From Mycobacteriales bacterium (lineage in GTDB: Bacteria; Actinomycetota; Actinomycetes; Mycobacteriales; SCTD01): 50,793 nucleotides of DNA. The position numbers were made by a program, and so were the translations under genes. Location of the stretch: the NCBI GenBank assembly GCA_030447385.1, contig JAUJOY010000008.1, positions 72,211 through 123,003 of the forward strand, written 5' to 3'. Below the pieces are notes generated by a model. It did no database searches. It worked only from the letters and a program-made list of their open reading frames with translations, and was not told the DNA's origin. Below are positions 1 to 50,793 of the stretch, one piece after another (the first letter of the stretch is position 1; every line of letters begins with the position of its first letter).

Positions 1-8
1 GGCCGGGG

Positions 9-75
9 AGGCCGGCCGGGCGGAAGGCCGGCCCGCGGTAGCCCGGAGAGGCCGGCCGGGCGGAAGGCCGGCCCG
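9..75. repeat. Tandem GC-rich hairpin repeat downstream of topA
   Basis: Two 27-nt copies (9-35 and 49-75) are identical and lie 40 nt apart. Each contains the inverted arms GCCGGCC and GGCCGGC around a short loop. They begin about 37 nt beyond the topA stop codon, so on the minus strand they could act as a transcription terminator, although no T-tract follows. The rest of positions 1-111 holds nothing else that I can identify. Confidence 0.5.
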
Positions 76-111
76 GCGGGAGGCCAGCACGGCACCAGGC
101 GCCCGAGCAGC

Positions 112-2922
<2,811 letters not shown>

Positions 2923-3022
2923 GGTTCTCCAGGCTCCTCGACGTACGTCTTGCGCTGCGCCGGAAGCGCCACCGCCGACCGAGTGTGCCCCACGCGGCGC
3001 TCGGCGTGGGGCGGCGAGCGGC

Positions 3023-4442
3023 TCAGGGGACGAGGAAGCCCTGCTCCACCAGGCGCTGCACGGCCGGCAGCACCTGCTCCGCGGCCTCGCTGTCATCCAT
3101 CCCGGCGCTGGCCGCGAGCACGGCCACGAGCGCCCCGAGCCGGCGCGTCCCGTCACACCCGGCGAGCAGAGCTGCCCCGTAGTCGTCGATGCTGCCGGAC
3201 CAGCGCAGCCCGCGTTCCTGCTGCAGCACCTGAGCCTGGGCGACCCAGCCGTCCTCGGTCCGCCCGGCGACCGAGTGCAGGCGTACGTCGTCGCGCAGCC
3301 ACCAGGCGGTGGCGAGCATCCCCCGGTCGAGGGCCTCCTGCGCGGCGAAGAACGCCGGGACCTGCTCCCCCCAGGCGGGAGCCAGCGGCTGCGGGGCCTC
3401 GTCCAGCCGTGCCCGGCCGGACCCCCTGCGCAGGGCGAGGATGCCGAAGGCCACCGCCTCCACGCGGCGCTCGGCGAACCAGTCCATCCAGGCTTCGTAC
3501 AGCACGTCGAAGCGCTCGGCCTCCTCGCCGTCGCGCCGCCAGGCCGTCACGTAGTCCTCCGGCGCGGCCAGCTCACGCTGCACGACCCACCCGTCGGCGC
3601 GCGGACCGAACCATGAGCACACCCGGGAGTCGCCGTCCTCACCCTCGACGTGGAGCCAGCTGGCCAGCAGCACCGCCGTACCCCCCTCGACCAGGACCCC
3701 CGGCAGCGAGCGGACCAGGTCGCGGCACAGGTCGTCGCCGTCCCGGCCGCCGTCGCGGTAGGTGTAGCGGACGGACGGACCGATCACGAAGGGGGGTTGC
3801 TCACCACCAGGTCGAACAGCTCGCCGGTGACCGGCTGCAGCAGGTCCCCCTCCCGCACGTCCAGGCTCGTCCCGGCCAGCGCCGCCCCCAGCCGGGTGTA
3901 GGCGGCGGACCGCGGGTTGGCGTCGGTGGCCACGACGGTACTGCTGTGCCGCTGGGCCAGCAGGGCCTGCACGCCCGAGCCGGTGCCGAGGTCCAGGGTG
4001 CGGCCCACGTCGTGCCGCGGGGTGGCGGCTGCCAGGGTTCGGCTGGCCGCCCCGACGCCGAGGAGCCGGTCCGGGTCGACCCCTCCCGGATCGTGGGCGA
4101 CGAGCACCTCGACCCCGTCGTGCACGACCGGGGAGAGGCGTACGGCGGCCGCCACGCCGTACCCGTCCGGCCGCAGCCAGGAGTGCGGCACCCCGGCCCG
4201 CCGGGACTGCGACAGCGGCACGGGGACACCCAGCACGAACAGCCGGGCCAGCGTCTCCAGGCTCGATCCGCCCGAGGTCCTGCGCAGCAGCGGGGCCAAC
4301 TCCCGGCGGTCCAGGTGGACGCGGGCGTCGGCGCCGAGCCGCGCGTCCAGGGCCGCGCTGACCAGCCCGCGTTCCCGAGCGCATCGCGCATGGGCGGGCC
4401 ATCAGCCAGCCACGAGCGGAGGTCTAGCAAGGAGGCGTGCAT
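3023..4442 (-). pseudogene. Class I SAM-dependent methyltransferase (N5-glutamine MTase-like), two frameshifts
   Basis: Three frames must be joined to read one protein of about 473 residues. From the ATG at 4442 the product begins MHASLLDLRSWLADG. Near 4377 the frame slips (GCGCTCGGG where one more C would restore it). It then runs through LDLGTGSGVQALLAQR, the SAM-binding motif I, to VVSNPP. At 3791-3796 the run of six C (minus strand) needs seven to give the catalytic NPPF motif. As written, the frame reads NPPS and stops. The last frame continues FVIGPSVRYTYRDGG to the stop at 3023. Adding two bases makes the length a multiple of three. This gene sits near topA and bldG in Streptomyces, as far as I recall. 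Either it is a recent pseudogene or the sequence has two lost cytosines. The substrate is unknown. Confidence 0.8.
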
Positions 4443-4463
4443 CAGTCGACGCTACCCATGGCG

Positions 4464-4495
4464 ACGGGGCGCCCTCCCGAAGGAGGACGCCCCGT
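4464..4495 (-). terminator. Stable hairpin with CGAA loop between surface-protein gene and methyltransferase
   Basis: The arms 4464-4477 and 4482-4495 pair over 14 positions around a CGAA tetraloop. The single C/A mismatch on the plus strand becomes a G-U wobble in minus-strand RNA, so the fold favours that strand. It lies 21 nt beyond the stop of the LPxTG protein gene. There is no U-tract, as is common in GC-rich actinobacteria. Confidence 0.65.
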
Positions 4496-4516
4496 GGAGA
4501 TGCCTAGCGGTGCGGG

Positions 4517-5857
4517 CTAGTCCTGGACGACGCGACGCAGGCCGAGTGCGCCACCCAGGACCACCAGGGCGAACAGGGCCAGCAGCGGCGAAGCCCCCGT
4601 ACGCGGCAGCTGCTGCTGCTCCGCCTGGACCGCTGGCGCCGGTGGCGCCGGCCTCGGCTGCGCCGGCGGCGGGGCGGCCGGGACAGTCACCCCGGCGGTC
4701 GGTGGGCTGACGAAGTTGCCCTGCTGGCTGCAGCGGATCTCCGTCACGTTGAAGTACGTCCCCGGTCCGGTGTTCTCCTCGACCCGGACGGTGAACGTCT
4801 GCGTGGCGGTCCGTCCGGGGCCGATCTCCACATCCTCGGGTCGGAGGGTGACGTCGGTGCCGCCGTCGCCCTCCCGCTGCGTCAGCTCGACCTCCGTGCC
4901 GAACTCGCCTGACGTGGAGACGAACTCGAACACCGGGTTGAGGTGGTCGATGACGGACAGGACGTCGCAGGATTCGTCACCGGTGTTCTGGAACCTCGCG
5001 GTGTAGGTCACCGTCTGGCCGGGGTTGGCGCTGGTGGGTGTGGCGTCCTTCGTGAGGTTGAACTCAGCGTTGCCCCCCTCCGGAGGCCTGATGCTGCCGG
5101 CGGGGCAACCGGTCACCCCGGCCACGGCGTGGCTGATGAAGACGTCGCCTCGGAGCAGGTCGCTGGCGAAGATGATGTGCACGCCGTTGACGACGATCGT
5201 GCCGCCGCTGCCGTCCTCGTTGAGATCGAAGGTCTGCTCGTTGAGGATCACCGTGGCGACCCCGGGGATGTCGATCCGCGTGTTGGGCGGTACCTCACCG
5301 TCCTCGATGTTGAGGACTTCCTGGCCGTTCACCAGCAGGTTGACGAACTCGGTGGTCGCCTCCAGCCTGCCACACGTGGCGTTGGCCTGCGCGTCGATGA
5401 CCTCAGCGGTGAGCAGGGACGTCCCCGGCGTACCCCCAGGGAGGGGAAGCGGAAGCTCGACGCCTTCTGTGGCCGTCAGCACTGTGGCGCCCTCGGTGAT
5501 CGCCTGTGCCATGGCGGCCGGCCTCGTGCAGTCGGTGGCGGCGCGGGTCGCGAGCGTGTCGGACGTCGCGATCGAGCCGTCGTCGGGAACCGAGACATCG
5601 AGAACCTCGTCCTCAGCCACGCCGCCGGTCCCCGGCGGGCAGGTGGACGTGCTCCGGGAGAGCTCGTCGGTATCGACGGGGACCGCCAAATCCGTGCCGG
5701 ACAGGACGGTCACCTCGTCGACGAGGAGCCCGAAGGCGTCGGCGAAAGCCCCCTTCTGGCCGGTTGTCTGTGCGGCGGCGGGCGCCGCCGGCGACACGAC
5801 GAGCAGCGCGAGCGCGAGCGCTCCCGTGCCGGCGACCGTGCGTTGTAGGACGCGCAT
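4517..5857 (-). CDS. LPxTG cell-wall-anchored surface protein with DUF11-like domain
   Basis: The 446-residue product has a Sec signal peptide (about residues 1-29, ending in APAAAQ). It then has a choice-of-anchor-type body with several cysteines, and a DUF11-like beta-sandwich repeat at about residues 260-370 (LTKDATPTSANPGQTVTYTA). A proline/alanine-rich wall-spanning stretch follows. The end is a complete sorting signal: LPRTG, a hydrophobic helix, then RRVVQD. A sortase should therefore link it to the cell wall. The ATG at 5857 follows GGAG at good spacing. A class E sortase lies at 16581-17276, but that class usually prefers LAxTG. The gene separates the methyltransferase from hppA and may be an accessory insertion. 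Its function beyond the cell surface is unknown. Confidence 0.85.
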   Translation of the reverse strand: MRVLQRTVAGTGALALALLVVSPAAPAAAQTTGQKGAFADAFGLLVDEVTVLSGTDLAVPVDTDELSRSTSTCPPGTGGVAEDEVLDVSVPDDGSIATSDTLATRAATDCTRPAAMAQAITEGATVLTATEGVELPLPLPGGTPGTSLLTAEVIDAQANATCGRLEATTEFVNLLVNGQEVLNIEDGEVPPNTRIDIPGVATVILNEQTFDLNEDGSGGTIVVNGVHIIFASDLLRGDVFISHAVAGVTGCPAGSIRPPEGGNAEFNLTKDATPTSANPGQTVTYTARFQNTGDESCDVLSVIDHLNPVFEFVSTSGEFGTEVELTQREGDGGTDVTLRPEDVEIGPGRTATQTFTVRVEENTGPGTYFNVTEIRCSQQGNFVSPPTAGVTVPAAPPPAQPRPAPPAPAVQAEQQQLPRTGASPLLALFALVVLGGALGLRRVVQD

Positions 5858-6213
5858 GGAACGTGCTCCTTCGAGTCTTCGACCACTGTCGAGACAACTG
5901 GTTCGGGCGGAAAGGGTGGTATCGACGGGGACAACGACCGTCGTGGGTCAAGGAGACGGCTTGGAGGCAGTGACTTATCGGTTCATTCTGTGCGTCAGGC
6001 GTGCGAGTAGTCCGTCCAGCACGGTCCGGCACCGGAGCGCCAGGAGAGTACCGCAGGCATCACCGGCACCCTCTCATGGCAGGTATCACTCCGTACAAGG
6101 TCCTCCTGCGGGAGACGTGGATCAGCCGCGGTCACGGGCGATGAGGCGCTGCGACGAGAGGGTCCACCTCGATGGGACCTCACGAGGTCAGGCCGGTCTG
6201 GGCTTCCGCGAGC
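5858..6213. other. 356-nt intergenic region upstream of the surface-protein gene
   Basis: I see no convincing gene here. It should hold the promoter and leader of the LPxTG gene (minus strand) and the end of the hppA transcript. Its base composition is less GC-rich than its neighbours around 5870-6060. Short open frames exist on both strands, but they lack a ribosome binding site and any recognisable domain. Near 6163-6190 there are only weak inverted repeats of about 5 bp, too short to call a terminator. Confidence 0.5.
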
Positions 6214-8523
6214 TCAGACGGGCAGCTTCTCGGCCCCCTCAGCGATCTCCACAGCCCCCGAGACGCTGCGCTTGTTGCTGATCGTCACGGCCGTGACGAT
6301 GCCGGCGACGGCCAGCGCCGCGATGACGAAGCGGACGCCGAGGTTGGCGTCGTCCCCCACTCCGTACTGCACGACGGTGGGGGCGATGAGCAGCGCGACG
6401 AGGTTCATGACCTTGAGCAGCGGGTTGAGCGCGGGGCCGGCGGTGTCCTTGAACGGGTCGCCGACGGTGTCACCGATGATCGTGGCCTCGTGCGCCGAGC
6501 TGCCCTTGCCGCCGTGCGTGCCGTCCTCGACGAGCTTCTTGGCGTTGTCCCAGGCGCCGCCCGAGTTGGACAGGAACACCGCCATGAGCACGCCCGCGGC
6601 GATGGCCCCCGCGAGGAAGGCACCCAGCGGCTGGTAGCCGAGGGCGAACCCGACGGCGATCGGCGAGAGGACGGCCAGCAGGCCGGGGGTGGCCAGCTCG
6701 CGCAGCGAGTCCTTGGTGCAGATGTCGACGACGCGGGCGTAGTCCGGCTTCTCGGTGTAGTCCATGATCCCGGGCTTGGTGCGGAACTGCTCGCGCACCT
6801 CGAACACCACGCGCCCGGCGGCGCGGGAGACCGCCTGGATGGCCAGCCCGGAGAACAGGAACACCACGGCGGCACCGATGATCAGGCCGAACAGCAGGTT
6901 GGGCTTCTCGATCGACAGCGAGAAGTCCCCGGCGGAGCGGCCGGCCTGGACCAGCGCCCGCTCGACCTCCGTGCGGAACGAGCCGAACAGCGCGGTCGCC
7001 GCGAGGACCGCCGTGGCGATGGCGATGCCCTTGGTGATCGCCTTGGTGGTGTTGCCCACCGCATCGAGGCTGGTGAGCACGAGCGCCCCCTCCTCGGTGA
7101 CCTCACCGGACATCTCGGCGATGCCCTGCGCGTTGTCGCTGATCGGGCCGAAGGTGTCCATCGCGACGATGACGCCGACCGTGGTGAGCAGGCCGGTGCC
7201 GGCGAGCGCGACGGCGAACAGCGCGACGACCGTCGAGCCGCCGCCGAGCAGGAACGCCGCGTAGACGGCCCCGCCGATGAGCAGCGCGGAGTAGACCGCG
7301 GACTCGAGGCCGACGGCGATGCCGGCCAGGATGACCGTCGCGGGGCCGGTCAGCGAGCTCTTGCCGATCTCCCTGACCGGCTTGCGGTTGGTCTCGGTGA
7401 AGTAGCCGGTGAGCACCTGGATGAGACTGGCCAGGACGATGCCGATGATCACGGCACCGATGGCGACGAGGCGTGGGTCCTGGTCGGAGGGGGCGCCGCC
7501 GTCGAGCTCGGCGAAGGTGCCGGGCAGGTAGAGGAAGGCGGCGATGGCGACGAGGACTGCCGAGACGACCGCTGATAGGAAGAAGCCCCGGTTGATCGCG
7601 TTCATGCCGTTGCGGTCGGTCTCCCGCGGTGACGTGCCGTAGATCCCGACGAGGGCGGTGAGCACGCCGATGGCCGGGACGATGAGCGGGAAGACCAGGC
7701 CCTGTGCACCGAAGGCGACCTGGCCCAGGATCAGTGCGGCCACCAGCGTCACGGCGTAGGACTCGAACAGGTCTGCCGCCATGCCGGCGCAGTCGCCGAC
7801 GTTGTCACCGACGTTGTCCGCGATCGTCGCCGCGTTGCGCGGGTCGTCCTCGGGGATCCCCTGCTCGACCTTGCCGACGAGGTCGGCGCCCACGTCGGCC
7901 GCTTTGGTGAAGATGCCGCCACCGACACGCATGAACATAGCGAGCAGGGCACCACCGAAGGCGAAGCCCTCGAGGACCCGCGGAGCCTGGTCGTCGTAGG
8001 CGATCAGGACGAGCGAGGCACCGAACAGGCCCAGCCCCACGGTGAACATGCCGACCACGCCGCCGGCCCGAAACGCCAGCCGCAGCGCCCGCTTGGTCCC
8101 GGACTCGTTGGCGGCGTTGGCCACCCGCAGGTTGGTGCGGGTCGCGAGCGTCATGCCGATGAAGCCGACCAGTGCGGAGAAGCCGGCGCCCACCAGGAAG
8201 AAGATCGAGCGGCCGACGCGTACGCCGGCGTCCTCGGCCGGGAGCAGGAACAGCAGCAGGAACACCAGGGCGGCGAACACGGCCAGGGTCCGGAACTGAC
8301 GGGAGAGGTATGCCGCGGCACCCACCTGCACCGCCTTCGCGATCTCGATCATCTTCGGGGTGCCCTGTCCCGCGGCCAGCACCTCCTTGGCGAAGACGGC
8401 GGCGAAGCCGAGCGCCACCAGTGAGGTCAGCAGGATGAGGTAGACGATGGACTTGTCGCCCTCGGCGACCGAGGCCAGGTCAGTGCCGGAGACGGCAAGG
8501 GGAGTCGCGGCAGTGTTCAGCAC
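6214..8523 (-). CDS. hppA: Membrane-bound proton-translocating pyrophosphatase, K+-independent type
   Basis: This enzyme couples pyrophosphate hydrolysis to proton export. The 769-residue product is almost entirely transmembrane helices. It carries the family hallmarks: DVGADLVGKVEQGIPEDDPR for pyrophosphate and Mg binding, and NVGDNVGDCAGMAADLFE. The segment GNTTKAITKG has lysine where K+-dependent enzymes have alanine, which marks the K+-independent class. The start is the GTG at 8523, with GGAGG ten nt upstream. The upstream continuation of the frame is arginine-rich and not credible. It lies between apgA and the surface-protein gene, in the bldG neighbourhood as in Streptomyces. Confidence 0.96.
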   Translation of the reverse strand: MLNTAATPLAVSGTDLASVAEGDKSIVYLILLTSLVALGFAAVFAKEVLAAGQGTPKMIEIAKAVQVGAAAYLSRQFRTLAVFAALVFLLLFLLPAEDAGVRVGRSIFFLVGAGFSALVGFIGMTLATRTNLRVANAANESGTKRALRLAFRAGGVVGMFTVGLGLFGASLVLIAYDDQAPRVLEGFAFGGALLAMFMRVGGGIFTKAADVGADLVGKVEQGIPEDDPRNAATIADNVGDNVGDCAGMAADLFESYAVTLVAALILGQVAFGAQGLVFPLIVPAIGVLTALVGIYGTSPRETDRNGMNAINRGFFLSAVVSAVLVAIAAFLYLPGTFAELDGGAPSDQDPRLVAIGAVIIGIVLASLIQVLTGYFTETNRKPVREIGKSSLTGPATVILAGIAVGLESAVYSALLIGGAVYAAFLLGGGSTVVALFAVALAGTGLLTTVGVIVAMDTFGPISDNAQGIAEMSGEVTEEGALVLTSLDAVGNTTKAITKGIAIATAVLAATALFGSFRTEVERALVQAGRSAGDFSLSIEKPNLLFGLIIGAAVVFLFSGLAIQAVSRAAGRVVFEVREQFRTKPGIMDYTEKPDYARVVDICTKDSLRELATPGLLAVLSPIAVGFALGYQPLGAFLAGAIAAGVLMAVFLSNSGGAWDNAKKLVEDGTHGGKGSSAHEATIIGDTVGDPFKDTAGPALNPLLKVMNLVALLIAPTVVQYGVGDDANLGVRFVIAALAVAGIVTAVTISNKRSVSGAVEIAEGAEKLPV

Positions 8524-8727
8524 AGTCGTACGTCCTCCAGAACATGCGTGGTCCCGCTCAGAGTGGGAGCGGTGCGGAGCCCTGCCCGCGCAGGCGGGCG
8601 ACCTCGCCCCGCGGCCCGGAGCCGAAGGGGGGGACGTCCGCACAGCAGGCCCGTGTCCATCCGCACGAACCGGACGAGCACAGGCTGCCCGGGCGGACCG
8701 GGTGCTGCGAGCATAGCGACCGCCGAA

Positions 8728-8753
8728 GGCACGCCCCGGAGGCAGGGTGCGCC
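8728..8753 (-). terminator. Possible hairpin downstream of apgA
   Basis: On the minus strand GGCGCACCC (8753-8745) can pair with GGGCGTGCC (8736-8728) with one G-U and one mismatch, across an 8-nt loop. It starts 12 nt after the apgA stop, where a terminator would be expected, and may separate the bldG-apgA transcript from hppA. There is no U-tract. The rest of 8524-8764 is leader and promoter space for hppA without a clear consensus. Confidence 0.35.
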
Positions 8754-8764
8754 TGCTCGGAGAC

Positions 8765-9235
8765 CTAGCGCTGCGCCACGATCGTCGTGCGGGGCCCGGC
8801 TCCGGCCGGCAGCGGCCAGCGCATCGTCACGACCGTCGCCCCGGGCTCGGTCTTCACCGTGACGTCGTCGACTAGCCCGTTCAACACCGCGAGTGCCACG
8901 TCCGGGTCCCCGTGCCCGTCCAGGCCGTGGTGGGGCTCGTCGGCGAGCATCCCCTCGGCCGGGTCGTCCGGCACCGGACCGGCCGCCGGTCCCGCATCGG
9001 AGACGGTCAGCGTGAGACCCGACACGTCGTCGGCCACGGTCAGCCGCACCGGGACGTCCGGGGCATGCCGGGCATGAAGCCCGACGGCTCGGGAGCAGGC
9101 CTCCCCCACCGCGAGGCGGAGCTCGTCGACCCGCTCGTCGTCGAGGCCCGCGCGGCGGGCGGCGGCGACGGCCACGAGCCGCGCGGTGCGAACGTGCGAG
9201 GGCAGCGGGCTGAGCAGCAGCTCGACGAGGGCCAT
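8765..9235 (-). CDS. apgA: Anti-sigma factor of the BldG system (HATPase_c, RsbW-like)
   Basis: This is a 156-residue GHKL-type protein that would bind a sigma factor and be released by unphosphorylated BldG. The N-box region reads RLAVGEACSRAVGLHA. The usual EACxNA asparagine is replaced, but this same wording occurs in the Streptomyces partner of BldG (orf3/ApgA), so it is a family trait rather than a local defect. VSDAG is the G1-like motif. The gene begins 19 nt after the bldG stop, consistent with one transcript. Whether it still binds ATP or phosphorylates BldG cannot be decided from sequence. The start is the ATG at 9235, with a weak ribosome binding site, possibly translated by coupling to bldG. 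Confidence 0.85.
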   Translation of the reverse strand: MALVELLLSPLPSHVRTARLVAVAAARRAGLDDERVDELRLAVGEACSRAVGLHARHAPDVPVRLTVADDVSGLTLTVSDAGPAAGPVPDDPAEGMLADEPHHGLDGHGDPDVALAVLNGLVDDVTVKTEPGATVVTMRWPLPAGAGPRTTIVAQR

Positions 9236-9254
9236 TGGGAAGTGGGGGCGGCAG

Positions 9255-9596
9255 CTAGTCCGTCGCGGCCACGGCCTCCTCCACCGAGGTGTGGATTGGG
9301 AAGACCTTGGTCAACCCGGTGATCCGGAAGATCTTCAGGATGCGCTCCTGCGTGCAGACCAGCCGCAGTGAGCCCTCGTGGGCACGTACGCGCTTGAGCC
9401 CGCCGACGAGGACGCCCAGGCCGGTCGAATCGAGGAACTCCACGCCCTCCATGTCGACGACGAGGTGGTACTGGCCGCTGCTCACGAGGTCGATGAGCTG
9501 CTCCCGGAGCTTGGGAGCCGTGTAGACGTCGATCTCGCCGCCGACCACGACGACCGTGCGGTCACCCTCGGTGCGGGTCGACAGGGACAGGTCCAC
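9255..9596 (-). CDS. bldG: Anti-sigma factor antagonist BldG (STAS domain)
   Basis: The 113-residue STAS protein is nearly the same as the Streptomyces developmental regulator BldG as I remember it. The body [16 protein letters not shown], the site [13 protein letters not shown] and the end [15 protein letters not shown] all match. The phosphorylatable serine is Ser57, the same number as in Streptomyces. In that genus BldG is an anti-anti-sigma factor needed for morphological differentiation and antibiotic production. Its state is set by an anti-sigma kinase and PP2C phosphatases, and two such phosphatases lie at 40.7-44.6 kb here. The GTG at 9596 follows AAGGAG at 7 nt. Confidence 0.93.
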
Positions 9597-9648
9597 GGAG
9601 CTTCTCCTTCAGGTGCACGAGGTCAGATCGAAGCCTACGAGATCAGGC

Positions 9649-9682
9649 CCTCGTCGGAGCCTGGCGAAGAGCCCCGACGAGG
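9649..9682 (-). terminator. Perfect hairpin between cupredoxin gene and bldG
   Basis: CCTCGTCGG (9649-9657) and CCGACGAGG (9674-9682) are perfect inverted arms. On minus-strand RNA the stem extends to 12 bp through one G-U pair, around a 10-nt loop. It lies 44 nt beyond the cupredoxin stop and 52 nt before the bldG start. It could therefore end the upstream transcript or sit in the bldG leader. No U-tract follows. Confidence 0.5.
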
Positions 9683-9726
9683 ACACGATCTAACCGCACC
9701 GGCCGCCCGACCCGAACAGCCGTCGG

Positions 9727-10140
9727 TCAGGTCACCTCGATGGTGCCCTTCATGTACGGGTGGGGCATGCAGAAGTAGGTGTAGGTCCCGGGCTTGTCCG
9801 CCGTGAAGGTGAAGCTCTGCCCCTTCCGGAGGTCGCCGGAGTCGAACGGGCCCTCGTCAGCCGTGGCGGTGTGCACCGCGCTGTCCAGGTTGGTGAAGAC
9901 CACCGTTTCGCCCACCTTCACCGACACCGTCGCCGGCTCGAAGGAGAAGTCCTTGATCATGACTGCACCCGGTGCCGCCGTGGCGCCGTCGGGTGCCGAC
10001 GAGGGAGCCGCGCCCTCGCCGGCACCCGGTGCCGTGGCGCCGTCGGGTGCCGACGAGGGAGCCGTGCCCTCGCCACCGCCGCACGCGACGAGCGCGGCGG
10101 CGGCGGCGAGAGCAGCAGCGAGGCGGCGCAGGTCAGCCAC
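9727..10140 (-). CDS. Cupredoxin (plastocyanin/azurin-like) lipoprotein
   Basis: This is a small exported copper protein, probably an electron carrier at the outer face of the membrane. A signal peptide ends in the lipobox LVAC followed by GGG. An alanine/serine/proline/glycine linker holds a duplicated segment. The type I copper domain (about residues 65-137) has the ligands His in AVHTATA, then Cys, His and Met in YFCMPHPYMKG. I prefer the GTG at 10140, which overlaps the stop of the ferritin-like gene by 8 nt. A GTG at 10164 is also possible. The neighbours upstream are two ferritin-like genes, both broken. Together they look like a periplasmic redox module. Confidence 0.85.
   Translation of the reverse strand: MADLRRLAAALAAAAALVACGGGEGTAPSSAPDGATAPGAGEGAAPSSAPDGATAAPGAVMIKDFSFEPATVSVKVGETVVFTNLDSAVHTATADEGPFDSGDLRKGQSFTFTADKPGTYTYFCMPHPYMKGTIEVT
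9965..10074. repeat. Tandem duplication in the cupredoxin linker
   Basis: Copies 9965-10020 and 10022-10074 are nearly identical. They differ by one 3-nt gap and one substitution, and encode two versions of a segment around APSSAPDGAT. The near identity at the DNA level implies a recent duplication. The reading frame is kept. Confidence 0.75.
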
Positions 10141-10945
10141 CGACGTCGCTATTGGGACGTGCACCCAGCGAGGTGTTGTTCTTGTCGAGCGGCACGAACG
10201 TGTCCGGCACGGGGTAGTTGCCGAGCACGAAGTTCAGGATCGCCGCGTGCTGACGCTCGACCGGGGCGATGGTCGCCACCGCGGACAGCGCCTCCGGGCT
10301 CGTAAACTCGCCCATCTGCTTAGTGTACGTCACTGCCGCGGTGTTCTCGAGCGTCAGCCAGCTTGGCCAGCCCTGGACGTCCTTGAGCGCGCCGAACATC
10401 TGCGTCACCGGACCACGGCCGGGTTGGGCATGGTGAACGCCGGCTGACCGGCCTTGGTCAGCGCCGCGTTGAACGCCTGCGCGTTCTCGGCGTGCTGCTT
10501 CATGGCGTTGGTGGCGAACTCCGCCACCGCCGGGGGCACCTTGCCGAACATGCCCTTGGGTGCCGCGTCGAGGGCGGACTTGTAGGCGAACACCTAGGTT
10601 CTCCAGGCTCGCGTTGAGCTTCAGCCCCGCCACGTCAGCGGCGGCCTGTGCCGAAGGACTGGCCAAAGCGCTGGGCGTGTCCGACGCGGGACCGCTGGTG
10701 GGAGCCGCACTCGGCTCCTCCTCGCTCCCGCCACAGGCGGCCAGGGCGAAGCCGCCGAGCACCACGCCGCCGCCGGCCAGGAAGCCGCGCCGGCTGCTGC
10801 TGTTGGTGCGCAGCGACGACCCGAGGTCGTCGAGGGCCTCCTTCATCTGCGGGAAGGTCGCCTCGTGCATCTCGTTCATCTGCGCGGTCATCGCGCGCAG
10901 CTCGGCCTCGCTGATCTGCATCTGCTCCCGCTTGCGAGGCCTCAT
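10133..10945 (-). pseudogene. Ferritin-like domain protein, Tat/lipoprotein type, two frameshifts
   Basis: The product starts MRPRKREQMQISEAELRAM. It has a twin-arginine export signal (SSSRRGFLAGGGVVLGG) with a lipobox-like ALAAC, then a four-helix ferritin-like domain. The frame breaks near 10598, where NASLENL should run into VFAYKSALDAAPKGMFG. It breaks again near 10412, where NPAVVR should run into VTQMFGALKDVQGW. Both breaks fit lost bases. The rest is coherent to the stop at 10133. The start ATG overlaps the stop of the preceding ferritin-like gene (ATGA), so the two were translated as a coupled pair. Related proteins are exported and may handle iron or use a diiron site. No role can be proved here. 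Confidence 0.75.
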
Positions 10946-11804
10946 GCGACCGCCCCTTCCGCGGGCGGGCTGGCCAGCATCGTCTTCTTGAAGCTCTCGG
11001 GGACACCGGCGGTGCCTGCGGCGGCCGGCAGCTTGCTCGCGTCGGTCGCGCCGCTCTCCTTGACGGTCACCAGCTCGGGCGCGCCGCCCTTGAGCAGGGC
11101 CTGCACGGAGTAGAGCGTGGCCAGGTGCTGGACTCGACCCCGGCAACGGTGCCGAACAGCAGCCGGACCATGGGGTCGCTGAGGTCCTGGACGTTCTTGA
11201 CGTACGTGGAGGTGGCGACGTCCTCGAGGGTGATGGCCAGCGCGATGACGTCGAGCGGCCACCCGCCTTGAGCCTGGGCACCATGTCCATGACGATCGGG
11301 GTGTACTTGGGCTTGGCGGCCTTCTGCTCCTTGCCGCCGAGCTTCTTGGCCTGACCGTTGAACGCCTTGCCGTGCTCGTCGTGCTGCTTCATGGTGATCA
11401 TCGCGAAGGCCGCGACGGTCTTGATCGCCCGCGCGTCGGTCTTCAGGTAGGGCAGCGACAGGGCCGTTTCGTAGGTGAAGACGGCCAGGTTCTCCAGCGA
11501 GGTGGCCGTCTGCACGAGCCATGACGACGTTGCCGCCGGCGGCGCCGGCCTGGGCGGCCGCGGAGCGCATTCCCAGCCCGCCGATCAGGCCGGTTGCTCC
11601 GAGAGCGAGGCCGGCACCCGCCACAGCGCGTCAGGAGACGCTGCGCTCGCGCACCAGCTCCGCGTACCCGCGACGCCCGCCGCTCGCGGCCGATCTCCCG
11701 ATGGCGTCCAGGGGCTCGGCCACCTGCTTCATCGCGTCGGAGTGAAGGTCCTGCGATTCCTCGATCAGCTCGGAGTATCTGTCATGATCAAGTTCGTCGG
11801 CCAT
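10942..11804 (-). pseudogene. Ferritin-like domain protein, Tat-exported type, one nonsense codon and three frameshifts
   Basis: From the ATG at 11804 the frame reads MADELDHDRYSELIEESQ and reaches RERSVS. It then meets TGA (11633-11631) and continues in the same frame as RAVAGAGLALGATGLIGG. With CGA instead of TGA this would be a twin-arginine signal, SRRAVAGAG. After NVVMA the frame slips near 11515 into VQTATSLENLAVFTYETAL. It slips again near 11267 (LKAGG to WPLDVIALAI) and near 11138 (AGVES to QHLATLYSVQALL), then runs to the stop at 10942. The first 57 codons alone could still be translated. The gene overlaps the 3' end of the membrane-protein gene by 40 nt. Confidence 0.72.
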
Positions 11805-12292
11805 GCGCCTGTCGTGACGGTGCGTCCGGAAAGTCTGGTGAGCAACGTCACGTTCGATGCGGAGCGGGAAGCAGTTCTATCGGCTCGCGGGGGATCCGGC
11901 ATCGCCGTGCTGCGCCGCCCCGCGAGGAGCAGCTGCGTGGCGACGGCCGCGATGAGCAGCCCTTCGGCCGCTGCCGTCGCCACCGAGGTGGGGATCCACG
12001 ACTCCTGGAAGCGGACCGGTAGGCCGGGCACGGGGATGCCCACCGTCCGGCTCAGGAGCAGCGTGGCCAGCGAGAGGACACCGAAGACGAGGGCCGCCAC
12101 CCACGGCGGGCGGCGGTCCCGTACGAGCAGCGCCAGCAGAAGAAGAACGGCCACGGCGGACTGCACCAGGAAGCTGTCGCCGAGGCTGAACGGGCGGTCC
12201 CCCACAGGGAAGTAGTCCGACGCGATGGCGAGGTGGATCCCGACCACCGCGGCAAGGGCAGCGGCCGCGAGCAGGCGCAGGGTCAGCAGCAT
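11765..12292 (-). CDS. Small four-helix integral membrane protein
   Basis: The 175-residue product has about four hydrophobic helices (near residues 4-22, 42-57, 64-80 and 103-123). A polar, arginine- and serine-rich tail follows. I do not recognise a named family. It resembles small DoxX-like or unknown membrane proteins found beside ferritin-like genes, which is a weak analogy. The last 40 nt overlap the start of the ferritin-like gene on the same strand, suggesting coupling. The tail beyond residue 130 is less convincing as protein. The ATG at 12292 is the only good start and diverges from the helicase gene 76 nt away. Confidence 0.65.
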   Translation of the reverse strand: MLLTLRLLAAAALAAVVGIHLAIASDYFPVGDRPFSLGDSFLVQSAVAVLLLLALLVRDRRPPWVAALVFGVLSLATLLLSRTVGIPVPGLPVRFQESWIPTSVATAAAEGLLIAAVATQLLLAGRRSTAMPDPPRADRTASRSASNVTLLTRLSGRTVTTGAWPTNLIMTDTPS

Positions 12293-12368
12293 GCTGCGAG
12301 GTTCGCCTCAGGAGGACGAGCGGTTCGTCCGCCCTGCCCGCCCCGGCCTCTGGGAGGATGGACCGGCC

Positions 12369-14714
12369 GTGAGCAGCTTCCCCGACCGGACGAGCGACGC
12401 GTCGACCCTGCTCGCCCGGCTGCTGCTCGACCCGGCCCGCCAGGAGCGGGTGACGCACGTCGAGCAGGTGCCGGCTCGGCCGGGTCGGCAGGCGGACTGG
12501 CCGCCCTGGGTCGACCCCCTGCTCGTGCAGCGGCTGCAGCTCGCGGGGGTGGATCGGCCGTGGCGGCACCAGGTGGAGGCAGCCGAGCTGGCCCGCGACG
12601 GCACCTCGGTGATCGTGTCGACGGGCACGGCAAGCGGCAAGTCGCTGGCCTACCTGCTGCCCGTGCTCACGGCCCTCCTGCAGGACGAGCGTGCGGCCGC
12701 GCTCTACCTCTCGCCCACCAAGGCGCTGGCCACGGACCAGCTGCGGGCGGTGCGCGCGCTGAAGCTGATGGCCGTACGCGCGGCGACCTTCGACGGCGAC
12801 ACGCCTCGCGAGGAGCGGGACTGGGTGCGGCGGCACGGCCGGCTGATCCTCACCAACCCGGACATGCTGCACCGGGCGCTGCTGCCGCGGTCCGCCGACT
12901 GGGCGTCCTTCCTGCGGGGACTGGCCTTCGTGGTCGTCGACGAGTGCCACACCTACCGGGGCGTGTTCGGCTCCCACGTCGCCCTTGTCCTGCGCCGGCT
13001 GCGCCGGATCTGCGCGCGGTACGGCGCGCACCCGGTCTTCGTCCTCGCCAGCGCCACCGCGAGCGATCCTGAGGTGACCGCCGCGCGACTGACCGGGCTG
13101 CCGGTGGTGGCGGTCACCGAGGACGCCTCCCCCCGCGGACGCACCGAGTTCGCGCTCTGGGAGCCGCCACTGCTCCCCTCCACCGGAAGTTCCGGTGCGG
13201 GTGAGCACGGCTCCCCCGTACGCCGCTCGGCCACCGCGGAGACCGGCGAGCTGCTTGCCGACCTGGTGGTCGAAGGCGGTCGTACGATCGCGTTCGGCCG
13301 GTCGCGGCGGGGCGCCGAGGCGGTGTCGCTGTCCGCCCGGCGGGCGCTGGCGGAGGCGGCCCCCGAGCTGATGCCGCGGGTGGCGGCCTACCGGGCCGGC
13401 TACCTGCCCGAGGAGCGTCGCGAGCTCGAGCGCCGACTGCAGTCCGGCGAGCTGCTGGGGGTCGCGGCCACCAACGCGCTCGAGCTGGGCCTGGACGTCA
13501 GCGGCCTCGACGCCGTCGTCCTGACCGGGTGGCCGGGGACCGTCGCGTCGGTCTGGCAGCAGGCCGGGCGTGCGGGCCGCGCCGGGCAGGGGGCGCTGGC
13601 GGTCTTCGTGGCGAGGGACGACCCGCTGGACACCTACCTCGTGCACCACCCGGAGGCGCTGTTCGGCCGGCCGATCGAGAGCGTGGTGCTGGACCCCGCC
13701 AACCCGTACATCCTCGGCCCCCACCTGCGCTGCGCGGCGGCGGAGCTGCCGCTGACCGAGGACGATCTGGACCTGTTCGGCGGCGCGGACCCGGTGCGCC
13801 CGCTGCTCGCCGACCTGGTGCGCCGGGGCGTCCTGCGGGCGCGGCCGAAGGGCTGGTTCTGGACGTCCCTCGAGCGCCCGGAGGTGGACCTGCGCGGCAC
13901 CGGAGGGCCGCCCGTACGCCTCGTCGAGGGGGGCACGGGGCGCCTACTCGGCACGGTGGACGCCGCGGCGTCGCACACCCAGGCGCACACCGGTGCGGTC
14001 TACCTGCACCAGGGCTCCAGCTGGATCGTCGACCGGCTCGACCTCGAGGAGGCGGTGGCTCTGGTCCACGCGGAGGAGCCCGACTACTCGACCTTTGCCC
14101 GGGAGATCACGTCGCTGACGATCGTCCAGTCGCTGCGCAGCGCCGCGTACGACGGGGTCACCCTGCACTTCGGCGACGTGGACGTGACGCACCAGGTCGT
14201 GTCGTTCCTGCGCAAGCGGCACGGCGGGGGGCAGGTGCTGGGCGAGGAGCCGCTCGACCTGCCGCCGCGCCAGCTGCGGACCCGCGCGGTCTGGTACACC
14301 GTGAACCCCGACGACCTGGCCGATGCCGGGCTGGAGTGGGCGGACGTGCCAGGCGCGGCCCATGCCGCCGAGCACGCGGCCATCGGGCTCCTGCCGCTGT
14401 TCGCGACCTGCGACCGCTGGGACATCGGCGGGGTCTCCTCCGCGATCCACGCGGACACCGGCACGTGCACGGTCTTCGTCTACGACGGCCACCCCGGCGG
14501 CGCCGGCTTCGCCGAGCAGGGCTTCCGGCGGGGAGCCGCCTGGCTGCGGGCGACCCGCGACGCGATCGCCTCCTGCGAGTGCCCCTCAGGCTGCCCGTCG
14601 TGCGTGCAGTCGCCCAAGTGCGGCAACGGCAACGAGCCGCTGCACAAGAGGGGAGCGGTCAGGCTGCTCGACGTCGTCCTGGCCAGTGGTCTTGCCGAGG
14701 TGGCGTCGGGGTAA
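12369..14714 (+). CDS. DEAD/DEAH-box helicase with C-terminal DUF1998 zinc site (MrfA/YprA-like)
   Basis: This is a superfamily 2 helicase of 781 residues, related to Bacillus MrfA, which repairs mitomycin damage. Motif I is STGTASGKS (about residue 85-93). The motif II box reads DECH (about residue 190), motif III is SATAS, and motif VI is QQAGRAGRAGQG (about residue 396). The C-terminal part has the four-cysteine cluster CEC..GC..SC..KC near residues 735-752, typical of DUF1998. The GTG at 12369 is preceded by GGGAGG. Sequence further upstream in frame overlaps the opposite gene and is not credible. In Streptomyces a helicase of this type lies next to bldG. Here an insert of about 2.8 kb separates them. 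Confidence 0.9.
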   Translation: MSSFPDRTSDASTLLARLLLDPARQERVTHVEQVPARPGRQADWPPWVDPLLVQRLQLAGVDRPWRHQVEAAELARDGTSVIVSTGTASGKSLAYLLPVLTALLQDERAAALYLSPTKALATDQLRAVRALKLMAVRAATFDGDTPREERDWVRRHGRLILTNPDMLHRALLPRSADWASFLRGLAFVVVDECHTYRGVFGSHVALVLRRLRRICARYGAHPVFVLASATASDPEVTAARLTGLPVVAVTEDASPRGRTEFALWEPPLLPSTGSSGAGEHGSPVRRSATAETGELLADLVVEGGRTIAFGRSRRGAEAVSLSARRALAEAAPELMPRVAAYRAGYLPEERRELERRLQSGELLGVAATNALELGLDVSGLDAVVLTGWPGTVASVWQQAGRAGRAGQGALAVFVARDDPLDTYLVHHPEALFGRPIESVVLDPANPYILGPHLRCAAAELPLTEDDLDLFGGADPVRPLLADLVRRGVLRARPKGWFWTSLERPEVDLRGTGGPPVRLVEGGTGRLLGTVDAAASHTQAHTGAVYLHQGSSWIVDRLDLEEAVALVHAEEPDYSTFAREITSLTIVQSLRSAAYDGVTLHFGDVDVTHQVVSFLRKRHGGGQVLGEEPLDLPPRQLRTRAVWYTVNPDDLADAGLEWADVPGAAHAAEHAAIGLLPLFATCDRWDIGGVSSAIHADTGTCTVFVYDGHPGGAGFAEQGFRRGAAWLRATRDAIASCECPSGCPSCVQSPKCGNGNEPLHKRGAVRLLDVVLASGLAEVASG

Positions 14715-14772
14715 GAAGAACCTGTTCCCTCCCGCTCGTCCCGCCCGCTCGCCTGCTTCCCAAGGAGCCCCC

Positions 14773-15255
14773 GTGGTCGCCCTCGGTTTCGTCCTGCTCG
14801 TCCTGGCCGGCCTGCTGGCCACCGGGGTCGTCCTGACCAACCGCGAGCCGGCCGATGCCGAGGCGTTCGGGGTCATGCTCGAGAACCTCTCCGTCGGGGG
14901 GCTGTTCCTCATCGGGATGGTCGTCGGGGTGGCGGCCATGCTGGGGCTCGGGCTGATGCTGGCGGGTGCCAGCCGGCGGCGGGCGAAGCGGATCGCGGTG
15001 AAGCGCGAGGTGCGAGACGTACGCGGGGAGCGCGAGAGCCTGGCGGAGGAGAACGCCCGCCTGCAGGCCGAGCTGGAGCGGACGCACGCCGATGCGGCGC
15101 ACGACACCACGAGCACCGCTTCCGGCAGCCCTGCCGCGGCCGCGGCCGGGCCCAGCGGCCCGGCGACCTCAGCCGCAGCGCGTACCGTCCTTCCCGGGGA
15201 GCCAGGCCGGCGGGCCGGCAACGATCTCGACGGCCCGGGCGGCCGTACCCGCTGA
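14773..15255 (+). CDS. Two-helix membrane protein with cytoplasmic coiled coil
   Basis: The 160-residue product has two transmembrane helices (about residues 3-21 and 40-63). A basic stretch (RRRAKRIAVKREVRDVR) follows, then a short coiled coil (ERESLAEENARLQAELERTH) and a disordered alanine/serine/glycine tail. The layout resembles LapA-type membrane proteins, but I make no functional call. The GTG at 14773 follows AAGGAG at 5 nt, and the gene begins 58 nt after the helicase, so the two may be cotranscribed. Confidence 0.75.
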   Translation: MVALGFVLLVLAGLLATGVVLTNREPADAEAFGVMLENLSVGGLFLIGMVVGVAAMLGLGLMLAGASRRRAKRIAVKREVRDVRGERESLAEENARLQAELERTHADAAHDTTSTASGSPAAAAAGPSGPATSAAARTVLPGEPGRRAGNDLDGPGGRTR

Positions 15256-15290
15256 GCCCGCCGAGCGTGGCGCCGCTGCTCCTCCCCGCT

Positions 15291-15348
15291 GATCATGGAG
15301 TTGCTGCTCACCGGCTGAGCGTGGCGCCTGAGCACGAACTCCATGATC
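15291..15348. repeat. Palindromic intergenic element, copy 1
   Basis: The arms 15291-15310 (GATCATGGAGTTGCTGCTCA) and 15329-15348 pair at 18 of 20 positions around an 18-nt loop containing GCTGAGCGTG. Copy 2 at 36580-36637 has the same arms and, read on the other strand, the same loop core. Here it lies between two convergent genes, where it could also serve as a bidirectional terminator. Confidence 0.8.
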
Positions 15349-15366
15349 CGCGCTCGGATGGGCGGG

Positions 15367-16551
15367 TCACTCCGGGGGGGTGGCTCCCAGCCAGCGGCGC
15401 AGGTGCGCCCCGGTCAGCAGCAGCACGAGGGCGCCGGCGGTGCTCTTGGCGAGCTGCTCGGAGTCGATGAGGCTGCCGAGCGCTCGCGGTACGCCTACGC
15501 CTTGTTCGTCCGCGCCGAGCTCGGTCTCCTCCTCGGTGAGCACCTGGTCGTCGTAGCCCAGCGTCGGCTCGAAGGTGCCGTCGTCGGGAAGCGCGACCGA
15601 TGGCTCCGGGGACTCGGGCAGCGGCGGCAGCTTGGGGATGCCCAGCTTGGGCCCGAAGGCGTTGAACCCGGACGAGAACGCCTGGCGTCGCCCCCCGGCG
15701 CCCGGCGGCTTGGGGTCGCGCCGGCTGCCCGGCTCAGCGGCGGCGTTGGTGGTCGGGGACGGCGACCCGCTGGGGCTCGTCGAGGGATTCACGCCAGCGA
15801 CCTCGGGGGGCGGCGCCGCACCCGGGGAGCCCAGCGGGTCCCCCGCGAGCGACCCCGAGGCCGGAGCGGACCGGACCGAGGCCAGGTCGGGGTCCGGGGT
15901 GCCGCTGGAGCGGAAGGCCACCACGGTGTAGGTGCGCTCACCTGGCCCCTCCACGGGAACCAGCGAGCTGCAGGCGCCGTCGTTGTTGCAGACGTCCTTC
16001 GGGGCGAGGCCGCGCCGGACCGCCTTGTCGCCCTCGAAGACGGTATAGGAGGTGAGGTCGGGCTCGGCACCGCGGCGCCAGCTGATCTTCATCTCCTGTG
16101 GCGACGCGGGAGCCGCCGTCACGCCGGTGGGTGCGTCCGGCGGGATGGAGAGGGTGAAGGGGACCGATTCCACCGCGCCGCCGCTCTGCGCGGCGATCCA
16201 CTGACCATTGCGCGCCGGCTGCGGGGTAGTTGGGCACGGGGCAGAAGGCGTGCTGGGGATCCAGCACCGGGTGTTGAAGGTGTAGCGGAGCTCGCCTCGC
16301 CTGCCGGGGAAAACGTCGACGGGCATCGAGGCCACCACCACAGGTGGCTGCCCCGGCTCGGTCAAGGTGAGGCGAGGCGGGTCCTGGGTCGGGGTCACGT
16401 AGTCGGCCACGATCTGGATGTTGCGGTGGACTCGCTCTTCCTCGTTGATCCCGGAGATGGCGGCCAGAGCGGCCGGGGCCGCGGCGACGAGCAGCAGCCC
16501 GCTCAATGGGAGCACGGCTGCTCCCCGGGTCACCCAGCGCCGCGTCGTCAT
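15367..16551 (-). CDS. Secreted FN3-like protein next to sortase, with C-terminal hydrophobic helix
   Basis: The 394-residue product has a signal peptide (MTTRRW... to AALAA). A central fibronectin type III-like domain lies around residues 150-250 (DAPTGVTAAP, MKISWRRG, YTVVAFRS). It contains paired cysteines, and a long proline/serine/glycine-rich region follows. The end has a weak hydrophobic helix (AGALVLLLTG) and a basic tail. No LPxTG or LAxTG motif is visible, so it may be held by the helix rather than a sortase. I chose the ATG at 16551 because AGGAGG lies 12 nt upstream. An ATG at 16584 overlaps the sortase stop (ATGA) and would add 11 residues. It is clearly in one operon with the sortase. 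Confidence 0.75.
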   Translation of the reverse strand: MTTRRWVTRGAAVLPLSGLLLVAAAPAALAAISGINEEERVHRNIQIVADYVTPTQDPPRLTLTEPGQPPVVVASMPVDVFPGRRGELRYTFNTRCWIPSTPSAPCPTTPQPARNGQWIAAQSGGAVESVPFTLSIPPDAPTGVTAAPASPQEMKISWRRGAEPDLTSYTVFEGDKAVRRGLAPKDVCNNDGACSSLVPVEGPGERTYTVVAFRSSGTPDPDLASVRSAPASGSLAGDPLGSPGAAPPPEVAGVNPSTSPSGSPSPTTNAAAEPGSRRDPKPPGAGGRRQAFSSGFNAFGPKLGIPKLPPLPESPEPSVALPDDGTFEPTLGYDDQVLTEEETELGADEQGVGVPRALGSLIDSEQLAKSTAGALVLLLTGAHLRRWLGATPPE

Positions 16552-16580
16552 GTCTGCTGCCTTCCTCCTACGGGTGGCGG

Positions 16581-17276
16581 TCATGCCGGTGGCCGGAGCT
16601 GCTTCGTGTCGACGAGCTCGAAGCGCATGATCAGCCGCTGGCGCGCGCTGCCCTTGGGGTGGCACGTCGTCAGGGTGAGCAGGCTCCTGCCCACTTCGGG
16701 GGCGACGACGCCGGTGTCGCTCGGCGCGACGACCCAGGGGTTGGAGTGGCCGCCGAAGGCGGGCACCGCCTTGTAGGTGTGCACGGCCAGGGGCGTCTCG
16801 AGCTCGACGATGTCGCCCGGCTTCATCTCGTCCATGCGGTTCAGCGGGCGGCCGTACGTCGTGCGGTGCCCCGCGATTGCGACGTTGCCGGGCTCGCCCG
16901 GCAGGGCCGTGGCCGCGTAGTGGCCGGCGCCCGCACGCAAGGCCGACGGCGTCGTGCCCTCGACCACGAGGACCTCCACGTCGAGGCTGGGGATCCGTAG
17001 CGTGGTGAGCCCGTCGCCGACCTGGATCCGCCGCTCGGTGTAGGCGGCGACCACCTGCGGGTCGTCGAACTCCTCCTCGAGGTTGCCCTGGACGTAGCGG
17101 CCGTAGACGTCGGTGCCCACCGGGAAGGCGAACATCGTCACGCCGGCGAGGAACAGCACGATCGACAGCACCGAGATCGCCCTGCGTCCGCCGGGACGCC
17201 GCACAGCATCGCCCAGCAGGTTGCCGAAGGAGCGCCCGGAGCTCGGGACCGGAGGGGGCGTGTACGACGGCTGCAT
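16581..17276 (-). CDS. Class E sortase
   Basis: This cysteine transpeptidase joins surface proteins to the cell wall. The 231-residue product has one N-terminal transmembrane helix (AISVLSIVLFLAGVTMFAF, about residues 32-52). The catalytic domain has the His in AIAGHRTTYGRPL, the Cys in TLTTCHPKG (about residue 204) and the Arg in SARQR shortly after, so the triad is complete. The TLTTC context is typical of class E (SrtE), whose known substrates carry LAxTG. The ATG at 17276 follows AGGAG at 9 nt. The downstream gene for the FN3-like protein overlaps or nearly overlaps. Confidence 0.92.
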   Translation of the reverse strand: MQPSYTPPPVPSSGRSFGNLLGDAVRRPGGRRAISVLSIVLFLAGVTMFAFPVGTDVYGRYVQGNLEEEFDDPQVVAAYTERRIQVGDGLTTLRIPSLDVEVLVVEGTTPSALRAGAGHYAATALPGEPGNVAIAGHRTTYGRPLNRMDEMKPGDIVELETPLAVHTYKAVPAFGGHSNPWVVAPSDTGVVAPEVGRSLLTLTTCHPKGSARQRLIMRFELVDTKQLRPPA

Positions 17277-17473
17277 GCCGGAAGGCTCCTGATGCTTTGC
17301 GAGAGTGCTGCTCTGGCGATGTGGCTCGTGCGGGCTGACTTGGTGCTGGCCGACGCTGCCCCGCAGCCGACGCCGGATCGGCTACCGGATGCAACGACCT
17401 GCGGCATCTCAGGTTACGCCGCGATCATGACGGCCTACCTCAAAGACGCAGCAGGCGAGCGAAGGGTTCCCGG

Positions 17474-18214
17474 TCAGCTGCCAGGTCGCAGCATCGCCGG
17501 CCGCAGCCAGGCGGCTTCACCACGCCGGTAGAGCGCCGCCGGGCGGCCCCCCTCCGGGCCGACCGGAGCCGGCCGGCCCACCGGGACGAGGAAGCCCGGC
17601 GTGCCCGTGACCTTGCGATGGAAGTTGCGCGGGTCCAGCGGGCGCCCCCAGACGGCCTCGTAGACCCCGCGCAGCTCGGCCACCGTGAAGTGCTCGCTGA
17701 CGAACGCCGCCGCCAGCGGGGTGTACTCCAGCTTCGCGCGGGCCCGCTCCACGCCGGCGGCCAGCACCTGCGCGTGGTCGAAGGCGAGTGTCGCGGCGAC
17801 GACCTCCTCGACCGCCTTCCAGCCGACCGAGCGGGTGTTCTCCCCCGGCTGGGGAGCCTCGAGGTCGGGCGCGAAGATCAGGTACGCCACGGAGACGACC
17901 CGCATGCGCGGGTCGCGGTCGGGTGCTCCGAAGGCGCCGAGCTGCTCGACGTGGGCGACGTCGCGGCGTACGCCGGTCTCGCGCTCGAGGCGGCGTACGG
18001 CGGCGGCGTCGAGGTCCTCGTCCGGCTGGACGAAGCCGCCGGGCAGGGACAGCGCTCCGCGGTACGGGTAGGTGTCGCGCTCCACCAGCAGGACGCTGAA
18101 GACGCCGTCCCGCACGGTCAGCAGGACCATGTCGACCGTGACGGCGAAGGGCGGGAACTGGCGCGGGTCGTAGGAGGCCAGCCACTCCCGCTCGTCCGCC
18201 GGTACCGGTCTCAC
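17474..18214 (-). CDS. Nudix-domain transcriptional regulator (NrtR-like)
   Basis: The product has 246 residues. It has an N-terminal Nudix fold (about residues 22-155) and a C-terminal winged-helix-like part (HFTVAELRGVYEAVWG, then the conserved RNFHRKV). The Nudix box is degenerate: after GGFVQPDE it reads RRLERETG where active enzymes have REUxEExG. Two catalytic acidic residues are therefore arginine. That pattern fits NrtR-type repressors that bind ADP-ribose or related ligands without hydrolysing them. Its targets are not visible here. It is divergent from the glycosylase gene, with 61 nt between the starts, which could make it autoregulated. The start is the GTG at 18214, without a strong ribosome binding site. 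Confidence 0.82.
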   Translation of the reverse strand: MRPVPADEREWLASYDPRQFPPFAVTVDMVLLTVRDGVFSVLLVERDTYPYRGALSLPGGFVQPDEDLDAAAVRRLERETGVRRDVAHVEQLGAFGAPDRDPRMRVVSVAYLIFAPDLEAPQPGENTRSVGWKAVEEVVAATLAFDHAQVLAAGVERARAKLEYTPLAAAFVSEHFTVAELRGVYEAVWGRPLDPRNFHRKVTGTPGFLVPVGRPAPVGPEGGRPAALYRRGEAAWLRPAMLRPGS

Positions 18215-18275
18215 CTGCGGTGGCCCCCCATGCTCACGCCGACCCTAACCCCTGCTGCGTGGGAGAATCCGGGAC

Positions 18276-19136
18276 GTGCCCGAGCTGCCAGAGGTGGAGG
18301 CCCTCGCCTCCTTCCTGCGCGGGCGCGCCGTGGGGCGGGTCCTCGCCCGGGTGGATGCGCCCGGCATCCACGTCCTGAAGACCTACGACCCGCCGGTGAG
18401 CGCACTGGCGGGGCTCGAGGTGGAGCAGGTCGGGCGGCACGGCAAGTTCCTCGACCTCGGGATCGGCGGGCTCCACCTCGTGGTCCACCTGGCGCGGGCC
18501 GGCTGGCTCTCGTGGCGGGAGTCGCTCCCGGCGGCGCCGCCGCGCATGGGCAAGGGGCCGCTCGGGCTGCGCGTGCACCTCGACGACGGCAGCGGCTTCG
18601 ACCTCACCGAGGCCGGCACCCAGAAGCGCCTGGCGGTGTACGTGGTGGAGGACGTCGCCACGGTGCCCGGGATCGCCCGGCTCGGGATCGACCCGCTGTC
18701 GCCGGAGTTCACCGTCGAGGCGCTGGCCGCGCTGCTGGACGGCGTCCGGTCGCAGGTCAAGGGGCTGCTCACCGACCAGTCGTTGCTCGCGGGGGTGGGC
18801 AACGCCTACAGCGACGAGGTGCTCTGGGAGGTCGGGCTCTCCCCGTTCAAGCCGGCGGCTCACCTCACCCCCGAGGAGGTGGCGCGGCTGCACGGGGCGA
18901 TCGTCGACACCCTGCGCGAGGCGGTGGCGCGGGCGGAGGGACTGGCCGCCGGTCAGCTCAAGGCGGAGAAGAAGAGCGGCCTGTCGGTGCACGGGCGGGG
19001 CGGCCTGCCCTGCCCCCGGTGCGGTGACACGGTGCGGGAGGTGTCCTTCTCGACCAAGGCCCTGCAGTACTGCCCGACCTGCCAGACGGGCGGCCGGCCC
19101 CTGGCCGACCGCCGGCTCTCCCGGCTGATCAAGTAG
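18276..19136 (+). CDS. Fpg/Nei family DNA glycosylase
   Basis: This is a bifunctional glycosylase/AP lyase for oxidised bases. The 286-residue product begins MPELPEVEAL, so the catalytic Pro2-Glu3 pair is present. The helix-two-turn-helix region (LLTDQSLLAGVGNAYSDE) follows. A C-terminal zinc finger is formed by CPRC (about residue 245) and CPTC some 20 residues later. The finger lacks the long standard end and resembles the Nei/Fpg paralogues of actinobacteria. I therefore do not assign mutM. It starts at the GTG at 18276 and leads a plus-strand run of four genes with gaps of 29 to 46 nt. Confidence 0.9.
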   Translation: MPELPEVEALASFLRGRAVGRVLARVDAPGIHVLKTYDPPVSALAGLEVEQVGRHGKFLDLGIGGLHLVVHLARAGWLSWRESLPAAPPRMGKGPLGLRVHLDDGSGFDLTEAGTQKRLAVYVVEDVATVPGIARLGIDPLSPEFTVEALAALLDGVRSQVKGLLTDQSLLAGVGNAYSDEVLWEVGLSPFKPAAHLTPEEVARLHGAIVDTLREAVARAEGLAAGQLKAEKKSGLSVHGRGGLPCPRCGDTVREVSFSTKALQYCPTCQTGGRPLADRRLSRLIK

Positions 19137-19165
19137 CGCGTCCGCCCTGCTGACAGACTTCCGGG

Positions 19166-20572
19166 ATGGCGGACTACGACCTGGTGGTGATCGGCGCAGG
19201 GGCGACCGGGTTGGCCGCGGCCAGGAGCGCGCGGCGGGCCGACCGGCGGGTGGCGCTGGTGGAGGCGGCCCGGCCCGGTGGCGACTGCACCCACTACGGA
19301 TGCGTCCCGAGCAAGGCGCTGCTCGAGACGGCCCGGCGGGTCCAGGCGGCCCGATCGGGTCCCTCCTACGGGTTCACCGCCGACGTCACGGTGGACTTCC
19401 CCGCGGTGATGGAGCGCGTCCAGGCGGTGATCGCCGACATCGAGCAGGACGAGTCGCCCGGGACGCTCGCGAAGGAGGGCATCGACCTGCTGGCCGGCTG
19501 GGGCGTCCTGACCGGACCGACCGCGGTGGAGGTGGACGGCCGGCGGGTCACGACGGAGCGGTTCGTGGTGGCCAGCGGGTCGCGAGCCGCCGTGCCGCCG
19601 ATCGAGGGACTCGACGCGGTCGCGTACCTCGACAACAAGAACGTCTTCGACCTGCGCACCCTGCCCGAGCACCTGCTCGTGCTCGGCGGCGGGCCGATCG
19701 GGGTGGAGCTCGCGCAGGCATTCCGCCGGCTCGGCGCGCAGGTGACGGTGGTGGAGGCCCTCCCGACCCTGGTCAGCCGTGAGGAGCCCGAGGCGCAGCT
19801 GGTCCTGCGCACGGTGCTGGAGCGAGAGGGGGTGGCCGTCCGGACCGGCGCCAAGGTGGTCCGGGTAGAGGCCGGGCCGGTCCTGCACCTCGACGACGGC
19901 AGCACGGCGAGCGGGTCGCACCTGCTGGTGGCGATCGGGCGCACGCCCTCGACCGACGGCATCGGGCTCGAGACGGCGGGCGTGACCCTGGAGCGCCGGC
20001 GGGTGGTCACCGACGCCTACCTGCAGGCGGCGGACACGGTGTGGGCGGCCGGGGACTGCACCAGCCGGCTGCAGTTCACCCACGTCGGGGACGAGCAGGG
20101 CCGGCTGGCCGCCCGCAACGCCTTCGCCGGGCCGCTGCCGTGGCAGCGCGGCAAGTGGGACGACGCCGTCGTGCCGTGGGTGACCTTCACCGAGCCGGAG
20201 ATCGCCCATGTCGGGCTCACCGAGCGCGAGGCGGTCGCGCAGCACGGGGCGGGCGTCATGGTCTCGACGTTCTGGGACCGCGACGGGGACCGGGCGCGCA
20301 CGGCGGGGGAGACCGACGGCTTCGTCAAGCTGGTCGCTGCGCCGGGCAAGGTCGGCGGCCTCGCGCTCGGCAAGCTGCTGGGGATGACCGCAGTCGGGCC
20401 GATGGCCGGGGAGATGATCGCGGAGGGGGCGCTGTGCATGCGCGCGGGGACGCTGGTCGGGCGCCTCGCGCAGACGATCCACGCCTACCCGACCTGGTCG
20501 CTGTCGACGAGGCGGGCCGCCGCGCAGCTGTTCGACTTCGGCCCGGAGCCGGCGCGGTCAGCGCGGGCGTGA
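19166..20572 (+). CDS. Class I pyridine nucleotide-disulfide oxidoreductase (MerA/Lpd-like)
   Basis: This FAD and NAD(P)H enzyme of 468 residues has the FAD-binding GAGATG at residues 10-15 and the redox pair C41/C46 in GGDCTHYGCVPSK. It also has a second dinucleotide fold (LGGGPIGVELAQ) and GDCTSR for FAD. Near residue 437 it has TIHAYPTWS. The active-site histidine is present, but the second histidine and the glutamate of the classic HAHPTxSE motif are replaced. That argues against a true dihydrolipoamide dehydrogenase and fits the mercuric-reductase-like group. No C-terminal cysteine pair for Hg(II) is visible, so mercury reduction is unlikely. The physiological substrate is unknown. Confidence 0.88.
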   Translation: MADYDLVVIGAGATGLAAARSARRADRRVALVEAARPGGDCTHYGCVPSKALLETARRVQAARSGPSYGFTADVTVDFPAVMERVQAVIADIEQDESPGTLAKEGIDLLAGWGVLTGPTAVEVDGRRVTTERFVVASGSRAAVPPIEGLDAVAYLDNKNVFDLRTLPEHLLVLGGGPIGVELAQAFRRLGAQVTVVEALPTLVSREEPEAQLVLRTVLEREGVAVRTGAKVVRVEAGPVLHLDDGSTASGSHLLVAIGRTPSTDGIGLETAGVTLERRRVVTDAYLQAADTVWAAGDCTSRLQFTHVGDEQGRLAARNAFAGPLPWQRGKWDDAVVPWVTFTEPEIAHVGLTEREAVAQHGAGVMVSTFWDRDGDRARTAGETDGFVKLVAAPGKVGGLALGKLLGMTAVGPMAGEMIAEGALCMRAGTLVGRLAQTIHAYPTWSLSTRRAAAQLFDFGPEPARSARA

Positions 20573-20618
20573 CCGGCCCCGCGTGCAGCCGGCGCGGGCG
20601 ACGGGGCAGGATCGACAG

Positions 20619-21452
20619 GTGCGTTACGACGGTGCCGACGTGCTGGTCGTCGCCCACCGGGGCTCGTCGGCCGCGCACGCCGAGCACACGCTCGGGGCGT
20701 ACGAGCTGGCCCTGCACGAGGGCGCGGACGCGCTCGAGTGCGACGTGCGGCTCACCCGCGACGGGGTGCTGGTCTGCGTGCACGACCGGCGGATCGACCG
20801 CGTCAGCGACGGGCGCGGGGTGCTCTCGACGCTCGAGCTGGCCGATCTGGCCGAGCTGGACTTCGCCTCGTGGAAGGCGCGGCAGAGCGCCTCGGAGCAG
20901 GAGGAGGGCTGGCAGGAGGCCGATCTGGACCCCGAGCGGCGCGGGGTCCTCACCCTGGAGCGGCTGCTCCAGCTCGCCTCCGACAGCACGACGCCGTCGG
21001 GCGAGCCCATACGACTGCATATCGAGACCAAGCACCCGACGAGGTACGGCGCGCTGGTCGAGCGGGCGCTCGTCGACCTGCTCGTCCGCTACGGGATGGC
21101 GCGGCCGAGGCGCCGGGAGACCAGCCAGGTCACCGTGATGAGCTACGCCCTCACCTCGCTGCGGCGGGTGCACGCGACCGCTCCCCTCCTACCGACCGTG
21201 TACCTCATGGACCGGGTGCCCGTGCGCTACCGCGACGGCCACCTCCCGACGCTGGTGAGCGGCATGGGAGTGGCGCTCGAGGTCGTGACCCTGCACCCCG
21301 GCTACGTCCGGCGGGTGCACAGCTTCGGCGGCCGGGTGCACGTGTTCACCGTGGACGAGCCCGAGGACATCGAGCTGGTGCTGGAGCTCGGGGTGGACGT
21401 GATCATCAGCAACCAGCCGGGACGGGTACGCCGCCGGCTGTCCCGGGCCTGA
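20619..21452 (+). CDS. Glycerophosphodiester phosphodiesterase family protein
   Basis: This metal-dependent enzyme would split glycerophosphodiesters into glycerol-3-phosphate and an alcohol. The 277-residue product has the TIM-barrel family motifs: VVAHRGSS, then EHTLGAY, then ALECDVRLTRDGVLVCVHD, with HIETKH in the middle and VFTVDE near the end. The usual PENT is HAEHT, so the asparagine before the conserved threonine is replaced by histidine. I chose the GTG at 20619, which has AGGA about 8 nt upstream. A GTG at 20583 would add 12 residues. No signal peptide is visible, so the enzyme is probably cytoplasmic. Confidence 0.88.
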   Translation: MRYDGADVLVVAHRGSSAAHAEHTLGAYELALHEGADALECDVRLTRDGVLVCVHDRRIDRVSDGRGVLSTLELADLAELDFASWKARQSASEQEEGWQEADLDPERRGVLTLERLLQLASDSTTPSGEPIRLHIETKHPTRYGALVERALVDLLVRYGMARPRRRETSQVTVMSYALTSLRRVHATAPLLPTVYLMDRVPVRYRDGHLPTLVSGMGVALEVVTLHPGYVRRVHSFGGRVHVFTVDEPEDIELVLELGVDVIISNQPGRVRRRLSRA

Positions 21453-21496
21453 CGCCTACGCTGCTGCTGTCCGACCGGCCCGAACAGGAGCACGCG

Positions 21497-22459
21497 ATCA
21501 GCACCCGCCGCCGCCCTCCCGCGCGGCCGACCGGCGCGCCGTCGCCGGCGGCCGATCCTGGTGAGGTGCCCGTCGTGGGGCCACGGGAGCCGTGCCCCTG
21601 CGGGAGCGGCAAGCGCTACAAGGGCTGCCACGGAAGGCAGGCCGCCCAGGATCGGCAGGGAGTCCAGCGGCCGTTCGCGGGACGGGTCGACGAGACCGAG
21701 TGGATCGCGCTGCGCGAGATCGTCCCGGCCGCGACCGCACCGCTGCGGGTGCCCTCGGCGCCGGACCGCGAGGTGCTCCTGTCGACATTGCTGCCGTTGG
21801 CGTGGCCGGCACTGGTCCGGGCGGACGGCCGGATCCTGCTCGGGCTGCAGGTGCAGTCGCGTTCCGGTGACGTGAGCCGCGACCTGGCGGCCGCGCTCGA
21901 GCTGGCGCTCGCGTCGCCGCACGGCTCCCCGGTGCAGCCGGTGGGGCTGCCGGGGGCCGGGCCGCGCCTGCAGGACCTTCTGAGCGAGGACCCGATCGAG
22001 GTCACGGTGCACACCGGCTTCGACTACTGGGTCGAGGGTGCCGCCGACCCCGGCGGCGAGGTGGCGGCGTCCATGGAGCGGGCCAACGCGTCGGTGATCC
22101 CGACGGCTCGCCTGTCCAGCGTGCCGTCGGCCTACTGGTGCCGGATGCGCGCCAAGACCCACCTGCGCTGGGTGCTGCCGGAGGAGGAGGGGCCGCTGCT
22201 GGACGCGATGGCCCGGCTGGCCGTCGGCCGCGCGCTGACCGTGGGCCCGGACAGCCGCTACGTCGGATCGTTTCGCGCGCACGGGCTGCTGGTCCCGGTG
22301 TGGGACCTGCCCCACGACCGGGAGCCCGACGAGCTGGAGGAGCCGTCGGCGGCGCTGCGCGCCCGTCTGGACGAGGAGCTCGCGGCGCCGCGCCCGCTGA
22401 CCCCGGAGGAGCGCCGTGCCAGGTCCGGACTGCTCTCCCGGCAGCTGACGCTGCGGTGA
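21497..22459 (+). CDS. DUF5926 family protein with SEC-C zinc motif, apparent ATC start
   Basis: The product carries the SEC-C motif PCPCGSGKRYKGCHG near its N terminus. A conserved actinobacterial domain of unknown function (DUF5926) follows to the end. No ATG or GTG lies where homologues begin. Instead AGGAG (21486-21490) is followed six nt later by ATC (21497-21499), in frame, which gives a basic start ISTRRRPPARP like that of the family. The next in-frame GTG is at 21566 and would cut the basic part. Its upstream sequence has no usable ribosome binding site. It follows the phosphodiesterase gene by 44 nt. The role is unknown. Confidence 0.78.
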   Translation: MSTRRRPPARPTGAPSPAADPGEVPVVGPREPCPCGSGKRYKGCHGRQAAQDRQGVQRPFAGRVDETEWIALREIVPAATAPLRVPSAPDREVLLSTLLPLAWPALVRADGRILLGLQVQSRSGDVSRDLAAALELALASPHGSPVQPVGLPGAGPRLQDLLSEDPIEVTVHTGFDYWVEGAADPGGEVAASMERANASVIPTARLSSVPSAYWCRMRAKTHLRWVLPEEEGPLLDAMARLAVGRALTVGPDSRYVGSFRAHGLLVPVWDLPHDREPDELEEPSAALRARLDEELAAPRPLTPEERRARSGLLSRQLTLR

Positions 22460-22476
22460 CGTCGCGCGGGAGGGGC

Positions 22477-23694
22477 TCAGAGGGGGTCGCGCAGCACCGG
22501 GCATGACATGCAGCGCGGTCCCCCGCGCCCGCTGCCCAGCTCGCTGCCGGCGACCGGCACCACCTCGATGCCCGCCCGCTCCAGCGCCTGGTTGGTGACG
22601 ACGTTGCGCTCGTACGCCACGACCAGTCCGGGAGCGAGCGCGAGGGTGTTGTTGCCGTCGTCCCACTGCTCGCGCTCGGCGGTCACGGGGTCCAGGCCGG
22701 TGTCGATCGTGCGCAGGACGTCGATGCCCATCGCCTCGGCCGCCGCTTCGAGGAACGGGCGCGGGTCCCCCACCTGAAGCTCGTGCTCGCCCGCCGGGGT
22801 GACCGGGAACGCCGACAGGGTGTCCGCAACCGGGGGGAACATCACCACCGCGTCGCGGTCGACCATCGTGCACACGGTGTCGAGGTGCATCGTGGCCCGC
22901 TCCTGCGCGATGGGCACCGCCAGCACGGTGTGCGCGATCCCGGCGGCGAAGACCCGCAGGGCGAACGCCTCCACACCCGCCGGGGTGGTGCGCGAACCGG
23001 TGCCGACCGCCAGCACGCCGGGCGCCATCACGAGCACGTCGCCGCCCTCGAACCAGGCTTCCGAGCTGCTGCCGCCGTAGAGCAGCGGGGTGCCGGAGAA
23101 GCGCGGGTGGTAGCGGTAGACGGCGCCGGCCAGGGCCCGCTCGCGCTGCCGCGCCAGCATGGAGGGGCTGGTGACGGCCACGTGGTCGTCCACCCACACC
23201 GACGAGTCGCGGGTGAACAGCAGGTTGGGCAACGGGCGCACGAGGAACTGCCCCGCCGACGCCAGCCGGGCGACCACCCCGTCCGGCCCGTGCTCCGGGA
23301 GCTCCTCGTGGGTCAGGCCGGCCACGAGGATGCCGGCCAGGTCCTCGCCGGACAGGTCCAGCAGCCAGGCCCGCAGCACCGTCGCCAGCTGCGGCCCCAC
23401 GACCGTGGGCGCGACGACGGACTGCACGACCTCGGCGCGGGCCGCGGGCTGGCCGAGCGTCTCGGCGAGCAGCTCCTGCAGGTAGAGCACCTCGACGCCC
23501 CGTGCGCGCAGCGCCGCGGCGAACCCGTCGTGCTCCTCCTGGGCCCGCCCCACCCAGGGCAGCCCGTCGAACAGCAGGTCGGCGTTGTTGCGGGGGGTCA
23601 GGCGGGACAGCTCGGCCCCGGGCCGGTGCAGCAGGACCGTGCGCAACCGGCCGACCTCGCTGGTGACCCGGTGCTGCGGGGGGAGGTCGGGCAT
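22477..23694 (-). CDS. arcA: Arginine deiminase
   Basis: This enzyme hydrolyses L-arginine to citrulline and ammonia. The 405-residue product keeps all catalytic landmarks. These are [17 protein letters not shown] for the substrate guanidinium, the His in [11 protein letters not shown], and the nucleophile Cys395 in GGPRCMSCP close to the end. The ATG at 23694 is clear. The other pathway genes (arcB, arcC and the antiporter) are not in this window, so it may work alone or in stress and pH control. It is convergent with the DUF5926 gene, with 17 nt between the stops. Confidence 0.95.
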
Positions 23695-23740
23695 GGGCCG
23701 ACCCTAGAGCGGGTGGCTCCACCCAGCCGGTGGTGCTGCG

Positions 23741-24715
23741 TCAGGCGGCGACGGAGTCCTCGATCAGGCTGTCGCGTACGGCCGAGAAGAACTGCAGGTT
23801 GACCGTCGCGCGCCACCAGGCGCCCTTGACCATCCGCGGGCCCCACCCCGGGCTCGACGCGGCAAGCGGCCGGATGGCCTTGTCCATCCAGTCCTTGCCG
23901 TGGATCGGGTCCACGTCGGCGTGCTCGGTGTAGAAGGGGTAGGCGGCGGCGGGAGCCCCGAGCCGGTCGAAGGCCTGCAGCACGAGGCGGCACCGCGGCC
24001 CGGCCTGCAGCTCGAGCAGCCCGAGCGCGCCGACCATCTCCGGCTGCAGCCAGCGGTTGGTCGCGAGCAGGCCACCGAGCGCGGCCCGTTCCAGCGCCTC
24101 GACCGGCAGCTGCGAGCGCGGGATCGACGGCATCGCGATCGCCGCGGCCAGCTGCTCGTGCATCGTCGTGTGGACCCCGGCGGCGTCGCCCTGGCCCATC
24201 TCGTCCCAGTAGTTCTTGGCGAGCTCCAGCTTGGCGCTGCCGGACAGGCCGATCTGGCACATCGCGACGAGGTCGTCGAACCCGCCGTCCGGACCCCCCT
24301 CGAGCGCGAGGAAGTCCACCACCTGCTGCCAGCTGGCCTGCTTGGCCAGCCAGGTGTAGGCCTGCGGAAGCCGGTCGCGCGCCGCGACGGCCCGCATGGC
24401 CTGCACCACCTCGTGCGGCGTCGCGGCTGCCGCGAGCCGCCCTGCCGACACCCAGGCAACCTCCAGCTCGCTCAGCCACTCCGCCTCCAGGCGTGCCTTG
24501 ACCTCGGCGACGGCCGGTGAGCCCTGGTGGCGCGCGACGTCACCGAGCAGCAGGAGGGGCGCGGTGTGCAGGTCGTAGATCCTCAGCAGGGTCAGGAACC
24601 GGTCGCGTCGGTCCTCCGGCGGCGCGCCGATCAGGCGTACGAGCTCTGCGCCGCCGTGCGCCAGCCCGAGGTCGAGCGCATCGGCGAGGGAGGGTGGAGC
24701 AGCTGGCGGGGCCAT
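23741..24715 (-). CDS. Heme-oxygenase-like diiron (HDO) family protein
   Basis: The 324-residue all-helical product has the spaced metal-ligand pattern of heme-oxygenase-like diiron oxidases. NYWDEMGQGDAAGVHTTMHE gives Glu and His on one helix. FYTEHADVDPIHGKDW gives His, Asp and His on a later helix. Related proteins include fatty-acid decarboxylases and N-oxygenases, so the reaction cannot be guessed. The ATG at 24715 follows AGGAG at 7 nt. It lies 46 nt upstream of arcA on the same strand, so the two may be cotranscribed. It is divergent from an SDR gene. No signal peptide is visible. Confidence 0.75.
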   Translation of the reverse strand: MAPPAAPPSLADALDLGLAHGGAELVRLIGAPPEDRRDRFLTLLRIYDLHTAPLLLLGDVARHQGSPAVAEVKARLEAEWLSELEVAWVSAGRLAAAATPHEVVQAMRAVAARDRLPQAYTWLAKQASWQQVVDFLALEGGPDGGFDDLVAMCQIGLSGSAKLELAKNYWDEMGQGDAAGVHTTMHEQLAAAIAMPSIPRSQLPVEALERAALGGLLATNRWLQPEMVGALGLLELQAGPRCRLVLQAFDRLGAPAAAYPFYTEHADVDPIHGKDWMDKAIRPLAASSPGWGPRMVKGAWWRATVNLQFFSAVRDSLIEDSVAA

Positions 24716-24732
24716 GGCAGAGCTCCTCTCGA

Positions 24733-24760
24733 CCGGGCGTAACTCGCCCGTAACGCCCGG
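24733..24760. promoter_or_regulatory. Inverted repeat in the HDO/SDR divergent region
   Basis: CCGGGCGT (24733-24740) and ACGCCCGG (24753-24760) are perfect 8-bp arms with a 12-nt spacer. The repeat lies 18 nt upstream of the HDO start, next to its ribosome binding site, within the 126-nt divergent region. It could be an operator or a leader hairpin. The sequence alone does not separate these. Confidence 0.35.
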
Positions 24761-24841
24761 TTCCTTCCCCCGCAGCCCTCGCGCTAACGGAAGCGCTGTC
24801 CTGCTGGGAGGGCCCTTCGGGGCGCCGGATAGGTTCGCGCC

Positions 24842-25756
24842 ATGGGACTTCTCGACGCACGGGTCGCGATCGTGACGGGTGCCGGCCGGGGGCTCGGGCG
24901 GGGGGAGGCGCTCGAGCTGGCCCGCGAGGGGGCCTCGGTGGTCGTCGGCGAGGTCGACGAGGCGGCCGGCGCCGCGGTCGTCGAGGAGATCTCGGCGGCC
25001 GGTGGCCAGGGCCTGCTCTACGTCGGCGACTGCTCCGAGACCGAGCACGCCCAGGGGCTGATCGACGCCGCCCTGGAGCGCTGGGGCCGGCTGGACGCGC
25101 TGGTCAACAACGCGGGGATCCTGCGCGACCGCACCCTGCTGAAGATGACGCCCGAGGAGTGGGACGCGGTCATCAAGGTGCACCTGCGCGGGCACTACGC
25201 CACGACCGCCGCCGCCGTGCGCCACTGGCGCCACGAGGGACGTGCGGGCCGGGTCGTCTGCACGGCGTCCACCAGCGGCATCCTCGGCAACTTCGGCCAG
25301 AGCAACTACGGCGCGGCCAAGGCGGGCATCGCCGCGTTCGCGCAGATCGTCGCGCAGGAGGGCTGGAAGTACGGCATCACCGTCAACGCCATCTGCCCCG
25401 CCGCCCGCACCCGGATGACCGAGGGCGCCTACGGTGACAAGCTCGCCGGCTCGCCCGGGGAGGACGCCGAGGAGGAGTTCGACTTCTGGCACCCGGACAA
25501 CGTCGCGCCGTTCGTCGCCTACCTGTGCAGCGACGCGAGCAGCGGCATCAGCGGCAAGGTGTTCGGCGTGCAGGGCGACACCGTCGAGCTGTACCGCCCC
25601 TTCTCCAGCGAGGCCGCGATCGAGAACGGCGGTACGCGGTGGACCGCCGACGAGCTGGCCGAGCGGGTGACAGAGCTGTTCGAGGCCACCGGCATGGAGC
25701 CCGCGCCGCAGAACGGGATGGCCCGGCTGCGCTACTCGATGACCTCGCGCAGCTAG
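24842..25756 (+). CDS. Short-chain dehydrogenase/reductase
   Basis: This is an NAD(P)-dependent Rossmann-fold oxidoreductase of 304 residues. TGAGRGLGRG binds the cofactor, NNAG follows, and the catalytic Ser and YGAAK supply the active site. After the core it has an extended C terminus (HPDNVAPFVAYLCSD, then FGVQGDTVELYRPF). This resembles the dehydrogenase domain of multifunctional 3-hydroxyacyl-CoA enzymes, so an acyl-CoA or steroid-like substrate is plausible. That remains an inference. Its stop shares CTAG with the stop of larC on the other strand. Confidence 0.9.
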   Translation: MGLLDARVAIVTGAGRGLGRGEALELAREGASVVVGEVDEAAGAAVVEEISAAGGQGLLYVGDCSETEHAQGLIDAALERWGRLDALVNNAGILRDRTLLKMTPEEWDAVIKVHLRGHYATTAAAVRHWRHEGRAGRVVCTASTSGILGNFGQSNYGAAKAGIAAFAQIVAQEGWKYGITVNAICPAARTRMTEGAYGDKLAGSPGEDAEEEFDFWHPDNVAPFVAYLCSDASSGISGKVFGVQGDTVELYRPFSSEAAIENGGTRWTADELAERVTELFEATGMEPAPQNGMARLRYSMTSRS

Positions 25757-26934
25757 CTCGAGCCCTCGGGGGCCGCAAGTCCGCGCGCCTCGGCGTGCGC
25801 GTCCAGGAGCACCTGCTTGGCGGGGCGGCCGAGCACCCCGGCGACGGCGACGACGTCGTCCCACTCGGGCATGACGTTGACGACCTCCCCGTGCAGCAGC
25901 CCGACCTTGACGCGGATGCGCTGCCCACCGACCTCGACGCTGCGCTCCTGCCGGTCCAGCACCTGCCGGCCGACCGGCCGGTCCCGGATGCCGAGGGTGC
26001 TGGTCTGGCGGAAGACCGCCTCGCGTACCGCCGGAGCCGTCGCCGGCGGGCACAGCACCGACAGGCTGTGGGCCGGCCGCCCCTTCTTCATGAGGATCGG
26101 GGTCAGCCACGCGTCGTGCGCCCCCAGCACCAGCAGCGACGACAGCACCCCCGGCCACAGCCGCGGGTCCAGGTCGTCGACGTTGGCCTCGAGCAGGACC
26201 GCGCCCTCTCCCTCCCCCGGAACCGGCTCGCCGAGGACCAGCCGCAGCACGTTGGCCACCTCCTTGGGGTTGCGCCCGCCTGCGCCGGTACCGGTGCGTC
26301 GCAGGACCATCGGCGGCATCGGGCCGTACGCGTTCACCGCCGCCGCGAGCAGTGCCGCGCCGGTCGGCGTCGTCATCTCGTACGGGGTGGGGCCCCCCCG
26401 CACCGGGGCGCCGTGCAGCAGCGCCAGCACCGCCGGGACGGGAACCGGCAGCGGCCCGTGCGCGCCGGCTGAGCTCCCGGAGCCGAGCGTGACCGGGGAC
26501 GCGCTGAGCGAGGTCAACCCGAGCGAGATCAGGCCGGCGGCGCAGCCCACGACGTCGGCCAGCGCATCGAGCGCGCCGGCCTCGTGGAAGTGCACGTCCT
26601 GCCGCGGGACGCGGTGCACCTCGCCCTCGGCGACGGCCAGCCGGGAGAACACGTCCAGCGCCAGCGCGCGTACGTCCTCGGCCAGGCCGGCCGCGCCGAG
26701 CACCTGCTGCACGTCCCGCCACGTACGGGTCGCGGTCGTGTCCGGTGCCTCGACATCCACCTTGCGTGCGCCGATCCCGGCGCGGTCCACGACGGAGGCG
26801 GTGAGACGCACCGGCCCCACCGCGAGACCGTCGACGGCTGCCTGCAGCACCGCCAGCTCCACGCCCACGTCGACGAGCGCTCCGAGCAGCATGTCACCGG
26901 AGATCCCGGCCGAGCAGTCCAGCCAGCCGATCAC
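25753..26934 (-). CDS. larC: Nickel-pincer cofactor biosynthesis protein LarC
   Basis: LarC is a CTP-dependent cyclometallase that inserts nickel into the pincer nucleotide cofactor of lactate racemase and relatives. The 393-residue product begins VIGWLDCSAGISGDMLLGAL and has VHFHEAGALDALADVVG, a family signature. The C-terminal part (LLEANVDDLDPRLWP, LMKKGRPAHSLSVL) is in the same frame. In Lactobacillus the two parts are joined by programmed frameshifting, which is not needed here. The GTG start overlaps the larB stop (GTGA). No larE or larA is in the window. Confidence 0.92.
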   Translation of the reverse strand: MIGWLDCSAGISGDMLLGALVDVGVELAVLQAAVDGLAVGPVRLTASVVDRAGIGARKVDVEAPDTTATRTWRDVQQVLGAAGLAEDVRALALDVFSRLAVAEGEVHRVPRQDVHFHEAGALDALADVVGCAAGLISLGLTSLSASPVTLGSGSSAGAHGPLPVPVPAVLALLHGAPVRGGPTPYEMTTPTGAALLAAAVNAYGPMPPMVLRRTGTGAGGRNPKEVANVLRLVLGEPVPGEGEGAVLLEANVDDLDPRLWPGVLSSLLVLGAHDAWLTPILMKKGRPAHSLSVLCPPATAPAVREAVFRQTSTLGIRDRPVGRQVLDRQERSVEVGGQRIRVKVGLLHGEVVNVMPEWDDVVAVAGVLGRPAKQVLLDAHAEARGLAAPEGSS

Positions 26935-27701
26935 CCGGCGACCCGCCGGGCGACGCGAGCCGCGAAGACGCCCGCCCCGAAGCCGTTGTCGATGTTCACC
27001 ACGGCGATGCCGGGCGCGCACGCGTTGAGCATCGCGAGCAGTGCCGCGATCCCACCGAAGCTGGCGCCGTACCCGACGCTGGTCGGCACGGCCACCATCG
27101 GCGTCCCGACGAGCCCGCCGACGACGGACGGCAGCGCCCCCTCCATGCCGGCGACGACGACGACGCAGTCGGCCCGGTCCAGCGCCGGGCGGGCCGCGAG
27201 GAGCCGGTGCAGGCCGGCCACGCCCACGTCGTCCACCCGCTCGACACCGGCGCCGAAGACGCGCGCGGTCAGGGCCGCCTCCGCGGCGACCGGACCGTCG
27301 GAGGTGCCCGCGGCCAGGACGGCGACGCAGCCGCGCGGGTCCGGCAGGGCGCCCACCGCGACGGTCGTCCCGTCGACGAGCACCTGCGCATGGGCCTCGC
27401 ACAGGGCACGAACGGTCTCCTCCGGTGCCCGGGTGACGAGCACCGCGCGGTCCCCCGCAGCGCGCAGCGCCGCCACGATCTCGAGCACCTGCGCGGAGGT
27501 CTTGCCCGCGCCGTAGACCACCTCCGGGTCGCCGGTGCGCAGGCCGCGGTGCACGTCCACGAGCGAGCCGGCCAGCGCGTCGTAGGGCGCCGTGGCGAAC
27601 CGGTCGAGCGCGTCCTGCGGGACGACCTCGCCGGTGGCCACGGCCTGCAGCAGCGCCTGCGCCTCCGTGCGGTCCACGGCGCGAGCGTACGACCGTGGCA
27701 T
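26931..27701 (-). CDS. larB: Nickel-pincer cofactor biosynthesis protein LarB
   Basis: LarB carboxylates nicotinic acid adenine dinucleotide, the first step to the pincer cofactor. The 256-residue product has the PurE-like core VVVVAGMEGALPSVVGGLVG, then PTSVGYGASFGGIAALLAML and the end NIDNGFGAGVFAARVARR. The family usually has about 240-250 residues. I give the ATG at 27701. A GTG at 27677 would begin DRTEAQALLQAV and is nearly as likely, since neither has a good ribosome binding site. It is translationally coupled to larC through a 4-nt overlap and divergent from the DUF4446 gene. Confidence 0.9.
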   Translation of the reverse strand: MPRSYARAVDRTEAQALLQAVATGEVVPQDALDRFATAPYDALAGSLVDVHRGLRTGDPEVVYGAGKTSAQVLEIVAALRAAGDRAVLVTRAPEETVRALCEAHAQVLVDGTTVAVGALPDPRGCVAVLAAGTSDGPVAAEAALTARVFGAGVERVDDVGVAGLHRLLAARPALDRADCVVVVAGMEGALPSVVGGLVGTPMVAVPTSVGYGASFGGIAALLAMLNACAPGIAVVNIDNGFGAGVFAARVARRVAG

Positions 27702-27813
27702 GCGCGCCCGCCCGTCATCGGCATCCCCCTGGTGGACCGGCGCGGCCTGGCCCTGGTCGAGACGCTCGCCGAAGGCTCGCTGCCGGATCCGGCCCCCCGC
27801 TAGGGTTCGAGCC

Positions 27814-28323
27814 GTGGCCGCCGACACCTCCACGCTGACCGTACTGGCCGTGGGCTTCTCGGTCTTCGCGCTCGTCGTGGTGGTGGCGCTGGCCGTCCGG
27901 GTCGGCAAGCTGATCCGCACCTACGACGCTCTCGTCGGGGGCGACGAGCAGTCCTCCTTCGTGGCCGCGGTGGGGCGCCAGACCGCGAGGGCTGCGCGTG
28001 CGGCGGACGAGGTGAGCCGGCTGCGCGAGGAGCTGGCGGCGGTGCGCAGCGGCCTGTCCGACGTCGTGCGGCACGTCGCTGTCGCGCGCTACGACGCGTT
28101 CTCCGACCAGGGTGGCGCCCTGTCGTTCTCGGTGGCGCTGCTCGACGACCGCGGCGACGGTGTGGTGCTCACCTCCATCAACGCCCGGTCCGAGACCCGC
28201 ACGTACGTCCGCGAGATCCGCGGCGGAGCCAGCGAGCAGGCGCTCTCGCCGGAGGAGCGCGACGTGCTGGCCGAAGCGCGACGTGCGGCCCCCTCCCCCG
28301 CCGGCAGCGGCCGGGGAGCCTGA
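27814..28323 (+). CDS. DUF4446 family membrane protein
   Basis: The 169-residue product has one N-terminal transmembrane helix (about residues 6-27, VLAVGFSVFALVVVVALAV). A coiled-coil-like region (ADEVSRLREELAAVRSGL) follows, then the conserved DUF4446 core RYDAFSDQGGALSFSVALLD. Its function is unknown. The GTG at 27814 lies 11 nt after a TAGGGTT-type stretch. Its stop codon directly abuts the pheA start, so the two genes share a transcript. Confidence 0.88.
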   Translation: MAADTSTLTVLAVGFSVFALVVVVALAVRVGKLIRTYDALVGGDEQSSFVAAVGRQTARAARAADEVSRLREELAAVRSGLSDVVRHVAVARYDAFSDQGGALSFSVALLDDRGDGVVLTSINARSETRTYVREIRGGASEQALSPEERDVLAEARRAAPSPAGSGRGA

Positions 28324-29247
28324 GTGGGGGACGGGGCGCTGGGCTACCTGGGACCCGCCGGCACGTTCACCGAGGCGGCCCTGCGCACGCTGCCGGCGGC
28401 CGCGCAGGCCGAGCTCACGCCGTACGTCTCGGTCGCCGCCGCTCTCGAGGCCGTGCGCCGGGCGGAGGTGGACGGCGCCGTCGTGCCGCTGGAGAACTCC
28501 GTGGAGGGCTCGGTGTCGACCACGCTCGACGAACTCGCCCACGGCTCGCCGCTGCAGGTGACCCGGGAGGTCCTGCTGCCGGTCCGGTTCGTGCTGCTCG
28601 GCCGCGGTGACATCCCGCAGCCCGACCTGCGGGTCGTCGCGACCCATCCGCACGCCGAGGCGCAGTGCCGTCGCTGGCTGCGCGAGAACGTCCCGCAGGC
28701 CGAGGTCGTGCTCGCCCCCTCGACGGCGGACGCCGCCCGGGCGGTGTCCGAGGGCCGCTACGACGCCGCGATCGCCGCCCCCATCGCGGCGGACCACTAC
28801 GGCCTCTCGGTGCTCGCCGCCGACGTGCAGGACAGCGCCGGCGCCGTCACGCGGTTCGTGCTCGTGCGCCGGCCGGGGCCGCTTCCCGAGCCGACCGGCG
28901 CGGATCGCACGAGCCTGTTCGCCTTCATCCGGGAGGACCACCCGGGGGCGCTGCTCGAGGTGCTGACGGAGTTCGCCGTACGCGGGATCAACCTGTCGCG
29001 GATCGAGTCGCGGCCAGAAGGCGACCAGCTCGGCCGCTACTTCTTCTCGGTCGACTGCGAGGGCCATGTCGCGGACGCGCGGGTCGGCGAGGCGTTGTCG
29101 GCGCTGCGTCGGGTGTGCGCCGACGTGCGGGTGCTGGGCAGCTATCCGCGCGCCGACAGCCGCCTGACGTCGGTGCGGCCGGGCACCTCCGACACCGACT
29201 TCCGGGATGCGGCCGACTGGCTGGCGCGCCTGCGCCAGGGCGGATGA
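28324..29247 (+). CDS. pheA: Prephenate dehydratase
   Basis: This enzyme converts prephenate to phenylpyruvate, the committed step to phenylalanine. The 307-residue product opens with GYLGPAGTFTEAAL. It has VVPLENSVEGSV and the catalytic TRF motif (AGAVTRFVLV, about residue 176). It ends in an ACT domain (GALLEVLTEFAVRGINLSRIESRP) for feedback control by phenylalanine. No chorismate mutase domain is fused. The GTG follows the DUF4446 stop without a gap. serS follows after 41 nt. This order is common in actinobacteria. Confidence 0.95.
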   Translation: MGDGALGYLGPAGTFTEAALRTLPAAAQAELTPYVSVAAALEAVRRAEVDGAVVPLENSVEGSVSTTLDELAHGSPLQVTREVLLPVRFVLLGRGDIPQPDLRVVATHPHAEAQCRRWLRENVPQAEVVLAPSTADAARAVSEGRYDAAIAAPIAADHYGLSVLAADVQDSAGAVTRFVLVRRPGPLPEPTGADRTSLFAFIREDHPGALLEVLTEFAVRGINLSRIESRPEGDQLGRYFFSVDCEGHVADARVGEALSALRRVCADVRVLGSYPRADSRLTSVRPGTSDTDFRDAADWLARLRQGG

Positions 29248-29288
29248 TCGGTTCCCGCCGCCGGTAGCCTCGACAGGGTGACCGGCCT

Positions 29289-30545
29289 GTGATCGACCTC
29301 CGCCTCCTGCGCGAGGACCCGGAGCGCGTACGCGCCTCGCAGCGCGCGCGGCAGGCCGACCCGGGGCTGGTGGACGCGCTGCTGGCCGCCGACGAGGCCC
29401 GCCGCGCCGCGGTCACGGCCGCCGACAGCCTGCGGACCGAGCAGAAGGCGGCGTCCACCGCGGTACGCGGCGCCTCCGCCGAGGAGCGTCCGGCGATCCT
29501 GGACCGGGCCAAGGCCCTGGCTGCGCAGGTGAAGGCGGCCGAGGCCGCCCAGGCAGAGGCCGACCTCGCGCTGCGCAGCGCCGCCCTGGCCCTGCCCAAC
29601 ACGGTGCTCGACGGTGTCCCGCCGGGCGGTGAGCAGGACTTCGTCGTGCTCGAGCAGGTCGGCCAGATCCCGTCGTACGACTTCCCGGTGAAGGACCACC
29701 TCGATCTCGGCACGGCCCTCGCCGCCATCGACACCGAGCGGGGGGCGAAGGTGAGCGGCAGCCGGTTCGCCTTCCTCACCGGCTGGGGGGCGCTGCTGGA
29801 GCTGGCGCTGGTCAACCTGGCGATGGGGGCGGCGGTCGAGGCGGGGTTCACCCCGGTCATCGCCCCGGCGCTGGTGCGTCCCGAGGCGATGGAGGGCACC
29901 GGATTCCTCGGCGCGCACGCCGCGGAGGTCTACCAGCTGGAGGGCGACGACCTCTACCTCGTCGGGACCTCGGAGGTGCCGCTCGCGGCGTTCCACTCCG
30001 GGGAGGTGGTCGACGAGCTCCCCTACCGCTACGCCGGTTTCTCCTCGTGCTTCCGCCGCGAGGCCGGCAGCCACGGCAGGGACACCCGCGGCATCATCCG
30101 GGTGCACCAGTTCGAGAAGGTCGAGCTGTTCAGCCTGGTCGCGCCTGCCGACGCCGACGCCGAGCACCTGCGGCTGCTGGCGTACGAGAAGGCCTTCCTG
30201 TCCCTGCTCGAGCTGCCGTTCCGCGTGATCGACGTGGCTGCAGGGGATCTCGGTACGTCCGCTGCGCGCAAGTACGACTGCGAGGCCTGGCTGCCGTCGC
30301 AGGAGCGCTGGCTGGAGCTGACCTCGACCAGCAACTGCACCGACTTCCAGGCCCGGCGCCTGGGGATCCGCTCGCGAGGTGAGCAGGGCCTCGCGCCGGT
30401 AGCGACGCTGAACGGCACGGCGTGCGCGACCTTCCGCACGATCGCGGTGCTGCTCGAGGTGCACCAGCGGGCGGACGGCTCGGTGCACGTGCCCGAGGCT
30501 CTGCGGCCCTACCTCGCCGGGCGCAAGGAGCTGCTGCCGCAGTGA
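29289..30545 (+). CDS. serS: Seryl-tRNA synthetase
   Basis: This class II aminoacyl-tRNA synthetase of 418 residues has an N-terminal antiparallel coiled coil (about residues 28-100) that binds the long arm of tRNA-Ser. The catalytic domain follows, with motif 2 in [15 protein letters not shown] and HQFEKVELF. Motif 3 is in [17 protein letters not shown]. The GTG at 29289 begins [14 protein letters not shown], as expected. Its stop overlaps the start of the next gene (GTGA). A tRNA-Ser gene lies at the far end of the window but is not linked in transcription. Confidence 0.97.
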
Positions 30546-31330
30546 CGCCGAGGTTGGTGGCCTGCGACCTCGACGGCACCCTGGTTCGCAGTGACGGGTC
30601 GGTGTCGCCCCGCACGCGCGAGGCGCTGGCCGAGGTGGAGAAGGCCGGCGTCCTGTTCGTCATGGTGACCGGCCGGCCGCCGCGGTGGATGGCGCAGGTG
30701 GCCGACCAGACCGGGCACCGCGGGCTCGCGGTGTGCGCCAACGGGGCCCTCGTCTACGACCTGCACACCGAGCAGGTGGTGCGTACGAACGTCCTCGACG
30801 CCGCCGCCGCTGGACAGGTGGTGGCGGCGCTGCGCGAGGAGCTGCCGGGCATCTCGTTCGCCGTCGAGCGCGGGGCCGGTGGGTTCGCGCGCGAGCCGGC
30901 GTACGTCCCGCGCTTCGACAACGAGTCGCCCCTGCGGGTCGCCCCGGTCGAGGAGCTGCTCGAGCAGGGGGTCGTCAAGCTGCTGGCGCGGCACGAGTCC
31001 TTCGGCTCCGACGAGCTGCTGCTGCAGGCGCGCGCGCGCGTCGGCACGCTTGCGGAGTGCACGCACTCCTCGCTCGACGGACTGCTCGAGATCAGCGCCA
31101 CGGGGGTCTCGAAGGCCTCGGGACTGGCCTCGCTCGCGAAGGAGTGGGGGGTGGACGCGGCGCAGGTGGTGGCGTTCGGAGACATGCCCAACGACCTGCC
31201 GATGCTCGCCTGGGCAGGCCACTCGGTCGGCATGGCCAACGGCCATCCCGACGTCCTCGCCGCGGTCGACGAGGTCACCGCGTCCAACGACGAGGACGGC
31301 GTCGCGAAGGTTCTCGACCGGTGGTTCTGA
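30542..31330 (+). CDS. HAD superfamily (Cof-type) hydrolase
   Basis: This phosphatase of 262 residues has the nucleophile motif [13 protein letters not shown] at the start, then VMVTGRPP (motif II), a type IIB cap, the conserved lysine in [11 protein letters not shown], and [11 protein letters not shown] (motif IV). These are typical of the Cof/YbiV-like group that acts on sugar phosphates or flavin nucleotides. The exact substrate is unknown. The GTG at 30542 overlaps the serS stop by 4 nt, so translation is coupled. It converges with bpa, leaving 9 nt between the stops. Confidence 0.92.
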
Positions 31331-31339
31331 CGCCAGGTC

Positions 31340-31888
31340 CTAGAGGTACTGCCCCGTCCCCGGCACGCCGGGCCGGGCCGGCGCCTCCATGGCACCGGGC
31401 GGCAGCGCAGGGCGGCCGCGCATCTGCTCGAGCTGCACCCGCGCGGCCATCTGCTGGGCGAACAGCGCGGTCTGGATGCCGTGGAACAGCCCCTCCAGCC
31501 AGCCCACCAGCTGCGCCTGGGCGATCCGGAGCTCGCTGTCGGAGGGCACCGTCTCGTCGGTGAACGGCAGTGACAGCCGCTCCAGCTCCTCGCGCAGCTC
31601 GGGTGCCAGCCCCTCCTCCAGCTCCGAGATCGAGCTCTGGTGGATCTCGCGCAGCCGGGTCCGCGCGGCCTCGTCGAGCGGCGCGGACCGCACCTCGTCG
31701 AGCAGCTGCTTCACCATCGCGCCGATGCGCATCACCTTCGCCGGCTGGGCGATCTGGTCGGCGGGGCTCTGCTGCCGGGACTGCTCGACCGAGCCGTCCT
31801 CGCCGACCATGACGGTGCCGATCGGCTCTCCGTTCGCACCGGAGATGACCACCTGCTGCTGCTCGGGCTGCTCGGGCTGCTCGCTCAT
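31340..31888 (-). CDS. bpa: Bacterial proteasome activator
   Basis: Bpa (PafE) forms rings that open the 20S proteasome gate without ATP, in actinobacteria. The 182-residue product has a glutamine-rich N terminus and a helical core (VMRIGAMVKQLLDEVRSAPLDEA, LVGWLEGLFHGIQTALFAQQM). It ends in GQYL, the C-terminal motif that docks into the proteasome. The ATG at 31888 is clear. Its presence implies that the genome encodes a 20S proteasome, which lies outside this window. Confidence 0.93.
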   Translation of the reverse strand: MSEQPEQPEQQQVVISGANGEPIGTVMVGEDGSVEQSRQQSPADQIAQPAKVMRIGAMVKQLLDEVRSAPLDEAARTRLREIHQSSISELEEGLAPELREELERLSLPFTDETVPSDSELRIAQAQLVGWLEGLFHGIQTALFAQQMAARVQLEQMRGRPALPPGAMEAPARPGVPGTGQYL

Positions 31889-31945
31889 GGCAGCGATCCT
31901 GCCCCACAGCGTGAACGCTGCACCTGTTCGGGGGAGGGTGCGGTC

Positions 31946-33130
31946 ATGAGCTGGGACGTGGACGCCGTGCGCCGGGACTTCCCCGCGCTGGCCGAGGGGC
32001 TGGCCCACTTCGACGGACCGGGAGGTACGCAGGTCCCCTCGGCCGTGAGCGGCGCGGTTGCGGAGGCCATGCGCTCGGCGGTGTCGAACCGGCACGGCCC
32101 CTTCGCGAGCAGCCATCGGGCCGACGGCCTGGTGGACGAGGCGCGGGCGGCCGTGGCGGACCTCGTCGGCGGCGACCCGGCCGGCGTCGTGCTGGGGCAG
32201 TCGATGACCGCCAACACCTACGTCCTGGCCGGAGCCCTGGCCCGCACCTGGCGCCAGGGCGACGAGGTCGTGCTGTCGCGGCTGGACCACGACGCGAACA
32301 TCCGCCCCTGGGTGCAGGCGGCCGCCCGCACCGGCCTCGCCGTGCGCTGGGCCGAGGTCGACCCCGAGACGACGGAGCTCGCTGTGGAGCAGTACGACGC
32401 GCTGCTCAGCGAGCGGACCCGGCTCGTGGCCGTGCCCTCGGCGAGCAACGCCGTCGGCACCCGTCCGGACGTACGCGCCATCGCCGATCGGGCTCATGCC
32501 GTCGGAGCCCTGGTGCACGTGGACGGCGTCGCCGGCACCCCGCACCACCCGGCCGACATGCGCGAGCTCGGCGCGGACCTCTACGCCACCTCCGCCTACA
32601 AGTGGTACGGCCCCCACCTGGGCTGCACCGTCGCCGACCCGGCGCTGCTGGAGAAGCTCCGCCCGGACAAGCTGCTGCCGAGCAGCGACGACGTGCCTGA
32701 CCGCTTCGAGCTCGGCACCCCCAGCCTTGCCCTGCACGCCGGCGTCACGGCGGCCGTCGACTGGATCGCCTCGCACGGCGAGGGGACGACCCGGCGGGAG
32801 CGGGTGCTGAGCGCGATGCGCTCCCTCGCGGGTCACGAGGCTGTGGTGTTCGGCCGCCTGCTCGACGGTCTGGCTGCCCGCGACGACGTCACAGTGGTGG
32901 GCGCGCCGGCCCGGCGTACCCCGACGGTCGCCTTCACCGTCGCCGGCCGCAGCCCGCAGCAGGTCAGCGGGGACCTCGGCGACCGGGGGGTCTGCGTGTG
33001 GGCGGGCAACTACTACGCCGTCGAGCTGATGACCGCACTCGGCCTCGAGCACTCCGGCGGGGCCGTACGCGCTGGTGTGGTCTGCTACTCGACGGCCGCC
33101 GAAGTCGACCGGCTTCTCGCTGCTCTGTAA
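31946..33130 (+). CDS. Cysteine desulfurase-like PLP protein (class V aminotransferase family)
   Basis: The 394-residue PLP enzyme has the cofactor lysine in ATSAYKWYGPH, HVDGVAGTPHHP for the ring-stacking Asp/His region, and SRLDHDANIRPW early on. Unlike true cysteine desulfurases, it shows no obvious catalytic cysteine in the active-site loop. It matches the cysteine desulfurase-like group whose reaction is unknown. The ATG at 31946 follows GGGAGGG. The next gene starts 8 nt after its stop, so the two form an operon. Confidence 0.87.
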   Translation: MSWDVDAVRRDFPALAEGLAHFDGPGGTQVPSAVSGAVAEAMRSAVSNRHGPFASSHRADGLVDEARAAVADLVGGDPAGVVLGQSMTANTYVLAGALARTWRQGDEVVLSRLDHDANIRPWVQAAARTGLAVRWAEVDPETTELAVEQYDALLSERTRLVAVPSASNAVGTRPDVRAIADRAHAVGALVHVDGVAGTPHHPADMRELGADLYATSAYKWYGPHLGCTVADPALLEKLRPDKLLPSSDDVPDRFELGTPSLALHAGVTAAVDWIASHGEGTTRRERVLSAMRSLAGHEAVVFGRLLDGLAARDDVTVVGAPARRTPTVAFTVAGRSPQQVSGDLGDRGVCVWAGNYYAVELMTALGLEHSGGAVRAGVVCYSTAAEVDRLLAAL

Positions 33131-33138
33131 GGAGTCTC

Positions 33139-33984
33139 GTGGAACCCGTGGTCAGCCGGAAGATGTGGCGCAGCCTCGAGCCGGTGCACGCGCAGGTCTA
33201 CTTCGCGCCGGAGAACCAGGAGGAGTACACCGCGCTCGGCTTCGACCTGCAGGCCAACCGCGGGTGGGGCTACTTCCCGGCGCGGGCCGCGGCCCTCGGC
33301 GCGGTGACGGCGGCGACCGTGCAGGCGACGTTCTTCAGCTTCTCCGCCACGGCCGCGACGTTCGGGATGGACCGGGCCTGGGAGATCGCGTCGCCGCAGC
33401 AGCTGATCGAGGCGCGCTACCGCGGCGCAGACCGCGCGTTGCGCCGGATGTGCGGCGACCTGCTCCACAGCCCCGACGTGAGCGAGGCGGCCGGTCTCGC
33501 GCGCACCGCGACGCAGGGCTGCACTCCGTACGGGCGGCCCCTGGCGGCGGCGCACGCCGCCGTTGCCTGGCCGGACAGCCCGCACCTGCAGCTGTTCCAC
33601 GCCGTGACGGTGCTGCGGGAGTTCCGCGGCGACGGGCACATCGCGGCTCTGGTCTGCGAGGGGATCAGCGGGCTCGATGCTGCCGTGATGCACGTGGCGC
33701 AGGGCGATGCGTGGACCCGCGAGCCGCTGCGCAAGACCCGCGTCTACACCAGCGAGGAGTGGGACGCGGCCTGCGCCGGGCTGCGCGACCGCGGCTGGCT
33801 CGACGAGCAGGACGGCTTCACCGCCGCCGGCCGGGAGGTGCGGCAGCGGATCGAGGACCGCACCGACGTCCTGGCGCTGCCGCCGTGGGAGCACCTCGGC
33901 GAGCAGGGGTGCGCGCGGCTGCGGGAGCTCGTCCGCCCGCTGTCGACGGCGATCGTCGACGCCGGGGGCGTGCGGATCAGGTAG
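33139..33984 (+). CDS. SCO6745 family protein, likely helical DNA-binding-type
   Basis: The 281-residue product belongs to a conserved actinobacterial family known only by its Streptomyces name. It begins EPVVSRKMWRSLEPVHAQVYFAPE. It is helical and has a winged-helix-like segment near residues 190-235 (YTSEEWDAACAGLRDRGWL, ...GFTAAGREVRQRIEDRTD). The short element GFTAAGRE recalls MarR-like ends. There is no direct evidence of DNA binding. The GTG at 33139 follows AAGGAG at 4 nt. It is cotranscribed with the PLP gene. Confidence 0.82.
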   Translation: MEPVVSRKMWRSLEPVHAQVYFAPENQEEYTALGFDLQANRGWGYFPARAAALGAVTAATVQATFFSFSATAATFGMDRAWEIASPQQLIEARYRGADRALRRMCGDLLHSPDVSEAAGLARTATQGCTPYGRPLAAAHAAVAWPDSPHLQLFHAVTVLREFRGDGHIAALVCEGISGLDAAVMHVAQGDAWTREPLRKTRVYTSEEWDAACAGLRDRGWLDEQDGFTAAGREVRQRIEDRTDVLALPPWEHLGEQGCARLRELVRPLSTAIVDAGGVRIR

Positions 33985-34083
33985 GCCGTGCGGTGGCCGG
34001 CAGGGGCCGGGATGGCCCTCGGTGGCGGACTATGCGTGCTCAGGACGGGTAAGGACGACGGCAAACGACTACTGGAGGACGGC

Positions 34084-34278
34084 ATGGGCGCAGAACCGTT
34101 CCGGCACAACGACCTGGGTGGCACCGCCGGTGGCTTTCTGATCGCGGTCGTGATCTTGGCTCTGGTCGCCGTGGGCGCCTTCTTCGTCCTCGGCGGGAGC
34201 GCCGACATCGACGCCGACGTCAACGCGCCGTCGGTGGATGTCAGCAGCAGCCCCGCCCCGAGTGCCAGGGCCAGCTAG
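34084..34278 (+). CDS. Small single-pass membrane protein
   Basis: The 64-residue product has one hydrophobic helix (about residues 17-36, GFLIAVVILALVAVGAFFVL). A short exported acidic, serine- and alanine-rich tail (DIDADVNAPSVDV) follows. The ATG at 34084 follows GGAGG at 5 nt, which supports real translation. It has no recognisable family. The stop is shared in CTAG with the convergent isochorismatase gene. Confidence 0.72.
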   Translation: MGAEPFRHNDLGGTAGGFLIAVVILALVAVGAFFVLGGSADIDADVNAPSVDVSSSPAPSARAS

Positions 34279-34838
34279 CCCGCCGTCACACCGAAGTCGA
34301 CGGAGTCGGCGGGCACCACCCCACCGCGCCGACCGGGGGCCGACTGGTACTGCCAGTACAGGTTCGTGTGGGCGATGACCTGCTCAGGGGGCGGAGCGCC
34401 CCACTCGCTCTGGTCCTGCGTCGTGTGAGCGTCCTTGACCAGCGTCGCGTCGTATCCGCGGACGATCGCGCCGTGCAAGGTCGAGCGGATGCAGGCATCG
34501 GTCTGCGCGCCGGTGACGAAAAGGTGCCCGACCCTGCGCTCGGCCAGCACGGTCTCGAGGTCCGTGTCCTCGAACGAGTCGCCGAACCTCTTGTGGATCA
34601 GCGGCTCCGAGTCCTGCGGTGTCAGCTGCGCGACGTACTGCCAGCCGTCGCTGTCGACCGGCAGGCCCTCGTCGGAGTGCTGGACCCAGATCACGGGCGC
34701 ACCGACGACGCGTGCCATGTCCACCAGCGCAGTGATGTTGGCAATCACACCGTCCCGGTCGTGTGCGGCGGCGACGACGTCGTTCTGGACGTCGATCACG
34801 AGCAGCGCCGTGTTGGGGCGGTCGGACAGGCTCGTCAT
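34275..34838 (-). CDS. Isochorismatase-family cysteine hydrolase
   Basis: The 187-residue hydrolase has the family triad: Asp16 in LLVIDVQND, Lys in IHKRFGDSF, and Cys in VTGAQTDACIRST. The cis-peptide turn before the cysteine is normal. These proteins act on amides such as nicotinamide, N-carbamoyl compounds or isochorismate. The substrate is not evident from the neighbours. The ATG at 34838 is clear. Confidence 0.9.
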   Translation of the reverse strand: MTSLSDRPNTALLVIDVQNDVVAAAHDRDGVIANITALVDMARVVGAPVIWVQHSDEGLPVDSDGWQYVAQLTPQDSEPLIHKRFGDSFEDTDLETVLAERRVGHLFVTGAQTDACIRSTLHGAIVRGYDATLVKDAHTTQDQSEWGAPPPEQVIAHTNLYWQYQSAPGRRGGVVPADSVDFGVTAG

Positions 34839-34999
34839 GGTGCTCTCCTCGAGGCTCGTCCCGGACGCCGTCCAGGTTAGGGCCGGACCGGTGGCCTACG
34901 GTCTAGTGGTGGATCTGGCCGGCGCCCTGGCGCCCTGGACCCCGCTGTGTCTTGGCCGGTGGCCGGCCGGTGCCCTGTGCCGGATCGGCGGCTGAGCCC

Positions 35000-35461
35000 G
35001 TGCTCATCTGCACGCACGTGCTGGCCGGTGCCGTGATCGGGCGACTGCTCCAGCGGCCATTCGTCGCCGCGGCGGCGGGTGCCCTCAGCCACTTCGCGCT
35101 GGACAGCAGGCCGCACTGGGGACGTCCGTCGCCCGGCGCGCGCATGGACGACGTCACGCTGCGCGTGGCCGTCGCCGACGGGTTGAGCGGGCTCGGACTC
35201 ATCGCCGCGGTCGCGGCCACGACTCCGCAGCGCCACCTGGCGCCGGTCCTGGCGGGGATCGCCGGCAGCTGCCTGCCGGACCTCGACAAGCCGGCCGAGC
35301 TGTTCTTCGGCCGGTCGCCGTTCCCGGGGACGCTCGACGACTGGCACGCCAGGATCCAGCAGGAGCGCGCGGACCTGCTCGTTCGCGACGTGGTCGTCGC
35401 CGCGGGGCTGACCGCCCTCGTCCTGGCCGGGCTGCGGGCCGCGGCGCGAGGAAGCGGATAG
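35000..35461 (+). CDS. Small membrane protein with His/Asp motif (DUF457/YdjM-like)
   Basis: The 153-residue product has several hydrophobic segments and conserved-looking metal-site residues: TH at residues 5-6, SHFALDSRPHW, and LPDLDKP. This pattern occurs in YdjM-like membrane proteins annotated as metal-dependent hydrolases. The GTG at 35000 begins LICTHVLAGAVIGRLL. The ribosome binding site is weak, so the start is uncertain, and upstream in-frame codons look non-coding. No function is assigned. Confidence 0.68.
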   Translation: MLICTHVLAGAVIGRLLQRPFVAAAAGALSHFALDSRPHWGRPSPGARMDDVTLRVAVADGLSGLGLIAAVAATTPQRHLAPVLAGIAGSCLPDLDKPAELFFGRSPFPGTLDDWHARIQQERADLLVRDVVVAAGLTALVLAGLRAAARGSG

Positions 35462-35546
35462 CGGGCGGGAGGCCCGGCGCTGCGGTGCTCACGCCGCGAA
35501 CGCCTTTCGAGCGCTCCGGTCACGTGTCGAACGGACGAGCGGAGTC

Positions 35547-36530
35547 CTACGTCCGCACCCTGAGCAGGATCTTGCCGACGTGGGAGCTCGACTCCATGAG
35601 CCGGTGGGCGCCTGCGGCGTCCTCCAGCGCAAGCACCCGGTGGATCACCGGCCGGATCTCCCCCGCCTCCACGGCCGGCCAGACCGCACCGAGCACGGCC
35701 GACACGATGGCGGCCTTCTGAGCGGCCGGACGGCCTCGCAGCGACGTCGCGTGCACGCTGGCGCGCTTGGACAGCAGCACCCCGAGGTTCAGCTCGCCGG
35801 TCGCGCCGCCCTGCAACCCGATGACGACCAGCCGTCCGCCGGTGGCCAGGACCTGCACGTTGCGGGCGAGGTAGGAGGCCCCCATGTTGTCGAGCACCAC
35901 GTCGGCGCCGGCGCCCTCCGTCACCTCCCGGACCACCTCGACGAAGTCCTCGTCGCGGTACCGGATCGCCCGCTCGGCACCGAGCGCCTCGGCCCGGTCG
36001 GCCTTCTCGGCGGACCCGACCGTGCACAGCACTCGTGCCCCGTACCGCGCGGCCAGCTGTATCGCCATGGTGCCGATGCCGGATGTCCCACCGTGCACGA
36101 GCAGCACCTCACCAGGCTGCAGCGCCGCCAGCTGGAAGACGTTGGACCAGACGGTGCAGACCACCTCCGGAAGCGCCGCTGCCTCCTCGAGGCCGACCCC
36201 CGTCGGCACCGGCAGGAGCTGGCCCGCCGGGACGGCGACGAGCTCCGCGTACCCACCCCCGGACAGCAGCGCGCACACCTCGTCCCCCACGGCCCAGCCG
36301 GCGACCCCGGCCCCGAGCGCCGCGACCCGGCCCGAGCACTCGAGCCCCGGATAGGGCGAGCCACCGGGCGGAGGGGCGTAGAACCCTTGGCGCTGCAGCA
36401 CATCCGCCCGGTTGACACCGGCGGCCACGACCTCGACCAACACCTCGCCGGACCCGGCGGCCGGGTCCGCCACCTCGGCCGGCGTCAGGACGTCGGCGTC
36501 GCCGTACGTGGGGATCGTGACGGCCCGCAT
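35547..36530 (-). CDS. NAD(P)H:quinone oxidoreductase, zinc-free MDR family
   Basis: The 327-residue zeta-crystallin-type reductase has the start MRAVTIPTYGDADVL, the family run VNRADVLQRQGFYAPPPG, PGLECSGRV, and the nucleotide-binding fold VHGGTSGIGTMAIQLA. The zinc-binding cysteines of alcohol dehydrogenases are missing, as usual in this family. The ATG at 36530 is chosen over an earlier in-frame GTG at 36569, because homologues start at MRAV. The promoter must lie in the 135-nt divergent region that also holds palindrome copy 2. Confidence 0.93.
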   Translation of the reverse strand: MRAVTIPTYGDADVLTPAEVADPAAGSGEVLVEVVAAGVNRADVLQRQGFYAPPPGGSPYPGLECSGRVAALGAGVAGWAVGDEVCALLSGGGYAELVAVPAGQLLPVPTGVGLEEAAALPEVVCTVWSNVFQLAALQPGEVLLVHGGTSGIGTMAIQLAARYGARVLCTVGSAEKADRAEALGAERAIRYRDEDFVEVVREVTEGAGADVVLDNMGASYLARNVQVLATGGRLVVIGLQGGATGELNLGVLLSKRASVHATSLRGRPAAQKAAIVSAVLGAVWPAVEAGEIRPVIHRVLALEDAAGAHRLMESSSHVGKILLRVRT

Positions 36531-36579
36531 GGCGGCCAGCCTCCCACCCGACCCTCGCCGGCCACCCACCCTCAGCGGG

Positions 36580-36637
36580 GATCATGGAGCTGTTGCCCGC
36601 TCCGCACGCTCAGCGGCTGGGCAACAACTCCATGATC
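36580..36637. repeat. Palindromic intergenic element, copy 2
   Basis: The arms 36580-36598 (GATCATGGAGCTGTTGCCC) and 36619-36637 pair at 18 of 19 positions around a 20-nt loop. Its reverse complement contains GCTGAGCGTG in the loop, as in copy 1. It lies between divergent genes, 50 nt from the quinone reductase start, where a terminator would not be expected. Confidence 0.8.
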
Positions 36638-36665
36638 AGCGCAGCAGCAGGCAGGGAGCACTCTC

Positions 36666-37436
36666 GTGGCGGACGCCTTCTACCTGCCGCTCGGCGGCGA
36701 GCGCTGGCGGGCGACGTTCCACACGACCGGCCCGTGGGACGCCCGCTTCCAGCACGGCGGGCCGCCCAGCGCGCTCCTGGGCCGGGCGGTCGAGCTGTGC
36801 AGCCCGCGCGAGGACATGCTGGTCGGGCGGATCACCGTCGACATCCTCGGCGCGATCCCCGTCGGGGACCTCGAGCTGCGTTCGCGGGTGCTGCGTCCCG
36901 GGCGCAGCGTGGAGCTCGTCGAGGCGGCGCTGACCGCCGGGGGGCGTGAGGTCGCGCGGGCCCAGGCGTGGCGGGTCCTGCGTACGACGCAGGAGGTGGC
37001 GCCGGCGCAGCGCTCCGCGCCACCGCTGCCGGCGACGAGCACCCCCCTGATGCTCGACGGGTGGAAGGACGGCTACCTGTCCGCGGTGGAGTGGCGCTTC
37101 ACGTCGGGCGCCCTCGGCCGACCAGGTCCCGCCACGGCGTGGACACGCCTGCGCCACCCGATCACGCCCGACGAGCCCGCGACCGCGCTGCAGCGGGTCC
37201 TCGCGGTCGCGGACAGCGGCAACGGCATCAGCGGCGAGCTCGACCTGACCGCCTGGCACTTCATTAATCCCGAGCTCACCGTCCACCTGCACCGGGAGGC
37301 AGCGGGCGAGTGGGTGTGCCTCGATGCGCAGACCTCGATGTCGCCCGGTGGTGCGGGCCTCGCGACGAGCGTGCTCAGCGACCTCCACGGCCCGGTGGGA
37401 GTGGGCGCGCAGAGCCTGCTGGTCGCGCCGCGCTGA
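36666..37436 (+). CDS. Acyl-CoA thioesterase family protein (double hotdog)
   Basis: The 256-residue product has two hotdog-type halves. The first has WDARFQHGGPPSALLGRAVEL, with the family HGG-type helix turn, and the strand pattern RITVDILGAIPVGDLEL. The second has LDLTAWHFINPELTVHLHR and the end TSVLSDLHGPVGVGAQSLLV. This fits TesB-like or TE3-type thioesterases of actinobacteria. The GTG at 36666 is the only start that keeps the whole domain. GGGAGCA lies upstream. Confidence 0.87.
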   Translation: MADAFYLPLGGERWRATFHTTGPWDARFQHGGPPSALLGRAVELCSPREDMLVGRITVDILGAIPVGDLELRSRVLRPGRSVELVEAALTAGGREVARAQAWRVLRTTQEVAPAQRSAPPLPATSTPLMLDGWKDGYLSAVEWRFTSGALGRPGPATAWTRLRHPITPDEPATALQRVLAVADSGNGISGELDLTAWHFINPELTVHLHREAAGEWVCLDAQTSMSPGGAGLATSVLSDLHGPVGVGAQSLLVAPR

Positions 37437-37442
37437 ACGGCG

Positions 37443-38708
37443 TCAGCCGGCGAACTCCCAGTGCCACGGCTCCGGTCGGCTGCCGCCCTGCTGCGCCCAG
37501 CTGGGGTGGTACCAGCCGAACCGCGCCGCGTTGCGCTGCATCCACACGTGCGCCTCCGAGCCGAAGTTCTGCACGCCCCCGCACAGGTCGACGGCAAGGC
37601 CCCAGCCGTGCTGGCTGCGGCCCGGCACCGCCGCGAGCCCGGGCTTGGTCTTGAACAGCGTGACCTGCCCGGCGTAGCTGCGGTAGGAGTCGGTGATGCA
37701 CAACGGTGCTCCGGTCTCCGCCTGCCGGGCCCGGGTCATCTGCACAAAAGCGCGCGCCGCGTCGGTGCGCAGCCGGTGCCCGCTCCCGCCGTCGAGCGGG
37801 CACAGGCCGGCCTCGGACAGGAAGCCGTTGGCCTCGCCGTACACGCTGCCCAGCTGGCAGCTCCCGCCGCCACCGCCGCCCCCGAAGGCCGGGAAGGAGA
37901 AGTCGCCGCCGTCGGCCCCGCTGGCGCGAAGGTCTGCCAGGGCCTGCGCCCGCTGAGCCTCCTGCGCCGCCTGTGCCTGCCGCAGCGCGGTCTCCCGGGC
38001 CTGCGCGACCGCCCGCTCCTGCGCCTCCTGTGCCGCCCTCGCCCGCTCGACCGCACGGGCCTGCTCGAGCCGCACCGCGGCAGCCGACAGCTCAGCGGTC
38101 AGCCGGTCGGTCTTCTCGGCCAGCGCCGCCAGCTGCCCGTCGAGCGCCTGCCGACGGGCGAGCGCTTCACGCCGCAGCGCATCCGACTGGACGAGCGCGC
38201 GCCCGGCTCCGGCGTTCTGCTCGTCGAGGTCGCGGGCGAGCCTGCTGCGTGATGCGCCGACCCGGTTGACCGACTTCTGCACGTACGCCAGGTCCGACAC
38301 GGCCCGCGGGTCACCGGACAGCAGCGCGGTCACCGCGGGCGGCATCCCGCCCTTGTACGCGGCGCGGGCCAGGCCCGCGAGGCCCGAGCGCGAGTCCGTG
38401 GCGGCCTCCCGCAGCGCGTCGGAGTCGGCACCCGCGGCGAACTGCTGCTGGGTGAGCCGGGCGAGCTCCTGCGCCGCGGCTTCGTAGGCGATAGCACCCT
38501 GCGCCAGCTCCGCGCCCACCCGCTCGATGGAGGCGTTCAGCGCGGCGACCTGCGCCGCCACCGACGAGGACGACTCGGCACGAGGCTGCACCGCCGACCC
38601 GCCCACCGCCGGCACCCCGCCGGCCGACGCGGGCACGACGCCCACGCCGAGGCCGATCAGCACGGCGGAGCCGAGCGCGCACAGGCGCCGGGCAGAGGTG
38701 GCACGCAC
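37443..38708 (-). CDS. Secreted M15 D-alanyl-D-alanine carboxypeptidase with coiled-coil N terminus
   Basis: The 421-residue product has a signal peptide (about residues 1-29). A long alanine- and glutamine-rich coiled coil (about residues 45-245) recalls PcsB/NlpC-type hinge regions. A glycine-rich linker follows, then the zinc peptidase domain. The metal and catalytic motifs are SQHGWGLAVD (about residue 365) and WHWEF at residues 415-419. It should trim peptide cross-links in peptidoglycan outside the cell. The GTG at 38708 has no strong ribosome binding site. It converges with the thioesterase, 6 nt apart. Confidence 0.92.
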   Translation of the reverse strand: MRATSARRLCALGSAVLIGLGVGVVPASAGGVPAVGGSAVQPRAESSSSVAAQVAALNASIERVGAELAQGAIAYEAAAQELARLTQQQFAAGADSDALREAATDSRSGLAGLARAAYKGGMPPAVTALLSGDPRAVSDLAYVQKSVNRVGASRSRLARDLDEQNAGAGRALVQSDALRREALARRQALDGQLAALAEKTDRLTAELSAAAVRLEQARAVERARAAQEAQERAVAQARETALRQAQAAQEAQRAQALADLRASGADGGDFSFPAFGGGGGGGSCQLGSVYGEANGFLSEAGLCPLDGGSGHRLRTDAARAFVQMTRARQAETGAPLCITDSYRSYAGQVTLFKTKPGLAAVPGRSQHGWGLAVDLCGGVQNFGSEAHVWMQRNAARFGWYHPSWAQQGGSRPEPWHWEFAG

Positions 38709-38815
38709 AGGGGACGCTCTCTCGAGGCAGAGGGACGAGTACTTCTTCGACCGGCGGTGCAGCCGGCTGTAGGGGAGGTCCCTCCTGCGCCGTTCGGAGG
38801 TGGGAGCGTGTCGGC

Positions 38816-39646
38816 ATGTCCGGGCACGAGATCGCCTTCGTCCTCGGCGGGGGAGGCGTGCTCGGCGCCGGTGAGGTGGGCATGCTGCGCGGGCTGCTCG
38901 AGGCCGGCATCCGGCCCGACCTCGTCGTCGGGACGTCGGTGGGTGCGCTGAACGGCGCGTTCGTCGCCGCGGACCCCCGGGTCGAGACCACCGTGCGGCT
39001 GGCCGAGCTGTGGCGCCGGCTGTCGGCGGAGGGCGGCGTCTTCAGCGGCTCGCTCGCCGAGCGGGTCGGGACGGCCGTACGCAGCCGCACCCATCTGCAC
39101 TCCCGCGAGCCCCTGCGCCGCCTGCTGGCCGAGCACCTGCCGGTCGAGCGGATCGAGGACCTCGAGGTCCCCTTCCAGTGCGTCGCGGCGTCCATCGAGC
39201 GGGCCGCCGAGCACTGGTTCGCCAGCGGCCCCCTGGCGGACGCCGTCTTGGCGTCCGCGGCCGTACCCGGTCTGCTGGCGCCGGTGAAGGTGGGCGAGGA
39301 GCACTTCCTCGACGGCGGGCTCGTCAACTCCATCCCCGTCAGCCGGGCGGTCGAGCTCGGGGCGCGCACCGTCTACGTGCTGCAGGTCGGCCGGATCGAG
39401 CGGCCGCTGACCCCGCCCACCCGGCCGTGGGACGTGGCGCTGGTCGCCTTCGAGATCGCCCGGCGGCACCGGTTCGCGGCCGACATGGCGGCTCTTCCCG
39501 CGGACGTCGTGGCCCACGTGCTGCCCAGTGGCGACGAGGCGCCGCAGGGTATGGCGCAGCTGCGCTACCGCGACGTGCGCCGTGTCGGGCAGCGGGTCGA
39601 CCGCGCGCACGCCGCGACCGCGGCCTACCTGGGCGGGCTGTCGTGA
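38816..39646 (+). CDS. Patatin-like phospholipase
   Basis: This serine lipid acyl hydrolase of 276 residues has the oxyanion hole GGGGVLGAGEVG, the nucleophile elbow GTSVG and the catalytic Asp in FLDGGLVN. The core is complete and soluble, with no signal peptide. The ATG at 38816 follows GGGAG. An acyltransferase gene begins 19 nt after it, so the pair may remodel phospholipids: one removes acyl chains, the other adds them. Confidence 0.92.
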   Translation: MSGHEIAFVLGGGGVLGAGEVGMLRGLLEAGIRPDLVVGTSVGALNGAFVAADPRVETTVRLAELWRRLSAEGGVFSGSLAERVGTAVRSRTHLHSREPLRRLLAEHLPVERIEDLEVPFQCVAASIERAAEHWFASGPLADAVLASAAVPGLLAPVKVGEEHFLDGGLVNSIPVSRAVELGARTVYVLQVGRIERPLTPPTRPWDVALVAFEIARRHRFAADMAALPADVVAHVLPSGDEAPQGMAQLRYRDVRRVGQRVDRAHAATAAYLGGLS

Positions 39647-39665
39647 GTCTGCCGAGGGGACGAGC

Positions 39666-40727
39666 ATGAAGATCGCGCCGACCTGGGTGCGCCGCCCGAT
39701 GTCGCTGCTGCTCCTGGTGGGACTGGCCTTCGTCGTGACGCTGCTGCCGCTGCTGGTGTTCGTGGCGGCGGCCGCCTCGGTGGCGCTGCCCGGCCGCTGG
39801 CGGGTCCTGCGGCTGCTAGCGTTCGCGCTGGTCTACCTGGCGCTGGAGTGCATCGGCGTCGTGGTCGGCTTCGTCCTGTGGGTGGCGAGCGGGTTCGGCT
39901 GGAAGCTCGGCTCGCCGGCCTTCCAGCGGGCGCACTACGCCGTGCTGCACCGCCTGCTGATCGCAGTGGTCGGCGCCGCCACCGTGCTGTTCCACCTCGA
40001 GGTCGTCGACGACGAGGTGTCGTGGTCCCCCCTGGACGACGGCGTGCCGGGGTCGACCAACGCGATGGTCGTGCTGTCGCGTCACGCGGGTCCCGGAGAC
40101 TCGCTGCTGCTCGTACGCACCCTCATGCGCCGCGACCACGCCCGCCGCCCGCGCATCGTCCTGAAGGACGTCCTGCAGCTCGACCCGCTGCTCGACGTCT
40201 ACCTCAACCGGCTGCCCAACGCCTTCCTCACCCCCGGCCGCTCCGACCTCGCCGAGCAGGTCGGCCGGCTGGCGACGGGGATGGGTACGGAGGACGCGCT
40301 GCTGATCTTCCCGGAGGGAGGCAACTTCACCGAGGTCCGCCGCCTCCGGGCGATCGACCGGCTGCGGGGCAAGGGCCTGCACGACGAGGCCGCGCGGGCC
40401 GACCGCATGCGCCACGTCCTGCCCCCTCGCCCGGCCGGTGTGGCCGCGGCCCTGGCAGCGGCGCCGCACGCCGATGTGGTCCTGGTGGCGCACACCGGGC
40501 TGGAGCACCTCTCGACCCCGGCCGACCTGTGGGACGGGCTGCCTATGGACTCCGTCGTACGCATGCGGTGGTGGTTCGTCCCTGCGGCGCAGGTGCCGCG
40601 CGAGGCGCCCGCCCAGCAGGACTGGCTGTACGAGCGGTGGGCCGAGATCGACGCCTGGGTGGGGTCGTACGCGCAGATCGACGATGCGGCGCCCGGGCCC
40701 GCCGCGGCGGGTGAGGCAGCCGGCTAG
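39666..40727 (+). CDS. Membrane 1-acylglycerol-3-phosphate acyltransferase-like protein
   Basis: The 353-residue product has two or three N-terminal transmembrane helices (about residues 12-35, 45-72 and 90-106). An acyltransferase domain follows, with the HX4D motif in SRHAGPGDS and the second motif FPEGGNFTEV. It lacks the extended ends of glycerol-3-phosphate acyltransferases. The ATG at 39666 follows GAGGGGACGAGC. Its stop shares CTAG with the stop of the PP2C gene on the other strand. Confidence 0.88.
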   Translation: MKIAPTWVRRPMSLLLLVGLAFVVTLLPLLVFVAAAASVALPGRWRVLRLLAFALVYLALECIGVVVGFVLWVASGFGWKLGSPAFQRAHYAVLHRLLIAVVGAATVLFHLEVVDDEVSWSPLDDGVPGSTNAMVVLSRHAGPGDSLLLVRTLMRRDHARRPRIVLKDVLQLDPLLDVYLNRLPNAFLTPGRSDLAEQVGRLATGMGTEDALLIFPEGGNFTEVRRLRAIDRLRGKGLHDEAARADRMRHVLPPRPAGVAAALAAAPHADVVLVAHTGLEHLSTPADLWDGLPMDSVVRMRWWFVPAAQVPREAPAQQDWLYERWAEIDAWVGSYAQIDDAAPGPAAAGEAAG

Positions 40728-43248
40728 ACGTGGCTCAGCACGAGCAGCGCGACGTCGTCGTCGCCGCCGGCGCTGCGCCCGAGTTCGTGCAGGACGTGGT
40801 CGGCGACCGCCTCGGGTGGCAGGCGCAGCTCGTTGACCGCCGCGCGCAGCCGCTCCAGCCCGACGCTGATGCTCTCGTCGCGGCGCTCGACAAGCCCGTC
40901 GCTGAACAGCACCATCGTCGACCCGGCCGGCAGCGGGCAGGTGTGCTCGGGGTAGGTGGTCGCCGCCACGCCGATGGGGGCACCCGGCTCGAGGTCGAGG
41001 TAGTAGGGCGTCCCGCTTCCCGGCGCGAACAGCGGAGGAGGGTGGCCGGCGGTCGCGCTTGTCAGCAGGCGGCTCTGGGGGTCGTAGGAGCACACGAGCA
41101 GGGTGGCCAGCTCGAGGTCCATCATCTGCGAGACCCCTGCGGCCAGCCGCTGCAGCAGCGCGCCGGGACCGTGTCCCTCGAGGGCGAGCGCGGCGACGAT
41201 GCTGTGCAGCTGGCCGGCGCGCGCCGCCGAGGCCGTCCCGTGGCCCATCACGTCGCCGAGCATGCTGACCAGCCGCCCGTCCACGCGGACGGTCTTGAAG
41301 AAGTCGCCACCCGCAAGGGCGTGGATGTTGGCCGGGATGTAGCGGGTGGCCACCGAGATGCCCGGGAAGCCCGGCGCCTCCCGAGGCAGCAGCGCGCTCT
41401 GCAGGGCGGTGGCGGCACGGTTCTGGCGCACGAAGGCGAGGGCGTTGTCGAGCGCGACCGCGGCACGCGCGGTGAGGTCGCCGATCAGCAGCTCGTCGAG
41501 CGGGCCCGCAACGGTGCCCACGCTGAGCGCGCCGAGCACCCCCGAGGGCGAGCGCAACGGCACGCTGAGCACCACCCCGTCCAGCAGACGCCGTTGCTCG
41601 AGCTGCGCGGCGTCCTTCTCGCAGCCCGGCGGCGCCTCCTCCAGCAGGCGGCCCACGTCGTCCACCCTCCCGCTGCGCAACGCTCGGCTGAGCCCGCTCT
41701 CCCCGCTCACCCGCAGTGGCTGCCGCGCGACCACCTGCTCGAGCAGGGCCTGCCCTTCCGGCCGGCTGTGCCTGAGCTGCACGGGGTGCAGCCGGTCCAC
41801 GCCTCCCCCTGCCCCCGGCACGTCGAGCAGCTCCGCGACGTCGTCGACGACCGCGAGCACCAGCCAGTGCGCGAGGTCGGGGACGAGCAGCTCGGCGAGC
41901 ACGGCCAGCACCTCGCGGGGCTGCAGGCTCGCCGTGAGCCGCGGGCCCGCCTCGGCGAGCAAGGACAGTCGGTCGGTGATCCGGTCCAGCGCCTGCGCGG
42001 CGTTCTTGCGCTCGCTGACATCGTGGAAGAACAGGGACAGCCCCTGGTCGTCAGGCCAGATGTGCACCTCGAAGTGGGCGCGCAGCGGCTCGAAGAAGAC
42101 CTCGACGACGCCCGGCTCCCCGCTGTCGCGCGCCCGCTGGTACTCGCCCTCGAAGGCGCTGCCGCGGATCTGCGGGAACACCTCCCACAGCGACCTGCCG
42201 ACGAGCTCGTCCCGAGGCTTGCCCGTGAGCACCTCCGCCACCGCGTTGGCGTAGGTCAGCACCCAGTCGCGGCCGCAGCGCAGGAACGCCTCCGGCATCG
42301 TCTCGAGCAGCCGGGTGAGCTCGTCGCGCAGGCTGCGCTCGGCGGAGAAGTCGTAGGCCGCCCCGAGGATGCGCGCAGGAGCGCCGAGCATGTCCGGCAG
42401 CACGCGTCCGCGGGCTCGGATCCAGCGGTGCGTCCGGTCAGGCAGGACCACGCGGTAGTCGAGGAACAGATCCCCAACGACCGCGATCGCGCGCTCCATG
42501 GCCGAAAGGACCGCCGGCAGGTCGTCCGGATGGGCCACCGCCTCGAACGCGTCGAAGGCCCCCGAGAAGGTCTGCGGGGTGTAGCCGTGCAGCGCCATCA
42601 TCCGCTCGTCCCAGACGATCGCCCCGGTCCGCAGGTCGTACTCGTAGCTGCCGAGCTCCGCTGCCCCGGCGGCGAGCTCCATCCGGACGCTGTTGGTGGT
42701 GCTCTCGCTGAGCTGCGCGACGCGTTCCAGCTCCCGGGCCACCGTCGCGGCCAGGGCCGTCAGCGCGGCCACGTCGTGCGGGTGCCACGAGCGCGGCCGG
42801 TCGTCGTACACGCACAGCGACCCGAGCACCTCCCCGGCCGTGCTTGCCAGGACGACGCCGAGGTAGGCCGCGACCTGTCCGGAGCTCACCGGCGGCAGGT
42901 CTCGCACCCACGGATGCGCAGCCGCGTCGCTGACCAGCAGCGGCTGACCCGAGGCGGCGGTGACCGAGCAGAGGCTCTCGGTGAGCGGTCCCCGTCGCTC
43001 CGCCGGCGCCAGGTGCAGGCCATGCACCGCGGCCACCACCTGCTCCTCACCCCCGAGCAGGCTGAGCTGGGCGAAGGGCGCCTGCACGATGGCGGCGGCG
43101 AGGCTGGTCAGCTCCTGGACGCGCGCTCCGGGGGACCCTGCTGGACCAGCCGCTCGACCACCGTGACGCGTCCGGATCCGCGCAGGCTGTCGAGATCGGG
43201 GCGCGGTCCCAGGCCCTCCAGACGCTGCTCACCCCCACCGATGTCCAT
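40724..43248 (-). CDS. GAF/PAS-controlled SpoIIE-type PP2C phosphatase, frameshift near the N terminus
   Basis: If one base is restored, the product has about 841 residues. An N-terminal GAF, two PAS domains (YEYDLRTGAIVWDERMMALHG, and LLETMPEAFLRCGRDWVLTY), a second GAF, and a PP2C domain follow in order. PP2C motifs are GGDFFKTV, LGDVMGHGTASAARAG, LFSDGLVERRD and DDDVALLVL. From the ATG at 43248 the frame reads MDIGGGEQRLEGLGPR to QQGPP. At 43130-43134 a run of five C (minus strand) needs six to continue as GARVQELTSLAAAIVQ. As written, translation would restart at the GTG at 43087. The role is RsbU-like: dephosphorylating an STAS antagonist such as BldG, which is an inference. Confidence 0.85.
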
Positions 43249-43378
43249 CAGGTTCAGCGTAGGTGCTGCGCTGCGGAAGCAGGACCGGGTCCGGCCGGAC
43301 CGCCGGGCGGCGGGGTCGCTCGGATAGCCGCTTCCGTGGACGCCCGGCGCTGCTGGATCTACCCTGCAGCCAGGGGAG

Positions 43379-44638
43379 GTGGCGGTGGCCAGGATCGAGG
43401 GCGTGGCACCTGCGGGGGCTCCGTTCCTCCCGCAGCGGGTGGGGCCGGTCGAGCCGTTCTCACTGCCGGTGTCCCTGCTCCTCGACGCTCTCGAGGCGCT
43501 CGTGCGCGCCGAGACCGCCAGTGCGGTCGCCTCCGCCTGCCTGCCCCTCCTGCTCGACGAGAGGGGCGTACGCGGCTGCGCCCTCGTCCAGCGCCACGGC
43601 CGCGCTGCGGTGGTGGTCGGCTCCGCCGGCTACGACTGCGGCTCGATGGAGGCGGGCGTTCCGCTGCCGCTGGACGCCGGGCTGCCGGTCACCGAGGCGG
43701 TGCGCACGGGCAGGCTCGTCGTGCGTGGTGGCGGCCCCTCATGGGTAGCGGTGCCCTTCGGTGAGCGGCGCGCGGGGGCGCTGCTGCTGAGCCTGACGTC
43801 CGCTCCCCCGGACTCGCCCGGCGAGCTCGCCCGGCTGCACCGGCTCGCGCGCGCCGTCGGGGACGCGCTGCGACGCACGGCTGAGCAGGAGGAGGCGGTC
43901 GTCGGCATGTCGGTCGTCGCCGCGCACCTTGCCGCGTCCTGCCCGGCCGCGGCGGGCCACGACGTCGCCGTCCGCCTGCTGCCCTACGACGGGCGCGTGG
44001 GCGGGGACATCGTGGTCTGCGAGCAGGGCCGCGACGGGGCGACCTGGCTGGTGGTGGCCGACGTCTGCGGCGCGGGCATGGCCGGCGCCCTCACGGCCCG
44101 CGGGGTGGGCGTGGCCGTGAGCGCGCTGGCGCCTCACGCGGCCGGCCCCGAGGACCTGCTGGCCGGGGTGGAGCGCGCCATCCGGTCCACCATCGGCCCG
44201 GGGTCCTTCGTCACGGCTGTCGCCGTCCTGCTGTCCGGCGAGCGTCTGAACGTGGCCAGCGCCGGTCATCCGGTTCCGCTGGTGCTCAGCGCCGCCGGCG
44301 TCGGCCCGGTGCTGGTGGAGCCGGGGGAGCCGCTCGCCCTCGAGACCGGCACCGGGTGTGTCCGGCGTGCCACCAGTCTCGTCCTGCCGGCCGATGCCGT
44401 GCTGCTGCTGCACACCGACGGCCTGACCGACCGCAGCACCCCTTTGGGCACCCGCGGGGTCGACCCCGTCGACCTGGTGCCCGGCGGCTGGGCCGGCGAC
44501 CTGGAAGTGCTCGCCGACCTCGTCCTGGCCGGAGCGCAGGAGGTCGGGCCGGCCGGTGACGACACCGCGCTGCTCCTGGTCCGCCGGTCCCGCATCCTGG
44601 CAGAGCGGCCCGACGCTCAGGACTCGACGGTCGCCTGA
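43379..44638 (+). CDS. GAF-like/SpoIIE-type PP2C phosphatase
   Basis: This is a soluble phosphatase of about 419 residues. The N-terminal half (about residues 35-170) is GAF-like. The PP2C half has the metal aspartates in RVGGDIVVCE and VVADVCGAGMAGALTARGV, then the later motifs ASAGHPVPLVL, LLLHTDGLTDR and GDDTALLLV. It is divergent from the other PP2C gene, with 130 nt between the starts. The GTG may be 43379 or, better placed after GGGGAGG, 43385. Its last 22 nt overlap the 3' end of the giant signalling gene in antisense. Confidence 0.88.
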   Translation: MAVARIEGVAPAGAPFLPQRVGPVEPFSLPVSLLLDALEALVRAETASAVASACLPLLLDERGVRGCALVQRHGRAAVVVGSAGYDCGSMEAGVPLPLDAGLPVTEAVRTGRLVVRGGGPSWVAVPFGERRAGALLLSLTSAPPDSPGELARLHRLARAVGDALRRTAEQEEAVVGMSVVAAHLAASCPAAAGHDVAVRLLPYDGRVGGDIVVCEQGRDGATWLVVADVCGAGMAGALTARGVGVAVSALAPHAAGPEDLLAGVERAIRSTIGPGSFVTAVAVLLSGERLNVASAGHPVPLVLSAAGVGPVLVEPGEPLALETGTGCVRRATSLVLPADAVLLLHTDGLTDRSTPLGTRGVDPVDLVPGGWAGDLEVLADLVLAGAQEVGPAGDDTALLLVRRSRILAERPDAQDSTVA

Positions 44639-47600
44639 TCCACCCCGGTCGCCAGCCGGGGCCGTGGGAGCCCCGTCGCGGTCACGAGGTCCTCGAGAGA
44701 GCAGGGCCGCAGCCACAGGTATCCCTGGGCGAGGTCGCAGCCCATCTCCCGCAGCAGGTCGCGCTGGGCCGTCTCCTCCACGCCCTCCGCCACCGCCCGC
44801 AGCCCGAGCGCGTGCGCCAGGTCCACGATGCCGCGCACGATGGCCGCGTCCTCGGGAGAGGTCACCATCCCGCGAACGAACGACCTGTCCACCTTGAGGT
44901 AGTCCAGCGGGAGCTCGCGCAGGTAGGACAGCGGCGAGTAGCCGGTGCCGAAGTCGTCCAGCGCAATCTGCACCCCGAGCCCGCGCAGCTGCTCCAGCTT
45001 GGCGACCGTGCCGCGCGTGTCGCTGACCCCGCACGTCTCGGTGATCTCCAGGATCAGCCGGGAGGGCGCGAGGCCCGCCCCGGCCAAGGCGTCGGTGACG
45101 CTGGGCACGAAGCTCGGGTGCTGGATCTGCCGGGCCGACACGTTGACGCTCATGTGGGCCGGCCCCAGGTGGGCGCTCGCCCGGGTTGCGCAGGCCAGCA
45201 CCCAGCTCCCGATGCCGGCGATCTGCGGGCTCTGCTCCGCGTACTCGATGAAGTCGGCCGGGTCGAGGAGCCCACGATCCGGGTGCTGCCAGCGGATCAG
45301 CGCCTCGAACCCCACGCGCGCCTCGGTGCGCAGGTCCATGATCGGCTGGTAGTGCAGCCGGAACTCCTCGCGGGTCAGGGCGTTCTCCAGGTCCAGCCGC
45401 AGTCGCGACCGCTGCTCGCAGCCGGTCCCCATGGCGGGCTCGTAGACCGAGTAGCGCCCCTTCCCGAGGGCCTTCGCCGCGTACATCGCCTTGTCCGCCT
45501 GCGCCAGCAGCTGGTCGGGGGTGACGTCGGAGCCGTGCGCGAGGACCAGCCCGACGCTGGTCCCCACCACCAGGTCGACGGAGTGGAGGTGTACGGGGGC
45601 GGCAGCAGCCGTGAGGATGCGCTCGACCACCTGGGTCGCGGACTCGAGGTCGGCATCCTCGAGCAGCAGGGCGAACTCGTCGCCGCCGAGCCGTGCGACG
45701 GTGTCGGCCGGGCGTACGCACGAGGTCAGCCGGCTGGCGATGCTGCACAGGAGCTCGTCGCCGATCGCGTGCCCGTGTGTGTCGTTCACCGCCTTGAAGT
45801 CGTCGAGGTCGAGGAAGGCGATCGCGGCAGTTCCGCCGGCGCCGCGGCTGCGCACCAGCGCGCGCCGCGCCCGATCGAGGAACAGCGCGCGGTTGGCGAG
45901 CCCGGTCAGGTCGTCGTGCAGGGCCCGCTCGCGCAGCTCGTCCTCGAGGCGGCGGCGCTCGGTGATGTCGCGGGTGTTGAGCACCAGGGCGGCCACGGTC
46001 GGCTGGTTGCGCATGTCGGTGATGGCGGTCTCGGCGAAGCGGTAGGACCCGTCGGCGTGCCGGAAGCGGCACTCGAGGCGTACGCCTGACCCTGCGGCCG
46101 CCTCCGCCATCGCGTCCGAGAAGCGGGACAGGTCCGACGGGTGGACCCAGTCCGTCACGGGCTTGCCGACGAGGGAAGCCGCGGGCAGCGCGAAGATGCG
46201 GCTCACGGCGTCGCTCTGGTAGCTCACGAGCCCGTCGCCGTCGACGAGCGTCAGCACGTCGCTGGAGTTCTGGGCGAGCGAGCGGAAGCGGTCCTCGCTG
46301 CCCGCGAGGTGCTCGTACGCCGCGCCGGCGAGGGTCGCGATGAGCGCCGCGAGCTGGCGCTCCTGCTCGCCGAAGAGGTCGCCGAGGTGGCGGGAGGTCA
46401 CGTAGAAGCACGCGACCGTCTCGCCGTGGACGGTGATGGGGGCGGCCAGCGCGCAGCGCAGGTCCGACAGCAGCAGGCTCTCGCTCTCGTCCGCCGCGGA
46501 GCCGCTCGTGACGACCGGCCCGCCGACGCGGACCGCGCGGGCCACGAGCGTGCGGCTGCCCTCGTCCAGGCAGCCGCCCGCAACGCTGCTCCCTGCCCGC
46601 GTCAGCTGGACCAGCTGGCAGCGCTCGCCGCGGAGCAGGGTGAGCACCGACTCACGCACCGCCGCGTCCACCGCGGCGCGTGAGCCGGCAGCGGTGATCG
46701 TGCGGCCGACGTCGAGCAGGGTGGAGAAGCGGTCGAAGACCGACAGGGTCGGCTCCGCCCCATGCGGCGCGGCCACCTCCGGAGCCGGCACCTCGAGGGC
46801 CTGCACCATCGCCCGCGCGACGTCGACCTCCGCCCCGCTGCTGCCGTTCGCCGCCGACACCTCGGCGCGCGCCAGCCGGGACAGCGCCTGCTCGTAGCGG
46901 GCCCCCTGCCGGCCGGCGACCTCGATGCTGCGCGTGAGCAGGCGCATCGCCCGGCGTGGCCGGCCGGCCAGCGAGGCGAGCAGCCCCGCTTCGCGAAGAG
47001 CGTGCGGCTGGTTGTTGGCGTAGCTGAAGGCCCAGCGGCGGGCCCGGCGGACGGCTCGCCTCGCGGCCCGCAGCCGGGTGGCGCGCAGGCCGGGCGAGTG
47101 GGCCGGCGTCGCCTCGACCAGCCGGCGCAGCGCGGTCGCGTACCAGGCGTAGACCGGCGCGATGTACTCCTGCCGCAGCCGGGCACGCCGCGCGAGGGCC
47201 ATGCCGTCCGCGAGGCGGCTCACCGCCTCGTCCACCTGCCCGGCGCCCAGGAGCCGCAGCCCCTCTGCCATGTGCAGCTCGCAGGCGGTGTGGGCGTCCG
47301 CGCTGCCGCGGGCGAGCTCGGCGGCGATGAGCCCGGCGTCCACCTGCCCGCCGGTGGCGTGCGCCAAGACGCTCAGCGAGATGCCGGCCGAAGCGGCGTC
47401 ACCGATGCCCTGCGCCGCCGTGATAACGCGCTGCGCGGTCTCCGCTGCCGAGCGCAGGTCGCCCTGCCGGTGCAGGCACTTGGCGAGGTTCCACCCCGCG
47501 GTGTTGACCTCCCAGCGGTCCCCTGTCCGTTCGAGCAGCCGGCCCGCCTCGCGGCAGGCGCCGGCGGCGCTCTCGTACCGCGTCGCGGCGTAGAGCGTGA

Positions 47601-50535
47601 CGCCGGTGAAGCTCAGGCTCTGGCCCTGCCCCCAGACGTCGCCCAGCCGTTCGCGGATCTCGCGGGACCTCGAGGCGTAGCGCACGCCGCGGGAGAACGC
47701 GGGCAGCATCGTGCACACCGGCGCGTGCTCGCTGTAGGCCTGCCCCAGCTCGGCGGAGAGTGGGTAGCGCTCGGCGAGGTTCAGCCCCCGGAAGTGCGCC
47801 CACGCGCAGGGGATGATCCCGCTGTGGAACCAGTAGAGGTAGGCGAGCCGGCTGTACAGCCGCATGGCGAGGAAGTCGCTGTCCCGGCCGGCGGGTGAGC
47901 GCCGTCCGGTGGTGAGCCGGGGCAGCAGCGTGTGTCCCGCCTGCACCGCGATCTCCCACAGCAGGCGCAGCACCAGCACGACGGTGCTGCGCGGCACCGG
48001 CCGCCCGAGCAGCGCCACCGCACCCTCGAGCTGCCTCTTGGCCGTGGGAATGTCGCCCTGCTTGAACGCGAGGTCGCCGAGCTTCCCGTCCAGCGCCGCA
48101 GCGGCGCCGGCCCCGGAGCCCGGTGCGCCGGGCCGGTGGTCGAGCAGGAGCCGGGCCCGGGCGAGCTGCGTCTCGGCCTCCCCGTAGATGCCCTGCAGGG
48201 TGAGCACGTCGCCCAGCCCCTCGGCGATGCGCCGCCGCAGCGGCAGGTCCTCGTCCTCGACCAACTGCTCGGCCATCCGGTAGTGCACGACGGCAGCGTC
48301 CAGCGCGTGCCGCGTGCGTGACAGCTCGGCTGCGGCAAGGGCGTGCGGCAGCGCCTCCGCACCGCGTCCGGCGGCGTCGAGGTGGTAGGCCAGCTCGAAC
48401 ACCGAGCCGCCCTCGTCCGGCGGGGGCAGCGCGTCGGCGGCCCGGCTGTGCAGCTCGCGGCGGTGGCTGCCCGGCAACCGGTCCAGCAACGCCTCGCGGA
48501 TCTTGTCGTGGAAGAAGGAGCACCGGCCGGTCCGCTCGTCCACCCACAGCAGTCGGCGCCGCCGCGCGTCCTCGAGGATCGCGGCGGCGCCGGAAGTCTG
48601 GCCGGACAGGCGAACCGCCGTCTCCACGTCGAACTGCTTTCCGAGGACGGCGCCGATGCTCAGCAGCTCCAGGGCGTCGTCGGGCAGCAGCTCGATCCGC
48701 CGCACCAGGAAGGGCGCCGACCGGCGTGCGGTCTGGACGTCCTTGACAGCGGTTCCGTCGAACTCCCAGGAGCGCTGACCGCGTACCAGCGCGCCGCCCT
48801 CGACCAGGCCGCGCAGCACCGCCGCCCCCATGAACGGGCTGCCGTCGGCGAGGCGCGCCACGGCCTCCACCGCCTCGTCGGGCAGCGGACCGGCCATCGA
48901 CTCCGCGAGCAGGGACATCGCGGTTGGCGAAAGGCCGCCGAGGCGGACGACCCGCGCCGACGCGATGGCGCGCAGTGGATGCTCCGCCGGCACCTCCTCC
49001 GAACGGAACGCCGCGATCACCCCGAGGGTGGAGCCCGCCTCGGAGAGGCTGGCGAGCAGCCGCACCGTCAGCGTGTCGGCCCACTGGCAGTCGTCGAGGA
49101 CGAGCAGCACCGGCCGCTCGGCCGTGGCGACGGAGCGCAGCAGCGTACGAAGTGCGCTGAGGCTGCGCTGCTCCCCGAACTGCTCGGGCCCGCTGTCTGG
49201 CTGCGCGGCGACCCCGAGCAGCGGTCCGAGCGCCGGCAGGACTCGAACGACCTCCGGCGCGACGTCGGCCACCGCGGCCGCGAGCACGTCCGCCGCCGCG
49301 AGGTCGTTGCCCAGCAGGGCGACGAGGTCGTCGGCGACGCCGTTCAGCATGGTGAACGGGCGCTGCGCCCCCTGCGCGACGCCCTGGCCATGCAGGACCG
49401 CGACCCCCGACCGGCGCGCCCGCTGGGCGACCTCCGTGAGCAGCCGGCTCTTCCCACCACCGGACTCGGCCTCGAGCAGGGTCAGTCCGCCGGACCCGTC
49501 GGCCCCTTCCTGGACCAGCTCGAGCAGGGTGGTCAGCTCGCTCTCCCGGCCCACGAAGGCCGGGTCGGTGAGGCTGTGGCGCGAGTCCAGGCGACCGATC
49601 ACGAGGGCAGGATCGGGATCGCCTGCCTCCATCGCCGCCAGCAGCGCGGCGAGGTCAGCAGCCACGGCAGCCGCCGACTGGTAGCGCTCGGCCGGCTCCT
49701 TACGCAGCAGCCGCTGCACGAGGGCGTCCAACGAGCGCGGAACAGGAGCGCCGGCCGCACGCAACTCGGGCACCGGCATGCTCAGATGCTGGCGCAGCAG
49801 GTCACCCACGGCCGTTCCGGGGAACGGCGCCGACCCGGTCACGCACTCGTACAGCAGCACCCCGAGCGCGTAGAGGTCGGACCGCTCGTCGACGGGTGCG
49901 GCCAGCAGGCCGGCCGCCTCGGGCGCCAGGTAGCGCACGGTCCCGACGAGGTCGTCGCGGATCGACTCGTCCAGCAACGAGCTGCGGGCGAAGCCGAAGT
50001 CGACCAGGGTGACCGTCTGGCGCGGGTCGTCGCCGTCGACGATCACGTTGGCGGGCTTCACGTCGCGGTGGCAGATCCCGGCGTCGTGGGCGGTGCCCAG
50101 CGCCTCCGCGAGGGCTACGCCGATCCGCATCGCCGTCAGCACCGGCAGTGGGCCGCGTGCCAGCAGCGCCGACAGCGGCGTACCCGGGATGTAGGGCTGC
50201 ACCAGGTAGATGCCGTCGGCCGAGAAGCCGAAGTCGTGCAGGCCGGGGAGCCCGCGCTCGGAGAGCCGACGCAGGACCACGCTCTCGTGCTCGAGGCGCA
50301 GCCGGGCCGCGGCATGCATGGCCGCGGAAGCGATGGCCTTGACGACCACCGGACGCTGCGTGGCGGTGTCGTGGGCGAGAAACGTCTCGACACCGTTCCC
50401 GATCTTCAGCGTCCGGTCAAGCAGGTATCGGTCGTCGATCATCGACGAGCCGGGACGCTGCGGGGCAGCCCCGGCGGTGGGCGAGAGATCAACCGAGCCA
50501 GCCGCGCCCGTTGACGCCAGAGCCACCTCCGTCAT
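44617..50535 (-). CDS. Giant kinase-STAND ATPase-TPR-GAF-PAS-GGDEF-EAL signalling protein
   Basis: The product has about 1,972 residues. In order: a Ser/Thr kinase (about 35-300; VVVKAI lysine, HRDVKPAN near 156, LVDFGFA); a PknK-like AAA/STAND ATPase (Walker A ESGGGKS near 360, Walker B LLVLDDCQWAD near 477); a helical TPR-like region (about 710-1245); GAF (about 1265-1411); PAS (about 1415-1525); GGDEF intact near 1617, with the inhibitory site RPAD five residues before it; and EAL with EALIRW near 1742, LEITE, LDDFGTGYS, KVDRSFV and AEGVEE. Both cyclase and phosphodiesterase sites look competent. The glycine loop of the kinase is partly degenerate. No transmembrane helix is evident. The ATG at 50535 or at 50616 may be the start. 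This would couple a kinase and a nucleotide switch to c-di-GMP turnover. Confidence 0.92.
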   Translation of the reverse strand: MTEVALASTGAAGSVDLSPTAGAAPQRPGSSMIDDRYLLDRTLKIGNGVETFLAHDTATQRPVVVKAIASAAMHAAARLRLEHESVVLRRLSERGLPGLHDFGFSADGIYLVQPYIPGTPLSALLARGPLPVLTAMRIGVALAEALGTAHDAGICHRDVKPANVIVDGDDPRQTVTLVDFGFARSSLLDESIRDDLVGTVRYLAPEAAGLLAAPVDERSDLYALGVLLYECVTGSAPFPGTAVGDLLRQHLSMPVPELRAAGAPVPRSLDALVQRLLRKEPAERYQSAAAVAADLAALLAAMEAGDPDPALVIGRLDSRHSLTDPAFVGRESELTTLLELVQEGADGSGGLTLLEAESGGGKSRLLTEVAQRARRSGVAVLHGQGVAQGAQRPFTMLNGVADDLVALLGNDLAAADVLAAAVADVAPEVVRVLPALGPLLGVAAQPDSGPEQFGEQRSLSALRTLLRSVATAERPVLLVLDDCQWADTLTVRLLASLSEAGSTLGVIAAFRSEEVPAEHPLRAIASARVVRLGGLSPTAMSLLAESMAGPLPDEAVEAVARLADGSPFMGAAVLRGLVEGGALVRGQRSWEFDGTAVKDVQTARRSAPFLVRRIELLPDDALELLSIGAVLGKQFDVETAVRLSGQTSGAAAILEDARRRRLLWVDERTGRCSFFHDKIREALLDRLPGSHRRELHSRAADALPPPDEGGSVFELAYHLDAAGRGAEALPHALAAAELSRTRHALDAAVVHYRMAEQLVEDEDLPLRRRIAEGLGDVLTLQGIYGEAETQLARARLLLDHRPGAPGSGAGAAAALDGKLGDLAFKQGDIPTAKRQLEGAVALLGRPVPRSTVVLVLRLLWEIAVQAGHTLLPRLTTGRRSPAGRDSDFLAMRLYSRLAYLYWFHSGIIPCAWAHFRGLNLAERYPLSAELGQAYSEHAPVCTMLPAFSRGVRYASRSREIRERLGDVWGQGQSLSFTGVTLYAATRYESAAGACREAGRLLERTGDRWEVNTAGWNLAKCLHRQGDLRSAAETAQRVITAAQGIGDAASAGISLSVLAHATGGQVDAGLIAAELARGSADAHTACELHMAEGLRLLGAGQVDEAVSRLADGMALARRARLRQEYIAPVYAWYATALRRLVEATPAHSPGLRATRLRAARRAVRRARRWAFSYANNQPHALREAGLLASLAGRPRRAMRLLTRSIEVAGRQGARYEQALSRLARAEVSAANGSSGAEVDVARAMVQALEVPAPEVAAPHGAEPTLSVFDRFSTLLDVGRTITAAGSRAAVDAAVRESVLTLLRGERCQLVQLTRAGSSVAGGCLDEGSRTLVARAVRVGGPVVTSGSAADESESLLLSDLRCALAAPITVHGETVACFYVTSRHLGDLFGEQERQLAALIATLAGAAYEHLAGSEDRFRSLAQNSSDVLTLVDGDGLVSYQSDAVSRIFALPAASLVGKPVTDWVHPSDLSRFSDAMAEAAAGSGVRLECRFRHADGSYRFAETAITDMRNQPTVAALVLNTRDITERRRLEDELRERALHDDLTGLANRALFLDRARRALVRSRGAGGTAAIAFLDLDDFKAVNDTHGHAIGDELLCSIASRLTSCVRPADTVARLGGDEFALLLEDADLESATQVVERILTAAAAPVHLHSVDLVVGTSVGLVLAHGSDVTPDQLLAQADKAMYAAKALGKGRYSVYEPAMGTGCEQRSRLRLDLENALTREEFRLHYQPIMDLRTEARVGFEALIRWQHPDRGLLDPADFIEYAEQSPQIAGIGSWVLACATRASAHLGPAHMSVNVSARQIQHPSFVPSVTDALAGAGLAPSRLILEITETCGVSDTRGTVAKLEQLRGLGVQIALDDFGTGYSPLSYLRELPLDYLKVDRSFVRGMVTSPEDAAIVRGIVDLAHALGLRAVAEGVEETAQRDLLREMGCDLAQGYLWLRPCSLEDLVTATGLPRPRLATGVDQATVES

Positions 50536-50748
50536 CGCAGCCCGCCGTCCCAGGGAAGGACGGCTGGTCCGCCCTCCCGTGGCGCAAGTGTGCGGGCCGA
50601 TCCTCCGATCGCCCATAGCCCTTCAGGATGCTTTGTCACTAGTCACGGCGGTTGATCGTGCGGATTTGTCCTGGCTGTTGGCTGCCGATGCGAGGCTGCT
50701 GGTGGGGAGGTGCGACCGCCCGGGCTCCTGACTAGGCTGCGGATCCCG

Positions 50749-50793
50749 GGAGGGCTCGCCTAGTGGCCGATGGCGGCGGTCTTGAAAACCGCT
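50749..50793 (+). tRNA. tRNA-Ser(UGA), 5' part, cut by the window end
   Basis: The 5' acceptor strand GGAGGGC is followed by the D arm GCCTAGTGGCCGATGGC. The anticodon stem GCGGT/ACCGC closes a seven-base loop CTTGAAA with anticodon TGA, which reads serine UCA codons. The variable arm, T arm and 3' end lie beyond the window. A TAGGCT box at 50733-50738 could be its -10 element. Confidence 0.88.

Follow-up and report, generated by a model that had tools for sequence, protein, structure and literature searches.

Hybrid proteins that join a Ser/Thr kinase to GAF and histidine kinase domains have been described in cyanobacteria and in a small number of bacteria outside that group (PMC2176072, PMC1262709). 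According to the sections of these sources that describe them, the cyanobacterial dual Ser/Thr-His kinases (HstK/cbSTKIII) carry an N-terminal Ser/Thr kinase, a GAF domain, sometimes a PAS domain, and a signalling enzyme at the end; shuffling of added domains in cyanobacterial kinases was inferred in the relevant section of the 2007 survey (PMC2176072), in whose text the word GGDEF does not occur. A kinase linked to six TPRs and a GGDEF domain (1826 aa) was listed in 2005 from Clostridium thermocellum, with a role in making cyclic diguanylate inferred by the authors in that entry (PMC1262709). The Streptomyces c-di-GMP inventory has no kinase-bearing member in the rows of its table consulted, and the word "kinase" does not occur in its main text (PMC6205966). 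Ser/Thr-kinase and c-di-GMP signalling are usually treated as separate networks.

The protein studied here, encoded in a window of 50,793 nucleotides (the whole stretch of DNA analysed), holds both on one conserved chain. Like HstK/cbSTKIII, it begins with a Hanks-type kinase, has a GAF domain between kinase and output, although with a sub-cut-off score, and carries a PAS domain and a signalling enzyme at its end; this likeness is drawn from description rather than from sequence comparison. Whereas those proteins end in HisKA, the window protein ends in GGDEF-EAL, and neither HisKA nor HATPase was matched in it by Pfam at E<=0.001. With the C. thermocellum protein it shares a Hanks kinase, TPRs and a GGDEF domain on one chain; that protein is set apart by its description, which places it in Clostridium and names no EAL, PAS, GAF or ATPase domain in the entry (PMC1262709). 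The entry touches on whether the architecture had already been characterised, on which the initial annotation of the locus had made its claim depend, and the protein listed there was uncharacterised and is given without EAL. The PAS-GGDEF-EAL end is also that of Streptomyces CdgA, RmdA and CdgF, in whose table rows, unlike in the window protein, kinase, STAND and TPR are absent (PMC6205966). Exact-word matching of the open-licence literature, in which an absence weighs little, returned no account of the order kinase-STAND-TPR-GAF-PAS-GGDEF-EAL, and a kinase-GGDEF chain only in the entry of PMC1262709 mentioned above.

The gene is one stop-free frame encoding a single polypeptide of 1972 aa from the ATG chosen in the initial annotation, and its codon-position GC (0.77/0.52/0.94) fits a coding frame in DNA of about 74% GC. 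The start is uncertain because a longer in-frame ATG exists at 50616, which gives a product of 1999 aa. Pfam and an AlphaFold model confirmed the domain order that had been read from the motifs: kinase, STAND ATPase, TPR-like region, GAF, PAS, GGDEF and EAL (Table 1). Pkinase, AAA_16, PAS, GGDEF and EAL score above the Pfam cut-offs in the full product. GAF lies below them (GAF_2, 23.8 against 28.6 bits; GAF, 20.8 against 22.4 bits), and scores above cut-off over the same stretch in several relatives, among them ones that are 45-50% identical across these residues. As for the TPRs, tandem helices are predicted by the structure model, but no Pfam TPR model matches the window protein at E<=0.001, and in two relatives the corresponding region has sub-cut-off TPR matches.

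Table 1. Coordinates of the features of the kinase-c-di-GMP gene and of its phosphatase neighbours in the window.
Feature	Position	Strand	Evidence or remark
Whole gene, 1972 aa	44617..50535	(-)	one uninterrupted ORF; full-length orthologues
Hanks-type Ser/Thr kinase, residues 45-291	49663..50403	(-)	Pfam Pkinase 3.2e-31; PknA/PknB-type matches in sequence and fold
STAND/AAA_16 NTPase core, residues 327-501	49033..49557	(-)	Pfam AAA_16 2.2e-21; Walker A ESGGGKS, Walker B LDDCQWAD
TPR-like tandem helical region, about residues 725-1225	46861..48363	(-)	AlphaFold model; Foldseek 6mfv
GAF, about residues 1280-1410	46306..46698	(-)	Pfam GAF_2 5.7e-5, GAF 5.8e-4, both sub-cut-off
PAS, residues 1416-1529	45949..46290	(-)	Pfam PAS_4 2.1e-9, above cut-off
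Short PAS-GGDEF linker, around RRLEDELRERALHD	45925..45966	(-)	output switch point in two relatives
GGDEF diguanylate cyclase domain, residues 1538-1693	45457..45924	(-)	Pfam 1.6e-41; GGDEF signature intact, as is the I-site (RxxD)
EAL c-di-GMP phosphodiesterase domain, residues 1715-1944	44704..45393	(-)	Pfam 3.6e-72; catalytic motifs intact
SpoIIE-type PP2C phosphatase, convergent neighbour	43379..44638	(+)	3' ends overlap by 22 bases
GAF-PAS-PAS-SpoIIE PP2C phosphatase adjoining the kinase gene	40724-43087	(-)	

The N-terminal AlphaFold model (residues 30-1225, built from a 7-row alignment) has a mean pLDDT of 78.9 and shows the ATPase followed by an extended series of helix pairs. About 12 pairs make up the TPR-like region, most of its 10-residue blocks being modelled at pLDDT 85-96, so that the superstructure-forming repeats expected behind the ATPase of a STAND protein are present in the predicted structure. 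A Foldseek search with this model ranked a PknB kinase first and the STAND-TPR structure 6mfv second (E 6.9e-12), the latter with a loose superposition (rmsd 15.7); the TPR reading is based mainly on this match and on the model itself. VIA-align superposed the kinase on PknA (4x3f) with Z 29.2 and rmsd 2.4 over 264 residues; since its rows were taken up by the kinase, the STAND and TPR parts were barely tested there. A phmmer search against solved structures matched the GGDEF-EAL proteins 4rnh and 5m3c over about residues 1537-1961 and mycobacterial kinases over 22-308. The C-terminal structure model was too poor (pLDDT 56.9) and was discarded.

The kinase, Walker and c-di-GMP motifs on which the initial annotation had relied are found in the window protein, as HRD, DFG, GGGKS (Walker A), LDDCQWAD (Walker B), RPAD-x5-GGDEF, EAL, EITET, DDFGTGYS and EGVE. 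Lys66, HRD Asp158 and DFG Asp179 are kept, and so are APE and the alpha-C Glu, the latter assigned by eye; together these are the residues expected of a Hanks-type kinase that is active. The exception, which the initial annotation does not mention, is the glycine loop, LKIGNGVETFLA, which reads GxGxxT rather than GxGxxG. In an alignment of 17 members sharing the kinase-STAND-TPR front end (hereafter the platform; G111, G128, G143b, G158, G201, G241, G255, G333 and G639 were left out), GxGxxG occurs in no row and GxGxxT in eight, with GxG kept in 8. The VAIK Lys, Walker A GK[ST] and Walker B DD (LDD) are kept in 17/17 rows, and both Walker motifs expected of the AAA_16/NOD core of a STAND protein are present in the window protein, where, as in most rows, Ala replaces the first Gly of Walker A. 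The catalytic Asp at the HRD position is kept in 15 of the 17 rows and absent from L020 and G296, in both of which Pfam still recognises part of the kinase domain. Among the eight GGDEF-EAL sequences compared, the seven that have a kinase all retain its Lys, catalytic Asp and DFG. Kinase activity of the window protein is plausible, not secure, because the canonical GxGxxG is missing from the 17 rows, G347 has HSD instead of HRD, and G035 has HRDIR, with Arg for the Lys of HRDxK.

These two platform members, L020 (1017-4799 (+)) and G296 (L135, 5420-9262 (-)), also stop after the TPR region; Pfam gave no output domain for either, and none was found elsewhere in the two loci. The pattern hints that kinase activity and output may have been lost together.

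The C-terminal half was compared in eight sequences, namely the window protein, five orthologues, G347 and G002. All eight keep the metal Asp motif, GGDEF and the RxxD five residues before it, as expected of a diguanylate cyclase, together with EAL, VN, EITET, DDFGTGY, K and EGxE, as expected of an EAL phosphodiesterase; judged by these residues, both domains may be catalytically competent.

Full-length orthologues with identical domain order, such as the initial annotation had proposed to look for in other genomes, were found in five (G004, G035, G088, Nocardioides silvaticus and N. stalactiti). Each is encoded in one frame of 1951-1973 aa, can be aligned with the window protein over almost its whole length and is 56-65% identical to it. 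A tblastn search of 24 genomes of the same family (E<=1e-150) matched five, the window's own included, with a full-length copy at 65% identity in G004 and, in G005, one that is broken across the ends of two contigs. G008 passes this threshold only over residues 1405-1947 and was rejected as an orthologue, being a 1092-aa PAS-GGDEF-EAL protein of another kind without the front end. In G002, a GAF-PAS-GGDEF-EAL piece (L131, 3527-5758 (-)) corresponds to the window protein from residue 1163 on, is 56-60% identical and has one internal stop; no kinase/ATPase front end of this copy was found within the 12 kb examined. At order level, 3 of 61 genomes matched at E<=1e-200, which adds G035 (62% identity), and a platform profile matched 11 of 148 genomes of the class sample, adding G088. 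A scan of named genomes with six short peptide patterns, for which 80 of 567 candidates are listed, contributed N. silvaticus (56%) and N. stalactiti (58%), which by shared 400-base stretches are G704 and G681 of the class sample; no Streptomyces is among the 80 named loci listed.

The platform itself also occurs with other outputs. It was detected at E<=1e-150 in 14 of 394 class genomes, among which eight have a histidine kinase output (G089, G090, G111, G143, G144, G158, G201 and G211) and four the GGDEF-EAL output (G000, the host genome, and G088, G681 and G704); the full kinase-to-EAL protein is thus rare in the sampled class. In the phylum sample (E<=1e-100), 9 of 296 genomes matched, the host included: G313 (OFTM241 locus) and G450 (OFTM18 locus) carry a histidine kinase with a receiver, G252 a histidine kinase, and G241 and G255 a class III cyclase, while the G296 frame stops after the TPR region. 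The class matches G128 and G639, and G333 of the phylum sample, are cut near contig ends, and their outputs were therefore left unassigned. In the remaining match of the phylum sample, G347 (L136, 74-5774 (-)), the platform is followed by GAF-GGDEF-EAL without PAS and lies in two overlapping frames, which may reflect a frameshift or a sequencing error.

The initial annotation had likened the front end to that of kinase/ATPase/GAF/histidine-kinase hybrids, and actinobacterial relatives do have an equivalent N-terminal part of 1400-1530 residues that is then followed by histidine kinases. These relatives (L018, L021, L123-L125, L127-L129 and L134) share kinase-STAND-TPR-GAF with the window protein, and L018 and L021 also the first PAS, at 42-50% identity over the aligned part; their output is HisKA-HATPase, to which some add a receiver and HPt, whereas that of the window protein is GGDEF-EAL. 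OFTM18 and OFTM241 share 47-54% of residues with the window protein over the kinase-to-TPR stretch; identity is 27-34% for the linker ahead of GAF, 45-50% for GAF and 40-44% for PAS. Across the columns of GGDEF and EAL it falls to 20-22%, against 56-64% for the GGDEF-EAL orthologues. The break lies right after PAS, near NTRDxTERRxLEDELRE, beyond which the two relatives continue with a second PAS, HisKA, HATPase and a receiver. This sharp boundary is direct evidence, at the level of sequence, of a single front end with differing outputs; because the change after PAS is abrupt in both relatives, the comparison supports the earlier wording of a replaced output, as a difference without a direction of the swap.

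A more distant version of the front end occurs with class III cyclases. One such protein, P0002, is encoded in the host genome itself (G000:C9:132112-137550, L007); it shares with the window protein a kinase-STAND-TPR front (kinase-AAA_16-TPR, 32% identical over residues 28-860) and a nucleotide-messenger output, but ends in a class III nucleotide cyclase, matched at the Pfam cut-off (21.9 bits). Over the 1395 aa examined of its 1429-aa frame, which is cut by the edge of the locus, GAF, PAS, GGDEF and EAL gave no match at E<=0.001. The G241 and G255 proteins (L137, L138) resemble P0002.

A platform tree of 20 rows, in which the backbone has no resolution and four rows are long, unites the window protein with its five orthologues in a single clade (support 100/100), and forcing G347 into this clade is rejected (p-AU 0.016). 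A 96-row GGDEF-EAL tree also unites the six with the G002 piece (SH-aLRT 100) and places G347 elsewhere, while forcing G347 into the clade is not rejected (p-AU 0.475). Two independent gains of GGDEF-EAL, in the window clade and in G347, are therefore suggested rather than shown, since the platform tree rejects a single clade and the GGDEF-EAL tree does not. As a tentative generalisation, the Hanks-kinase/STAND/TPR receptor could be an actinobacterial plug-in platform whose output has been swapped between modules of the histidine kinase, phosphorelay, class III cyclase and c-di-GMP types; the last of these would have been gained at least twice (in the window clade and, without PAS, in G347), and kinase/ATPase switching would directly set c-di-GMP in one molecule.

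We hypothesize that the window protein acts as a one-piece receptor and switch. Its TPR-like, GAF and PAS parts would receive signals, such as a putative ligand, or partner proteins; the STAND ATPase would serve as a nucleotide-driven switch activated by assembly; and the kinase domain may phosphorylate the protein itself or a partner, or report the ATP state. The signal would pass through PAS and the short linker to a paired GGDEF-EAL that increases or reduces c-di-GMP and is inhibited by its product at the RxxD site. Such a chain from sensor, STAND and kinase through PAS to the c-di-GMP enzyme is the reading we favour, with some confidence, the main doubts being whether the kinase is active and whether the two halves of the enzyme are both functional.

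The GGDEF-EAL half could work in one direction only, most likely as a phosphodiesterase, its GGDEF domain binding GTP or partner proteins as in Streptomyces RmdB. One domain of tandem GGDEF-EAL proteins is typically inactive, according to the passage of the inventory that deals with them (PMC6205966), and the GGDEF domain of RmdB is described as binding the sigma factor WhiG in the relevant part of PMC13232838; both active sites and the I-site are, however, intact in 8/8 sequences, and we regard a one-directional enzyme as a serious possibility that falls somewhat short of even chances. Slightly less probable, though still a real contender, is a kinase reduced to a regulatory pseudokinase or weak ATP sensor, with the STAND-GAF-PAS receptor driving the c-di-GMP module without phosphorylation. 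The loop without GxGxxG throughout the alignment, the missing Asp in two frames without an output domain and the Arg of G035 agree with it; the conserved VAIK Lys and DFG, the catalytic Asp of most rows, the PknA/PknB-type matches in sequence and fold, and the GxGxxT of eight rows, which is close to a working loop, argue against it. Fungal histidine kinases with a Ser/Thr-kinase-related domain form group X. Such a pairing also favours a pseudokinase, some fungal histidine kinases being listed with a "Serine/Threonine kinase related domain" in the section consulted (PMC4965123).

Flow in the reverse direction, with GGDEF-EAL as a c-di-GMP sensor controlling a kinase that acts on other proteins, appears improbable. 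Nothing in the sequence fixes the direction, and the I-site and the EAL pocket are able to bind c-di-GMP, but relatives carry a signalling enzyme at the equivalent position (a cyclase, or a histidine kinase that in some has a receiver) and the catalytic motifs are kept. A joining of adjacent genes by assembly or sequencing error might be suspected from a very long frame near the contig end, at which the window also ends; as five other genomes have the identical order in one frame and a sixth has it divided between two contigs, this artefact was rejected and retains a negligible probability. The conserved single chain and its histidine-kinase relatives make kinase/c-di-GMP coupling directly testable in vitro, and the relatives may serve as natural chimeras for how one sensor drives different outputs.

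Downstream, c-di-GMP would act through BldD, the most likely receptor in the host genome. The initial annotation had linked the protein to BldD by reference to Streptomyces; the host is not a Streptomyces and shares its family with a MAG filed as Frankiales bacterium, but its genome does encode a BldD orthologue, 80% identical to an S. coelicolor BldD sequence, with an intact c-di-GMP signature. This reads RGD-X8-RQED, against RXD-X8-RXXD in the relevant section of the published account (PMC4151990). PilZ gave no match in the host genome, whereas the identical search was positive in 5 of 14 control genomes. With the signature intact and PilZ absent from that search, BldD is therefore a possible receptor, and the window protein may add a new input to BldD-type control. 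The host genome holds at least four other GGDEF-EAL frames (L002-L005). In addition, a GGDEF-EAL-like stretch at G000:C9:527340-530033 (L006, L008) lies in several pieces, one with an internal stop, and is possibly a decayed gene.

The gene neighbourhood gave no support for a pathway at the loci examined. Five neighbouring proteins of the window, both SpoIIE phosphatases included, were not found by tblastn in the flanks examined at 16 other loci, where the search gave nothing but a weak match to a PAS domain within L018 and L021; a conserved phosphatase partner was accordingly rejected, the SpoIIE neighbours not being found in the orthologue flanks examined. A conserved operon was likewise rejected: ten neighbouring frames, picked by third-position GC, at the five full-length orthologues belong to unrelated Pfam families or to none. 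An enoyl-CoA hydratase neighbour is common to both Nocardioides, and in G088 the kinase-STAND-GGDEF-EAL gene has a separate PAS-GGDEF-EAL-GAF frame (L122:3-2678 (+)) at a distance of about 1.5 kb.
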